NCBI RefSeq assembly: GCF_900292035.1
Contig: NZ_OMPO01000001.1
Location: forward strand, 186,001-250,000
Origin: Blastococcus sp. Marseille-P5729
GTDB taxonomy: Bacteria; Actinomycetota; Actinomycetes; Mycobacteriales; Antricoccaceae
DNA length: 64,000 nt
Direction: 5' to 3'
The notes under the pieces were generated by a model, which saw only the letters and a list, made by a program, of their open reading frames with translations, ran no database searches and had not been told where the DNA came from. The first letter of the stretch is position 1. Each line of letters begins with the position of its first letter. Position numbers and translations under genes: made by a program. Below, one piece after another: positions 1-64,000 of the stretch.

Positions 1-1
1 G

Positions 2-1042
2 CCCACGCAGCTGGAGGGCTGGGTGGTGGTCGATGCGATCCGCAGCAACGCCAACGACACCCTGCTCGGCCGAGGTCTGCTCATCGCACTGTTCGCGGGC
101 GTGCTGGGCGGTGCGGCCGGCTACATCATCGCCGCTCGGGCGCTCGGCCCGATCGCTGAGGTCACCGCGACAGCACGCCGGATCTCCGAGGGGCAGATGG
201 GCGAGCGGATCGACCTCGGTGGCGCCCACGACGAGCTGCGCGACCTGTCGGACACCTTCGATGCGATGCTCGATCGTCTAGACCGCTCGTTCGCCGCGCA
301 GCGCCGGTTCGTCTCCAACGCCAGCCACGAGCTGCGGACCCCGCTGGCGGTGATCCGCACCGAGGTCGACGTGACGCTCTCCGATCCCGACGCGAGCAGG
401 GAGGAGCTGCGGGAGATGGGGCAGGTCGTTCTCGACGCGACCAGCCGTGCCGGCGCGCTCGTCGAGTCGCTGCTGGCCCTGGCCAAGATCGACGCCCAGG
501 TCGAGAACGGCCTGAGCCAGGTGGACCGCTTCGACCTCGCGGACGCCGTCCCGCTGGCGGTGATGTCGGTGCGGGAGGAGGCCGCCGAGCTGGGGGTATC
601 GATCCATCAGGAGGCCGAGCCCGCGCCGGTCGTCGGCGACGTGCACCTGCTGGAGCAGCTGGTCGCCAACCTGTTGACCAACGCCGTCCGGCACAATGTG
701 CACGGCGGCGAGGTGTGGGTGCGCACGAGCACGACGCCCGGCAGATGCGAGCTGGTGGTGTCGAACTCCGGACAGCGGCTCGACCAGACCACGGTCGAGG
801 AGCTGTTCACGCCGTTCAAGCGGGCCGCCGACCGGACGACGGGCAAGGGCACCGGCCTGGGACTGTCGATCGTGCGAGCCATCGTGCTGGCGCACCAGGG
901 CACGGTCCGGCTGGTTGCGCGCGAGGGCGGCGGCCTGGAGGTCCGCGTCTCGCTGCCGTCGTCGCTGAGCTCGGAGGAGGCTCCCTCCACGAAGTCCGGC
1001 TGGACCGGGCAGTTCCGCATCCTGCGCGACCGCTCGTCGTAG
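2..1042 (+). CDS. Sensor histidine kinase, 5' end outside the window
   Basis: C-terminal part of a two-component sensor kinase that would autophosphorylate on histidine and pass phosphate to a response regulator. The reading frame is open from base 2, so the true start lies to the left; the GTG at 23 is internal. Visible in order: one transmembrane segment (about bases 75-145), a HAMP linker, the H-box SNASHELRTP with the phospho-acceptor His at codon 326-328, an N-box (LLTNAVRHN) and a glycine-rich ATP-binding motif (GTGLGLSIV). The sensory part and partner regulator are not in view, so the signal is unknown. It converges on fadB across a strong stem-loop. Confidence 0.9.
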   Translation, partial: PTQLEGWVVVDAIRSNANDTLLGRGLLIALFAGVLGGAAGYIIAARALGPIAEVTATARRISEGQMGERIDLGGAHDELRDLSDTFDAMLDRLDRSFAAQRRFVSNASHELRTPLAVIRTEVDVTLSDPDASREELREMGQVVLDATSRAGALVESLLALAKIDAQVENGLSQVDRFDLADAVPLAVMSVREEAAELGVSIHQEAEPAPVVGDVHLLEQLVANLLTNAVRHNVHGGEVWVRTSTTPGRCELVVSNSGQRLDQTTVEELFTPFKRAADRTTGKGTGLGLSIVRAIVLAHQGTVRLVAREGGGLEVRVSLPSSLSSEEAPSTKSGWTGQFRILRDRSS

Positions 1043-1063
1043 ACGACGCGCGGAGGGCCCGGG

Positions 1064-1108
1064 AAAGGCCGGTGGCCCGCGGAGCGCTTCCACGGGCCAC
1101 CGGTCTTC
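1064..1108. terminator. Stem-loop between convergent kinase and fadB
   Basis: Bases 1065-1079 and 1093-1107 pair over 15 positions with one G-U pair, around a 13-nt loop. The hairpin lies between two convergent stop codons and probably terminates transcription in both directions. No long U tract follows. Confidence 0.65.
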
Positions 1109-1118
1109 TCGTGCTGGA

Positions 1119-3223
<2,105 letters not shown>

Positions 3224-3227
<4 letters not shown>

Positions 3228-4471
3228 GCCTCGTTGCCTCCGGTCCAGTGCGGGTTCTCCCAGATGACCGAGCCGCCCATGCCCAGACCGATGCACATGC
3301 TGGTCAGGCCGTAGCGGACCTCGGGATGTTCGGCGAACTGCCGAGACAGCTGCGTCATCAGGCGGACGCCGGAGGACGCGAGCGGATGCCCCATCGCGAT
3401 AGCGCCGCCCCACGGGTTGACCCGGGGGTCGTCGTCCGCGATGTCGAAGTGGTCGAGGAAGGCCAGCACCTGGACGGCGAAGGCCTCGTTGAGCTCGAAC
3501 AGGCCGATGTCTTCGATCTCCAGGCCCGCGAGGCGCAGCGCCTTCTCGGTGGCCGGGACCGGTCCGATGCCCATCACCTCGGGCTCGACACCGACGAAGG
3601 CGTAGGAGACGAGCTTCATCCCGACCGGCAGGCCGAGCTCCTCGGCGGCGTCGGCGGAGGCGAGGATGCAGCCGGTGGCGCCGTCGTTGATGCCGGCCGC
3701 GTTTCCGGCGGTGACGCGGCCGTGCGGCCGGAATGGCGTCTTGAGCGCGGCCAGATCGTCCATCGTCGTGCCCGGCCGCGGCGGCTCGTCGGCGGTGGCC
3801 AGACCCCAGCCATGCTCGCCGGAGCGGATGGCGACGCTCACCAGCTCGGGACCGATCTTGCCGGCGTCCACGGCGGCCTGGTACTTGTCCTGCGAAGCCT
3901 TGGCGAAGGCGTCGCAGCGCTCCTTGGTCAGGTGCGGAAACCGGTCGTGCAGGTTCTCGGCAGTCGCGCCCATGACGATCGCGGACTCGTCGATCAGCTT
4001 GTCGGCGATGAACCGCGGGTTGGGGTCGGCCTGCTCACCCATCGGATGGCGGCCCATGTGCTCGACACCGCCGGCGATCGCGACGTCGTACGCCCCGAAG
4101 GCGATCCCCGAGGCGGTCGTCGTGACCGCAGTCATCGCGCCGGCGCACATGCGGTCGATGGCGTATCCCGGGGTCGTGTTGGGCAGGCCGGCGAGGATCG
4201 CGGTCGTGCGGCCAATCGTCAGCCCCTGATCGCCGATCTGCGTAGTGGCGGCGATCGCGACCTCCTCGACTCGCTCGGGCGGCAGCTCGGGGTGGCGCTT
4301 CATCAGCTCGCGGATGACCCGGATGACCAGATCATCCGCGCGGGTCTCGGCGTACTGACCCTTGGGCGAGCCCTTTCCGAACGGCGTCCGGACGCCGTCG
4401 ACGAACACGACCTCGCGGCCGTGCGCGGGACGGGCGTCCCTCGGCCGGTGGGCCGGCGCAGCGGTAGTCAC
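3224..4471 (-). CDS. fadA: Acetyl-CoA acyltransferase (3-ketoacyl-CoA thiolase)
   Basis: A 415-residue thiolase that cleaves 3-ketoacyl-CoA with CoA to acetyl-CoA and a shortened acyl-CoA. The nucleophilic cysteine is in DRMCAGAMTAV (Cys109). The substrate loop NEAFAVQVLA, the GGAIAMGHPLASSG histidine motif and the C-terminal MCIGLGMGG cysteine are all present, so the catalytic set is complete. The GTG start has AGGAG about 11 nt upstream. It is first in a two-gene operon with fadB, joined by a 4-nt overlap. The upstream gap holds a possible operator. Confidence 0.95.
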
Positions 4472-4783
4472 AGTGGCTACTCCTGTCGGTGTGTGATCCC
4501 GGCCGCGAATGCGGCTGGATGGGTTCGGTTGAGACCGTACCGGTGACGAAACCAGCGTAACCTACTCAGCGGTAACTTAGTGTCGGCATCCAGAATGCCG
4601 CCTCGATCCGTGTGACACGGAGGCCGTACGCGCCGGACGGGCGAGGAGCATCCGGCCGTCCTCGGTCGCCAGCAGATCGAGCCGCAGCGCGGGCAAGTCC
4701 CTGGCCGCCCTCGGGCGCGGGATTTTTCACGCTGCCTCACCTAGCCGACATCGCTTCGTTCCACGTCGTGCGGCAGAAGTGTG
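4472..4783. other. 312-bp gap: fadAB promoter region plus possible decayed coding fragment
   Basis: The half nearest fadA should hold the promoter; TAGGTT-like and TAAGTT-like sequences occur on the minus strand near 4555-4580. The half nearest the RNase D gene (about 4600-4735) shows on the minus strand a short open stretch with plausible protein character (ARDLPALRLDLLATEDG) but no good start, ending in a stop near 4580. It reads like the tail of a lost gene. No functional gene is called here. Confidence 0.4.
4562..4575. promoter_or_regulatory. Possible operator for fadAB
   Basis: On the minus strand the site reads TTACCGCTGAGTAG, an imperfect 14-bp palindrome (TTAC...GTAG) about 90 bp before the fadA start, next to a second GTTAC copy. 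TetR-family fatty-acid regulators often use sites of this size. The identity of the regulator is inference. Confidence 0.3.
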
Positions 4784-6037
4784 TCAATCTCTCGGAGTGT
4801 GCCTGGCGAGTGCCGCAGCGACCTGGGCGGCGACTTGTCCGATCTGCCAGTCGCGGGCACCGTGCTCACGCAGCTGAGCCGACACCGACTCGGCAGTGAT
4901 CGGGGACGGCGGCGTCCACGCCAGCGATCGGACCGCCGCCGGCGGCACGAGGTTCTCGGCCGGGATCGACAATCGCTCGGACAGTTGGAGAACGGCTTCG
5001 CGGGCGAGGGCATAGCGATCCGCGACGTCGTTCTCCTTGCCCATCGACCGCGACGGCGGTGCATTCGGGTCGATGGGGGGAGTCCGGCGCGGCAGCCGGC
5101 TCTCCGGTTCCTGCAGCGCGTCTTGGAGCGCGGCGTACCAGCGGCGGCGATGCTTGAGCGCACCTCGTCGGGAAAACCCATCTATCGCCAATAGCTGCTG
5201 CATCGTGGTCGGCAGCTGCGCGGCGGCAGCGGAGATCGCGCGATCGGGCAGCAGGCGGCCTGGAGATGTGTCGGTCTGCTGGGCAAGCTCATCGCGGGAT
5301 TCCCACAGTGCCTTGACCACGGCCATCCCACGCCGCGTCTTGACCTGCTGCAGCCCGCTTGTACGCCGCCAGGGGTCGGCTCGCGGTTCGCTCGGTCGCG
5401 CAGTACGTACCGCCTCGAACTCCTCGTGCGCCCAGTCGAGCTTGCCCTGCTCACGCAGCGCCCGCTCGACCTCGTCGCGGAGGTCGAGCAGGATGTCCAC
5501 GTCGAGCGCGGCGTAGGTCAGGAAGTCGGCCGGCAACGGCCGCCGGCTCCAGTCCGCTGCCGAGTGCCCCTTCGCAAGCCGAAGCCCGAGCAGGCTCTCG
5601 GTCATCGCACCGAGCGAGACCCGCTCGAAGCCAGCAATCCGGCCGCCCAGCTCGGTGTCGAAGATCCGATCTGGGCGCATCCCGATCTCGGCGAGACACG
5701 GAAGGTCGGCGATCGCAGCATGAAAGACCCATTCGGCGTCCTGCAGCACGTCGCCCAGCAGGCTGAGGTCTCCTGCGGCGACCGGGTCGACGAGCGCGAT
5801 CCCCGCCCCCCGGCGGTTGAGCTGCACGAGCTGGGCCCGGGCGCTGTAGCGGAACCCCGACGCGCGCTCAGCATCCACCGCCACCGGCCCGTTGCCCGCG
5901 GCCAGGCGTTCAGCGAGCTTGGCCACGCCCGCAGCAGTGGCGGTCACCTCCGGGACGCCGCCGCGCGGCGCGAGCAGCGGGGTCGGCTCGGGCTGAGGAG
6001 CATCCTGCTCCCCGGGCGTCTCGGACCGTTCGCTCAC
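4784..6037 (-). CDS. Ribonuclease D-family 3'-5' exonuclease with HRDC domain
   Basis: A 417-residue DEDDy exonuclease: Asp55 and Glu57 (VDAERASG), Asp111 (AIADLPCL), Tyr175 and Asp179 (YAALDVD) supply the metal-binding residues. An HRDC nucleic-acid-binding domain follows at about residues 235-310, then a C-terminal region typical of actinobacterial members. It probably trims RNA 3' ends. The GTG start overlaps the stop of the preceding DUF3000 gene (GTGA), so the two are coupled. Adjacency of RNase D, DUF3000 and hemE is common in actinomycetes. Confidence 0.9.
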   Translation of the reverse strand: MSERSETPGEQDAPQPEPTPLLAPRGGVPEVTATAAGVAKLAERLAAGNGPVAVDAERASGFRYSARAQLVQLNRRGAGIALVDPVAAGDLSLLGDVLQDAEWVFHAAIADLPCLAEIGMRPDRIFDTELGGRIAGFERVSLGAMTESLLGLRLAKGHSAADWSRRPLPADFLTYAALDVDILLDLRDEVERALREQGKLDWAHEEFEAVRTARPSEPRADPWRRTSGLQQVKTRRGMAVVKALWESRDELAQQTDTSPGRLLPDRAISAAAAQLPTTMQQLLAIDGFSRRGALKHRRRWYAALQDALQEPESRLPRRTPPIDPNAPPSRSMGKENDVADRYALAREAVLQLSERLSIPAENLVPPAAVRSLAWTPPSPITAESVSAQLREHGARDWQIGQVAAQVAAALARHTPRD

Positions 6038-6630
6038 GCCGTCGGCTGGTCGCGACGGGCGATCAGGCTCACTCCCGGCGGGGGCGCGCCGGCCGCCGAG
6101 GCCAGCAGGTCGACCCAGGCGGCCAGATGCCCGCTGAGGTCAGTGGTCTGCGCCGTCCACGAGGCGCGCATCTCGAGATCGTTGGTGGCAGCGGGGCCGG
6201 AAAGGTCCCCGTAGCGCTGCGACGAGGTTTTGGTGACGGTGCCACCTAGCGCGGCGTAATGCGCGCCGGCCTGTTCGAGCGCCTCGGTCAGCCAGCTCCA
6301 GGCGGCGTCGCTGAGGGCCGGGTCGGTGGCCATCTCGGGCTCGATGCTGGCGGACAGATAGGAGACCAGCCGGAGGGTGCCGTCCCAGGCCTCGTGGCCG
6401 TCGGGGTCATGCAGCAGGACGAGCCGGCCGGTGGCCTCGGCGACGTCGGAATCCGGGTCGATGAACACCTCGGCTCCGAGCGCATAGGAGTACGGCGCGA
6501 GGCGCTGTGGTGCGCGGATCGGCTCGAGAGTGACCTCGGGGCGTGCGGTCACCGAGCTCAGGCTGGCGACGGCCTCCCGGAACTCCTCCGGGACGGCGGC
6601 GTCGGACGACTTCGGCTGCGGGCTAGTCAC
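6034..6630 (-). CDS. DUF3000 domain-containing protein
   Basis: A 198-residue actinobacterial protein of unknown function, recognised from its overall sequence (EEFREAVASL near the N terminus, a central stretch with conserved Trp residues) and its place between hemE and the RNase D gene. There is no signal peptide or membrane segment. The GTG start has no Shine-Dalgarno sequence but a TAGCCT -10 element ends 7 nt upstream, suggesting a leaderless mRNA. It overlaps the next gene by 4 nt. Confidence 0.8.
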   Translation of the reverse strand: MTSPQPKSSDAAVPEEFREAVASLSSVTARPEVTLEPIRAPQRLAPYSYALGAEVFIDPDSDVAEATGRLVLLHDPDGHEAWDGTLRLVSYLSASIEPEMATDPALSDAAWSWLTEALEQAGAHYAALGGTVTKTSSQRYGDLSGPAATNDLEMRASWTAQTTDLSGHLAAWVDLLASAAGAPPPGVSLIARRDQPTA

Positions 6631-6637
6631 GTCAGTA

Positions 6638-6643
6638 AGGCTA
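6638..6643 (-). promoter_or_regulatory. -10 element of a leaderless promoter for the DUF3000 gene
   Basis: TAGCCT on the minus strand, 7 nt before the GTG at 6630. It matches the TANNNT consensus at the spacing expected when transcription begins at the start codon. Confidence 0.45.
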
Positions 6644-6734
6644 AGGGGGTTGCCTGCCGTTTTTCGTGAGCCGCGCCGTAGCAGCGCCTGGCCCTCGCCG
6701 CAAGTGGGCGGGAGCGTGGGACGATGTACCGGAT

Positions 6735-7772
6735 ATGACTGACAACGCCGCCAGCTCCAGCCCCCTCGTCGCCGCGGCCCGCCGCGAATCCCCGCCCCAC
6801 ACTCCGGTGTGGTTCATGCGTCAGGCCGGGCGCTCACTGCCCGAGTACCGGACGGTGCGGGAGGGAATTGCCATGCTCGACTCGTGCATGCGGCCCGACC
6901 TCGTCGCCGAGATCACCATGCAGCCGGTACGTCGGCACGGCGTCGACGCGGCGATCTTGTTCTCCGACATCGTGCTGCCCCTGAAGGCGATCGGGATGGA
7001 CCTCGACATCGTGGCGGGCGTGGGACCGGTGATCGCCAATCCCATCGCGTCACTGACGGACGTCGAGGCGATCCCGGAAATGACCCCGGACGCGATCGGG
7101 TTCATCGCCGAGGCGATTGGGCTGATCATCGCCGAGCTCGGGGAGACCCCGCTGATCGGTTTTGCCGGCGCCCCGTTCACCCTTGCCTCGTACCTGATCG
7201 AGGGCGGACCGTCGCGCAACCACGAGAAGACGAAGGCACTCATGCTCTCGCAGCCGGAGGTGTGGGATGCGCTGCTGTCGCGGCTGGCTCAGATCTCCAC
7301 CGTGTTCCTGCGGACCCAGATCGAGGCCGGCGCGAGCGCCGTCCAGCTGTTCGACTCCTGGGCGGGATCCTTGACCAAGGCAACCTACGAGCGGCACGTC
7401 CTCGCGCACTCGGCACGTATCTTCAACGCGATCGGCGACGTCGTCCCGAAGATCCACTTCGGCGTGGGCACCTCGCTGCTGCTCGAGTCGATGGGTGCCG
7501 CAGGCGCCGACGTCGTCGGCATCGACTGGCGCACACCGCTTGACGAGGCTACCGCCCTGCTCGGGCCCGAGTACGCCGTCCAGGGCAACCTCGACCCCGC
7601 CGTGCTGTTTGCTGACTGGCCGGTCATCGAGCGTGAGGTCCGCCGGATCCTGGCCGAAGGGAGGGCGGCGCCCGGCCACATCTTCAACCTGGGCCACGGC
7701 GTGCTCCCGGCGACCGACCCCGACGTGATCACCCGGGTGGTCGAGCTCGTGCACGAGGTCAGTGCCGGCTGA
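6735..7772 (+). CDS. hemE: Uroporphyrinogen decarboxylase
   Basis: A 345-residue cytoplasmic enzyme that removes four acetate carboxyls from uroporphyrinogen III to give coproporphyrinogen III. Hallmarks: PVWFMRQAGRSLPEYR with Arg29 and Arg33, Asp78 in ILFSDIV, the FAGAPFTLASYLIEGG motif, and GNLDPA near the C terminus. The length is normal for the family. The ATG at 6735 is preferred over upstream in-frame codons because it precedes the conserved N terminus by the usual distance. It starts the heme gene run hemE-hemY-chdC, with 8 nt to hemY. Confidence 0.97.
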   Translation: MTDNAASSSPLVAAARRESPPHTPVWFMRQAGRSLPEYRTVREGIAMLDSCMRPDLVAEITMQPVRRHGVDAAILFSDIVLPLKAIGMDLDIVAGVGPVIANPIASLTDVEAIPEMTPDAIGFIAEAIGLIIAELGETPLIGFAGAPFTLASYLIEGGPSRNHEKTKALMLSQPEVWDALLSRLAQISTVFLRTQIEAGASAVQLFDSWAGSLTKATYERHVLAHSARIFNAIGDVVPKIHFGVGTSLLLESMGAAGADVVGIDWRTPLDEATALLGPEYAVQGNLDPAVLFADWPVIEREVRRILAEGRAAPGHIFNLGHGVLPATDPDVITRVVELVHEVSAG

Positions 7773-7780
7773 TCTGCGCC

Positions 7781-9205
7781 ATGACCGCTACGCCTGACCG
7801 GCGCGTTCCCACCCCACCGAGCGAGTGCGATGTCCTCGTCATCGGCGCGGGCATCAGCGGCCTTGTCGCGGCCATGAGGGTGCAGCGAGCCGATCCGGAG
7901 CTGCAGGTCGAGGTGATCGACATCGCGCCGTACGCCGGCGGAAAGCTGCGGACGGCGCAGCTGGCCGGGACGACGATCGACGTCGGTGCCGAAGCCGTCA
8001 TCGCGCGCCGTCCGGAAGGTCTTCGGCTGATCGACGAGCTCGGCCTGGAGGACCGCCTACGGTACCCCGGTGTCGCCGATGCCCGGATCACCAGCGGCGG
8101 CAGGGAAGTAGCCGTCCCGCAGGACACGCTGATGGGCGTTCCGACCGACGTCGAGTCGGTGGTGCGCACGGGTCTACTCACGGACGACGGTGTGGACCGG
8201 CTGCGAGCGGCCCGACCCTCTGGGCTCACTGAGGACATCTCCGTGTCGGACGCCGTCGGCGGTCAGCTGGGCGAGGAGGTCGTCGATCAGCTCGTGGAGC
8301 CGCTGCTGGCCGGGGTGTACGCCGGACGCGCGGACCGGTTGTCGCTACCCGCCACGATCCCGGCATTTCGCAACGCGTTGGGAACCGGCCAGGACGTGAT
8401 GACCATCGCCAGGCGGGCCCGTGCCGCCGCGCCGCGCAGCGATCGCCCCGTGTTCGCCACCCTGCAAGGCGGCATCGGCTCGCTTCCCGATCAGCTGATC
8501 GCGCGCGAGGGCCTGTCGGTGACCCTCGGGTGCCCGGCCCGGTCGATCTCACTCAGTGGCGACCGTTTTGTCGTCGAGTGCGGTGCCGCGCCGGCGCCCG
8601 CACGGGTGAGCACCCGCGCCGTGGTCGTGGCTACCCAGCCACAGAAGGCGACGAAGCTGCTGGCCGGCATCAGCCCCGCCGCATCGGGGGAGCTGGCCGA
8701 TGTAGCCGTCTCGAGCATGGCCGTGGTAGCGATCGCCTACCGTAAGGGCGATCTGGTCAACACTCCGCCCGGGTACAGCGGCATTCTGGTTCCGGTCAGT
8801 GAGGGGACGGCCGTGAAGGCCGCGACCTATGTGACGAACAAGTGGCCGCACGTCGCCGACGACGACCTCTTCATCGTGCGGGCATCGATTGGTCGTCTCG
8901 GCGAGGAGGCGCTCCTGCAGCGGACGGACGCCGACCTCGTGACTCTTGCGCGTCGCGATCTGGCGATCCTGGCGGGCATCTCTGGCGAGCCCATCGGCCA
9001 TATCGTGCAACGATGGGCGGGCAGCCTGCCGCAGTACGACGTCGGACATCTCGCCCGCGTCGACCGGATTCGCGCCGCGATCGACGATGTGCCGGGACTC
9101 GCGGTGGCGGGAGCGACGTATGACGGCGTCGGCATTCCCGGATGCATCAACAGCGCAGACGCTGCAGCCGCGAAGGTGCTGCAGCACCTTGAAGGAGATG
9201 AGTGA
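7781..9205 (+). CDS. hemY: Coproporphyrinogen III / protoporphyrinogen oxidase (FAD)
   Basis: A 474-residue FAD enzyme with an N-terminal dinucleotide-binding motif ([15 protein letters not shown]) and a C-terminal FAD-contact stretch ([13 protein letters not shown]). In Gram-positive bacteria this family (HemY/CgoX) oxidises coproporphyrinogen III to coproporphyrin III. The presence of chdC immediately downstream supports that role over the classical protoporphyrinogen reaction. No transmembrane segment is evident. The hemY stop lies next to or overlaps the chdC start, so the two are translationally coupled. Confidence 0.93.
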
Positions 9206-9206
9206 G

Positions 9207-9971
9207 TTGGCAGAGGACAAGACCACGGCACGGATCGGTGCGGACGGAAAGCCGGAGCACGCTGGAAACCTGAAGGCCCAGCGGATCAACGAGCTGAACT
9301 CGACGATTCGATACGCGATGTGGTCGGTGTTCAAGGTCTCGCCGTCACTGCGCGAGATGAAGACCTCGCGCGCGCGGGCGGCGAAGCAGGTCGACAAGCT
9401 CATCGACGCAGCCGGCAAGAAGTCCGACGTCACGGTGCGCGGGATCTACGACGTGTCGGGCTTCCGGGCTGACGCCGAGCTGATGATCTGGTCGCACGCA
9501 CCGAGCACAGACGCGTTGCAGGACCTCTACCAGAAGATCCGGCAGAGCGATCTCGGTGCGCATCTGCAGCCCGTGTGGTCGCAGGTCGCGCTGCATCGCC
9601 CCGCCGAGTTCAACAAGAGCCACATGCCGGCCTTCCTGGCCGATGAGGTCTCGCGCGACTACATCTGCGTGTACCCCTTCGTGCGCTCCTACGAGTGGTA
9701 CCTGCTGCCCGACGAGGAGCGCCGCGACCTGCTGCGCGAGCACGGGCAGATGGCCCGCCCGTATGGCGACGTCCGCGCGAACACCGTCTCGTCGTTCGCG
9801 CTCGGCGACTATGAGTGGATGCTGGCCTTCGAGTGCGACGAGCTGCACCAGATCGTCGACCTGATGCGCGACCTGCGTGCGTCGGGCGCCCGGCGGCACG
9901 TGCGCGAGGAGACGCCCTTCTACACCGGACGCCGCCTGGAGATGGCCGAACTGGTCGACCGCCTCCCCTGA
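9207..9971 (+). CDS. chdC: Coproheme decarboxylase (HemQ)
   Basis: A 254-residue chlorite-dismutase-fold protein catalysing the last step of the coproporphyrin-dependent heme pathway, coproheme III to heme b using peroxide. The family motifs are clear: [11 protein letters not shown] (actinobacterial distal His), [17 protein letters not shown] with the catalytic Tyr, and REHGQMAR with the proximal heme-ligand His. Start choice: GAAGGAG at 9191-9197 is 9 nt from the TTG at 9207 but directly abuts the in-frame ATG at 9198, so TTG is preferred; ATG 9198 would add three residues. The ferrochelatase gene is not in the window. Confidence 0.93.
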
Positions 9972-9990
9972 ACTGAGCCCTGGTGAAGGG

Positions 9991-10407
9991 CTACTGCTGG
10001 GGCGCGAGCCTCAGGCTGATCGAGTTGATGCAGTACCGGTCGTCGGTCGGCGTGGGGTAGCCCTCGCCGTGGAAGACGTGGCCGAGGTGCGAGTGGCAGG
10101 CGGCGCAGATGACTTCGACGCGGCGCATCCCGAGGGAGTCGTCCTCCTTCAGGATCACCGCGTCGCTGTCGGACGGCGCGAAGAAGCTCGGCCAGCCGCA
10201 GTGGCTGTGGAACTTGGTGTCGGACCGGAAGAGCTCGGCTCCGCAGGCGCGGCAGCTGTAGACGCCCTCGGTCTCGGTGTCGGTGTACTCGCCGGTGAAC
10301 GGGCGCTCGGTGCCGGCCTGGCGCAGGACGGCGTACTCGGCGGGGGAGAGCTGCGCCCGCCACTCCTCGTCCGTCTTGGTGACTCGCGGTTCGTGGGTCT
10401 GGGTCAT
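9991..10407 (-). CDS. msrB: Peptide methionine (R)-S-oxide reductase
   Basis: A 138-residue MsrB that reduces methionine-R-sulfoxide in proteins. It has two zinc CxxC pairs (Cys52/Cys55 and Cys101/Cys104), the HSHCGWPSF motif and the catalytic Cys126 in RYCINSISL. The ATG at 10407 is preceded by GGAGAA, and a TACCCT -10 element ends 6 nt upstream, so the mRNA may be leaderless or nearly so. It is divergent from the polymerase gene with only 37 bp between start codons. Confidence 0.95.
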   Translation of the reverse strand: MTQTHEPRVTKTDEEWRAQLSPAEYAVLRQAGTERPFTGEYTDTETEGVYSCRACGAELFRSDTKFHSHCGWPSFFAPSDSDAVILKEDDSLGMRRVEVICAACHSHLGHVFHGEGYPTPTDDRYCINSISLRLAPQQ

Positions 10408-10413
10408 TTCTCC

Positions 10414-10438
10414 AGGGTACGTCTTATGCGGATAGCGT
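10414..10438. promoter_or_regulatory. Back-to-back -10 elements of divergent msrB and polymerase promoters
   Basis: On the minus strand TACCCT (10419-10414) ends 6 nt before the msrB ATG. On the plus strand TAGCGT (10433-10438) ends 6 nt before the polymerase ATG. Both fit leaderless transcription, and each promoter's upstream region lies inside the other gene. Confidence 0.45.
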
Positions 10439-10444
10439 GATGTC

Positions 10445-11500
10445 ATGCCGAGCGCGAGCGTGACCCTGGACGTCGACGGTCACAAGGTCAAGGTCTCCAG
10501 CCCCGAACGGGTGTGCTTCCCCAAGGTGGGGATCACCAAGCTGCAGATTGTCGAGTACTACCTCGCCGTGGGGAAGGGGATCCTGGGTGCCGTGCGCGAC
10601 CGCCCGACGACCCTCGAGCGCTGGCCGAAGGGTGTGATCCCGCTCGATCCCGCGGAGCCGGCCGGCCCCGCGAACGGTGACTTCTTCTACCAGAAGCACG
10701 TTCCCAAGGGACTCCCGGCGTACGCCGAGACGGTCGACATCACCTTCCCCAGCGGTCGGTCGGGCACCGAGATCTGCCCGAGCAATCTGGCGACCGTGGT
10801 GTGGGCGGCACACATGAACACGATCACCTTCCATCCCTGGCCGGTGACCCGCGCAGCGGTCGATCAGCCCGACCAGCTACGTATTGATCTGGATCCCCAG
10901 CCGGGAACGGACTTCACCGACGCCGTGCGGGCCGGTGACGTTCTTCGTGAGGTGCTGGCCGAGCACGATCTGCACGGCTTCCCGAAGACTAGTGGTGGCC
11001 GCGGTCTGCATGTATATGTGCCAATCCGCCCGCAGTGGAGCTTCGTTGAGACTCGCCGCGCGCTGATCGCGATCGGTCGTGAGATGGAGCGTCGTACACC
11101 CGAGCTCGTCACTCTCTCCTGGTGGAAGGAAGAGCGTGGAGAGCGGATCTTCATCGACTACAACCAAATGGCACGTGACCGCACGATCGCCTCGGCGTAC
11201 TCGGTCCGCGCCAACGACCGCGCGACCGTCTCTGCGCCACTGACCTGGGATGAGCTGGCGGACGCCGCTCCCGACGACTTCACCGTGCGCACCATGCCGG
11301 CACGGTTCGCGGAGGTCGGTGACCTGCACGCCCGAGTCGCCTCGGCACAGCCCGGCGATCTGGCGAGCCTGCTTGAGCTGTCCGCCAAGCAGGAGTCCGA
11401 CCTCGGGCTGGGAGATCTGCCCTATCCGCCGGACTACCCGAAAATGCCCGGCGAGCCGCCGCGGGTGCAGCCCAGCAGAAAGAACCCAGCGAACTGGTGA
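10445..11500 (+). CDS. LigD-type primase-polymerase, Prim-PolC-like
   Basis: A 351-residue stand-alone polymerase domain of the archaeo-eukaryotic primase fold. Metal-binding residues are visible: Asp148 and Asp150 in RIDLDPQ, His189 in GGRGLHVYVP and Asp238 in FIDYNQ. There is no ligase or nuclease domain, so it resembles the mycobacterial Prim-PolC that works with LigC in gap-filling excision repair rather than full LigD. A LigC-type ligase gene lies 1.3 kb away on the opposite strand. A leaderless promoter is likely (TAGCGT 6 nt upstream). Confidence 0.88.
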   Translation: MPSASVTLDVDGHKVKVSSPERVCFPKVGITKLQIVEYYLAVGKGILGAVRDRPTTLERWPKGVIPLDPAEPAGPANGDFFYQKHVPKGLPAYAETVDITFPSGRSGTEICPSNLATVVWAAHMNTITFHPWPVTRAAVDQPDQLRIDLDPQPGTDFTDAVRAGDVLREVLAEHDLHGFPKTSGGRGLHVYVPIRPQWSFVETRRALIAIGREMERRTPELVTLSWWKEERGERIFIDYNQMARDRTIASAYSVRANDRATVSAPLTWDELADAAPDDFTVRTMPARFAEVGDLHARVASAQPGDLASLLELSAKQESDLGLGDLPYPPDYPKMPGEPPRVQPSRKNPANW

Positions 11501-11640
11501 ACGCCCGCCAGGGCGCGCCGATTCACCCGCTCGTCGATAAGCGCCGATCTTTACGTTCGTCGATGGTGGCCGCAGGCGCGCAGAGACGACGCAGGATGGG
11601 AATACCGGCGGCGGCGATCCTCCTTTCAGAGCTCGCGGGT

Positions 11641-12669
11641 TCAGCTACGGGCGGCGAGCAAGCCGGTTCGCTCGTGACAGCCCAGGTATTCGAAGCGGAG
11701 CTGGTCCGCATCGAGTACCGACACCTCGTGGTAGAGGCGAAGCCCGGCGGCACTGCGGAAGTGCTTCACGAACTGCCCGAATGCGCCGAAGATCTTCAGG
11801 TGCGTCTTGTGTGAGCGCGACCAGTCCTCGAGCTCGCGCAGGGAGTGCCACCAGCCGTGGCCGTAGGTCTTCTCGACGAGAGCGCCACCGTCATCGATGA
11901 TCTGCATCAGCCGGTTGGAGTAGCAGCCGATCTGGTTTCCTTGCGCGGTCAGGAATTCCATGCCCTCCTGCAGCACCGGTCGAATGTCGGATGCCCACCA
12001 GTCTCGGGCCTCTCCTTCGGTGCCTCGCCAGTCCTGGCCCGAGCGGATCAACGTCATGCCGTCGTGTGGGTGGACGACGACGAGGTCACCGTCCTGCTCG
12101 AATCGCAGCCGACCGTCGGGTTCGAGGTCAGCGGTCTGGGCCGACGGGAGCCGGTCGCGCATGCTGCCCCAGTAACCGTGCTCGGCAATCTCACCGCCGA
12201 TGCCGTCCGAGGCAACCGAGACCCCTTCCATGCGGCGTCCACCGAAGATCGTCTCGAAGTCGCGCACGCCGGGGGTCGCGATCTCCACGAACCGGCCCAC
12301 ACTGCCGTGCTCATGCTGCGGGTCGGTCCACGCGAGGGTCTGTTCGCTCCACCGACGGTAGGACTCGGCATCTGTCCAGTAGAGCGCGGTGATCTCGTTC
12401 GTGAACCCGGCGGGGTCGATAGCGACCGCCACGTCGTGGTGCACCGGTCCGTCGACCTCCCCGATCTGGCGGCGCAGCTCGTTGGCGGCGTCCCGCGCGG
12501 ACGCCGGTCGCTCGCCCTGGTACTGCAGCCCGTAGTAGGCCATCACCACGGACTCGATCGTCTCGGGAAACCGAGCCGAGAACGCCGGCGAGGGGGGATT
12601 CCAGTCCTCGCGCATACGTGTCGGCTGGCTGCGCTCAGCACGCAGATGCTGGGGAATGGCTGACTCCAT
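11641..12669 (-). CDS. oxd: Aldoxime dehydratase (heme-containing)
   Basis: A 342-residue protein matching bacterial aldoxime dehydratases, which dehydrate R-CH=N-OH to a nitrile using ferrous heme b. Key residues align with those known from Rhodococcus and Pseudomonas Oxd: the proximal heme ligand His290 (SHKTHLKIF), the catalytic distal His314 (LRLYHEVSV), Ser210 (LIRSGQDW) and an Arg near 171 (GYWGSMRDR). The N terminus MESAI and the GEIAEHGYWGSM block are also characteristic. AGGAGG stands 8 nt before the ATG. Nitrile hydratase or nitrilase genes, its usual neighbours, are absent here; it instead lies between two DNA-repair genes. Confidence 0.9.
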   Translation of the reverse strand: MESAIPQHLRAERSQPTRMREDWNPPSPAFSARFPETIESVVMAYYGLQYQGERPASARDAANELRRQIGEVDGPVHHDVAVAIDPAGFTNEITALYWTDAESYRRWSEQTLAWTDPQHEHGSVGRFVEIATPGVRDFETIFGGRRMEGVSVASDGIGGEIAEHGYWGSMRDRLPSAQTADLEPDGRLRFEQDGDLVVVHPHDGMTLIRSGQDWRGTEGEARDWWASDIRPVLQEGMEFLTAQGNQIGCYSNRLMQIIDDGGALVEKTYGHGWWHSLRELEDWSRSHKTHLKIFGAFGQFVKHFRSAAGLRLYHEVSVLDADQLRFEYLGCHERTGLLAARS

Positions 12670-12784
12670 CGGTGGCCTCCTGGTGTGCGCCGATCAGCCC
12701 AGGCTAGCCGGTATGCACGTCACCCGGGCTCACTCCGGGATTCGCCGGTAGCCGAGCCCGATCACTTGTCCACAGGACGAGAGA

Positions 12785-13846
12785 TCAGCCAGGCTGCTCC
12801 CGAAGTACTGCGTCGAGAGGATAGGGATCGATCTCGGGCACCTGCCCGAACGTGCAGGAGCGCGGCTCGCGGTCCGGTCGCCACCTCACGAAGGTGCCCA
12901 GATGCCGCAGCCGCGGACCCTGGAACTGGTCGTAGGCGATCTCGGCCACCAGCTCCGGCCGGACCGGAACCCAGGAGAGGTCCTTGCCCGCGCTCCACCG
13001 GCTCTGACCACCCGGCATCCGCTCGCCGCCGCCGGACTGCTCGGCCCACGCACCCCAGGGGTGGTCGGCGGGCGCGCACCGGTAGGGCTCCAGCAGGCCG
13101 ACCAGCTCGGACCGCTTCTTGGCGGTGAACGACGAGCAGGCTCCGATGTAGTGGAGCGCCCCGTCGTCGTCGTACAGCCCGAGCATCAGCGAGCCGACCA
13201 CGTCGCCGGACTTGTGCCACCGGAAGCCGCACACGACGGTGTCCAGGTCACGCCGATGCTTGAGCTTGAGGAAGCTGCGGACGCCGGGCTCGTACGGCGC
13301 GTCGAGGTCCTTGGCGATCAGCCCGTCCAACCCGGCGCCCTCGAGCTGGGTGAACCACGACTGGGCAGCCTCGGCGTCCATTGTGAACGGCGTCAACCAC
13401 AGGGGCGGCTCGATCGCGCCGAGGACGTCGTCGAGCAGAGCTCTGCGCGCACGCAAGGGCTCATCCAGGAGCGACCTGCCGTCGTGAGCGAGCAGATCGA
13501 AGATCACCATCGCCGCGGGCAGCTCACCGGCCAGCCGCTCGATGCGGGACTGCGCGGGGTGCAACCGGGCCTGCAGCGAGTCGAAGCTCAGCCGCCCGTC
13601 GACCTCGATCACGATCTCGCCGTCGACGGCGCACCCGTCGGGAAGGGCGTCCCGCAGCGACCTGACCAGCTCCGGGAAGTAGCGGGTCAGGTCGTTGCCG
13701 CTGCGGCTGTCGATGATCACTCCGCCGTCCTGCTTGCGGACGATGGCCCGGAACCCGTCCCACTTCGGCTCGAAGACCCACTGCCCGCCCACTGGCAGCT
13801 TCTTGGCGGGCTTGGCGAGCGCGGGGGAGAGGGGTCGATCGAGCAC
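12785..13846 (-). CDS. ligC: ATP-dependent DNA ligase, LigC type
   Basis: A 353-residue minimal ligase with an adenylation domain (adenylated Lys28 in EPKWDGFRA, VDGEIVIE, FDLLAHDG, LKLKHRRD) and an OB-fold domain ending near EIAYDQFQG. Domain content and length match mycobacterial LigC, which partners Prim-PolC in base-excision gap repair; it has no polymerase or nuclease domain. The GTG start lies 1 nt after the stop of the upstream AmaP-like gene and has no clear ribosome-binding site, so translation probably depends on coupling. No Ku gene is in the window. Confidence 0.92.
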   Translation of the reverse strand: MLDRPLSPALAKPAKKLPVGGQWVFEPKWDGFRAIVRKQDGGVIIDSRSGNDLTRYFPELVRSLRDALPDGCAVDGEIVIEVDGRLSFDSLQARLHPAQSRIERLAGELPAAMVIFDLLAHDGRSLLDEPLRARRALLDDVLGAIEPPLWLTPFTMDAEAAQSWFTQLEGAGLDGLIAKDLDAPYEPGVRSFLKLKHRRDLDTVVCGFRWHKSGDVVGSLMLGLYDDDGALHYIGACSSFTAKKRSELVGLLEPYRCAPADHPWGAWAEQSGGGERMPGGQSRWSAGKDLSWVPVRPELVAEIAYDQFQGPRLRHLGTFVRWRPDREPRSCTFGQVPEIDPYPLDAVLREQPG

Positions 13847-13847
13847 G

Positions 13848-14435
13848 TCAGTCCAGCTTCGAGATCACGGCCTCGGCCGTCTCGACGGTGATGTGGGTGC
13901 GGATGGGGCGCTGCCCGTTGCCGTCCAGGGTGGTGCGCAGGTTCGGCAGTACGGTGTTGGCGACCCTGGCAACGCTGCGGCCGACGTCATACGGCGGGCC
14001 GATCCAGATCGTCAGCCACACCAGGACGGCTTGGGGCGTGGTTCTGACTCGGGCGCGGGCCCGCTCGATGCCTTGCTGGTTCAGCGCATCACGCTCGATG
14101 CACTCGGCCAGATGACTGCCGGACACGTCGAGGGTCCCGCCCGGATCGTGCGCGAGCTCGATCCGTGAGCTGCCCTGCAGCCGAACCTGGTTCGACACCC
14201 ACCAGACGCTTCCGGCGACGAGCGCGATCAGGACGGCGATGAGAGCCGGCCACAGCCAGCGGCCGTTGTCCTCGTACCAGGCAACGGTCGGCGACGACAG
14301 GACCGGGCTGGCGGCGCGCCGCGAACCCAGGGCGCCGGTCGAGTGCAGCAGCACCGCGACGCCGAGCAACCCGAGGACGCCGCCGAGCAGCCGCAGGATG
14401 AGGCGGTCGGTCCGGTCGGTCCGCTCGTCGTTCAT
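13848..14435 (-). CDS. AmaP-like membrane anchor of the Asp23 cluster
   Basis: A 195-residue protein with two transmembrane segments (about residues 11-35 and 60-80), followed by a cytoplasmic domain resembling the alkaline shock membrane anchor AmaP. In Firmicutes AmaP tethers Asp23 to the membrane; a similar role is inferred here from context. Its ATG overlaps the stop of the preceding gene (ATGA), and the ligase gene starts 1 nt after its stop. Confidence 0.7.
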   Translation of the reverse strand: MNDERTDRTDRLILRLLGGVLGLLGVAVLLHSTGALGSRRAASPVLSSPTVAWYEDNGRWLWPALIAVLIALVAGSVWWVSNQVRLQGSSRIELAHDPGGTLDVSGSHLAECIERDALNQQGIERARARVRTTPQAVLVWLTIWIGPPYDVGRSVARVANTVLPNLRTTLDGNGQRPIRTHITVETAEAVISKLD

Positions 14436-15028
14436 GCCGCGTCGCCGCCCTGGTCGGCGGTGACGCTCGCCGGCCTGCTCACCTCGGCGGCAGCGGGACC
14501 GTTGCCGACGATCTCGAGATCGATCCGCGGCATTCGGCTCCAGGGGATCTGCTTCAGGGCGTGGGTGATGGCCTCCTCGAGATCGCGTTGCACCCGATCC
14601 GGGCTGGCCAGCGGAGCAGTCGCGTTCACCCGGGCGACGTCCTTGGTGACCTCGACGCTCGCGGAGGCGACCCCGGAGACGGCCTCTGCCTGGCGACGCA
14701 GCATCTGGGCGACTGCCCGCGGTGGAATGACGACGTCGATCTCCTCGGTCGGCTTGGTCAAGGCGAACAGCCGCGGACGGCTGAGCCCCGCGACCAGCAG
14801 GAGCAGCAGTCCGACGATCAGCAGCGCGATCCCGGCGTAGACGACCTCCATCGCCTTCCACGGCGTGCTGCGCAGGGCCGCGTACCACGAGGCGGTCGGC
14901 AGCAGGAACTCGCCGCCGCCGGTGAGCCACGAGACGATCTCACCGATGCCGAGCCCGGCCAGCCCGAGCAGCACCAGCCCCACGAGCGCGCTGATGGTCC
15001 GGAGCAGGACCCGCTGGCCGGTGCTCAT
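14432..15028 (-). CDS. DUF6286-like membrane protein of the Asp23 cluster
   Basis: A 198-residue protein with two hydrophobic helices (about residues 10-32 and 60-82) and a C-terminal alpha/beta region of the kind found with Asp23/Gls24 genes in actinomycetes. Its job is not known; position and membrane topology suggest it belongs to the envelope-stress complex. The start overlaps the upstream stop by 4 nt (ATGA), and so does its own stop with the next gene. Confidence 0.65.
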   Translation of the reverse strand: MSTGQRVLLRTISALVGLVLLGLAGLGIGEIVSWLTGGGEFLLPTASWYAALRSTPWKAMEVVYAGIALLIVGLLLLLVAGLSRPRLFALTKPTEEIDVVIPPRAVAQMLRRQAEAVSGVASASVEVTKDVARVNATAPLASPDRVQRDLEEAITHALKQIPWSRMPRIDLEIVGNGPAAAEVSRPASVTADQGGDAA

Positions 15029-15402
15029 CGCACCCGAGCCTGGCGCTCGAGGTTGACCGGCTGGGCCTCCACGTCGACGGCGACCACCTGCAGCCCGCAC
15101 AGCCGCTCGACGTCGTCGGTCACCACCTGGCGCACGGACCTGGCGAAGGTGGTCATCGATATGGGGTACAGCGCGCCCACCGAGACTGCGAGCCGGGCGT
15201 GCCGGCCGTTGATGTCCGCGCGTGCGCGGGGGATGACCGAGGACGGTGCGTGCTCGTGCGTGCGTGGGGTGACCGCCCGGTCGGCGCGGTGGCAGGCGAA
15301 CGCCGCGATCCGCTCGACGACGTGAGGCGATACGCGGGTGATGCCGCGGGCGGATGCGTCGTCGGCGCCCCCGCCGGGCCACCCACCCGTGGGCGAGCTC
15401 AT
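15025..15402 (-). CDS. Asp23/Gls24 family protein
   Basis: A 125-residue Asp23-domain protein. The pattern of an N-terminal helix (SPHVVERIAAFACH), a central beta region and a C-terminal helix-strand (VVTDDVERLCGLQVVAVDVEA) is typical. It is shorter than the first Asp23 gene of the cluster and lacks its acidic N-terminal tail. It is joined to both neighbours by 4-nt overlaps. Confidence 0.75.
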   Translation of the reverse strand: MSSPTGGWPGGGADDASARGITRVSPHVVERIAAFACHRADRAVTPRTHEHAPSSVIPRARADINGRHARLAVSVGALYPISMTTFARSVRQVVTDDVERLCGLQVVAVDVEAQPVNLERQARVR

Positions 15403-15587
15403 ACCCGGTCGCGGCCCTTGCTGCCGCGCGTGACGGATCCGAGGTCGAGCTCTCCGTCGACGACGCGGCCGAGGACGAGGCCGATCGCGCCGAGCGCCGC
15501 GACCAGCAAGAAACCGGCGAACCCGCCCACGATCGCGGCGAGCCCCAGCGCCATACCGGCGATGAGTCCGATCTGTGCTGAGCTCAT
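15399..15587 (-). CDS. Small membrane protein of the Asp23 cluster (DUF2273-like)
   Basis: A 62-residue protein made almost entirely of one long glycine/alanine-rich hydrophobic stretch (residues 5-42), with a charged C terminus. Small two-pass proteins such as DUF2273 accompany Asp23 genes in many Gram-positives. It is coupled by ATGA overlaps on both sides. Assignment rests on size, hydrophobicity and position. Confidence 0.65.
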   Translation of the reverse strand: MSSAQIGLIAGMALGLAAIVGGFAGFLLVAALGAIGLVLGRVVDGELDLGSVTRGSKGRDRV

Positions 15588-15937
15588 ATGCTCCTCCGTG
15601 GTCGTCCTTGGCCGTCGACGCTGGTCGCGCCGCTGCCCGACGACGCGCTGTCAGCGTCACCGGTCGGCGCGGCGATGTCCTCGACGTGCACCATCACCTC
15701 GCCAGCGTAGTCGCCGGCAACATCGCGGACCGCGCGCTGCACCGCGCGGCCGAGACGAACCAGGTCATAGGACTGATCGGCCACGATGTGCACGTCGACG
15801 CGGCCGGTTCCGGTACGCACGCCCCAGATCCGGCCGCTCGGCGAATAGGTGGACGCCGTCCCGTGCGGACCGGCGTGCATCGCCAGCACGCCGTCGGTCG
15901 CCAGGGCAGCGTCGCGGATCGTCTCGGGAGCGCTCAC
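15584..15937 (-). CDS. Asp23/Gls24-like small protein
   Basis: A 117-residue protein with a divergent Asp23-like core (VDVHIVADQSYDLVRLGRAV) and a Ser/Gly/Asp-rich C-terminal tail. The GTG start overlaps the preceding stop (GTGA). Function is inferred only from the cluster. Confidence 0.65.
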   Translation of the reverse strand: MSAPETIRDAALATDGVLAMHAGPHGTASTYSPSGRIWGVRTGTGRVDVHIVADQSYDLVRLGRAVQRAVRDVAGDYAGEVMVHVEDIAAPTGDADSASSGSGATSVDGQGRPRRSI

Positions 15938-16443
15938 TGCAGCCGCTTGTCCCGTAGATCGCCGATCGGTGGCAGGTTGACGTCGTCGACGGTGATGTTG
16001 ACCTCGACCACCTGCAGACCGGTCAGCCGCTCGACCGCCGCGATCACGTGTCGGCGTACGTCGCGGGCAATCTGGGTGATGGGCGTGCCGTACTCGACAA
16101 CGATGTCGAGGTCGACCGCAGCCTGGGTCTGTCCGACCTCCACCGACACGCCGGACGTCGGCGCCGGGGCGTTGCCCGGGATCCGGTCGCGCACCGAGGT
16201 CACCGAGCGGGCCGCCCCCAGGCCGAGGTTGTGCACCCCCGCGACCTCACGCGCGGCGAGTGCGGCGATCTTGGCGACCACGATCTCCGAGACTGTGGTG
16301 CGCCCGTTGTCGATCGGTAGCCCCTCGGTGGCCGGCTCGTGGACCGGCCCAGCCGGCGGTGCGGCGGTCGGCTGCGGCCCGTCCACCGGAGGACGCACGA
16401 TGGGGGAGGACTGCTCGCTCTGATGATCGTCCGAGGTGGCCAC
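15934..16443 (-). CDS. Asp23/Gls24 family envelope stress response protein
   Basis: A 169-residue protein, first Asp23 gene of the cluster. After a proline-rich, disordered N-terminal tail (about 45 residues) comes a full Asp23 domain: VSEIVVAKIAALAAREV, then a VDLDIVVEYG strand and IARDVRRHVIAAVERLTG, ending in a conserved VNITVDDVNL. In Gram-positives Asp23 coats the inner face of the membrane and responds to envelope stress. The GTG start has AGGAAAG about 10 nt upstream. The SDR gene lies 56 bp upstream on the same strand. Confidence 0.85.
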   Translation of the reverse strand: MATSDDHQSEQSSPIVRPPVDGPQPTAAPPAGPVHEPATEGLPIDNGRTTVSEIVVAKIAALAAREVAGVHNLGLGAARSVTSVRDRIPGNAPAPTSGVSVEVGQTQAAVDLDIVVEYGTPITQIARDVRRHVIAAVERLTGLQVVEVNITVDDVNLPPIGDLRDKRLQ

Positions 16444-16499
16444 GGTGCCATCTTTCCTAATCGCCGGTGACGTGTCGACCGCTTCGGCGAGCGTGTCGG

Positions 16500-17171
16500 T
16501 CAGCCGAGGTGCCGCCGCAGCACGGTGCCCGCCGGCCCGCTGCTCGCTGCGAGATCGCGGACGGCGCGGTAGACCTGCTGTGCCGTGTGGGTGGGCTCGT
16601 CTACGTCGTGCACCTGCCCCGGCAGCAGGATCGGGGTGTCCACGACCAGCTCGGCGTACCGAGGTAGGCGGTCGGCGCCCTCGGCGGCTAGCACGTCGAG
16701 CATCATCCGCTGGCCGGATCCCGTCACGCTGATCGCGATCGAGCCCTGGCACGGGTAATGGCTGGCGATGCCGTTGAGCGCCAGGTAGACCGGTCGCCGT
16801 CCGGCGAGTACCGGGGCGAACGACCGGGCCGCGACGAAGTGCGCGGTGAGGTGGCTGTCGATCGTCTGTCGCCAGGCGTGAATCGGCAGCTCGAGCCCGG
16901 GCTCGCCCACCTTCCAGCCGCCGACGGCGGCGACCGCGAGCTCGACTCCCGCGCCGGCCAGTCCGCCCGCGAGACGTTCCGCGGCGTCCGCGTCGGTGAG
17001 GTCGACCTGGTGCGTGCGGACGCCGTCGATCCCCGCGAGCCGGCGCAGTCGTTCATCGTCGCGCCCGACCGCGTGCACCTGCGCGCCGTCCGCGGCGAAG
17101 GCGCGGGTGAGCGCACTGCCGACCATGCCGGTCGCACCCAGCACGAGCACCCGCTGCCATTCCTGCGACAT
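16500..17171 (-). CDS. Short-chain dehydrogenase/reductase family protein
   Basis: A 223-residue Rossmann-fold protein with the NAD(P) loop GATGMVGSAL and an Arg (VGRDD) suited to NADP binding. The classical Tyr-x3-Lys pair is not evident; the corresponding region reads SVTGSGQRM, so this may be an atypical or non-catalytic SDR. Substrate unknown. The ATG at 17171 has GGAGG 5 nt upstream. It precedes the Asp23 cluster and may be co-transcribed with it. Confidence 0.75.
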   Translation of the reverse strand: MSQEWQRVLVLGATGMVGSALTRAFAADGAQVHAVGRDDERLRRLAGIDGVRTHQVDLTDADAAERLAGGLAGAGVELAVAAVGGWKVGEPGLELPIHAWRQTIDSHLTAHFVAARSFAPVLAGRRPVYLALNGIASHYPCQGSIAISVTGSGQRMMLDVLAAEGADRLPRYAELVVDTPILLPGQVHDVDEPTHTAQQVYRAVRDLAASSGPAGTVLRRHLG

Positions 17172-17233
17172 CACGCCTCCTGCAGCCGTTAGAGTCGACA
17201 TCCTGGACCACGGTAGTGATGACGGGGAGTCGA

Positions 17234-18124
17234 ATGGCAACGAACGGCACGACGAGCGACCGACCGGACCGTACGCCGGGTCTCCGCGCGCTGCTGCGGG
17301 TTCCCGCAGATCCCGACGCCGCCCGGGCGCGGCTCGCCGAGATCACGCCGGACTCGATACCGGCCGGGCCCTCCTCCAAGGATGACGGCAAGGACGCGCT
17401 GCAGAAGTACGGCGATGAGCTCTACGACCTGCAGGAGCGGTTCTACGCGGCTGCCCGCGGGGGCGTGGACCGCCGGATCCTAATCGTGCTGCAAGGCATG
17501 GACACCTCCGGCAAGGGTGGGGTCATCGAGCACGTCATCGGGCTGATCAACCCCGGCGGCGTCCGCATTCACTCCTTCAAGACGCCGACCGAGGAGGAGA
17601 GGCAGCATGACTTCCTCTGGCGGGTGCGCCGGGCGTTGCCGGGTCAGGGCCAGATCGGCATCTTCGACCGCTCGCACTACGAGGACGTGCTGATCGCGAA
17701 GGTGCGCCAGCTAGTGGACGCCGACACGATCGAGCAGCGGTACGCGCAGATCAACGAGTTCGAGAAGGAGCTCGTCGATGACGGCTACACGCTGCTGAAG
17801 TGCTTTCTGAACATCTCCAAGAACGAGCAGAAGGAGCGCCTGTTGGCGCGACTGGACGATCCGACGAAGCACTGGAAGTTCAACCCGGGCGACGTGGACG
17901 AGCGGGCCCTCTGGGATGACTACCAGGATGCCTACTTCCTGGCCCTGACCCGGTGCTCCACCGAGCATGCGCCCTGGTACGCCGTGCCCTCGGATCGCAA
18001 GTGGTACCGCAACTGGGCCATCGGTCAGCTGCTAGTGGAGACCCTCCGCGAGCTGGACCCGCAGTACCCGCGGATGGACTTCGACGTCGAGGAGCAGCGT
18101 CAGCGCCTGCTCACCGCAGACTGA
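17234..18124 (+). CDS. ppk2: PPK2 family polyphosphate kinase / phosphotransferase
   Basis: A 296-residue PPK2 with the Walker A motif GMDTSGKGG, the Walker B FDRSHYEDV and the lid and C-terminal motif APWYAVPSDRKWYRNW. These enzymes move phosphate between polyphosphate and nucleotides, generally making NDP or NTP from polyphosphate. A single domain suggests an ADP- or AMP-type class, but the class cannot be settled by eye. The ATG at 17234 was chosen for the GGGGAG 4 nt upstream; earlier in-frame GTG/ATG codons lack a site. It converges on malQ with 11 bp between stops. Confidence 0.92.
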   Translation: MATNGTTSDRPDRTPGLRALLRVPADPDAARARLAEITPDSIPAGPSSKDDGKDALQKYGDELYDLQERFYAAARGGVDRRILIVLQGMDTSGKGGVIEHVIGLINPGGVRIHSFKTPTEEERQHDFLWRVRRALPGQGQIGIFDRSHYEDVLIAKVRQLVDADTIEQRYAQINEFEKELVDDGYTLLKCFLNISKNEQKERLLARLDDPTKHWKFNPGDVDERALWDDYQDAYFLALTRCSTEHAPWYAVPSDRKWYRNWAIGQLLVETLRELDPQYPRMDFDVEEQRQRLLTAD

Positions 18125-18135
18125 CGACCGCAGAA

Positions 18136-20253
18136 CTAGGGCTCGGTGCCGTTCATGACGGCGCCGAGGCGTGCCGCGCGTTCGCTGCGCACCAGACTCT
18201 CGAGGGTGACCCGGTTGCCGTCGTAGTCGGTCAGCGGCACCCGCCAGTTCGGGTACTCGTCGAGCGTGCCGGGCTGGTTCTGCATCCGGCGGTCGCCGAC
18301 GGCGTCGGTCAACGCGGCGTTGAGCACGCGGGCGCTGGTCGACCGCAGGTGCCGGTGCAGGGCGAGGATCTCGTCCTCGGTCTGGTCGCTGCCCGTGCCG
18401 GGGCGGAGCATGCCGCGCCGAGTCAGGATCGAACGCCAGCGCTCCAGGTCCGCCTCCTGGTCGGCCCGTTCGGCAGCCAACGGCCGCCCGAGCAGGCCGA
18501 GCCGGTCGCGGACGGCGAGATGCGCGTGCTCGAGGTAACCGGCGGTGGGGGCGAGGTCGTGGGTGGTCACCGACGCCATCGACATCTCCCGGAACCGGTC
18601 CGCCGCCTGCGGTGCGCCGTCCCAGCCGCGCTCGAACCACAGCACCGAGGTGCCCAGCACGCCACGCTCCGCGAGGTAGTCACGGACCCATCCCTCGACG
18701 GTGCCGAGATCCTCGCCGACGACCAGGGCCCCCGCGCGGTGCGCCTCGAGCATCAGGATGCCGACCAGGGCGTCGTGGTCGTAGCGTACGTAGGTGCCCT
18801 CGGTAGGACGGTGCCCCTCGGGTATCCACCACAGCCGGAACAGCCCGATGATGTGATCCACGCGAATGCCGCCGGAGTGCGCGAGCATCGATCGGAGCAT
18901 GTCCCGGAACGGCTGATACCCCAGCTCGGCCATCCGGTCGGGTCGCCAGGGCGCCTGGCTCCAGTCCTGCCCGAGGCGGTTGTAGGCATCGGGCGGGGCA
19001 CCCACGCTCACGCCGGTGGCGAACGTGTCGTGCCGCGCCCACGCCTCACTGCTTGCCGGGCCGACGCCCACGGCGATGTCGTTCATGATGCCGATCCGCA
19101 TCCCGGCATCGACCGCGCGTGCCTGCGCCGCGACCATCTGCTCGCCGGCGATCCACTGCAGCCAGCAGTGGAACTCGACCCGCGCGCGGTGCCGGTCGGC
19201 GTATGCGCTGACCTCGTCCGAACGCGGGTCGCGGAGCTCGTTCGGCCAGGTCCGCCAGTCGTGCCCGTGCTCCTCGGTGAGCGCGCACCAGGCGGCGTAG
19301 TCGACGAGGTGGCGGCCGTGCCGCGCGCGGAATCCGTCGTACGACACCTGTCGCAGATCGGTGAGCCCGTGATCGTGGATCGCTTGTAGAGCGGCGATCT
19401 TGGCGGTCCACACGGCATCGCGATCAATCGCGTCGCCGTCGGCCACCATGGCCAGCAGATCGCCACGCAGGCGAGCCACCCCGGCTCGGGTGTGTTCGTC
19501 GAGCAGCGCGTACTCGTCAATCGCCTCTGGTCGCACGTAGATCGGGTTGATGAATCTACGGCTCGTAGGTGAGTACGGGGATGACCCGATCGGTACCGAT
19601 GGCTCGGCGGCGTGCAAGGGATTGGTCAGCAGGTAGTCGGCGCCCTGCTGGGCTGCGGACCAGACTGCCAGGTCCGCGAGGTCCTGCAGGTCCCCGATGC
19701 CCCAGCTGGCCGCCGAGCTCACGCTGTAGAGCTGGACGGCGTACCCCCAGATCTGCCCGCCACCGACGCGTTCGGGGATGCCGAGATACCGCGGGCACAC
19801 GATCAGCCGCGACTCGTGCCGATGCTCGCCGTTCACGAGCTGGAGCGTGTGATAGCCGAGTGGGAGGTGGGCGGGCAGGCGGAAGGAGGCCTCGCCGACC
19901 GGGGCTCCGTCGACCTCGCGGTCAGGCTCCCAGTTGTCGACCTGGAACAGGGGGAGACTCTCGCCGTTCTCGAGCACGACCTGCACTGCTGCCGGTGTCC
20001 CGGCCGGCACGTGCACCACGACGTCCCCCTCGTGCCCGGTGCGGTGGACCACGCAGGGCGGAAGGGGGCGCCGCCAGGCCTCGTCGCGCCGCGCTTCGAG
20101 TGCGGCGCGGGCGCGCTCCGGGGTCGAGGCGTCCACGCCCAGCGCAGCCAGCACCGCGATCAGTGTCTCGTCGGGGACGGAAGAGCGGCCCTCGGCCGCC
20201 CAGTTCTCGGTCGCTATGCGGTAGGCCGCCGCGAGCGCATGCAGGTCGCTCAC
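18136..20253 (-). CDS. malQ: 4-alpha-glucanotransferase (amylomaltase, GH77)
   Basis: A 705-residue GH77 enzyme transferring alpha-1,4-glucan segments between maltodextrins. The catalytic Asp nucleophile is in IRVDHIIGLFRL, the acid/base Glu in VVGEDLGTV and the third Asp in TTHDLAPTAGY. An N-terminal extension of about 150 residues with a beta-sandwich look is typical of the long actinobacterial form. The GTG start overlaps the glgX stop (GTGA), so debranching and disproportionation of glycogen oligosaccharides are coupled. Confidence 0.94.
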   Translation of the reverse strand: MSDLHALAAAYRIATENWAAEGRSSVPDETLIAVLAALGVDASTPERARAALEARRDEAWRRPLPPCVVHRTGHEGDVVVHVPAGTPAAVQVVLENGESLPLFQVDNWEPDREVDGAPVGEASFRLPAHLPLGYHTLQLVNGEHRHESRLIVCPRYLGIPERVGGGQIWGYAVQLYSVSSAASWGIGDLQDLADLAVWSAAQQGADYLLTNPLHAAEPSVPIGSSPYSPTSRRFINPIYVRPEAIDEYALLDEHTRAGVARLRGDLLAMVADGDAIDRDAVWTAKIAALQAIHDHGLTDLRQVSYDGFRARHGRHLVDYAAWCALTEEHGHDWRTWPNELRDPRSDEVSAYADRHRARVEFHCWLQWIAGEQMVAAQARAVDAGMRIGIMNDIAVGVGPASSEAWARHDTFATGVSVGAPPDAYNRLGQDWSQAPWRPDRMAELGYQPFRDMLRSMLAHSGGIRVDHIIGLFRLWWIPEGHRPTEGTYVRYDHDALVGILMLEAHRAGALVVGEDLGTVEGWVRDYLAERGVLGTSVLWFERGWDGAPQAADRFREMSMASVTTHDLAPTAGYLEHAHLAVRDRLGLLGRPLAAERADQEADLERWRSILTRRGMLRPGTGSDQTEDEILALHRHLRSTSARVLNAALTDAVGDRRMQNQPGTLDEYPNWRVPLTDYDGNRVTLESLVRSERAARLGAVMNGTEP

Positions 20254-22376
20254 GACTCGTCGGCGGGCGCTTCCTCGAGGATCAGCACCGCGCGGGCCGG
20301 CACCGTGATGCTCGTGCCCGCCGGCAGGGTGTCCTCGCTCGGCTCGTGCTGGCCGGTGGCGGCGTCGACCACCAGGCGCCACTGCTGGCCGTAGTCGCTG
20401 TCCGGGATGGTGAACTCCAGGTCGCCCTCATGCGCGTTGAACAGCAGCAGGAACGACGAGTCGACGATCCGCTCACCGCGGTAGTTGGTGCCTTTGATGC
20501 CCTGCCCGTTCAGGAACACCATGATCGACTTGCCGAACCCGGCTCCCCAGTCCTTCTCGGTCATCTCCGCCCCGGACGGCGTGAGCCACGCGATGTCGCG
20601 CTCTACGTTGCCCTTGGCGCCGGGCTGCGGGTGCCCGTCGAAGAACCTGCGGCGGCGGAAGATCGGGTGCTCGGTACGCAGCCGGGTCACCGCTGCGGTG
20701 AACTCCAGCAGCTCCGCATCGACGTTCTCCCAGTCGATCCAGGTCAGCTCGTTGTCCTGGCAGTACGCGTTGTTGTTGCCATTCTGGGTACGGCCGAGCT
20801 CGTCGCCGTACAGGATCATCGGAACGCCCTGCGAGACCAGCAGCGTGGTGATGAAGCTGCGTGCCCGCCGGCGGCGCAGGTCGATGATCGCGGCGTCGTC
20901 CGTCGGCCCCTCGATGCCCGAGTTCCACGACCGGTTGTGGCTCTCGCCGTCCCGGTTGCCCTCGCCGTTCGCGTCGTTGTGCTTCTCGTTGTACGACACC
21001 AGGTCGCGCAGCGTGAACCCGTCGTGCGCGGTCACGAAGTTGATCGAGGCCGCCGGACGGCGACCGTTGTGCGCGTACAGGTCGGAGGAGCCCGTCAGGC
21101 GGGAGGCGAACTCGCCCAGGGTCGCCGGCTCGCCGCGCCAGAAATCCCGCACGGTGTCGCGGTACTTGCCGTTCCACTCGGTCCACAGCGGCGGGAAGTT
21201 GCCCACCTGGTAGCCGCCGGCGCCGATGTCCCACGGCTCGGCGATCAGCTTGACCTGGCTCACGACCGGGTCCTGCTGGACCAGGTCGAAGAAGGCCGAC
21301 AGCCGGTCCACGTCGTGCAGCTCGCGGGCCAGGGTGGAGGCGAGATCGAAGCGGAAGCCGTCGACGTGCATCTCGGTGACCCAGTACCGCAGCGAGTCCA
21401 TGATCAGCTGCAGGGCGTGCGGCATTCGCGCGTTGAAGGAGTTGCCGGTGCCGGTGTAGTCGACGTACTTGCTGGGGTCGGAGTCGCTGAGCCGGTAGTA
21501 CGCAGCGTTATCGATGCCCCGGAAGGACAAGGTCGGGCCGAGGTGGTTGCCCTCGGCGGTGTGGTTGTACACGACGTCGAGGATGACCTCGATGTCCGCG
21601 CGGTGCAGTGCCTTGACCATCGCCTTGAACTCCTGCACCTGCTGGCCGGCGTCCCCGCCGGAGGAGTACGCGTTGTGGGGGGCGAAGAACCCGATGGTGT
21701 TGTAGCCCCAGTAGTTGCGCAGCCCTTCGCGCAGCAGACGGTCGTCCTGCACGAACTGATGCACCGGCATGAGCTCGATCGCCGTGACCCCGAGGTTCTT
21801 CAGGTGCTCGATGATCACCGGGTGCGCGATCGCGGCATACGTGCCGCGCAGCTCCTCGGGGATGTCGGGGTGCGTTTCAGTGAGCCCCTTGACGTGCGCC
21901 TCGTAGATCACCGTGTTGTGGTACGGCGTCGCCGGCGGGTAGTCGTTGCCCCAGTCGAAGAAGGGGTTGATGACGACCGAGCGCATGGTGTACGGCGCCG
22001 AGTCGTTCTCGTCGGGGGTGTTCTCATCGCCCATCTCGTAGCCGAACACCGCCGGGTTCCACTCCACCTCGCCGGAGATCGCCTTGGCGTACGGGTCCAG
22101 CAGCAGCTTGGCCGGGTTACAGCGGGCTCCCATCGAGAAGTCGGTCGCACCGTGCACCCGATAGCCATACTTCTGACCGGGTTCGACGCCAGGCAGATAG
22201 CAGTGCCACACGAAGCCGTCGACCTCCGGCAGCGAGACGACGTCGGTCTGCTCGCCATCGTCGTTGAACAGCACGAGCTCGACCTCTGTGGCGACCTCGC
22301 TGAACAGCGCGAAGTTCGTGCCCGTTCCGTCGTAGGTCGAACCGAGGGGGTAGGCCTTTCCGGGCCAGATCTCCAT
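20250..22376 (-). CDS. glgX: Glycogen debranching enzyme (isoamylase-type, GH13)
   Basis: A 708-residue GlgX with an N-terminal CBM48-like domain and a GH13 barrel: region I DVVYNHTAEG, region II GFRFDLAS (nucleophile Asp), region III LIAEPWDIG (acid/base Glu) and region IV FVTAHDG. It hydrolyses alpha-1,6 branches of limit dextrins from glycogen. The ATG at 22376 has an AGAGGAA site. It is the first gene of the leftward glgX-malQ pair and is divergent from uvrB with a 98-bp gap. Confidence 0.95.
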   Translation of the reverse strand: MEIWPGKAYPLGSTYDGTGTNFALFSEVATEVELVLFNDDGEQTDVVSLPEVDGFVWHCYLPGVEPGQKYGYRVHGATDFSMGARCNPAKLLLDPYAKAISGEVEWNPAVFGYEMGDENTPDENDSAPYTMRSVVINPFFDWGNDYPPATPYHNTVIYEAHVKGLTETHPDIPEELRGTYAAIAHPVIIEHLKNLGVTAIELMPVHQFVQDDRLLREGLRNYWGYNTIGFFAPHNAYSSGGDAGQQVQEFKAMVKALHRADIEVILDVVYNHTAEGNHLGPTLSFRGIDNAAYYRLSDSDPSKYVDYTGTGNSFNARMPHALQLIMDSLRYWVTEMHVDGFRFDLASTLARELHDVDRLSAFFDLVQQDPVVSQVKLIAEPWDIGAGGYQVGNFPPLWTEWNGKYRDTVRDFWRGEPATLGEFASRLTGSSDLYAHNGRRPAASINFVTAHDGFTLRDLVSYNEKHNDANGEGNRDGESHNRSWNSGIEGPTDDAAIIDLRRRRARSFITTLLVSQGVPMILYGDELGRTQNGNNNAYCQDNELTWIDWENVDAELLEFTAAVTRLRTEHPIFRRRRFFDGHPQPGAKGNVERDIAWLTPSGAEMTEKDWGAGFGKSIMVFLNGQGIKGTNYRGERIVDSSFLLLFNAHEGDLEFTIPDSDYGQQWRLVVDAATGQHEPSEDTLPAGTSITVPARAVLILEEAPADES

Positions 22377-22440
22377 GTGTTCCTCTCCAACAGCCGGCAC
22401 CGCACCGGCACGGTGACCGATTCTCCCAGGTCTGCGAGAT

Positions 22441-22468
22441 CCCACCTGTCGGTGGGTAGTCGTACCCT
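22441..22468 (+). promoter_or_regulatory. uvrB promoter region: hairpin and leaderless -10
   Basis: CCCACC-TGTC-GGTGGG (22441-22456) is a perfect inverted repeat, followed by TACCCT (22463-22468), 6 nt before the uvrB GTG. Transcription is expected to begin at or next to the start codon. No LexA box was recognised. Confidence 0.4.
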
Positions 22469-22474
22469 AGGGCC

Positions 22475-24577
<2,103 letters not shown>

Positions 24578-24578
24578 G

Positions 24579-25046
24579 CTACATCATCCCGGCGGCGTGA
24601 GCGCCTACGGTGGACGCGAGCTCGCTGATCTGCTCCCGGACGCCGGCGTCCGGCTCGCCCTCGACGACGAGCGGGTCGGCCACCGGCGTCCACTCCATGC
24701 CGGTGGTAATGGCCTCGAGCGCGCGCAGCGCCCCGGAGGCGTCGCTGCCCGAATGCAGCACGGCCGCGAACGGCAGCCGCTTGGTCGCCTCGAGACAGGG
24801 GTAGTAGACCTGGTCGAAGTAGTGCTTCAGCGCACCCGAGAGGTAGCCGATGTTCACCGGTGACAGCAGGACGATGCCGTGGGCGGTGAGCGTGTCGTGG
24901 GCTCCGGCGGTCAGCGCGGGCAACGAGACCGCCTCCACCTCGGCGAGCTCCTCGATGCCGAGGCCCTGCAGCGCCGCCTCGTGCACGGCCGCGGTCGAGA
25001 TCGACACCGTGTGGTGGACGACGAGAACCTTCGTGGACTCTGCCAT
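24579..25046 (-). CDS. NAD(P)H-dependent oxidoreductase, flavodoxin/FMN-reductase fold
   Basis: A 155-residue protein with a flavodoxin-like layout: VLVVHHTVSISTAAV at the N terminus (FMN phosphate loop), ILLSPVNIGYLSGALKHYFDQ and FAAVLHSGSDASGA. This class binds FMN and reduces quinones or other acceptors; the substrate is unknown. AGGAG lies 8 nt before the ATG at 25046. It ends 1 bp from the uvrB stop (convergent). A longer frame upstream runs into the divergent amidase gene and was not used. Confidence 0.78.
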   Translation of the reverse strand: MAESTKVLVVHHTVSISTAAVHEAALQGLGIEELAEVEAVSLPALTAGAHDTLTAHGIVLLSPVNIGYLSGALKHYFDQVYYPCLEATKRLPFAAVLHSGSDASGALRALEAITTGMEWTPVADPLVVEGEPDAGVREQISELASTVGAHAAGMM

Positions 25047-25085
25047 TGCTGCTCCTTTCGGGTCCTGTAGCCACGATGCCACGGT

Positions 25086-25091
25086 TACGCT
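25086..25091 (+). promoter_or_regulatory. -10 element of a leaderless promoter for the amidase
   Basis: TACGCT 6 nt before the ATG at 25098, with no Shine-Dalgarno sequence in between. Confidence 0.4.
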
Positions 25092-25097
25092 GCAGGC

Positions 25098-26450
25098 ATG
25101 ATCGATGAGTCGCTTCGCGGGCCGTTCTACCGGCTGAGTCTGCCGCAGATCAGAGCGCTGGTCGCCGAGAACGGCGTCTGCGGCCTGGCCGAGCGCACCC
25201 TCGAGGCGATCGATCGGATCAACCCGCGGCTGAACGCATTCGTGCATCTCGACCGCGACCGTGTGCTGGCCGAGGCCCGTGCGCTGGACCAGCTGCCCGC
25301 GACTGAGCGAGGGCCGCTACACGGAATCCCGATCGGGGTCAAGGACCTGATCGACGTCGCCGGCTGGCCGATGACCGCCGGTTCGCGAGTGATGAGCGGA
25401 AACACCCCCGGCCGGGACGCCGCGGTGATCACCCGGCTACGCGCGGCGGGGGCCCTCGTCGTGGGCATGACGCTCACCCACGAGTTCGCCTACGGTACGA
25501 CCGGTGACGTCAGCAGCCACGGCGCAGCGCACAACCCGCACCGGCTGACGCACATGACCGGTGCGTCGTCCGCGGGCAGCGGAGCGGCCGCGGCCGCCGG
25601 GCTGGTCCCGCTCGCTCTCGGCAGCGACACCGGCGGCTCGATTCGAGTGCCTGCGGCACTGTGCGGGGTGTTCGGCGTCAAACCCGGCCACGGCGAGGTG
25701 TCGATCGACGGAGTGCAGGCGCTCGCGCCGAGCCTGGACCATGTCGGCGTCCTCGCGCACGACTCCGACCTCGCCTGGCTGGCGATGTCCGTGCTGAGCG
25801 GCCGTCGCGAGCCCGAGCCGGCTGCACCGCAGTGGTCCTGGCTGGACATCGATCGGGTTCCGCTGGTCGACCCGCGCATCGCAACCGCGGTGCGGGGGAT
25901 GTTCGACGAGGTCTCCGGACACAGCACCCTGGAGGTAGCGCTGGGCAACTGGCCCGAGATGCGCGGCGTGGCCGGCACGATCATGAGCCGCGAGGCATGG
26001 GACACCCACGCGCACCAGCTTGACGTACGCAAGGCGGACTACGCAGAGTCCACCTGGGAGCGGATCGACTCCGGCCGGCACATCGGCGACGAGCAGTACG
26101 CCGATGCACGGCGCACCCAACGGCTGTGGCGAGACACCATGGCCGCGTTCCTGGACCACGACCAGGTGCTGGTCTGCCCGACGGCGGGCATCCTCGCGCC
26201 CGAGATCGGCGTCCGCGAGATGACCGTCGGCGCAGAGGACGGGATCAGCACCCGCATCCTCACCAACCTGACCGTCCGCTGGAACCTCGTGGGATTCCCC
26301 GCGGTGTCGGTACCGGCCGGCGAGATCGACGGCCTGCCCTTCGGGATGCAGATCATCGCCAAGCCCGGCTCTGAGAGCGCCTTGCGCGGCGCGGTCGACG
26401 AGGTCACACGTCACGTGCGGGGCGCGTCGGGGGCCGGTGGGGCATACTAG
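25098..26450 (+). CDS. Amidase signature family enzyme
   Basis: A 450-residue Ser-cisSer-Lys hydrolase: Lys82 (GVKDLIDVAG), cis-Ser157 in the signature loop GASSAGSGAAAAAG and nucleophile Ser181 in GSDTGGSIRVPAA. The loop normally reads GGSSGG; here two glycines are alanine. Such enzymes hydrolyse amides to acids and ammonia. No gatB or gatC lies nearby and the C terminus differs from GatA, so tRNA amidation is unlikely. An aldoxime dehydratase 13 kb away could in principle feed amide metabolism, but no nitrile hydratase is seen. Confidence 0.88.
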   Translation: MIDESLRGPFYRLSLPQIRALVAENGVCGLAERTLEAIDRINPRLNAFVHLDRDRVLAEARALDQLPATERGPLHGIPIGVKDLIDVAGWPMTAGSRVMSGNTPGRDAAVITRLRAAGALVVGMTLTHEFAYGTTGDVSSHGAAHNPHRLTHMTGASSAGSGAAAAAGLVPLALGSDTGGSIRVPAALCGVFGVKPGHGEVSIDGVQALAPSLDHVGVLAHDSDLAWLAMSVLSGRREPEPAAPQWSWLDIDRVPLVDPRIATAVRGMFDEVSGHSTLEVALGNWPEMRGVAGTIMSREAWDTHAHQLDVRKADYAESTWERIDSGRHIGDEQYADARRTQRLWRDTMAAFLDHDQVLVCPTAGILAPEIGVREMTVGAEDGISTRILTNLTVRWNLVGFPAVSVPAGEIDGLPFGMQIIAKPGSESALRGAVDEVTRHVRGASGAGGAY

Positions 26451-26459
26451 GTGAGTTGG

Positions 26460-26584
26460 TAGGAGGGGAGTACTCCCTAGCATCGCGCTCGTCATCACGG
26501 CCGCTGGAGCGGCCCGGGCCGGTGGTCGCTGACTGGCGGCGGAAGAGACCTCCGGATCAAACGGCCCGCCACGTCGTGGTGGCG
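26460..26584 (+). promoter_or_regulatory. yybP-ykoY (manganese) riboswitch upstream of terC
   Basis: The conserved 5' element GGGGAGTA (26465-26472) and 3' element AGAGACCTCC (26544-26553) flank a GC-rich three-way-junction core containing CGTCATCACGG and CCCGGGCC. P1 forms from GGAGG (26462-26466) and CCTCC (26549-26553). This is the standard yybP-ykoY signature, often found before terC in actinomycetes and known to sense Mn2+. A second hairpin (26567-26572 with 26579-26584) follows and may be the expression platform near the ribosome-binding site. Confidence 0.85.
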
Positions 26585-26608
26585 CAATGAACCGGAAGGC
26601 AGCCTTTC

Positions 26609-27673
26609 TTGCTGACGCACGCCACCGCGGTGCTCGCGGAGACCAACCCAGACACCGGCCAGCCCTTCTTCCCCGGCTGGGTATGGGCAGTCACGATCGT
26701 CGGCGTGCTGACGCTGATCGCGATCGACTTGTTCGTCGTCGACAGCAAGCCGCACGAGGTCGGCACCAAGGAAGCGGCGCGCTGGGTGTCCTTCTACGTG
26801 GCGCTCGCGGTGCTGTTCGGGCTCGGGATGTGGGTGCTGGTGGACGGTGCCCATTCCCTGGAGTTCTTCTCCGGGTACATCCTCGAGTACTCGTTGAGCG
26901 TCGACAACCTGTTCGTGTTCGTGCTCATCATGAGCTCCTTCACCGTCCCGAAGATCCACCAGCACCGGGTGCTGCTGATCGGCATCCTCATCGCGCTGAT
27001 CCTGCGGACCATCTTCATCGTCCTGGGCGCGGCCGTCATCTCCCGCTTTCAGGCCGTCTTCTTCCTGTTCGGTGCCTTCCTGCTGTTCACGGCATGGAAG
27101 CTGGCAACCGAGTCCGATGACGATGAGGAGGAGTACGAGGAGAGCAAGCTGATCCGGCTGGTTCGCAAGATCTACCCGGTCACCGATGACTATCACGGGA
27201 CGAAGACCACCGTGAAGATCGACGGCAAGCGCTGGCTCACCCCGATGTTCATCGTGATGCTCGCGATCGGCTCGACAGACCTGCTGTTCGCGCTGGACTC
27301 GATCCCGGCCATCTTCGGCGTGACAAAGGAGCCATACATCGTCTTCACCGCGAACGCCTTCGCGCTGATGGGCCTGCGACAGCTCTACTTCCTGATCGGT
27401 GGCCTGCTCGACAAGCTCGTCTACCTGTCGAAGGGCCTGTCGATCATCCTGGGATTCATCGGCCTGAAGCTCATCTACGAGGCGAGCGCCGCGGTCGGCT
27501 GGCTCCCGCACATCGACACCAAGCTGCTCACGATCATCTCGCTGGGCTTCATCGTCCTCGTCCTGATCGTCACGACTGTGCTCAGCCTGCGCAAGAGCCG
27601 AGCCGACCAGCAGACCAGCATCGTCGACGAGGCGCGCTACATGGCGAGGCACGACCCTCCGGGCGATGCCTAG
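26609..27673 (+). CDS. TerC family integral membrane protein
   Basis: A 354-residue protein with about eight or nine transmembrane helices and the TerC hallmarks EYSLSVDNLFVFVLIM and FALDSIPAIFGVT, each with membrane-embedded acidic residues. A charged acidic loop (ESDDDEEEYEES) lies mid-protein. TerC proteins are linked to metal export, notably manganese, and the yybP-ykoY riboswitch in the leader supports this. The TTG start has GGAAGG 9 nt upstream; no nearby ATG in frame gives a complete N terminus. Confidence 0.9.
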   Translation: MLTHATAVLAETNPDTGQPFFPGWVWAVTIVGVLTLIAIDLFVVDSKPHEVGTKEAARWVSFYVALAVLFGLGMWVLVDGAHSLEFFSGYILEYSLSVDNLFVFVLIMSSFTVPKIHQHRVLLIGILIALILRTIFIVLGAAVISRFQAVFFLFGAFLLFTAWKLATESDDDEEEYEESKLIRLVRKIYPVTDDYHGTKTTVKIDGKRWLTPMFIVMLAIGSTDLLFALDSIPAIFGVTKEPYIVFTANAFALMGLRQLYFLIGGLLDKLVYLSKGLSIILGFIGLKLIYEASAAVGWLPHIDTKLLTIISLGFIVLVLIVTTVLSLRKSRADQQTSIVDEARYMARHDPPGDA

Positions 27674-27789
27674 TCCCGATCGGGCAGCTCAGCGGTACTG
27701 CCGCCGAGGCAAACCCGCCGAGTCTCGGTAGGCTCGGCCGCGTAGAGCCACCCATCGGTGCCGGATTGCACCGCGAGAGCAGGGAGACG

Positions 27790-28386
27790 ATGGACCAGCG
27801 CGACCTTCGCACCTCGGACGCCGAACGCATGTCGGCAGCAGAGAAGCTGCAGACCGCGATGTCGGAGGGCTTCCTGACTCTCGACGAGTTCGACGAGCGC
27901 ACCTCACAGATGCTGTCGTCGCGCACCCGTGGCGAGCTCGCTGACCTCACCACGGATCTGCCGCCCAGGCTGCGCTTCGACCCCAACTACGACGTCGCGG
28001 CTACCGCGCCCACGAGTGCAGCCAGCGAGCCGGTGGTGCTCGAACACTCGCTCGACACCGTCAAGCACGGCGAGGGATGGAGCCCACCGCCCCACATGAT
28101 CGTCAAGGCATGGGGCGGGACGGCGATTCTGGACTTCGCGGCGGCCGACCTGACACTCCGGCAGTATCGGGTCACGGTCGACCTGAAGGGTAGCTCGGCC
28201 CGCTTCTACCTACCCGATGGCTGCGGCCTGCAGCTCTCAGGCAGTCTCTCCGGGAACTCCGGGCTGAAGGACAAGCGACGTGTCATGGCGCACGATCCCA
28301 GCCAGCCGATGTTCCTCATCGACGGGACGATGACGTGGACGACGTTGAAGTTGATGGGGCCGCGGCGCGGCTGGTGGGACGCATAG
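27790..28386 (+). CDS. DUF1707 domain protein
   Basis: A 198-residue protein with an N-terminal DUF1707 (SHOCT-like) module: LRTSDAERMSAAEKLQTA followed by GFLTLDEFDERTSQ, common in actinobacteria and thought to mediate interactions. The C-terminal half is an uncharacterised beta-rich domain with a DLKGSSARFYLPDG-like stretch. There is no membrane helix. AGGGAGA lies 3 nt before the ATG at 27790. Confidence 0.8.
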   Translation: MDQRDLRTSDAERMSAAEKLQTAMSEGFLTLDEFDERTSQMLSSRTRGELADLTTDLPPRLRFDPNYDVAATAPTSAASEPVVLEHSLDTVKHGEGWSPPPHMIVKAWGGTAILDFAAADLTLRQYRVTVDLKGSSARFYLPDGCGLQLSGSLSGNSGLKDKRRVMAHDPSQPMFLIDGTMTWTTLKLMGPRRGWWDA

Positions 28387-28415
28387 GTCCCGCGCGCGAC
28401 GCCGGGCCGCTTTCG

Positions 28416-29843
28416 TTACAGCATCTCGCTGCTCTGGCGCAGCTGGTCGATCTCCTCGACGAAGGACTTGGCCCACGCGGCGACGTCGTGCCCCTTGACC
28501 TGACGCTGCATCGCGCGCATCCGCTTGCGCCGTTCACCGACGTCCGCGTTGATTGCCTCCAGATACGCGCTCTTCAGACCCTCGATGTCATAGGGGTTGA
28601 CCAGGTAGGCCTGCTTCAGCTCGCGCGCGGCGCCGGCGAACTCGGAGAGGACCAGCGCCCCGGTGCCGTCGAGCCGACACGCGACGTACTCCTTGGCGAC
28701 CAGGTTCATGCCGTCTCGGAACGGCGTGACGACCATGATGTCAGCGGCCAGGTAGAGGGCGACCAGCTCCTCCCGGGGCATCGACCGGTGGATGTAGGTG
28801 ACGGCCGGATTGCCGACCGCGCCGTACGCGCCGTTGATCCGGCCGACGGTGCGCTCGACGTTCTCCCGCAGCAAGCGATACTGCTCGACCCGCTCACGGC
28901 TAGGCGTCGCCACCTGCACCATGACGGTCTCCGCGGGGTCCACCTTGCTCTCCTCGAGAAGCTCCTCGAAGACCTCCAGGCGGATCCCGATGCCTTTCGT
29001 GTAGTCGAGCCGGTCCACGCCGAGGAGCACGGTGGCGGGGTCGCCGAGGTCGGTGCGTAGCTGCGCGGCCCGCGCCTGCACGGCCGGATCCGCGGCGAGG
29101 TCGGCGAAGCTGGCGACGTCGATAGAGATCGGGAAGGCCCGGGCCCGCACCGACCGGCCGTCGACCTGGACGGTCGAGCCGGATGGCTTGAGCCCCAAGC
29201 GATCGCGGGTGAGCCGTAGGAAGTTGGCGGCTGCGCCCGGAGTCTGGAAGCCGACCAGGTCGGCGCCGAGCAGGCCCTCGATGATCTGTCGGCGCCAGGG
29301 CAGCTGGCTGAACAGCTCGGTGGGTGGGAAGGGGATGTGGAGGAAGAACCCGATCCGGAGGTCGGGGCGCTTCTCGCGCAGCAGGGCCGGAACCAGCTGC
29401 AGCTGATAGTCGTGGACCCAGACGAAAGCGCCGTCGTCCGCGACCTCGGCAGCGGCGTCGGCGAATCGCCGATTCACTGCTACATAGGCATTCCACCACG
29501 CTCGGTGGTACTCGGCAGGGACGACGCCGTCGTGATAGAGCGGCCACAGCGAGGTGTTCGAGAAGCCTTCGTAGTACTTCTCGACCTCGTCGGCGGTCAG
29601 CGGGACCGGGTAGAGGATGAGGCCGTCGTTGCGGAACGGCTCGACGTTCTCCTCGATTGAGTCGGATGCGTCGCCCGCCCAGCCGATCCAGGCGCCATTG
29701 CCCTCCCGCTGCCGCATGAGCGGCTCGACCGCGGTGACCAGCCCGCCTGGGGAGCGGCGCCACGATTCCTGGCCATCCTCGTCCCGCACCCGGTCGACCG
29801 GCAGGCGGTTGGCGACGACGACGAAATCACTCTTGGCAGCCAC
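28416..29843 (-). CDS. otsA: Alpha,alpha-trehalose-phosphate synthase (GT20)
   Basis: A 475-residue retaining glycosyltransferase making trehalose 6-phosphate from a glucose nucleotide and glucose 6-phosphate. Motifs: [37 protein letters not shown] and [15 protein letters not shown] (nucleotide-sugar site). The length is normal. The GTG start at 29843 has TAAGGT ending 6 nt upstream and no clear ribosome-binding site, so the transcript is probably leaderless. The otsB phosphatase gene is not in the window. Confidence 0.96.
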
Positions 29844-29849
29844 GCCTCG

Positions 29850-29855
29850 ACCTTA
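29850..29855 (-). promoter_or_regulatory. -10 element of a leaderless promoter for otsA
   Basis: TAAGGT on the minus strand with 6 nt to the GTG at 29843, matching TANNNT at leaderless spacing. Confidence 0.4.
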
Positions 29856-29979
29856 CCCGCGGCCGGACGACGGTAAGCGAGTTCCAGGTTCCCGCACGTA
29901 GGCCCAAAACCTCAGAATGCGCCTCGAACGGCCAAAGAACAAGACTGGATTCTGCGCCCTTTCGGCGTAGAGTCGGAGA

Positions 29980-30115
29980 TGTGAGGAAGCGGCCGGTCAG
30001 CGGCCAAGCCCTTACAGGCACGAAGCCCTCGGTGGTTGTCCGTAGGCGGGTTAGGACCTCGTGAGCGTCCCCGCATCGGTCGAAGGACCACGACCCACCC
30101 CGGGCTTCGTGCCTT
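29980..30115 (+). ncRNA. Candidate structured RNA (unknown family) in the otsA-hydrolase gap
   Basis: The 314-bp gap at 29,844-30,157 holds a foldable element. Arms 30016-30028 and 30102-30114 are a perfect 13-bp inverted repeat. After a 2x2 loop the helix continues (30031-30039 with 30090-30099, one bulge and one G-U pair). Inside are two smaller hairpins: 30046-30057 with 30067-30074, and GGTC-GAAG-GACC at 30078-30089. This makes a three-way junction. A GGCCG/CGGCC hairpin (29991-30005) precedes it. A plus-strand promoter is possible (TGGATT 29946, TAGAGT 29968). The G-U pair favours the plus strand. It matches no RNA family I recognise and could also be a small mobile repeat. Confidence 0.35.
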
Positions 30116-30157
30116 CTTGTCTGCCTCACACGTCCCGCGGGCAGAACGAGACTGCGG

Positions 30158-30817
30158 CTACCAGCCGCGCTCGCGCCACTCCGGCAGGTTCGGACGCTCG
30201 GCACCGATGGTCGTGTCGTCGCCGTGGCCCGGGTAGACGTGCGTGTCGTCGGGCAGGCTGAACAGCCGCTGCTCGACGTCGTCGAGCAGCTTCTCGAAGT
30301 CGCCCTCCTGCCACGTCTTTCCCACGCCCCCTGGGAAGAGCGAGTCGCCGGTAAACAGGTGCCCCTCACCCTCCGGATCGCGCCAGTACAGCGCCACCGA
30401 ACCGGGGGTGTGGCCGCGCAGATGGATGACCTCGAGCTCGATGTCGCCGCACGTGATCTTGTCTCCGTGGTTGATCGGGTCGGTCGGGATCGGCAGCCCG
30501 GGGGCGTCCTCCGGATGCGCGAGGGCGACCGCGCCGACGACGCCCATGACCATCTCCAGGCCCTGCCAGTGGTCCTTGTGCTGGTGGGTGGTCACGACGG
30601 TCTCGAGGATGCCGTCCCCCAGCCGGTCACGGACCAGGTCGACCAGCCGCTCGGGCTCGTCGGCCGCGTCGATGAGCAGCCCATTGCCGGTGCTCTTGCA
30701 GCGCAGGATGTAGCAGTTGTTGTCCATCGGGCCGACGCTGGCCTTGGTGATCTCCAGAGCGCTGGTCTGGATCGGCTCCGAGGTGGTTCCGGGATCGACA
30801 TGTCCGGCGTACGACAC
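30158..30817 (-). CDS. Metallo-beta-lactamase-fold hydrolase (glyoxalase II-like)
   Basis: A 219-residue MBL-fold protein with the metal motif THQHKDHW (His78, His80, Asp82, His83), a third-site His in LRGHTPGSV, Asp in LFTGDSLF and the C-terminal VYPGHGDD. It resembles small glyoxalase II / thioester hydrolases; the true substrate is unknown. The GTG at 30817 was chosen because GGAGG stands 5 nt upstream; a TTG 12 nt earlier would include that site in the coding region. It is divergent from uvrA. Confidence 0.88.
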
Positions 30818-30897
30818 TGTGGCCTCCAAGCGGGGGAGCGGGTGTGCCCTTCACCATATGCGCCGTCGCAGCCCGGTAACTTGTCAGCCCGGCTCAC

Positions 30898-30903
30898 TAC
30901 GCT
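30898..30903 (+). promoter_or_regulatory. -10 element of a leaderless promoter for uvrA
   Basis: TACGCT, 7 nt before the ATG at 30911, with no ribosome-binding site between. No LexA-type box was recognised in the 93-bp gap. Confidence 0.4.
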
Positions 30904-30910
30904 GGTCGGC

Positions 30911-33907
<2,997 letters not shown>

Positions 33908-33930
33908 GCGGACGCGGCCGGGCGGGCTTG

Positions 33931-33988
33931 CCGGCTGCGAGAGGGGTCCCCGGCTGCGGGAGGGGATTTTTCCCCGCTTGCGGAGGGG
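33931..33988. repeat. Three short GC-rich repeats after uvrA
   Basis: Near-identical copies CGGCTGCGAGAGGGG, CGGCTGCGGGAGGGG and CGCTTGCGGAGGGG follow one another at 19- and 23-24-bp steps. Copies two and three sit in CCCC...GGGG stem-loops, and GGGGATTTTTCCCC (33962-33975) forms a third. The block probably terminates uvrA transcription and has G-quadruplex potential. Confidence 0.5.
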
Positions 33989-34049
33989 AAGCCCTCTTGC
34001 ACACCTGAAGCCCGCCGTCTCACCCGGCGGCGATGTCGGCCGGGCGCAC

Positions 34050-34055
34050 TACAGT
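34050..34055 (+). promoter_or_regulatory. Possible -10 element for uvrC
   Basis: TACAGT fits TANNNT and lies 38 nt before the uvrC GTG, leaving room for a short leader with the GAGGAGG ribosome-binding site. No convincing -35 is seen. Confidence 0.3.
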
Positions 34056-34093
34056 GGTGGGCCGCGAGACGCGCGGCGAACGAGGAGGCGACG

Positions 34094-36073
34094 GTGGCGG
34101 ATCCGGCCAGCTACCGCCCGGCAGCGGGGACGATCCCCGACCAGCCGGGGGTCTACCGGTTCTACGACAAGGCCGGCCGGGTCATCTACGTCGGCAAGGC
34201 CAAGAGCCTGCGCAGCCGGCTGTCGTCGTACTTCCAGGACATCACCGCGCTGCACACCCGCACCCGGCAGATGGTGATGACCGGTGCTCGCGTCGACTGG
34301 ACGGTGGTCACCACCGAGGTCGAGGCGCTGCAGCTGGAGTACTCCTGGATCAAGGAGTTCGACCCGCGGTTCAACGTGCGCTATCGCGACGACAAGTCCT
34401 ACCCGAGCCTCGCGGTGACGCTCAACGAGGAGTTTCCCCGGCTGCAGGTCATGCGCGGACCGAAGAAGAAGGGCGTGCGGTACTTCGGTCCGTATGCCCA
34501 CGCGTGGGCTATCCGCGAGACGCTCGACCTGCTGACCCGCGTGTTCCCTGCCCGCACCTGCAGCAACGGCGTGTTCAGACGGCACGGGCAGATGGGCCGT
34601 CCGTGCCTGCTCGGCTACCTGGACAAGTGCTCCGCACCATGCATCGGGCGAGTGACTGCCGAGGAGCATCGCGCGATCGTCGACGACTTCTGTGAGTTCA
34701 TGGCCGGCAAGACCGACCGCATCGAGGCCCGGCTGCGCCGGCAGATGCAGGAGGCGTCGAAGAATCTCGAGTTCGAGCGCGCCGCGCGGATCCGCGACGA
34801 CCTTGCGGCCTTGACCAAGGTGACCGAGAAGAACGCCGTCGTCCTTCCCGACGGCACCGACTGCGACGTCGTCGCGTTCGCCCAGGACGATCTCGAGGCC
34901 GCCGTCCAGGTGTTCTACGTCCGCGGTGGACGGGTGCGCGGACGCCGCGGCTGGGTCGTCGACAAGGTCGAGGAGGTCACCACCGCGCAGCTGGTCGAGC
35001 AGTACCTGCTGCAGGTCTACGACTCCGACGAGCCGGCCACCACGATCCCGCGCACCATCCTGGTGCCCGAGCTCCCGCCGGACGCCGATGCGGTCGCAAA
35101 GCGGCTATCGGAGCTGCGCGGCTCGCAGGTCAGCATCGCCGTCCCGCGGCGCGGTGCCAAGAAGGACCTGCTGCAGACCGTGCAGCGCAACGCGCAGGAA
35201 GCCTTCACCCAGCACCGGCTCAAGCGGGCCAGCGACCTGACCGCGCGGTCCCAGGCGCTGGGGGAGCTGCAGGAGGCGCTCGCGCTGAACGACGCGCCAC
35301 TGCGGATCGAGTGTGTCGACGTCTCGCACGTGCAGGGCACGAACGTCGTGGCCAGCCTCGTCGTGTTCGAGGACGGTCTGCCGAAGAAGTCCGATTATCG
35401 ACGCTTCTCAATACGCGGAGCGATGCGTGGCGGTGAGTCGATCGACGTCCACCAGGCACGTGCCGGGGAGGGCGTGGACGACACTGCTGCGATCGCCGAG
35501 GTCGTCACCCGCCGGTTCAAGCGCCACCTCGTTGATCCCGTCGGCGGCACCGACGAGCAGACCGGACGCCCGCGCCGCTTCGCCTACCCGCCCAACCTCT
35601 TCATCGTCGACGGAGGCTCCCCACAAGTCGCGGCAGCCTCGGACGCACTCACCGAGCTGGGCATCACCGACATCGCGGTCATCGGCATCGCCAAACGGCT
35701 GGAGGAGATCTGGGTGCCGGGGGAGAGCGAACCCTACATCCTCCCGCGGACCTCAGAGGCGATGTATCTGGTCCAGCGGATCCGCGACGAGGCTCACCGG
35801 TTCGCGATCGCCTTCCACCGGCAGAAGCGCGGCAAGGCGATGCTCACCTCGACGCTCGACGGCATTCCCGGACTCGGGGAGGCCAAGCGCAAGGCGCTGC
35901 TCGCGAGCTTCGGCAGCGTACGATCCTTGCGGCAGGCAAGCGTGGAGGCGCTCACCGCGGTTCCCGGCATCGGCCCGGCCACCGCCCGGTCGATCCTTGA
36001 TGCCTTGGACGACGGCACCGAGCAGCCGGTCGCCGTGGACCCCACGACCGGCGAGGTGCTCGACACGCAATAG
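34094..36073 (+). CDS. uvrC: Excinuclease ABC subunit C
   Basis: A 659-residue dual nuclease that cuts 3' and 5' of the lesion held by UvrB. In order: GIY-YIG nuclease domain ([18 protein letters not shown], residues about 17-95), UVR motif for UvrB ([14 protein letters not shown], near 220), RNase H-like endonuclease ([19 protein letters not shown]) and a C-terminal helix-hairpin-helix pair ([22 protein letters not shown]). The GTG start has GAGGAGG 6 nt upstream. It begins the run uvrC-rapZ-yvcK-whiA, a conserved actinobacterial order. Confidence 0.97.
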
Positions 36074-36110
36074 GTTGGTGCTAGCTGACCGCACGACAGG
36101 AAGGCTTCCC

Positions 36111-36992
36111 GTGGAGACCACCGCCGCCCAGCCGCGTGATATCGAGGTCGTCCTGCTGACCGGGTCCTCCGGCGCCGGACGCAGCACGGCCGCTCGGGTC
36201 ATGGAGGATCTCGGCTACTACGTTGTCGACAACCTGCCGCCGACGATGATCCCGGAGGTGGTGCGCCTGGCCGCCGAAGGATCGACGATCGAACGCGTCG
36301 CGATCGTCACCGATGTGCGCAGCCGGGTCTTTCCCGGCGGGACGGTGACCCTGATCAACATGCTCGCCGAGCGCGGGGTCCGACCCACCATCGTGTTCCT
36401 GTCGGCATCGGAGGACATCCTCGTCCGACGGTTCGAGAACGTGCGGCGCGCTCACCCCCTCCAGGGTGACGGCACCATCCTCGACGGCATCGCCGCGGAG
36501 CGCGAGATGATCGAGCCGCTCCGGGGACTGGCCGACCTGCTGGTCGACACCAGCGACCTGTCCGTACACGACCTGCGGCGCCGGCTCGAGGAGGTCTTCG
36601 ACACCCCGGTCGGGCGCCAGGTGCGCATCACCGTCCAGTCCTTCGGCTTCAAGTACGGGCTTCCCCGGGACGCCGACATGGTGTTCGACGCACGATATTT
36701 GCCCAACCCGCACTGGGACCCCGACCTGCGGCCGTACAACGGAACTGATGCCAAGGTCAGTGACTACGTGCTCGCCCAGGATGGCGCGTCCGAGGCGCTC
36801 GACCACCTCGACGCGCTCGTCGACACGGTGATCCCCGGCTACCGCAGAGAGGGCAAGCGCTACCTGACGATCGCGGTCGGCTGCACCGGCGGCAAGCACC
36901 GATCGGTCGCGATGGCCCGCGAGCTCGGCTCTCGCCTGGCCGGCCCCGACATCGATGTCCGCGTCGTCCACCGAGACCTAGGCAGGGAGTGA
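36111..36992 (+). CDS. rapZ: RNase adapter protein RapZ (YvcJ), nucleotide-binding
   Basis: A 293-residue P-loop protein. The Walker A is GSSGAGRST with Arg in place of the usual Lys, a variant I know from other actinobacterial members. A C-terminal domain (QSFGFKYGLPRDADMVFD, GCTGGKHRSV) completes the family pattern. In Enterobacteria RapZ guides RNase E in cell-wall precursor control; in Gram-positives the homologue hydrolyses nucleotides and its role is less clear. AGGAAGG precedes the GTG start. Confidence 0.93.
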   Translation: METTAAQPRDIEVVLLTGSSGAGRSTAARVMEDLGYYVVDNLPPTMIPEVVRLAAEGSTIERVAIVTDVRSRVFPGGTVTLINMLAERGVRPTIVFLSASEDILVRRFENVRRAHPLQGDGTILDGIAAEREMIEPLRGLADLLVDTSDLSVHDLRRRLEEVFDTPVGRQVRITVQSFGFKYGLPRDADMVFDARYLPNPHWDPDLRPYNGTDAKVSDYVLAQDGASEALDHLDALVDTVIPGYRREGKRYLTIAVGCTGGKHRSVAMARELGSRLAGPDIDVRVVHRDLGRE

Positions 36993-36997
36993 TCGGC

Positions 36998-37978
36998 ATG
37001 AGCGTGATCCCCACGAACCCGATCCCCGATCCGGTCATCGGAAAGGTGGTCGCCCTCGGCGGCGGTCACGGATTGACGGCGACCCTCACCGCGCTACGGC
37101 GCGTCGCGGGTCGGATCACCGCCGTGGTGACCGTCGGGGACGACGGCGGGTCCAGCGGCCGGATCAGGCGGGAGCTTCCGGTGCTGCCGCCGGGGGACCT
37201 GCGGATGGCGTTAGCCGCGCTCGCGTCGGCTGACGAGTGGCACCAGCTCGTCGCGGAGGTCCTGCAGCACCGCTTCGGCGGGGTGGGTGCCCTGGCCGGT
37301 CACAGCGTCGGCAACCTGTTGCTGACCGGTGTCACGGAAGTCCTGCACGGGGACCCGGTCGCGGCGCTCGATGCCGTCGGTCGAGTCGTCGGCGCCGTCG
37401 GGCGAGTGCTGCCGATGTCGCTGGTGCCGCTGGAGATCGCCGCTGCAGTCTCCGGCATCGACCCGGACCACCCGAGCGACAGGCGACGGATCCGTGGCCA
37501 GGTCGCGGTCGCAACCACGCCCGGGCGGGTCGAGTCCATCGAGCTGTTGCCCGACGATCCGCCGGGCTGTCCGCAGGCGTGCGCCGCCATCGCCGACGCG
37601 GACGCCGTCATCCTGGGCCCCGGCTCATGGTTCTCTTCGGTGCTGCCACACCTGTTGGTGCCCGACCTCAGGCGGTCCATGGAGACGACGAAGGCCAAGC
37701 GGTTCGTGTCGCTGAACCTCGCTCCGGAGGCTGGCGAGACCGACAACTTCACGCTCACCGAGCTGCTCACGACCTTCACCGCGCACGCCCCGAATCTGCG
37801 GCTCGACGGCGTCATCGCCGACGAGACGGCGGTCGAGGGCACTGCGGGTCTCGAAGAGGCCTGCGCGGAGATTGGCGCCGAGCTGATCGTCGCCGATCTG
37901 GGCTCCGAACGATCGGTGAACGCGCACGATCCAGATAAGTACGCGGCCGCGCTGCGTGCGGCGCTCACCACGAAGTAG
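36998..37978 (+). CDS. yvcK: Gluconeogenesis factor family protein YvcK/CuvA
   Basis: A 326-residue protein of the YvcK family (CofD-like fold) with [28 protein letters not shown] and [15 protein letters not shown]. In Bacillus and Mycobacterium it binds UDP-sugars and links carbon supply to cell-wall synthesis. The ATG at 36998 has GGGAG 8 nt upstream; a GTG at 36989 overlapping the rapZ stop is the alternative. It is co-transcribed with rapZ and probably whiA. Confidence 0.92.
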
Positions 37979-38084
37979 GCCGCTCGTTCCCGTGGCGGCC
38001 CGGCAGGACGGCCGTGCACAATGGGGGATCGCGGACGACGCTGCGCCCGTCCGGTACCGCCCACTGAGCTTGAGAGGTCGACCC

Positions 38085-39065
38085 ATGGCGATGACCGCCG
38101 ACGTAAAAGCCGAGCTGTGCCGGGTCGAGGTCACCAAGACCAGCTGCCGCAAGGCGGAGGTCGCCACCATCCTGCGACTTGCTGGCGGTTTGCATCTCGT
38201 CGGCGGCAAGATCGTGATCGAGGCCGAGCTCGACACCGGCGCGGTGGCGCGGCGGCTGCATCGCGACATCGGCGAGCTCTACGGCATCACCGCCGAGGTC
38301 CAGATGGTCAGCGGGGGCAACCTGCGCAAGGGCAGCCGGTTCGTGGTGCGCGTGGCACACGACGGGGACGCGCTGGCCCGCCAGACCGGACTGATCGACC
38401 TGCGCGGCCGCCCGGTACGCGGGCTGCCGCCGGCCGTCGTCGCAGGCGGTACCTCCGAGTGCGAGTCCGCCTGGCGCGGGGCCTTCCTCGCGCACGGCTC
38501 TCTGACCGAGCCCGGCCGATCGGCCGCGCTGGAGATCACCTGCCCCGGTCACGAGGCCGCGCTCGCTCTGGTCGGCGCCGCCCGCCGGCTGGGCATCACC
38601 GCGAAGGCCCGGGAGGTGCGCGGGGCCGACCGCGTCGTGCTGCGGGACGGCGACGCGATCGCCGCGATGCTCACCCGCATCGGCGCCCACCAGAGCGTCC
38701 TGGCGTGGGAGGAGCGCCGGATGCGTCGTGAGATCCGCTCCAGCGCCAACCGGCTGGCCAACTTCGACGACGCCAACCTGCGGCGCTCGGCTCGAGCGGC
38801 GGTGGCCGCGAGCGCGCGGGTGGAGCGGGCGCTGGAGATCCTCGGTGACGACGTCCCCGACCACCTGCTGTTCGCCGGCCGGCTACGCCTCGAGCACCGC
38901 CAGGCCTCCCTCGAGGAGCTCGGTCAGCTCGCCGACCCCCCGATGACAAAGGACGCCGTCGCCGGCCGAATCCGGCGGCTGCTGGCCCTGGCAGACAAGA
39001 GCGCCCACGAGCGCGGCATCCCCGACACCGAGTCGGCAGTCACCGACGACATGCTCGCCCAGTAG
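38085..39065 (+). CDS. whiA: DNA-binding protein WhiA
   Basis: A 326-residue protein with the [12 protein letters not shown] terminus, a degenerate LAGLIDADG endonuclease-like domain ([12 protein letters not shown]) and a C-terminal helix-turn-helix ([26 protein letters not shown]). WhiA controls sporulation septation in Streptomyces and is also kept in non-sporulating actinomycetes, so sporulation cannot be assumed. The start with two nearby Met codons matches close relatives. It follows yvcK after 106 bp. Confidence 0.96.
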
Positions 39066-39080
39066 CCCACCTGCGGTGGG
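39066..39080 (+). terminator. Short stem-loop after whiA
   Basis: CCCACC-TGC-GGTGGG begins at the base after the whiA stop codon. It is small and has no U tract, so it is a weak terminator or RNA-end stabiliser. Confidence 0.4.
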
Positions 39081-39130
39081 TGAGGTAGCACATCACAAAC
39101 GCCCCGGGTCGTTTCTGGCGCGCCCAGCGA

Positions 39131-39136
39131 TAGGGT
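39131..39136 (+). promoter_or_regulatory. Possible -10 element for gap
   Basis: TAGGGT fits TANNNT and lies 73 nt before the gap GTG. The -35 is not convincing. Confidence 0.3.
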
Positions 39137-39152
39137 GGAGGCGTCAAAGTGA

Positions 39153-40214
<1,062 letters not shown>

Positions 40215-40224
40215 CGTCACCGCG

Positions 40225-40258
40225 AATGCCTCACTCCCACGCCCGGGAGTGAGGCATT
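40225..40258 (+). terminator. 14-bp perfect stem-loop between gap and pgk
   Basis: Bases 40225-40238 pair perfectly with 40245-40258 around a 6-nt loop, followed by T-rich TTTCTGG. It lies 10 nt after the gap stop and can terminate or attenuate, or protect the gap mRNA end. Confidence 0.8.
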
Positions 40259-40291
40259 TCTGGTCACCCACCATCTGCCAAGGAGAACCAC

Positions 40292-41494
40292 ATGAAGGAC
40301 CTCCAGGACCTTCTCGCCGAGGGCCCGGTCGGCCGCAACGTGCTCGTGCGCGCCGACCTGAACGTCCCGCTCGACGGTGAGCAGATCACCGACGCCGGCC
40401 GTATCGAGGCCACCGTCCCCACCCTGACCGCGCTCATCGAGGCCAACGCGCGCGTCATCGTCCTGGCCCACCTCGGCCGCCCGAAGGGCGAGCCGGACCC
40501 GAAGTACTCGCTGGCCCCGGTCGCCGACAAGCTCGGCGAGCTGCTCGGCCGCGACGTCGCCCTGGCCACCGATCTGGTCGGTGACAGCGCCAAGGACGAG
40601 GTCGCGAGCATGTCGGACAGCGACGTCGTCCTGCTCGAGAACGTCCGCTTCGATCCCCGCGAGACCAGCAAGGACGAGAGTGAGCGGGCCACGCTCGCCC
40701 AGGACCTCGTGGACCTCGTCGGCGAGGACGCCGCCTACGTCTCCGACGGCTTCGGCGTGGTCCACCGCGCGCAGACGTCCGTGTACGACATCGCCAAGCG
40801 GCTCCCGGCGTACGCCGGGGGGTTGGTCGAGGCCGAGGTCACGGTGCTGCGCAGGCTCACCGAGAACCCCGAGCGCCCGTACGTCGTCGTCCTCGGCGGC
40901 AGCAAGGTCAGCGACAAGCTCGCCGTCATCGAGTCGCTGCTGCCGAAGGTCGACCGATTGCTGGTCGGCGGCGGGATGTGCTTCACCTTCCTTGCGGCGC
41001 AGGGCCACTCGGTCGGCACGTCGCTGCTGGAGCAGGACCAGATCGACACCTGCAAGCAGCTGCTGGCCGACAACGGTGACAAGCTCGTGCTGCCGGTGGA
41101 CGTGGTATGCGCGGCCGAGTTCAAGGCCGAGTCGCCGGCCTCGGTGCACGCCGCCGATCAGATCCCGGCCGACCTGATGGGCTTGGATATCGGTCCCGAG
41201 TCGGTGAAGCAGTTCGCCGCGGCGCTGGACGGCGCGAAGACAGTCTTCTGGAACGGACCGATGGGCGTGTTCGAGATGGCGCCGTTCGCCGAGGGCACGC
41301 GCGGTGTCGCCGAGGCCATCGCCGCGGGCGATGCCTTCTCGGTGGTCGGCGGTGGCGACTCCGCGGCGGCCGTCCGGCAGCTGGGCGTGGGCGAGGACCG
41401 CTTCTCGCACATCTCGACCGGCGGTGGCGCATCTCTTGAGTTCCTCGAGGGCAAGCAGCTCCCGGGCATCGCGGTACTGGAGGAGCAGGGATGA
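40292..41494 (+). CDS. pgk: Phosphoglycerate kinase
   Basis: A 400-residue enzyme transferring phosphate from 1,3-bisphosphoglycerate to [12 protein letters not shown], the HLGRPKGEP substrate motif, [14 protein letters not shown] and GGGDSAAAV are present. AAGGAG precedes the ATG. It overlaps tpiA by 4 nt (ATGA). Confidence 0.97.
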
Positions 41495-42276
41495 GCACGG
41501 TACGCAAGCCGCTGGTCGCCGGCAACTGGAAGATGAACCTGACCCACCTTGAGGCGATCGCGCTGGTGCAGAAGATCGCCTTCAGCCTGAACGACAAGGT
41601 GTACGACGACGTCGAGGTCGTCGTCCTCCCGCCGTTCGTGTCGATCCGCGGCGTGCAGACGTTGATCGACGGGGACAAGCTGCAGATCGGCTACGGCGCT
41701 CAGGACATCTCCCAGCACGATTCGGGCGCCTACACGGGCGAGGTCAGCGGTCAGATGCTGGCCAAGCTCGGCTGCCGGTACGTCGTGGTCGGGCACTCCG
41801 AGCGTCGCCAGTACCACCACGAGGACGACGCCGTGGTCGCGGCGAAGGCCACAGCCGCGTTCCAGAACGGCATCGTGCCGATCGTGTGCGTCGGCGAGGG
41901 ACTCGACGTGCGCGAGGCGGGCGAGCACGTCGCGCACGTCGTCGCCCAGATCGACGGTTCGTTGGCCGGGATCGCCGCCGAGCAGGCGCAGGACGTCGTC
42001 ATCGCGTACGAGCCCGTCTGGGCGATCGGCACCGGCAAGACGGCGACCCCCGAGGATGCCCAGGAGGTGTGCTCGGCGATCCGCGACCGCCTTGCCGATC
42101 TCTACAGCGGTGACCTGGCCGACCGGGTCCGGATCCTGTACGGCGGCTCGGTCAAGCCCGACTCGGCCGCCGCGCTGGCCGCCCAGCCGGACGTCGACGG
42201 CGCCCTGGTGGGCGGAGCAAGCCTGGACGGCGACCAGTTCGCGACGATCTGCGCGCAGTCGGTACCCGCCTCCTGA
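41491..42276 (+). CDS. tpiA: Triosephosphate isomerase
   Basis: A 261-residue TIM-barrel enzyme interconverting dihydroxyacetone phosphate and glyceraldehyde 3-phosphate. Lys14 is in AGNWKMN, the catalytic His in VVGHSERR, the catalytic Glu in [11 protein letters not shown], and the phosphate loop is YGGSVKP. The start overlaps the pgk stop. A 17-bp stem-loop follows. Confidence 0.97.
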
Positions 42277-42280
42277 CCGC

Positions 42281-42321
42281 CCTCGTCGAGCGCCCGGCAC
42301 GCGACCGGGCGCTCGACGAGG
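42281..42321 (+). terminator. 17-bp perfect stem-loop after tpiA
   Basis: Bases 42281-42297 are exactly complementary to 42305-42321 across a 7-nt loop, 4 nt after the tpiA stop. No U tract follows, as is usual in actinomycetes. It separates glycolysis from secG. Confidence 0.8.
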
Positions 42322-42400
42322 TGTGGTGCGCGACCTGCGCCCGTGGCGGGGTATCCCTGTGGGCGCCCTTGAGCGCCCCGACACACCAGGAGCCCCACCA

Positions 42401-42631
42401 GTGAAGCTGCTCTTCGAGATCGGCCTGATTCTCTCGAGCATCGTGCTCATCGTCCTCGTCCTGTTCCACAGGGGACGCGGCGGTGGTCTGTCGTCGATGT
42501 TCGGTGGGTCGATGTCCTCCCAGCTGTCCGGCTCCTCGGTCGTCGAGAAGAATCTGAACTATTTGACGGTCTTCTGCACGATCGTCTGGCTGGCGTGCAT
42601 CGTGGTGCTGGGACTGCTCTACAAGCCTTAA
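42401..42631 (+). CDS. secG: Preprotein translocase subunit SecG
   Basis: A 76-residue membrane protein of the SecYEG channel with two hydrophobic helices (residues 4-22 and 54-73) and the glycine-rich loop HRGRGGGLSSMFGG typical of the family. The GTG start has CAGGAG 8 nt upstream. The location after tpiA is conserved in actinobacteria. A perfect terminator follows. Confidence 0.95.
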   Translation: MKLLFEIGLILSSIVLIVLVLFHRGRGGGLSSMFGGSMSSQLSGSSVVEKNLNYLTVFCTIVWLACIVVLGLLYKP

Positions 42632-42643
42632 TCGAACAAGTCC

Positions 42644-42672
42644 GAGGCCCGGCCGACCGGCCGGGCCTCTTT
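42644..42672 (+). terminator. Rho-independent terminator after secG
   Basis: GAGGCCCGGCC pairs with GGCCGGGCCTC (11 bp, GACC loop) and is followed by TTT. Confidence 0.85.
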
Positions 42673-42714
42673 CGGTGATTCCACACCACTGGGATTCGAC
42701 CATCGAGGAGAAGC

Positions 42715-43059
42715 ATGGCCAACGGAAACGTCATCCGCGGCACCCGTGTCGGCGCTGGACCGAGCGGCGAGAACGAACGCGGGCAGGCCGCGCCGCGGAC
42801 TCGCGTGGAGTTCCACTGCGCCAACGGCCACACCTCCAAGCCGACCTTCGCCGTGGACGCCGACATTCCCGACGAGTGGGACTGCCCCAAGTGCGGCATG
42901 CCCGCCGGCAAGGATGCCGAGAACCCGCCCGCCGCACGCAGCGCCGAGCCCTACAAGACTCACATCGCCTACGTCCGGGAGCGGCGTACGGACGCCGACG
43001 GCGCCGCGCTGCTCGACGAGGCGCTGCAGAAGTTGCGGGCGCGCCGAGGCGAGATCTAG
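42715..43059 (+). CDS. rbpA: RNA polymerase-binding protein RbpA
   Basis: A 114-residue actinobacterial transcription factor that binds sigma and stabilises the open complex. The N terminus MANGNVIRGTRVGAG, the zinc-binding stretch with FHCANGH and DCPKCG, and a C-terminal sigma-interaction helix (ALLDEALQKLRARR) are all present. GAGGAG lies 5 nt before the ATG. It is flanked by a terminator on the left and a 143-bp gap on the right. Confidence 0.97.
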   Translation: MANGNVIRGTRVGAGPSGENERGQAAPRTRVEFHCANGHTSKPTFAVDADIPDEWDCPKCGMPAGKDAENPPAARSAEPYKTHIAYVRERRTDADGAALLDEALQKLRARRGEI

Positions 43060-43202
43060 CTGTACTGACCGGAGACGTTGATCGAGCGGTCGTAACAGCG
43101 CGGTCATATCGATGAGCGGACGTCCCGTTTAGCGCCGAGGATGCCGAGTCCAGGATGCCGAACCGTGAACCTGACCGAACAGCGGTGCGTCAGACTCGTC
43201 TC

Positions 43203-43832
43203 ATGGACTACACCTCGATCGACTGGAACAACGTCGCCCTGATCGTCATCGACGCGCAGAACGACTTCATCGATGGAGCCATGCCCGTCGCCGGCACCAC
43301 CGAGATCCTGCCCACCATCACCGAGCTGCTCGACATCTTCCGCACAGCGGGGCGGCCCATCGTCCACGCCATCCGGATCTACGAACCGGGCAGCAGCGAC
43401 GCCGACCCGATCCGGCGCGCCGACATCGAGGGCGGCCTCCAGGTTGTCGCCCCCAACAGCCACGGAGCCCAGATCCCGGTCCAACTGACCCAGGGACGTG
43501 AGGTGCCCCTGGACGCGGCCGCGCTCCTGCGCGGTGACCTCCAGCAGCTCACGGCCGACGAGGTCATCATGTACAAGCCCCGCTGGAGCGCCTTCTACCG
43601 CACCCAGCTACTCGACTGGCTCACCAATCGCGGTGTCACCTCGGTCCTCGTCGCTGGCTGCAACCTGCCCAATTGCCCCCGAGGCACCCTGTTCGACGCC
43701 ACCGAACGCGACCTGCGCGCCGCCGTCGCCACCGACGCCGTCTCCCAGGCCACCCCCGATCGGCTCGCTGACCTCACCCTCATCGGCGTGCAGCACGTCG
43801 GCACGCACGACGTCAGCGAACACCTCCGGTAG
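43203..43832 (+). CDS. Cysteine hydrolase (isochorismatase-like)
   Basis: A 209-residue isochorismatase-fold hydrolase with the Asp-Lys-Cys triad: Asp17 (VIDAQNDF), Lys125 (MYKPRWSAF) and Cys153 (VAGCNLPNCP). Relatives cleave N-carbamoyl compounds, nicotinamide or similar amides; the substrate here is unknown. The ATG at 43203 starts just before the conserved fold; an ATG at 43155 would add 16 residues of low-complexity character, and neither has a ribosome-binding site. It lies between rbpA and a decayed transposase and may be an insertion into a conserved region. Confidence 0.85.
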   Translation: MDYTSIDWNNVALIVIDAQNDFIDGAMPVAGTTEILPTITELLDIFRTAGRPIVHAIRIYEPGSSDADPIRRADIEGGLQVVAPNSHGAQIPVQLTQGREVPLDAAALLRGDLQQLTADEVIMYKPRWSAFYRTQLLDWLTNRGVTSVLVAGCNLPNCPRGTLFDATERDLRAAVATDAVSQATPDRLADLTLIGVQHVGTHDVSEHLR

Positions 43833-43941
43833 GAACCAGCGCCGCGCGGTAGTACGGAGCCACAGCACGCGTTCACCAGTCCGGCAGGGGCTGCCGCAAC
43901 GCCCGTGGTCTCACCCAGGGGACAAGTTCCGGAGCGAGTAG

Positions 43942-44305
43942 TCTCCCTTCGTCCTGGTCAGGGCCGTCGAGTGGTTCAACCATCGCTGCGTCACCGTCGA
44001 GCGGGTGCTGTCCGACAACGGCGGCGCCTACCGCTCACATCTGTGGCGCGACACCTGTACCGAGCTCGGAGTCAGGCACAAGCGCACCCGGCCCTATCGG
44101 CCGCAGACCAACGGCAAGATCGAGCGCTTCCACCGCACCCTGGCCGACGGCTGGGCCTACGCCCGCTGCTACACCTCCGAGACCGAACGCCGGGGGGGAA
44201 CTCGCCGGCTGGCTGCACTACTACAACCACCACCGGCCCCACACGGCCTGCGGCAACCAGCCGCCCCTCTCACGATTGACCAACGTCCCCGATCAGTACA
44301 TCTAG
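43942..44305 (+). pseudogene. IS481-type transposase remnant, truncated and frameshifted
   Basis: Only the last third of a DDE transposase remains. VLSDNGGAYRS holds the second catalytic Asp and TNGKIERFHRTL the catalytic Glu, with RPYRPQ between. The N-terminal part and first Asp are missing. At a run of seven G (44192-44198) the frame shifts: the tail LHYYNHHRPHTA...LTNVPDQYI is read one frame over and ends at TAG 44303-44305. One G fewer would restore the frame. It is probably inactive, and no terminal inverted repeats were found. Confidence 0.8.
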
Positions 44306-44310
44306 CAGTC

Positions 44311-45051
44311 CTAGCTGGGCAGCCTGCCGGCCGCCGACTGGTCGAGCAGCCACCGGGTCCGTTCGCGGCCCTGCGGACCCGCTGCGGGGACCGCCATCCG
44401 GTCGGCTCCGCTCAGCGCCGCCTCGACTGCGGCGGCCTTGCCTGCGCCGGTGGTCATCATCCACACCTCGGTGGCGTGCGAGAGCAGCTCCCACGTCATC
44501 GTGACCCGCGTGGGCGGAGGCTTGGGGCAGTCCCGGACGGCGCACACTGGGCGCGCATCGGCTGCCGCGGGGGAGTGCGGGAAGATCGAGGCGGTGTGCC
44601 CCTCCTCTCCCATCCCGAGCATGAGTACGTCGAACAGCGGGCCCGGCGCGCCGGCGGGGGCGTGACGGGCCAACTCCTCGGCGTACGCGGCGGCCGCGGC
44701 GTCGGGGTCGTCACCGTAGGGGCCGTCCGAGGCCGGGACACGGTGCACCTGCTCGGTCGGGATGACCACCTGGGCCAGCAGCGCCTCGTCGGCCTGCACG
44801 TCGTTGCGGTCGTTCGAGTCGTGCGGCACGAACCGCTCGTCACCCCACCACACGTGCACCCGCGCCCAGTCGAGCTCGTCTGCGTGCTGAGCGATCTCGG
44901 CGAGCACGGAGATGCCCGTGCCGCCCCCGGTCACGACGACGTGCGCGTCTCGGCCATCGGCGTGCGCGGCGCGCACGGTCTCGACGAACAGCATCGCCGC
45001 GCGGCGGGCGACCGAGCCTGCGTCCGGCAGCACCTCCAGGTCCACGGTCAT
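44311..45051 (-). CDS. pgl: 6-phosphogluconolactonase
   Basis: A 246-residue enzyme hydrolysing 6-phosphogluconolactone in the oxidative pentose phosphate pathway. VVTGGGTGISVL, VWWGDERFVP and LMLGMGEEGHTASIFP are diagnostic. The ATG overlaps the opcA stop (ATGA). It is last in the leftward operon; its stop lies 5 bp from the end of the transposase remnant. Confidence 0.96.
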   Translation of the reverse strand: MTVDLEVLPDAGSVARRAAMLFVETVRAAHADGRDAHVVVTGGGTGISVLAEIAQHADELDWARVHVWWGDERFVPHDSNDRNDVQADEALLAQVVIPTEQVHRVPASDGPYGDDPDAAAAAYAEELARHAPAGAPGPLFDVLMLGMGEEGHTASIFPHSPAAADARPVCAVRDCPKPPPTRVTMTWELLSHATEVWMMTTGAGKAAAVEAALSGADRMAVPAAGPQGRERTRWLLDQSAAGRLPS

Positions 45052-46127
45052 GATGAGGCTTCCTCCACTCTGCCCCGCGCCCGAGCGGTGCGGGGTCCGT
45101 CGTCGATCTGCGCGGCGGCCTGCTTGTGCAGCGCCTTGCTGCCGTTCTTCGTCGCTGGGCGCTCCGGGTCCACCCAGATGTGCGTCCGCAGGTAGTGCCG
45201 CGCGGACAGGTCGGGGACGCCGGTCGCGGCAGAGAGCGCCTCCGCGTAGGTGTCGTCGGCGCCCTGCCGTCGCAGCTCCTCGGTGAGCAGGTCTCCGAGG
45301 TCGCGCTCGATGATGGACAGACGCTGGTCACGCTGCCCGGTGCGGCTGATGACCAGGTCACCGCCGTCCCGCAGGACCTTGAGCTTCGCCTTGGCACCGA
45401 AGGAGATCTCGACGCCGCCGATGCCGGTCTGGCCGGTGCCGCGCTTGGTCGGCTTGACCGGGCAGTCGATGCGCAGCCGGCTGCTGAGCCAGCCGGCCAG
45501 CAGCAGCGACGCGGGCGCCTCGGGCGAGCCGAGCACCTTCGCCGACCGCGGGGTGTCGGTGACCGAGTCGAAGGACGACGCGAGTGCGGAGCGCCATTGG
45601 GTCGTGCGGGTCCAGCCCAGGTCGGTGTCACCGGGAGCGTAGTCGCGGGCCCGTTGCAGCAGCCCCTGGCCGCCTGCGTCGAGCCAGCCGCAGTCGGTGA
45701 TCCGGCGATCGCTGTGGACGCCGACGGCGTCCGTCGCGATCAGCTCCGGTGGTGGGCCGTGCCACCAGGTCACCACGGGCGCGTCGGGGGCGAGCAGCGG
45801 AAGGGTGACCGACTCAGCGTGCAGCGCCAGCCGGCCGTACATGCGCATGACGATCGCCTCGCCCGGCCCCAATCGGCCCCCGACCAGGATCTCGGCGTCA
45901 AGGCGAGGCTTGGGCGCGTCGAGCTCCCGGCGTACGACGATCAGCAGCCGGCAGGGATTCATCGCCGCGGCCTTCGCCGCCGCCCGCTCGGCGTCCGCGA
46001 TGTACTTCTCGTCGACTACGACGACGAGCGTGAGCGCGTTGCCCGAGGTGACCGCGCCGCCGGTGCGTCGCTCGGCGGCCAGCGCCTTCACGACGGCCGT
46101 GCCGGTGGTGTCCCACAGGGTGGTCAT
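45048..46127 (-). CDS. opcA: Glucose-6-phosphate dehydrogenase assembly protein OpcA
   Basis: A 359-residue OpcA, found in actinobacteria and cyanobacteria, which activates and helps assemble G6PDH. N-terminal MTTLWDTTGTAVV, central RMYGRLALHAESVTLPLLAPDAPVVTWW-type region and C-terminal HIWVDPERP match the family. The ATG at 46127 has GAGGAGGGGAAGG upstream; the frame continues into zwf but that extension is spurious. It lies between zwf and pgl. Confidence 0.95.
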   Translation of the reverse strand: MTTLWDTTGTAVVKALAAERRTGGAVTSGNALTLVVVVDEKYIADAERAAAKAAAMNPCRLLIVVRRELDAPKPRLDAEILVGGRLGPGEAIVMRMYGRLALHAESVTLPLLAPDAPVVTWWHGPPPELIATDAVGVHSDRRITDCGWLDAGGQGLLQRARDYAPGDTDLGWTRTTQWRSALASSFDSVTDTPRSAKVLGSPEAPASLLLAGWLSSRLRIDCPVKPTKRGTGQTGIGGVEISFGAKAKLKVLRDGGDLVISRTGQRDQRLSIIERDLGDLLTEELRRQGADDTYAEALSAATGVPDLSARHYLRTHIWVDPERPATKNGSKALHKQAAAQIDDGPRTARARGRVEEASS

Positions 46128-46143
46128 CGCCTTCCCCTCCTCG

Positions 46144-47880
46144 TCATGGTCGACGCCACGCGCGGCCGTCACGCGCGAGCATCTCGTCGGCCTCCTTCGG
46201 TCCCCACTCGCCCGCGCGGTAGGGCGCCGGCTCCTGGCCGGCCCAGAACTCCTCCAGCGGATCGATGACCGCCCACGAAGCCTCCACCTCCTCATTGAGC
46301 GGGAACAGGGTGGCATCGCCCAGCAGGACGTCGAGCAGCAGGCGCTCGTACGCCTCCGGGCTGGACTCGGTGAAGGTCTCGCCGTAGAGGAAGTCCATCG
46401 CGACGTCGCGTACCTCCATCACGGTTCCGGGCACCTTCGAGCCGAACCGCAAGGTGACGCCCTCGTCGGGCTGGACCCGGACCACGAGCTGGTTGTGTCC
46501 CAGCTCCTCCGTGTCCGTCGGGGCGAAGGGCAGGTGCGGTGCCTTCTTGAAGTTCAGCGCGATCTCAGTGACCCGCCTGGGCAGCCGCTTGCCCGTGCGG
46601 AGGTAGAACGGGACGCCGGCCCACCGCCTGGTCTCCACGTGCAGCTTGACTGCGGCATACGTCTCGGTCGTCGAGTCCTTCGGGATTCCTTCCTCGGAGG
46701 TGTAGCCGACTGCCCGCTCCCCGGCGAGCCAGCCCTGCTGGTACTGGCCGCGGACCGCATGCCCCTCGAGGTTCTGCGGCAGGCTGATCGCCCGGAGCAC
46801 CTTGAGCTTCTCGGTGCGGATGGCCGAGGGGATGAACCGGACCGGCTCCTCCATCGCCGTGAGCGCGAGCAGCTGCAGCAGATGGTTCTGCAGAACGTCG
46901 CGGGCGGCGCCAGCCGCGTCATAGAAGCCAGCCCGGCCGGCTATCCCGACCGCCTCAGCCATCGTGATCTGCACGGAGTCGACGTAGTTGGAGTTCCAGA
47001 TCGGCTCGAACATCATGTTCGCGAACCGGAAGGCGAACAGGTTCTGCACCGTCTCTTTGCCGAGGTAGTGGTCGATCCGATACACGTCGCGCCAGCCGAA
47101 CACCGAATCGACGACGTGGTTCAGTCGCTTTCCCGAGGCAAGATCATGCCCGAACGGCTTCTCCACGACGACTCGCCGCCAGCCCCCGGCCTGGTCGTTG
47201 TCGGCCATCCCGGTGCGTTCCAGCTGCCGCAGCACGTCCTCGAAGAAGGCCGGCGGGATGGACAGGTAGAAGGCGGCGTTCCCCTGCACCCCGTGCGAGA
47301 TGCTGAGCCCGTCCAGGGTGCGGGCGAGCGCGTCGAACGCGGCGTCGTCCGCGAAGTCTCCGGGGACGAACTTGATGTTGTCGGCCAGCCGCGCCCAGAC
47401 GCCTTCGTCCCAGGCCGTGCGCGCGTGCTGCCGCGCCGAGTCGTGCGCCAGCTGCGCGAAGTCACCGTCCCCCCAATCGCGGCGGGCGAACCCCAGCAGC
47501 ACGAAGTTCGCCGGAAGCAGGCCGCGGTGGGCCAGATCGTAGATCGCCGGAAGCAGCTTCTTGCGGGCCAGATCGCCGGTGATGCCGAACACCACGAGCG
47601 CGCAGGGCTCGGGCACCCGCGGCAGCCGCCGGTCCTGGGGATCGCGCAGCGGGTTGGCGGAGCGGTTCACCGACGACGCGGCGACGTACCCCTCGCCGGT
47701 CGCGGGCGTGATCACCGACGCAGCTGCGGCCTTGACCGGCGCTACCTCGCTGGTTCCGCTCATCACCTGGCTCGACGGAGGTGGGGTCTGATCGTTGTCC
47801 CACCGCTTCTTGTTCTGCCTCTTCTTGGTGGGCGCCGTGCGACCCGTCGACTTCTGGGTTCCGCCAGTGGAACTGCTCAC
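46144..47880 (-). CDS. zwf: Glucose-6-phosphate 1-dehydrogenase, N-terminally extended
   Basis: A G6PDH of 578 residues: nucleotide motif VVFGITGDLARKK, the catalytic RIDHYLGKE and a normal C-terminal domain. The usual actinobacterial length is near 510, so about 65-85 extra residues precede the fold; they are rich in Thr, Lys, Gln and Pro (TAPTKKRQNKKR), likely disordered. The GTG at 47880 is preferred because GGGAGG lies 5 nt upstream; a GTG/ATG pair about 38 codons in could give a shorter form. It is coupled to pgi upstream. Confidence 0.92.
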   Translation of the reverse strand: MSSSTGGTQKSTGRTAPTKKRQNKKRWDNDQTPPPSSQVMSGTSEVAPVKAAAASVITPATGEGYVAASSVNRSANPLRDPQDRRLPRVPEPCALVVFGITGDLARKKLLPAIYDLAHRGLLPANFVLLGFARRDWGDGDFAQLAHDSARQHARTAWDEGVWARLADNIKFVPGDFADDAAFDALARTLDGLSISHGVQGNAAFYLSIPPAFFEDVLRQLERTGMADNDQAGGWRRVVVEKPFGHDLASGKRLNHVVDSVFGWRDVYRIDHYLGKETVQNLFAFRFANMMFEPIWNSNYVDSVQITMAEAVGIAGRAGFYDAAGAARDVLQNHLLQLLALTAMEEPVRFIPSAIRTEKLKVLRAISLPQNLEGHAVRGQYQQGWLAGERAVGYTSEEGIPKDSTTETYAAVKLHVETRRWAGVPFYLRTGKRLPRRVTEIALNFKKAPHLPFAPTDTEELGHNQLVVRVQPDEGVTLRFGSKVPGTVMEVRDVAMDFLYGETFTESSPEAYERLLLDVLLGDATLFPLNEEVEASWAVIDPLEEFWAGQEPAPYRAGEWGPKEADEMLARDGRAWRRP

Positions 47881-47909
47881 GCGGACCTCCCTCACGCGCT
47901 CGGGACGGC

Positions 47910-49514
47910 TCAGCTGACGCGCACTGCCGCGAGGACGGCGCGAATGCCGGCCGCACGATCCTTCAAGTGCACTCGCAGCACGGGACGGTTCTTGTCGGCG
48001 AGGACGGCGCCGTCACCCGCTGCCTGCGCCAGCTGCAGGGTGTGGAAGGAGTAGCCTCGCCCAGGCACTGCCAGGTCGCTCTCGCAGTCGGCGGTGATCT
48101 GCAGGAAGGCGCCATTCTGGTGCCCGCCCTTGTGGTACTGGCCGGTGGAGTGCAGGAAACGCGGACCCCACCCGAAGGTCACCTGGGTGCCGGCGCGGCG
48201 AGCCAGCTCGTCGCGGATCGGCTCGATCGCGGTGTCCCGCATCCGGTCGAGGTAGGCCATGACGGCGAGATATCCGGCGTCCGGCACGGCCGCGATGAGC
48301 CGGCCGATCGCGTCCTCGAGCGAGTCGCAGCCGGTGAGCTCATCGCCGAAGGCGTAGACGGCTAGCACGTCGTCCTGCAGGAGCGGCTCCTCCGCCGCGG
48401 CGCCGGACGGCGCGTCGAGCAGCTCGCGGGCCATCGCCTTGGCCTCCTCGACGTTCGGCTGGTCGAATGGGTTGATCCCGATCAGGTGACCGGCGACGGC
48501 GGTCGCGGTCTCCCACAGCAGGAACTGGGCACCGAGGGGGCCGTCGTTGGCGACGGCGTACGCCGCGCCGCCGTTGGGTACCGGACCGGTGCCCAAGGCG
48601 ACCTTCACCGCGTCGCCGCCCGCGTCGGCGAAGCCGGGGGAGTCGCGACCGGCCACCGCGACCGGCAGGATGCCCTTGCCCTGCTTGCCGGTCGACTCGG
48701 CGATCAGCTGCTCGACCCAGTCCGCGAAGCCCTCGTTGGCGGTCCCGGCCGGGGCGAACACCAGCTTCTCGGAGCCGGAGCGCTCCGCGGCCGCCATCAG
48801 GGCACCGAGCACGAGTGCCGGGTTGTCGATGGAGTCGGCTGCGAGATCTCCGGCGACATCGGCGGCGTCGTCCAGCAGGGCGGAGATGTCGGCCCCGGCC
48901 AGGCCCGAGGGCACCAGGCCGAACGCGGTGAGGGCGCTGTAGCGGCCGCCGACGCTCGGGTCGGCGAGGAACACCTTGCGGTACCCGGCTTCCTCGGACG
49001 CCTTCTGCAGTGGCGATCCTGGGTCAGTGACGACCACGATGCGCGACGCCGGGTCGATGCCCGCGTCGGAGAGCAGCTGCTCGGCGGTCCGCCGGTGAGA
49101 GTCGGTCTCGACGGTTCCGCCCGACTTCGAGGACACCACCACGACGGTGCGTTCGAGGTCGGTGGCGAACGCCGCCGCGACCTGCCCCGGGTCGGTGGTG
49201 TCGAGCGTGACCAGCTCGACGCCGTCGCTGGCGCAGATGACCTCTGGCGCAAGGGAGCTGCCGCCCATGCCGGCGAGGACTACGCGGGTGACGCCCTCCT
49301 CACGCAGCTCGGCCTGCAGCGCCTCGATCTCGGCCAGCAACGGCCGCGAGGTCTGCGGCAGCCTCACCCAGCCGAGCCGCTTGGCGGACTCCTCCTCGGC
49401 CTCCTTGCCCCACAGCGTGGGATTCTGAGCGGCGATCTTCGAGGCGATCTGGTCGTCGACGAGACGTTCGACGGCCCTGGCGAGGTCGTCGGGGGCTCGG
49501 TAGTCGAGGTGCAT
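47910..49514 (-). CDS. pgi: Glucose-6-phosphate isomerase
   Basis: A 534-residue phosphoglucose isomerase linking glycolysis to the pentose phosphate genes around it. SSKSGGTVETDSHRR is the sugar-phosphate loop; a middle GKQGKGILPV stretch and C-terminal FGWGPRFLHSTGQYHKGG carry catalytic residues. It aligns with the shorter bacterial/actinobacterial PGI form fused in Tal-PGI proteins elsewhere. AGGAG precedes the ATG. Its place between tal and zwf is consistent with one transcript. Confidence 0.94.
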   Translation of the reverse strand: MHLDYRAPDDLARAVERLVDDQIASKIAAQNPTLWGKEAEEESAKRLGWVRLPQTSRPLLAEIEALQAELREEGVTRVVLAGMGGSSLAPEVICASDGVELVTLDTTDPGQVAAAFATDLERTVVVVSSKSGGTVETDSHRRTAEQLLSDAGIDPASRIVVVTDPGSPLQKASEEAGYRKVFLADPSVGGRYSALTAFGLVPSGLAGADISALLDDAADVAGDLAADSIDNPALVLGALMAAAERSGSEKLVFAPAGTANEGFADWVEQLIAESTGKQGKGILPVAVAGRDSPGFADAGGDAVKVALGTGPVPNGGAAYAVANDGPLGAQFLLWETATAVAGHLIGINPFDQPNVEEAKAMARELLDAPSGAAAEEPLLQDDVLAVYAFGDELTGCDSLEDAIGRLIAAVPDAGYLAVMAYLDRMRDTAIEPIRDELARRAGTQVTFGWGPRFLHSTGQYHKGGHQNGAFLQITADCESDLAVPGRGYSFHTLQLAQAAGDGAVLADKNRPVLRVHLKDRAAGIRAVLAAVRVS

Positions 49515-49569
49515 GGCTCTCCTAGTCGCTCGCTGGTGGATGAACGCTCGCTGATGGAAGGTCGCGCTG

Positions 49570-50673
49570 CTAGCTCTCGCTCAGCGCGGTGGAGACCGTC
49601 TCGTAGAGCTCGGCCCACGCCGTCTCGAACTTCGCCACGCCCTCGCGCTCGAGGACGGCGAACACGTCGGTGAGATCCACGCCCGCGGCCGACACGGAGT
49701 CCATCACCTTGTGGGCCTGCGCGTAGGAACGGGTGATCGGGGTGCCGGAGCTACCGTGGTCGGCGTACGCCTCGAGGGTCTTCTCGGGCATCGTGTTGAC
49801 CGTGCCCTCGGCGATCAGCTCGGAGACATAAAGCGTGTCGGGGTAGTCGGGGTTCTTCACTCCGGTCGAGGCCCACAGCGGACGCTGCCGCCGTGCGCCC
49901 TGCGCCTCCAGCCGGGCCCAGCGGTCGCTGCCGAAGGTCTGCTCGTACGCCTCGTAGGCCAACTGGGCGTTGGCCACGCCCGCCTTGCCCTTCAATGCGG
50001 CGGCGTCGCCGCCGATCTTCTCGAGCCGGTCGTCGATCTCGGTGTCGACGCGGCTCACGAAGAAGGACGCCACCGACTCGAGGTTCTGCACCGACCCACC
50101 GTCGGCGAGCCGGCGCTCGATGCCGCTGATGTAGGCGTCCATGACCTGCTGGTAGCGCGCGAGGCTGAAGATCAGGGTGACGTTGACGCTGATCCCGGCC
50201 GCGATCGCATCGGCGATCGCCGGGATGCCCTGGTCGGTCGCCGGGATCTTGATGAACAGGTTGGGGCGGTCCACCATCCACCACAGCAACGCGGCCTCGG
50301 CGGTGGTCTTCTCCTCGTCGTGCGCCGACCGTGGATCGACCTCGATCGATACCCGGCCGTCGCGGCCGCCCGACGCCTCGTAGATCGGGCGCAGCACGTC
50401 GCACGCGGCGCGGACGTCGCGGGTGGTGATGGAGCGCACCGCCTCGTCCACGGACATGCCGAGGATGGCGCTATCACGGATCTGGTCGTCGTACTGGTCC
50501 GATCCTCCGATCGCGGCCTGGAAGATCGACGGGTTGGTCGTCACGCCCACGACGGAGCGCTCGTCGATCAGCCGTTGCAAGTCGTCGGAGACGATCCGCT
50601 CGCGGGAGAGGTCGTCCAGCCAGACGGCCACTCCCTGTCGGGACAGCTCGGCGAGGTTCTCGTTGGTGTTCAT
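49570..50673 (-). CDS. tal: Transaldolase
   Basis: A 367-residue transaldolase moving a dihydroxyacetone unit between sugar phosphates. The Schiff-base Lys is in [18 protein letters not shown] near the N terminus and SVNVTLIFS are typical. The ATG overlaps the tkt stop by 1 nt (TGATG), so it is reinitiated after tkt. Confidence 0.96.
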
Positions 50674-52859
50674 CAGGCCTTCTCACCCTCCGCGGTCTGG
50701 TAGGAGCTGGCTTCCTGCTCGGGCTCGTTCACGACCCGATGAATGTTCGCCGGTCCGTCCCCAGCCGCCGCGATCGACGCCTGCGCCGCCTCGACGACCT
50801 TCTCGGCGGTGAAGCCGAACTTCTCGAACAGCACGCCGGCGGACGCCGAGGCACCGAAGTGCTCGATGGCGATCGCGCGGCCCGCATCACCGATCAGCCG
50901 GTACCACGGCATGGCCACTCCGGCCTCGACGCTGACCCGGGCCCGGACCGACGGCGGAAGTACCTCGTCGCGGTAGGACTGGTCCTGCTCCTCGAACCAC
51001 TCAAGGCACGGCATCGACACCACGCGGGCCTTCGTGCCGGTCTCCTCGAGCCACTCGGCCGCCTCGACGGCGAGGTGCAGCTCGGATCCGGTGCCGATGA
51101 GGATCACGTCGGGCGTGCCGTCGGTGTCCTTGAGGACGTACCCGCCGCGAGCCACGCCCTCGGCCGAGGCATGGACGGTCCGGTCGAGGGTAGGCATGGC
51201 CTGGCGCGACAGCGCGAGCGCCGCCGGGCGGTCGGTGTGCCCGAGGATCGCCTGCCAGGCGGCGGCGGTCTCGTTGGCATCGCCGGGGCGGACGACGTCC
51301 AGGCCGGGGATCGCGCGCAGCGCCGCGAGATGCTCGATCGGCTGGTGCGTGGGGCCGTCCTCCCCGAGCCCGATCGAGTCGTGAGTCCAGACGTAGGTGA
51401 CCGGGAGCTGCATCAGTGCGGCGAGCCGTACCGCGCCGCGCATGTAGTCGGAGAACACCAGGAAGGTGCCGCCGTAGACGCGGGTTCCGCCGTGCAGGGC
51501 GATGCCGTTGAGGATCGAGCCCATCGCGTGCTCCCGGACGCCGAAGTGCAGCGTGCGGCCGTAGCGGTCGCCGGACCACGTCTTGGTCTGGTTCTCGGCC
51601 GGGATGAACGACGGCTCGCCTTCCATCGTGGTGTTGTTCGACTCGGCGAGGTCGGCCGAGCCGCCCCACAGCTCGGGCAGGGGAGCGGCGAGGGCGGCGA
51701 GCACCTTGCCGGACGCCGCGCGGGTCGCGATGCCCTTCGGATCGGCGTCGAAGGTGGGCAGCGCCTCCTCCCAACCGCCGGGCAGCCGGCGCTCGCGCAT
51801 GCGGTAGTACAGATCCGCCCGTTCGGGGTTGGCGTCGCGCCAGGCGGCGAAGCGCTCATCCCACTCACGACGGGCCGCCCGGCCGCGCTCGATGACCTTG
51901 CGGGTGTGGGCCAGCAGGTCATCGGGGACGTCGAAGCTCTTCACCGGGTCCAGTCCCAGGATCTCCTTCGTGGCCGCTACCTCGTCCTCGCCGAGCGCGG
52001 ACCCGTGTGCCTTGCCGGTGCCCTGCTTGCCTGGAGCCGGCCAGGCGATGATGGTGCGCAGGTTGATCAAGGTGGGGCGCGCGGTTTCTGCTTTGGCGCT
52101 CTGGACGGCGTCCGCGAGCGCGACGAGGTTCTCCTCGTAGCCGGACTCCGAGACCCAGTCGACGTCGATGACCTGCCAGCCGAGCGCCTCGTAGCGAGCC
52201 GAGACATCCTCGGTGAAGGCGATCTTCGTGTCGTCCTCGATGGAGATCTTGTTGTCGTCGTAGAGCACGACCAGGTTGCCGAGCTGCTGGGTGCCCGCGA
52301 GCGAGCACGCCTCGTGGCTGACGCCCTCCTGCAGATCGCCGTCCGAGGCAATCACGAAGATATGGTGGTCGAAGAGGCTCTCACCCGCGGGGGCGTCCGG
52401 GTCGAGCAGCCCCCGTTCGCGGCGGGCCGCCATTGCCATGCCCACGGCAGAGGCGAGGCCGGAGCCGAGCGGGCCGGTGGTGATCTCGACACCGCGGGTG
52501 TGGCCGTGCTCGGGGTGCCCCGGTGTCAACGATCCCCAGGTGCGCAGCGCCTCGAGGTCGCCCAGCTCCAGGCCGTAGCCGCTGTAGAACAGCTGGATGT
52601 ACAGCGTCAGGCTGGAGTGGCCGCACGAGAGCACGAACCGGTCGCGCCCGGCCCAGTCCGGGTCGCTGGGGTCATGCCGCATCGCCTGCTGGAACAGGTA
52701 GTACGCCGCAGGCGCCAGGCTCATCGCGGTGCCGGGGTGGCCGTTCCCGACCTTCTGGACGGCGTCCATCGCCAGCGCCCGGGCGGTGTCGATGGCCAGC
52801 TGGTCGGTCTGTGACCAGCCCTCGGGGAGGACGGTGAGCGGCACGCTGCGGTCGGTCAC
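50673..52859 (-). CDS. tkt: Transketolase
   Basis: A 728-residue thiamine diphosphate enzyme. [15 protein letters not shown] holds the N-terminal His, [13 protein letters not shown] with a downstream [11 protein letters not shown] is the TPP/metal motif, and [20 protein letters not shown] is the central pyrimidine-domain motif. The GTG start has AAGGAG 9 nt upstream. It is first gene of the leftward operon tkt-tal-pgi-zwf-opcA-pgl. Confidence 0.97.
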
Positions 52860-53171
52860 TGGTGAGGCTCCTTAGGTCTACGCACAGGTGGGAACCGGGG
52901 AGGATCCCGTCGCCGCCAGCGTAGTCCCAGCCCGACGTCTGCCACACCGGGAGGCGACAGGGGAATGCCGATTTCACCGGTGTACAGGTGGTGAGGGTTC
53001 CCACGCCGGCCGGTCCTGCCCGACGGTTGCGCCACCGGCTAGAATGAGGTGTCGTCGTGCGCCGTCCGCGCGACCCTCCGTACATCTCGTCCTCGACAGA
53101 ATCGCGGCTCCTGTGCACCTGCTCGCCCCCTCGTCCGAACGGCCCGCCCCGGCGCGCCGGCGAGGTGGGCG
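52860..53171. other. 312-bp divergent promoter region between tkt and ctaB
   Basis: No gene is supported. On the minus strand TACGCT (52923-52918) could be the tkt -10, giving a leader of about 50 nt. On the plus strand TAGAAT (53041-53046) is the best -10-like sequence for ctaB, about 125 nt before its ATG. The longer frames over ctaB's upstream part are GC-driven and have no ribosome-binding site. Confidence 0.35.
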
Positions 53172-54089
53172 ATGAGCGCGCACACCCTGGATGCCTCCAC
53201 GCCGCCTCAGCAGCGGGCCACCGCCCTCGACGTGCTCAAGGCGTACGTCGCGCTGACGAAGCCGCGGATCATCGAGCAGCTGTTGATCACTACTGTCCCG
53301 GCAATGATGCTGGCCGCCGGGGGAGTCGGCTCCGTGTGGCTGATCGTGCAGACCCTGATCGGCGGGATGCTCTCGGCCGGGTCGGCCAACGCGCTGAACT
53401 GCTACGTGGACCGCGACATCGACTCGGTGATGCACCGGACCCGGCGGCGACCCTTGGTGCGGCACGTCGTCGCACCCCGCAGCGCATTCGTGTTCGGCGT
53501 GGTGCTCGGCGCGGCGTCGACCGCCGTGTTCTGGTACTTCACGACGCCGCTCGCCACTGGCCTGAACATCCTGGCCATTCTGCTGTACGTCGTCCTCTAC
53601 ACGATGATCCTCAAGCGCCGCACTTCGCAGAACATCGTGTGGGGTGGTGCAGCGGGCTGCATGCCGGTGCTCATCGGCTGGGCGGCGGTCTCCGGGTCCC
53701 TGGCACTGGCCCCCGTGATCATGTTCCTGATCATCTTCTTCTGGACGCCGCCGCACTTCTGGGCGCTGGCGATCAAGTACCGCGACGACTACGCGGCCGC
53801 GAACGTCCCGATGCTCCCGGTGGTCGCCGAGCCGAAGGCGGTCACCGCCCAGATGCTGGCCCACGCGGTGGCGATGGTCGGCTGCTCGGTCTGGCTGTGG
53901 CCGGTCGCCACCGGCCCGGTCTACGGCGTGACCGTGCTGCTGCTCGGACTGTGGTTCCTGGCAGAGACCGGCCGGCTGCACGTGCGGACCGTCCGCGGCG
54001 CCCCAATCGCGCCCATGCGCGTGTTCCACATGTCTAATGTGTACCTGACCTTGGTCTTCCTGCTGATCGCGGTGGACGCCGTCCTGTAG
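53172..54089 (+). CDS. ctaB: Protoheme IX farnesyltransferase (heme O synthase)
   Basis: A 305-residue polytopic prenyltransferase that farnesylates heme b to heme O for cytochrome oxidase. Nine hydrophobic segments are apparent. The metal-binding motifs are NCYVDRDID and the YTMILKRRT block, followed by FFWTPPHFWALA. GAGGTGGG precedes the ATG at 53172. It is divergent from tkt, an order common in actinobacteria. Confidence 0.95.
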   Translation: MSAHTLDASTPPQQRATALDVLKAYVALTKPRIIEQLLITTVPAMMLAAGGVGSVWLIVQTLIGGMLSAGSANALNCYVDRDIDSVMHRTRRRPLVRHVVAPRSAFVFGVVLGAASTAVFWYFTTPLATGLNILAILLYVVLYTMILKRRTSQNIVWGGAAGCMPVLIGWAAVSGSLALAPVIMFLIIFFWTPPHFWALAIKYRDDYAAANVPMLPVVAEPKAVTAQMLAHAVAMVGCSVWLWPVATGPVYGVTVLLLGLWFLAETGRLHVRTVRGAPIAPMRVFHMSNVYLTLVFLLIAVDAVL

Positions 54090-54101
54090 CGCAAGTGGGC
54101 T

Positions 54102-54107
54102 TACTCT
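54102..54107 (+). promoter_or_regulatory. -10 element of a leaderless promoter after ctaB
   Basis: TACTCT ends 7 nt before a GTG at 54115 that opens a 27-codon reading frame. Confidence 0.35.
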
Positions 54108-54114
54108 TGCGCCC

Positions 54115-54198
54115 GTGGTCACCTCGCGGCCACCCCGATTTCACCACCAGCCTCAGTGCTCACGCGATCATCTTCAGCACCGAGCCATACGGAGGTAG
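54115..54198 (+). CDS. Possible 27-residue leader peptide
   Basis: A short frame whose GTG stands at leaderless spacing from TACTCT. Its TAG stop (54196-54198) lies inside the ribosome-binding site (GGAGGTAGG) of the next gene, a layout that allows translational coupling. The product has many Arg, His and Gln residues and one Cys; no known motif. The case rests on position only. Confidence 0.3.
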   Translation: MVTSRPPRFHHQPQCSRDHLQHRAIRR

Positions 54199-54200
54199 GC

Positions 54201-54404
54201 GTGAGCGACCGGGGGATGACCGACCAACGGATGCTCGCGATCGGAGCGGCCGTCACCGACCTGCTGGCCCAGCCGCTGAGCCTGCCCGTCGTCCCGCACA
54301 CGGCCCACCTCGTCGATGCCCACGACCGGGCGGTGCAGAGCCTGCGCGCGCACACCACCGAGCTGCTTGCCGCCCTGGCGCGGGGCCGGTCCACCCCGCG
54401 CTGA
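54201..54404 (+). CDS. Hypothetical protein, 67 residues
   Basis: A small, mostly helical soluble protein (AAVTDLLAQPLSLPVVPHTAHLV near the middle) that I do not recognise. The GTG at 54201 has GGAGG 5 nt upstream, which is the main reason for calling it. It lies between ctaB and another uncharacterised gene on the same strand. Confidence 0.5.
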   Translation: MSDRGMTDQRMLAIGAAVTDLLAQPLSLPVVPHTAHLVDAHDRAVQSLRAHTTELLAALARGRSTPR

Positions 54405-54436
54405 GTCGCGCGTCGATCGGCCCGCGGCCAGGGGGC

Positions 54437-54442
54437 TATTGT
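54437..54442 (+). promoter_or_regulatory. -10 element of a leaderless promoter
   Basis: TATTGT with 7 nt to the ATG at 54450 and no ribosome-binding site; one of the best matches to the pattern in this window. Confidence 0.45.
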
Positions 54443-54449
54443 GGTGCGT

Positions 54450-54800
54450 ATGAGCGAAGCCGCCGACGACGTCCGCCCCACCGCCCAGTCCGACAGCGAG
54501 CATGCCGAGCAGGCCGCGACCGCAGCCAAGCGACTGGGCAAGTTTGCCTCCGCGCACGGGGGCGCCAAGCACGTGTACGTCGAGCACGTCTCGGCCAACC
54601 GCAGCCGGATTGTCGTCGTCGCCGACGACGGACGGTACGGCGACCAGGTCGTTGACTCGCACGAGGCCGCGATGGACGCCTGTGCGCGAGCCGGTTTCGA
54701 GGTCGCGGAGGGCGAGTGGGGCCGCGAGGCCGTCGGCGCCGTGCGCACCACCGCGTTCGAGTGGGGGCTGATGGGCAAGGGGCGCCCCGGCGGCAGCTGA
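54450..54800 (+). CDS. Hypothetical protein, 116 residues
   Basis: Not recognised. An acidic N-terminal tail (about 30 residues) is followed by a compact alpha/beta region: KHVYVEHVSANRSRIVVVAD, then a helix HEAAMDACARAGF and a C-terminal EWGREAVGAVRTTAFEWG. It has no membrane segment or signal peptide. Codon use matches its neighbours. Confidence 0.7.
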   Translation: MSEAADDVRPTAQSDSEHAEQAATAAKRLGKFASAHGGAKHVYVEHVSANRSRIVVVADDGRYGDQVVDSHEAAMDACARAGFEVAEGEWGREAVGAVRTTAFEWGLMGKGRPGGS

Positions 54801-54953
54801 TCCGAACGAGAACCAGTTGACTCGCAGAGGAGAACACTGCGCACACTCCCGGTGAACTCTCGTGTGGCGCGAACCACAGCGCTGCCGTGCCGACTTACGC
54901 TCGGAACGTACCTATCGGCCGGCATGAATGGACCAGCGTTTCGAGGTGAGCCC

Positions 54954-55496
54954 GTGAGCACGATGAGTGACCACCCGGCCCAGCTGCACCGAGATGAGCC
55001 GCCGCCGATCGCGAAACAGCGGGAGATCGTGCTGTCCGCCGAGGCCGCCACCACGGCGGCCCTGGGGGAGCAATGGCGCCAGGTCGCGGACCTACTGGAC
55101 GAGCTGGTGAGCGACTACGACGACCATCTGGAGTCCGGGGTCGACGAGCCCGCTCGCGCCGGCGCGCGCCAGCACCTGCAGCAGGTCATGGACGCCTTCG
55201 ACGTGGTCGGCGCCTCGGCCCGCCGCAACGCCGAGGTGCTTGAGGACATCGCGGCGGAGATCACCATCGCCCAGGCGCGGATGACATCGATCTGGAACGA
55301 GTACGAGGCCGCGCGAGCGCCGGTGCATTCCAGCATCGCGACCGGGCTAGTCGATCGGCGCTACACGGCGCGCGCGGCGCGCGAGGTCTGGTATCCGCTG
55401 GACGGCGCGGTCGGTGCGGCGGCCGCGCGGCTGCGGCCGATCGGCTCCGGCGCTGACCACGCGTCCGACAGCGTCATTCCGCTGACGCGACACTGA
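54954..55496 (+). CDS. Hypothetical helical protein, 180 residues
   Basis: Not recognised. Long amphipathic helices dominate (ALGEQWRQVADLLDELVSDY, a middle DVVGASARRNAEVLEDIAAE and a third helix), suggesting a helical-bundle or coiled-coil protein. No signal peptide. GAGGTGAG precedes the GTG at 54954; an upstream start at 54852 is in frame but has no such site. Its 3' end overlaps the convergent ctaA gene by 23 bp. Confidence 0.65.
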   Translation: MSTMSDHPAQLHRDEPPPIAKQREIVLSAEAATTAALGEQWRQVADLLDELVSDYDDHLESGVDEPARAGARQHLQQVMDAFDVVGASARRNAEVLEDIAAEITIAQARMTSIWNEYEAARAPVHSSIATGLVDRRYTARAAREVWYPLDGAVGAAAARLRPIGSGADHASDSVIPLTRH

Positions 55497-56421
55497 GCGT
55501 CTCGGCCGCCGGGCCGGCCGGAGGGCGCACCTTGCCGGGGCGCACGTAGCGCAGCTCCTCCGCCGTGAACGACGCCGCAGCCATGATCGCACCGGCGAGC
55601 ACGAGGTGCATCCCGACGAGCAGCTCCGGCAGGCCGGTGAAGTACTGCGTATAGCCAACCACGCCCTGAGCCACCTCGACGGCGACCAGCCACAGCGCGG
55701 CCGCCCGCAGCGACCGGTCGTGCAGCACGACGCTCAGGACCAGCAGCGTCAGGCTGACACCGACCAGCAGGAACACCGCATCCGCGTGCAGCTGCGACAG
55801 CAGCGCCGGGTCGAACCCGGTGCGCCCGGCCTCCGGATCGCCCGCGTGCGGCCCCGCGGCGGTGACGAAGGTGCCCAGCCCCATCGTGAGGTAGGTCGCG
55901 GTCATCAGCAGCCGCGCCAGCCAGTGGGTGCCCTTGCCCGCGTAGTCGGGCACGACCCGGTCCAGGTGTCGCGCCCGGTGGTAGAGCACCGCGCACCAGT
56001 AGATCAGCACCATGCTGAGCATCAGGTGCGCCATGACGGTGTACGGGTTCAGGCCAGTCAGCACGGTGATACCGCCGATGACCGCCTGGGCCGGGATGCC
56101 CAGACCGATCATGAATGCCAGGCGCGACATGTCCTTGCGCGGGGGATCGAGACGCCGCACGACCAGCCAGGTGCCCAGGGCGATGATCACCAGCACGAAC
56201 GTCAGGGTGCGGTTGAGGAACTCGATGTAGGTGTGGATCGGGTCCTCGGCCGTCGGCACGATGTTGCCGTCGTTGCAGGTCGGCCACTGCGCGCAGCCGA
56301 GCCCGGACCCGGTGAGCCGCACCGCGCCGCCGGTCACGACGATGCCGATGTTGGCCAGGAGGTTGGCCACGGACAGTCGCCGCACGTTGGTCGGCGTCGG
56401 AGCGGGCAGTGGGAGAGGCAC
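55474..56421 (-). CDS. ctaA: Heme A synthase
   Basis: A 315-residue membrane protein with eight hydrophobic helices that converts heme O to heme A. Conserved features: GAVRLTGSGLGCAQWPTC with its cysteine pair, and heme-ligand histidines in the even-numbered helices (EFLNRTL region, YTVMAHLMLS, LSQLHADAVF, VGMHLVLAG). The GTG at 56421 is chosen over an ATG at 56493 because TACCCT ends 6 nt upstream (leaderless) and the length fits the family. It works with ctaB. Confidence 0.93.
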   Translation of the reverse strand: MPLPLPAPTPTNVRRLSVANLLANIGIVVTGGAVRLTGSGLGCAQWPTCNDGNIVPTAEDPIHTYIEFLNRTLTFVLVIIALGTWLVVRRLDPPRKDMSRLAFMIGLGIPAQAVIGGITVLTGLNPYTVMAHLMLSMVLIYWCAVLYHRARHLDRVVPDYAGKGTHWLARLLMTATYLTMGLGTFVTAAGPHAGDPEAGRTGFDPALLSQLHADAVFLLVGVSLTLLVLSVVLHDRSLRAAALWLVAVEVAQGVVGYTQYFTGLPELLVGMHLVLAGAIMAAASFTAEELRYVRPGKVRPPAGPAAETLSVASAE

Positions 56422-56427
56422 GGCTCC

Positions 56428-56433
56428 AGGGTA
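56428..56433 (-). promoter_or_regulatory. -10 element of a leaderless promoter for ctaA
   Basis: TACCCT on the minus strand, 6 nt before the GTG at 56421. The same hexamer and spacing occur at uvrB. Confidence 0.45.
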
Positions 56434-56478
56434 CGTCGCCGTGCGGCGCAGTTCTTGTGCGGCCTCGCCGGGCCACCC

Positions 56479-56484
56479 TACGAT
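56479..56484 (+). promoter_or_regulatory. Possible -10 element for the CBS-domain gene
   Basis: TACGAT lies 33 nt before the ATG at 56518, leaving a short leader with GAGGAG. Confidence 0.35.
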
Positions 56485-56517
56485 GAGCGCCACCGCCGAG
56501 CGTAGAGGAGCGCACTC

Positions 56518-56943
56518 ATGAAGGTTCGCGACGTCCTACAGCACAAGGGCAGCGAGATCGTGATGATCTCGCCCGATGCGACGGTCCGAGAGCTCGTGGC
56601 GCTGCTCGCCGAGCACAACATTGGAGCGGTCATCGTGAGCAGCGACGGGGCTCGGCTCGACGGCATCGTGTCCGAGCGCGACGTCGTCCGCAACCTGCAG
56701 ACTCTCGAGCCGCTGAGCGAGAAGCCCGTGAGCGCGATCATGACCGAGGCGGCGAACACCTGCGCTCCCGGCAGCGAGGTCGGGTCGCTGCGGGTGCAGA
56801 TGACCGAGCAGCGGGTGCGGCATCTTCCGGTGCTCGACGACGGCAAGCTGGTCGGCATCATCAGCATCGGCGACGTCGTGAAGTCGGCGATCGACGAGCT
56901 GCAGTTCGAGCGGGACCAGCTGCACAGCTACGTCAACCAGTGA
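56518..56943 (+). CDS. CBS domain-containing protein
   Basis: A 141-residue protein made of a tandem CBS pair (Bateman module), residues about 7-60 and 72-130, ending in a charged helix. Such modules bind adenine nucleotides and act as energy sensors; the partner is unknown. GAGGAG precedes the ATG. Divergent from ctaA and upstream of sufR. Confidence 0.92.
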   Translation: MKVRDVLQHKGSEIVMISPDATVRELVALLAEHNIGAVIVSSDGARLDGIVSERDVVRNLQTLEPLSEKPVSAIMTEAANTCAPGSEVGSLRVQMTEQRVRHLPVLDDGKLVGIISIGDVVKSAIDELQFERDQLHSYVNQ

Positions 56944-57016
56944 CCGCGGCGGGCCGGGGCCCGACTGTTTCATAGATCACCGCGCCGCCTGACCACCAGC
57001 CCTGCGCCGAATTAGG

Positions 57017-57033
57017 TAACATGTCTGTTGTGA
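57017..57033 (+). promoter_or_regulatory. sufR promoter with probable autoregulatory repeat
   Basis: TAACAT (57017-57022) ends 7 nt before a GTG at 57030, fitting a leaderless promoter. The same bases form an imperfect inverted repeat TAACA-N7-TGTGA covering the -10 and the start codon, a suitable SufR operator. The link to SufR is inference. Confidence 0.4.
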
Positions 57034-57740
57034 AATTCGGTCAGACGGTCTCCACCACCGGCGCGCACGGCGCGACCGGTGATGGACGTACGCGCGAGCG
57101 CATCAGCACGCTGCTGCTCAACCACGGGCCGCAGAGCGCTGCCGAGCTGGCCCGGCCGCTGGCGATGACGCCCAATGGCGTACGACGGCACCTCGATGCG
57201 ATGCAGGCCGACGGGATCGTCGAGGAGGCGCCTGCGGCCGCCGGGCGCCGCGGCCGTCCGGCTCGGCGGTTCGGCCTGACCGAGGCCGCGCGCGACACCC
57301 TCCCGCACACCTACGACGACCTCGCGGTCGCGGCGCTTCGCCACCTGAGCGCGATCGGCGGTCGCGAGGCGGTCCGGGCCTTCGCCGACCAGCAGGTCAG
57401 CGGTCTGGAAGCACGGTGCCTGGCCGCCATGGATGGCGCCGGCGACGACCCGGTGGCCCGGGCGGACGCCCTTGCCTCCGCGCTGTCGGCCGAGGGCTAT
57501 GCTGCCTCGGCGGAATCGCTCGCCAGCGGCGGGCAGCTCTGCCAACGGCACTGCCCGGTCGCGCACGTCGCGGCGGAGTTCCCCGAGCTGTGCCAAGCCG
57601 AGACCGAGGTCATCGCCCGGCTGGTCGGCACCCACGTCCAACGCCTGGCGACCATCGCCAGAGGAGACGGGGTGTGTACGACGCACGTGCCCAGCGGCGT
57701 CCTCGTGACCGGCGGCGCGGGCCGACAGCGGGTCTGCTAG
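57030..57740 (+). CDS. sufR: Iron-sulfur regulator of the suf operon
   Basis: A 236-residue winged-helix repressor: N-terminal HTH ([30 protein letters not shown]-type region), [14 protein letters not shown] wing, and C-terminal cysteines CQRHCPVAH and ELCQAE plus GVCTTH, the expected Fe-S ligands. It likely represses sufB onward when its cluster is intact. GTG 57030 fits a leaderless transcript; ATG 57021, three codons earlier, is the alternative. sufB starts 68 bp downstream. Confidence 0.92.
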
Positions 57741-57808
57741 CCCGCCCCGTTTACCAGAACCACCAGTCCGACCAGCTACCCGATACCGAAGATCAGAGGT
57801 TTTTGGAT

Positions 57809-59251
57809 ATGACCACCACTGAAGGCGTGCAGACTCCGGTCGAGGTGACCCAGGACGAGCACATCGAGGCCCTGAGCCGCTACAACTACGGCTGGCACGA
57901 CAGCGACGAGGCCGGCGCGATCGCCAAGCGGGGCCTGTCCGAGCAGGTCGTCCGCGAGATCTCGGCGCTGAAGGACGAGCCGGAGTGGATGCTCGACACG
58001 CGGCTGAAGGCGCTGTCGCTGTTCGAGAAGAAGCCGATGCCGCAGTGGGGCGCCGACCTGTCGGGCATCAACTTCGACAACATCAAGTACTTCGTGCGCT
58101 CCACCGAGAAGCAGGCGACCTCGTGGGAGGACCTGCCCGAGGACATCAAGAACACCTACGACAAGCTCGGCATCCCCGAGGCGGAGAAGCAGCGGCTGGT
58201 CGCGGGCGTCGCCGCGCAGTACGAGTCGGAAGTGGTCTACCACCAGATCCGCGAGGACCTGGAGGAGCAGGGCGTCATCTTCGTCGACACCGACACCGGG
58301 CTGCGCGACTACCCGGAGCTGTTCCAGGAGTACTTCGGCTCGGTGATCCCCGCCGGCGACAACAAGTTCTCGGCGCTGAACACCGCCGTGTGGTCCGGCG
58401 GCTCGTTCATCTACGTGCCGAAGGGCGTGCACGTCGAGATCCCGCTGCAGGCCTACTTCCGGATCAACACCGAGAACATGGGTCAGTTCGAGCGCACGCT
58501 GATCATCGTCGATGAGGACGCCTACGTTCACTACGTCGAGGGCTGCACCGCACCGATCTACTCGTCCGACTCGCTGCACTCCGCGGTCGTCGAGATCATC
58601 GTCAAGAAGGGCGCGCGCTGCCGGTACACGACCATCCAGAACTGGTCGAACAACGTCTACAACCTGGTCACCAAGCGCGCGAACGCGCACGAGGGCGCGA
58701 CCATGGAGTGGATCGACGGCAACATCGGCTCGAAGGTCACGATGAAGTACCCGGCGGTCTTCATGCTCGGGGAGCATGCGCGCGGCGAGGTGCTCTCGGT
58801 CGCGTTCGCGGGCGAGGGCCAGCACCAGGACGCCGGCTCGAAGATGGTGCACCTGGCGCCGCACACGTCGTCCTCGATCATCTCCAAGTCCGTCGCCCGC
58901 GGCGGCGGGCGCGCCTCCTACCGCGGCCTGGTGCGGGTGAACCCCCGTGCCCACGGCTCGTCGTCCGTGGTCAAGTGCGACGCGCTGCTGGTCGACCAGA
59001 TCAGCCGCTCCGACACCTACCCGTACGTCGACATCCGCAACGACGACGTCTCGATGGGCCACGAGGCCACCGTGACCAAGGTCAGCGAGGATCAGCTGTT
59101 CTACCTCATGTCGCGCGGCATGGAGGAGGACGAGGCGATGGCGATGATCGTGCGCGGCTTCGTCGAGCCGATCGCCAAGGAGCTGCCGATGGAGTACGCG
59201 TTGGAGCTCAACCGCCTGATCGAACTGCAGATGGAAGGTGCGGTGGGCTAA
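57809..59251 (+). CDS. sufB: Fe-S cluster assembly scaffold protein SufB
   Basis: A 480-residue beta-helix scaffold of the SufBCD complex. Characteristic: [31 protein letters not shown] with a conserved Cys, and the C-terminal [17 protein letters not shown] with the helical SufC-binding region. It carries no intein, unlike some mycobacterial SufB. AGAGG precedes the ATG at 57809 by 10 nt; earlier in-frame codons lie within sufR. Confidence 0.97.
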
Positions 59252-59270
59252 CGCCTAGGCACGGCACCCG

Positions 59271-59286
59271 AGCCGGTCGGCCGGCT
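59271..59286 (+). other. Stem-loop between sufB and sufD
   Basis: AGCCGG-TCGG-CCGGCT is a perfect 6-bp stem 20 nt after the sufB stop. It may tune mRNA stability between the two genes; no U tract. Confidence 0.35.
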
Positions 59287-59339
59287 GTCGCGGACAGACG
59301 ACGAGCTACCACACCTCACCGAACCAGAAAGCGAAGTAA

Positions 59340-60509
59340 GTGACTGTTACCGACACTCCCGCGGTGGCGCGGGCGATCGAGACGACCGACCAGGTCCTCT
59401 CGCACCTGCATCCCGAGGGCTCGCGCGATGTCGCCGACCACCCGGTCCCGGCTGGACGCGAGGAGATCTGGCGTTTCACCCCGATGCGCCGGCTGCGCGG
59501 CCTGCACCAGGACGCCCCCTTCGTGGGTGCGCTCGAGCTCGACATCGAGGCGCCCGACGGCGTCACCGTCGGGCGGGCCGCCGCGGACGACGCGGTGCGC
59601 GGCAGCAGCGGCTATCTGCCCACCGACCGGATCACCGCACGCGCATGGGAGGCCGCTGAGCGAGTCGACACCGTGCAGATCGCGCAGGACGTCGTGCTCG
59701 ACGAGCCGGCTATCGTGCGGCACACCGGCTCCAGCGGAGAGAGTGCGCGGGCCGGCCACCTAGTCGTCGTCGCCGGGAAGTTCAGCAAGGCCACCGTCGT
59801 CCTCGACTTCGAGGGCACCGCGACGCTCGCCGACACGATCGAGTTCGTGGTCGAGGACGGCGCGCAGCTGACCGTCGTCACCCTCGACGACTGGGCGGAC
59901 GACGCGCTGCACCACTCCTCGCAGCACGCCCGCATCGGCCGGGATGCGCACTTCAAGCACATCGCCGTCACCTTCGGCGGCGACCTCGTGCGCACCAACA
60001 CCTCGGTCAGCTACGCCGGACCCGGTGGAGAGGCCGAGCTGCTGGGGATCTACTTCGCCGATGCCGGTCAGCACATCGAGCATCGGCTGTTCGTCGATCA
60101 CGACGCTCCGAAGACCAAGAGCAATGTCGATTACAAGGGCGCCCTGCAGGGCAAGGACGCGCACACCGTCTGGATCGGCGATGTGCTGATCCGCAAGGTC
60201 GCCGAGGGCATCGAGACCTACGAGTCCAACCGCAACCTGGTCCTCACCGAGGGCTGCCGCGCCGACTCGGTGCCGAACCTGGAGATCGAGACCGGGGAGA
60301 TCGAGGGCGCTGGGCACGCCTCGACCACCGGGCGCTTCGACGACGAGCAGCTGTTCTACCTGCAGTCGCGCGGCATCCCTGCGGAGGAGGCCCGGCGTCT
60401 CGTCGTCCGCGGCTTCTTCGCCGACATCATCCGCAAAATCGGCGTCCCGTCGATCGAGGAGAAGCTCATCGACGCCGTCGAGGCCGAGCTCGCCCGATCG
60501 AACGCCTGA
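59340..60509 (+). CDS. sufD: Fe-S cluster assembly protein SufD
   Basis: A 389-residue SufB paralogue in the SufBC2D complex. The middle beta-helix (FLEVEDGAQL-type strands) and C-terminal DEQLFYLQSRGIPAEEARRLVVRGFF match the family. The GTG start follows AAGCGAAGTAA, a weak site. It lies 88 bp after sufB. Confidence 0.94.
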   Translation: MTVTDTPAVARAIETTDQVLSHLHPEGSRDVADHPVPAGREEIWRFTPMRRLRGLHQDAPFVGALELDIEAPDGVTVGRAAADDAVRGSSGYLPTDRITARAWEAAERVDTVQIAQDVVLDEPAIVRHTGSSGESARAGHLVVVAGKFSKATVVLDFEGTATLADTIEFVVEDGAQLTVVTLDDWADDALHHSSQHARIGRDAHFKHIAVTFGGDLVRTNTSVSYAGPGGEAELLGIYFADAGQHIEHRLFVDHDAPKTKSNVDYKGALQGKDAHTVWIGDVLIRKVAEGIETYESNRNLVLTEGCRADSVPNLEIETGEIEGAGHASTTGRFDDEQLFYLQSRGIPAEEARRLVVRGFFADIIRKIGVPSIEEKLIDAVEAELARSNA

Positions 60510-60551
60510 CCCAGCCGTCCCGCACTACACAGCATTCAGGAGACACCAACA

Positions 60552-61316
60552 GTGGCCACCCTAGAGATTCGTGACCTGCACGTCAGCGTCAACACCGGCA
60601 CCGAGGACAAGCAGATCCTCCGGGGCGTCGACCTCACCCTCAATCAGGGCGAGATCCACGCCATCATGGGCCCGAACGGTTCGGGCAAGTCGACCCTGGC
60701 GTACGCCGTCGCCGGGCACCCCAAGTACGCAGTGACATCGGGTCAGATCCTGCTGGATGGCGAGGACGTCCTCGCCATGACCGTCGACGAGCGGGCCCGC
60801 GCCGGCCTGTTCCTGGCGATGCAGTACCCGGTCGAGGTGCCGGGCGTGTCGGTGGCGAACTTCCTGCGCACCGCCGCGACCGCCGTCCGCGGCGAGGCCC
60901 CGAAGCTGCGGCACTGGGTCAAGGAGGTCAAGGAGGCGATGGAGGGCCTGCGGATGGACCCGGCCTTCTCTGAACGGTCCATCAACGAGGGCTTCTCCGG
61001 CGGCGAGAAGAAGCGCCACGAGATCCTGCAGATGGAGTTGCTGGCCCCGAAGGTCGCAATCCTCGACGAGACCGACTCGGGCCTTGACATCGACGCGCTG
61101 CGCGTCGTGTCGGAGGGCATCAACCGGGTGCACGAGAAGACCGACAACGCGACGGTGCTGATCACCCACTACACCCGCATCCTCCGGTACGTGAAGCCTG
61201 ACCACGTCCACGTGTTCGCAGGCGGCCGGATCGCCGAGTCCGGGGGCCCCGAGCTCGCCGAGGAGCTCGAGGAGAAGGGCTACGAGCGATTCATGAGCGC
61301 AGGCGCGCAGGCGTGA
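60552..61316 (+). CDS. sufC: Fe-S cluster assembly ATPase SufC
   Basis: A 254-residue ABC-type ATPase: Walker A GPNGSGKST, signature FSGGEKKRHEI, Walker B VAILDETDSGLD. It drives conformational change in SufBD. CAGGAG lies before the GTG start. Its stop overlaps the sufS start (GTGA). Confidence 0.97.
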   Translation: MATLEIRDLHVSVNTGTEDKQILRGVDLTLNQGEIHAIMGPNGSGKSTLAYAVAGHPKYAVTSGQILLDGEDVLAMTVDERARAGLFLAMQYPVEVPGVSVANFLRTAATAVRGEAPKLRHWVKEVKEAMEGLRMDPAFSERSINEGFSGGEKKRHEILQMELLAPKVAILDETDSGLDIDALRVVSEGINRVHEKTDNATVLITHYTRILRYVKPDHVHVFAGGRIAESGGPELAEELEEKGYERFMSAGAQA

Positions 61317-62578
61317 GCGGCCAGCGAGCGCCGTACGACGTCGAGAAGGTGCGGGCGGATTTCCCGATCCTGTCCCGCAGCTTCGACGACGGCGTACCTG
61401 TCGTGTACCTGGACTCGGCGAACACCTCGCAGAAGCCGCAGTCGGTCATCGACGCGATGAGCGAGCACTTCGCGCTGCACAACGCCAACGTGGCGCGGGC
61501 GATGCACCGGCTGGGCGCGGAGTCCACCGAGGCCATGGAGGACGCGCGGGCGAAGGTAGCCCGCTTCATCGGTGCGTCGCGGCCGGAGGAGGTCGTGTTC
61601 ACCAAGAACGCCTCCGAGGCGTTGAACCTGCTGGCCCGCACGATGGGCGATGCCACCGGAGACCTCGGCCTGCGCGAGGGCGACGAGGTGGTGATCTCCC
61701 AGATGGAGCACCACTCCAACATCGTGCCCTGGCAGCTGTTGTGCGAGCGCACGGGCGCCGTGCTGCGCTGGTTCGGGATCACCGACGAGGGTCGCCTGGA
61801 CCTCGCCGGGATCGATGAGCTGATCAACGACAAGACCAAGATCGTCTCGCTCACGCACGTGTCGAACATGCTGGGCACTATCAACCCGATCAGCCAGATC
61901 GCCGAGAAGGCGCACGCCGTCGGAGCATTCATGTTCGTCGACGCTTCGCAGGCGGTGCCGCAGATGCCGTACGACGTCAGCACCCTGGGCGCGGACGCCG
62001 TGGCCTTCACCGGTCACAAGATGCTCGGCCCGACCGGGGTCGGCGTCCTGTGGGCTCGATACGAGCTGCTGGAACAGCTGCCGCCGTTCCTCGGAGGCGG
62101 CGAGATGATCGAGATCGTCAAGATGACCCGCTCGACGTACGCGCCGCCGCCGGCTCGCTTCGAGGCCGGCACGCCGCCGATCGTGCAGATCATCGGGCTG
62201 GGCACCGCGGTCGACTACCTCGAGGGGATCGGCATGGAGGCGATCGCCGAGCACGAGCGCCAGATCGCCGCGTATGCCCTCGAGGGGCTGCAGTCGGTCA
62301 GCGGCGTGCGCATCCTCGGACCGAAGACCGTCGAGCAGCGCGGGGGAGCGATCAGCTTCGAGCTGGCCGAGGTGCACCCGCACGACGTCGGCCAGGTTCT
62401 CGACTCCTACGGCATCGCCGTGCGGGGCGGGCACCACTGCGCCCGCCCGGCCCACGAGCGGTTCGGTGTCGGCGCCTCCACCCGCGTCTCGCCCTACCTC
62501 TACTCGACCGAAGCGGAGATCGACGCCTTCGTCGAGGGCCTGGAGAAGGTCAAGACCTTCTTCCGGGTCGACTACTAG
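61313..62578 (+). CDS. sufS: Cysteine desulfurase SufS
   Basis: A 421-residue PLP enzyme (class V aminotransferase fold) providing sulfur as persulfide. The PLP-binding Lys is in AFTGHKMLGPTG and the active-site Cys in RGGHHCARPAHERF. The GTG start overlaps sufC by 4 nt. SufU downstream is the expected sulfur acceptor. Confidence 0.96.
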   Translation: MSGQRAPYDVEKVRADFPILSRSFDDGVPVVYLDSANTSQKPQSVIDAMSEHFALHNANVARAMHRLGAESTEAMEDARAKVARFIGASRPEEVVFTKNASEALNLLARTMGDATGDLGLREGDEVVISQMEHHSNIVPWQLLCERTGAVLRWFGITDEGRLDLAGIDELINDKTKIVSLTHVSNMLGTINPISQIAEKAHAVGAFMFVDASQAVPQMPYDVSTLGADAVAFTGHKMLGPTGVGVLWARYELLEQLPPFLGGGEMIEIVKMTRSTYAPPPARFEAGTPPIVQIIGLGTAVDYLEGIGMEAIAEHERQIAAYALEGLQSVSGVRILGPKTVEQRGGAISFELAEVHPHDVGQVLDSYGIAVRGGHHCARPAHERFGVGASTRVSPYLYSTEAEIDAFVEGLEKVKTFFRVDY

Positions 62579-62592
62579 GCAGGAGAACCGGC

Positions 62593-63051
62593 GTGCAGCT
62601 GGAGTCGATGTACCAGGAGATCATCCTGGACCATTACAAGAACCCGCAGGGCAAGGGCCTGCGCGAGCCGTTCGACGGGGAGGCGCACCACGTGAACCCG
62701 ACCTGCGGTGACGAGGTCACCGTGCGGGTGAAGGTCTCCGGTGACGGCTCGACGATCGAGGACCTGTCGTACGACGGAATCGGGTGCTCGATCAGCCAGG
62801 CCTCGGAGTCCGTGCTGTACGAGCTGGTCAACGGAAAGCCGGTCGATGAGGCCTTCGAGAAGCTCGACGCGTTCACCGAGCTCATGCAGAGCAAGGGCGG
62901 AGCCGACCCCGACGAGGATGTGCTCGAGGACGGCGTCGCGTTCGTCGGCGTCGCGAAGTTCCCCGCGCGCATCAAATGTGCCCTGCTGGGCTGGATGGCT
63001 TTCAAGGACGCCGCCGCACGCGCGGGCGTCGACGTACCGGAAGGAAAGTAG
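62593..63051 (+). CDS. sufU: Zinc-dependent sulfurtransferase SufU
   Basis: A 152-residue IscU-like protein with zinc/sulfur ligands Cys38 and Asp40 (NPTCGDE), Cys65 (GIGCSIS) and Cys129 (IKCALLGW), and the SufU-specific insertion of about 20 residues between the second and third Cys. AGGAGAA precedes the GTG at 62593. In Gram-positives SufU takes persulfide from SufS. Confidence 0.96.
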   Translation: MQLESMYQEIILDHYKNPQGKGLREPFDGEAHHVNPTCGDEVTVRVKVSGDGSTIEDLSYDGIGCSISQASESVLYELVNGKPVDEAFEKLDAFTELMQSKGGADPDEDVLEDGVAFVGVAKFPARIKCALLGWMAFKDAAARAGVDVPEGK

Positions 63052-63393
63052 ATGACCGAGGACACCAAGGTCGCCTCGCTGGACGACCTCGAAGAAGCCA
63101 TGCGCGATGTCGTGGATCCCGAGCTGGGGATCAACGTCGTCGACCTCGGGCTGGTCTATGGCCTCGATGTCGATGAGGCCAACGTGGCGACCATCGACAT
63201 GACCCTGACCTCGGCGGCCTGCCCGCTGACCGACGTCATCGAGGAGCAGACCCGCCAGGCCGTCACCGGCGGCCCGGGGCCGGGCCTGTGCAACGACGTG
63301 CGGATCAACTGGGTCTGGATGCCGCCGTGGTCGATGGACAAGATCACCGACGACGGCCGCGAGCAGCTGCGCGCGCTCGGCTTCAACATCTAG
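63052..63393 (+). CDS. sufT: Metal-sulfur cluster assembly factor (SufT-like, MIP18 family)
   Basis: A 113-residue DUF59/MIP18-type protein: VVDPELGINVVDLGLVYGL and the conserved Cys in TSAACPLTDVI. It assists Fe-S protein maturation. The ATG follows the sufU stop directly, so it is the last gene of the suf operon. Confidence 0.94.
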   Translation: MTEDTKVASLDDLEEAMRDVVDPELGINVVDLGLVYGLDVDEANVATIDMTLTSAACPLTDVIEEQTRQAVTGGPGPGLCNDVRINWVWMPPWSMDKITDDGREQLRALGFNI

Positions 63394-63400
63394 CCCTGCG

Positions 63401-64000
63401 GTGAACCCGATCCCGCTGGACCGTGCGGTCCTGCGCCTGCCCGAGCGGGCGCTGTCGCCGGTCCGCTCGCTGGGCGTGCGCATCGGCGTCGCGTTCCTGC
63501 TGGTAGCGATCGTCGTCCTCGCGGTGTACGTAGACCGGGATGGCTACCGGGATGCCGACGGCGACGCGATCTCACTACTCGATGCGGTCTACTACACGAC
63601 GGTCACCATGACGACCACCGGCTACGGTGACATCACGCCGGTGTCCGAATCGGCCCGCCTGGTGAACGTGCTGCTGATCACGCCGCTGCGGATCATGTTC
63701 CTGATCCTGTTGGTCGGCACCACTCTGGAGGTGCTGGCTACCGAGGGCCGGGAGCGGATGCGGCTGGCTCGCTGGAGGAAGAACATGCGCAACCACGTCG
63801 TCGTGGTCGGCTACGGAACCAAGGGCCGCTCGGCGGTCACCACGCTGGTGGGTGCCGGGGTCGACCAGGACCGGATCCTGGTCATCGATCCCTCGGAGTC
63901 CGCCTCGCGAGAGGCGCAGGCGGACGGACTCGCCTCGATCGTCGGGGACGCGTCGCGACGCGACGTGCTCGAGCGGGCGCACGTCGACGAGGCGAAGAAG
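63401..64000 (+). CDS. Potassium channel family protein, 3' end outside the window
   Basis: The frame is open from a GTG at 63401 to the window edge (200 codons). An N-terminal helix (LRIGVAFLLVAIVVL, counting from the IGV block), a pore loop with the selectivity filter TTTGYGD, a second helix and an RCK/TrkA-N domain start (NHVVVVGYGTKGRSAV) are visible: a two-helix K+ channel with a ligand-gating domain. It begins 7 nt after the sufT stop and could be read through from the suf operon; link to Fe-S assembly is not implied. Confidence 0.88.
   Translation, partial: MNPIPLDRAVLRLPERALSPVRSLGVRIGVAFLLVAIVVLAVYVDRDGYRDADGDAISLLDAVYYTTVTMTTTGYGDITPVSESARLVNVLLITPLRIMFLILLVGTTLEVLATEGRERMRLARWRKNMRNHVVVVGYGTKGRSAVTTLVGAGVDQDRILVIDPSESASREAQADGLASIVGDASRRDVLERAHVDEAKK

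Follow-up and report, generated by a model that had tools for sequence, protein, structure and literature searches.

A candidate structured RNA gene next to otsA, conserved within one actinobacterial genus

In Actinobacteria, most small RNAs (sRNAs) have been recognised from transcripts alone, and these bacteria are mostly without Hfq. The described systems that come closest to the locus presented here are the bacterial small SRP RNA (RF00169), the 6S RNA and mycobacterial Ms1, which are RNA polymerase-binding RNAs with a long stem and internal interruptions, and the lineage-restricted, stand-alone sRNAs that have no Rfam family.

Our locus is located in a window of 64,000 nucleotides from Blastococcus sp. 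Marseille-P5729, and it has been compared with its counterparts in two other species of the genus; the three species, described as well separated, are referred to as G000 (the genome of the window), G001 and G002. With the small SRP RNA, the predicted product shares a length of about 100 nt and a long closed stem, but SRP RNA is encoded by a separate gene in the genus (in G000 at C1:1457587-1457682), as it is in all five genomes of the family, and RF00169 has no match at the locus. An earlier note on this DNA had set SRP RNA and the known riboswitch classes aside, and Rfam agrees on both: no Rfam 15 family exceeds its gathering threshold at the locus, no riboswitch family matches, and the one match that appears at E up to 10, to a Brucella sRNA, is due to chance. 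Compared by description, 6S RNA and Ms1 have in common with our locus an interrupted long stem and a single-copy gene, but here a junction is predicted and the large central bubble is absent. The lineage-restricted sRNAs resemble it in their promoter-like box, intergenic position, compact fold and retention within a genus, while they differ from it in two respects: the stem sequence is here very strictly conserved, and no counterpart has been found outside the genus. A CsrA-sponge RNA (GGA motifs) has been considered and rejected, as none of the three genomes yields a match to CsrA (PF02599). A narrow literature search has returned no description of an otsA-adjacent RNA.

We propose, with a probability of about 0.8, that the locus is a stand-alone, non-coding structured RNA gene, located on the plus strand, with its own promoter and divergent from otsA; its product is very probably a folded sRNA of approximately 135-140 nt.

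The locus and its neighbours

The features of the locus are listed below, in window coordinates.

28416..29843, minus strand: otsA (trehalose-6-phosphate synthase; Pfam Glyco_transf_20, 4e-150), the constant, divergent neighbour
29912..29940, minus strand: putative otsA promoter TTGTTC-17-CATTCT, blocks aligned and kept in 3/3 species
29968..29973, plus strand: putative -10 box of the candidate RNA gene, TAGAGT; weak, TAnnnT kept in 3/3 species
29981..30015, plus strand: 5' domain, MFE predicted independently in each of the three species
29981-29986/30010-30015, plus strand: P0 helix, 6 bp, closing a 4-bp hairpin
29992-29995/30001-30004, plus strand: the 4-bp hairpin inside P0
30016..30114, plus strand: 3' domain; fold z -4.05, 87/101 columns identical, 34 pairs with 0 broken
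30016-30028/30102-30114, plus strand: P1 helix of the 3' domain
30031-30035/30095-30099, extended by 30038-30040/30092-30094, plus strand: P2 helix of the 3' domain
30046-30049/30071-30074 and 30054-30059/30065-30070, plus strand: junction arm one of the 3' domain
30078-30081/30086-30089, plus strand: junction arm two of the 3' domain
30115..30122, plus strand: pyrimidine-rich tail past P1, a possible 3' end, with similar tails in G002 and G001

The promoter-like pair of the earlier note stands in part, as a weak candidate: each species retains its TAnnnT box (TAGAGT in the window, TACCGT in G002 and TACCCT in G001), while a scan with the sigma-70 consensus reports no promoter. A CTGGAT-like -35 element is located about 17 nt upstream of the putative -10 box, with a spacing of 17-18 among the species. 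The 5' end of helix P0 is located 8 nt past the box (29968-29973), a position that fits a transcription start at about 29980. At the other end, a consensus scan for terminators finds none after the RNA. The arrangement of the putative otsA promoter and the putative RNA promoter, as read from their motifs, is consistent with two promoters lying back to back. Between otsA and the RNA, window positions 29905-29950 also contain the blocks CAAGACTGG and CTCAGAATGCGCC, which are conserved in all three species.

The RNA is located at the 5' side of otsA in G000, G001 and G002, and what follows it is different in each. The next gene in the window is the MBL gene, on the opposite strand and convergent; in G001, two genes separate the RNA from the MBL gene, and the MBL gene and uvrA are about 3 kb away; in G002, a different frame follows, near the contig end. 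Since the downstream gene varies and otsA stays, the fixed partner of the RNA is otsA and not the MBL hydrolase. The two genes that intervene in G001 (L091 10327-12358), unlike in the window, are an enoyl-CoA hydratase gene and an NHL-repeat-like gene.

Fold, strand and conservation

The perfect 13-bp inverted repeat that the earlier note had reported is present and corresponds to helix P1; it extends to a 20-nt pair that is 90% complementary, and when the 314-bp gap is shuffled with a first-order Markov model, a perfect repeat of at least 13 bp with a spacer of 3-100 nt arises in 7 of 5000 cases. The inner helix and the two further hairpins that had been drawn within the repeat are found at the same places in the MFE structure. 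The MFE of the 111-nt stretch is -54.4 kcal/mol, compared with a shuffle mean of -40.1 (z -4.05, with 0/200 shuffles as good). As the minus strand, too, forms a more stable fold than its shuffles (z -3.5), folding of a single sequence is unable to decide the strand.

The element is larger than previously described: GUGAGG (29981-29986) pairs with CCUUAC (30010-30015) in helix P0, enclosing a GCCG/CGGC hairpin. This hairpin had been reported as GGCCG/CGGCC; it is real, and the part that is constant across species is GCCG/CGGC, GCCG/CGGU or ACCG/CGGU. The 5' domain directly abuts P1, and thus the two domains may stack on each other. The 144-nt RNA that comprises both domains has the same MFE in each of the three species, with z values from -3.6 to -4.5, and the main helices recur when each species is folded alone.

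The structure of the three-species alignment contains 44 pairs with 0 broken cells. The variable columns are concentrated outside the pairs, both over the whole RNA (5/88 paired vs 20/47 unpaired, Fisher P 3.8e-7) and in the 3' domain alone (2/68 vs 12/32, P 1.2e-5), a contrast that may partly reflect the choice of pairs, as the structure is derived from the same sequences. All changes within helices keep the pairing of the plus strand, several of them only through G-U, and 0 cells are mispaired: in P0, a G-U pair is replaced by A-U in G002, and the hairpin of the 5' domain varies between G-C, G-U and A-U with its pairing kept. Read on the minus strand, the G-U pairs of five helix cells become A-C mismatches; the MFE pairs common to the species number 39-43 on the plus strand, compared with 13-31 on the minus strand. 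Covariation, which the earlier note had named as a check, is not significant with three sequences: one pair has changed on both sides, and 327/500 shuffles reach the observed score. P1 contains no compensatory change at all, and its pairing rests on fold and conservation. As a prediction from aligned sequences, a conserved secondary structure on the plus strand only is well supported.

In the RNA core, 87/101 columns are identical across the three species, while 47/192 (24%) of the four-fold degenerate sites of otsA are identical in all three and the OtsA proteins are 71-80% identical. At the four-fold rate, the binomial chance of at least 86 identical core columns is about 1e-37, a rough value, as the sites are not independent. 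Before the core, 21/84 columns are identical, and after it 16/86, which is background level; the stem strands of P1 and P2 do not vary in sequence. Judged by these alignments, the element is a conserved non-coding sequence under strong purifying selection. A coding sequence has been considered and rejected: the loop indels differ by single bases among the species, and no shared frame is seen.

Two other inverted repeats occur in the window. At 40225-40262, a perfect hairpin, AATGCCTCACTCCC...GGGAGTGAGGCATT, is followed by a short T-rich stretch, as in an ordinary intrinsic-terminator-like site; at 42281-42321, a 17-bp perfect inverted repeat, CCTCGTCGAGCGCCCGG / CCGGGCGCTCGACGAGG, has a 7-nt loop and no T-run.

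Distribution among relatives

Among 60 relatives, only two other species of the genus carry the element (89% and 86% identity), all remaining DNA matches being short, and each of the three genomes contains one full-strength copy instead of the scattered copies of a repeat element. Two covariance models, R1 and R2, have been built. R1 has given no convincing match in either of the family's two sister genera, nor around otsA in ten relatives searched with filters off, nor in samples of 399 order, 395 class and 396 phylum genomes, which overlap and were searched with strict filters, so that distant relatives may be missed; the search with R2 agrees. In the sister genus G004, OtsA shows the same degree of similarity as in G001 (75 and 76%), yet no RNA is found at otsA. 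Plasmid and phage homologues have not been found, nor have exact 24-mer matches in genome and viral collections. Among the genomes searched, the element is restricted to the genus.

Several weak candidates have been rejected. The 18-mer and 16-mer scans returned 8 and 6 scattered matches, none above 20.6 bits with the RNA model. The match in G010, which R2 again finds, sits in a coding frame; that in G029 is a long, plain hairpin located between ORFs, in which no more than P1 and the beginning of P2 is matched; that in G440 is a plain terminator-like hairpin; and that in G155 spans 41 nt only.

Alternative explanations and proposed role

The small-RNA reading of the earlier note has been strengthened by the strong conservation, the confinement of changes to loops, the plus-only pairing and the MFE common to the species; the refutation checks proposed in that note have not overturned it, although covariation is not significant with three sequences. 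An element that acts as DNA and not as RNA, i.e. a protein-binding or cruciform site, for example for a regulator of otsA, would match the invariant strands of P1 and P2 and the minus strand that folds better than its shuffles; we consider it unlikely, as the helix changes are all compatible with the plus strand, several only via G-U, the species share the plus-strand fold and not the minus-strand fold, and the element, which is longer than 100 nt, is preceded by a promoter-like box.

The cis-acting role that had been left open would make the element a leader (riboswitch or attenuator) of the downstream gene, as could be imagined in G001, where the enoyl-CoA hydratase gene follows in the same orientation after about 330 nt; this is quite improbable, given the lack of a conserved downstream gene: the next gene of the window is convergent on the opposite strand, a different frame follows in G002, no same-strand gene is constant, and no Rfam riboswitch matches. 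A small mobile element of MITE-like type, bounded by terminal repeats and formerly the main alternative, would explain the perfect 13-bp terminal inverted repeats and the absence from sister genera, but it is largely refuted by copy number and position, since each of the three species carries a single copy, at the orthologous site flanking otsA; strong purifying selection and the conserved sequence that runs on 5' of the repeat leave it very improbable.

For the stand-alone RNA gene, we envisage that transcription would proceed from its own promoter, from about 29980 to about 30120, divergent from otsA, and would produce a compact RNA of two abutting stem-loop domains, the second consisting of a long closed stem with a junction at its tip; this RNA would most likely act in trans as a regulatory RNA. 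In the long stem, the sequence itself is fixed and not the pairing alone, which suggests recognition by a protein or stem strands that also pair with a target, while the divergent promoters suggest that the RNA and trehalose synthesis respond to common signals (osmotic or stationary-phase stress). The product is perhaps a trans-acting regulatory or protein-binding RNA, co-regulated with trehalose synthesis. More tentatively, and with considerable doubt, it may represent a new RNA family that arose in, or has survived only in, one actinobacterial genus, is recognised by a protein via its fixed stem, is tied to trehalose synthesis by the back-to-back promoters, and is young yet nearly as constrained as housekeeping RNAs.

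The locus adds a predicted, undescribed and strongly selected RNA gene to Actinobacteria. Strictly conserved yet very narrowly distributed, it is well suited to the study of how a new RNA comes under constraint; since it lies beside otsA, a possible connection to trehalose or osmotic stress can be tested directly.
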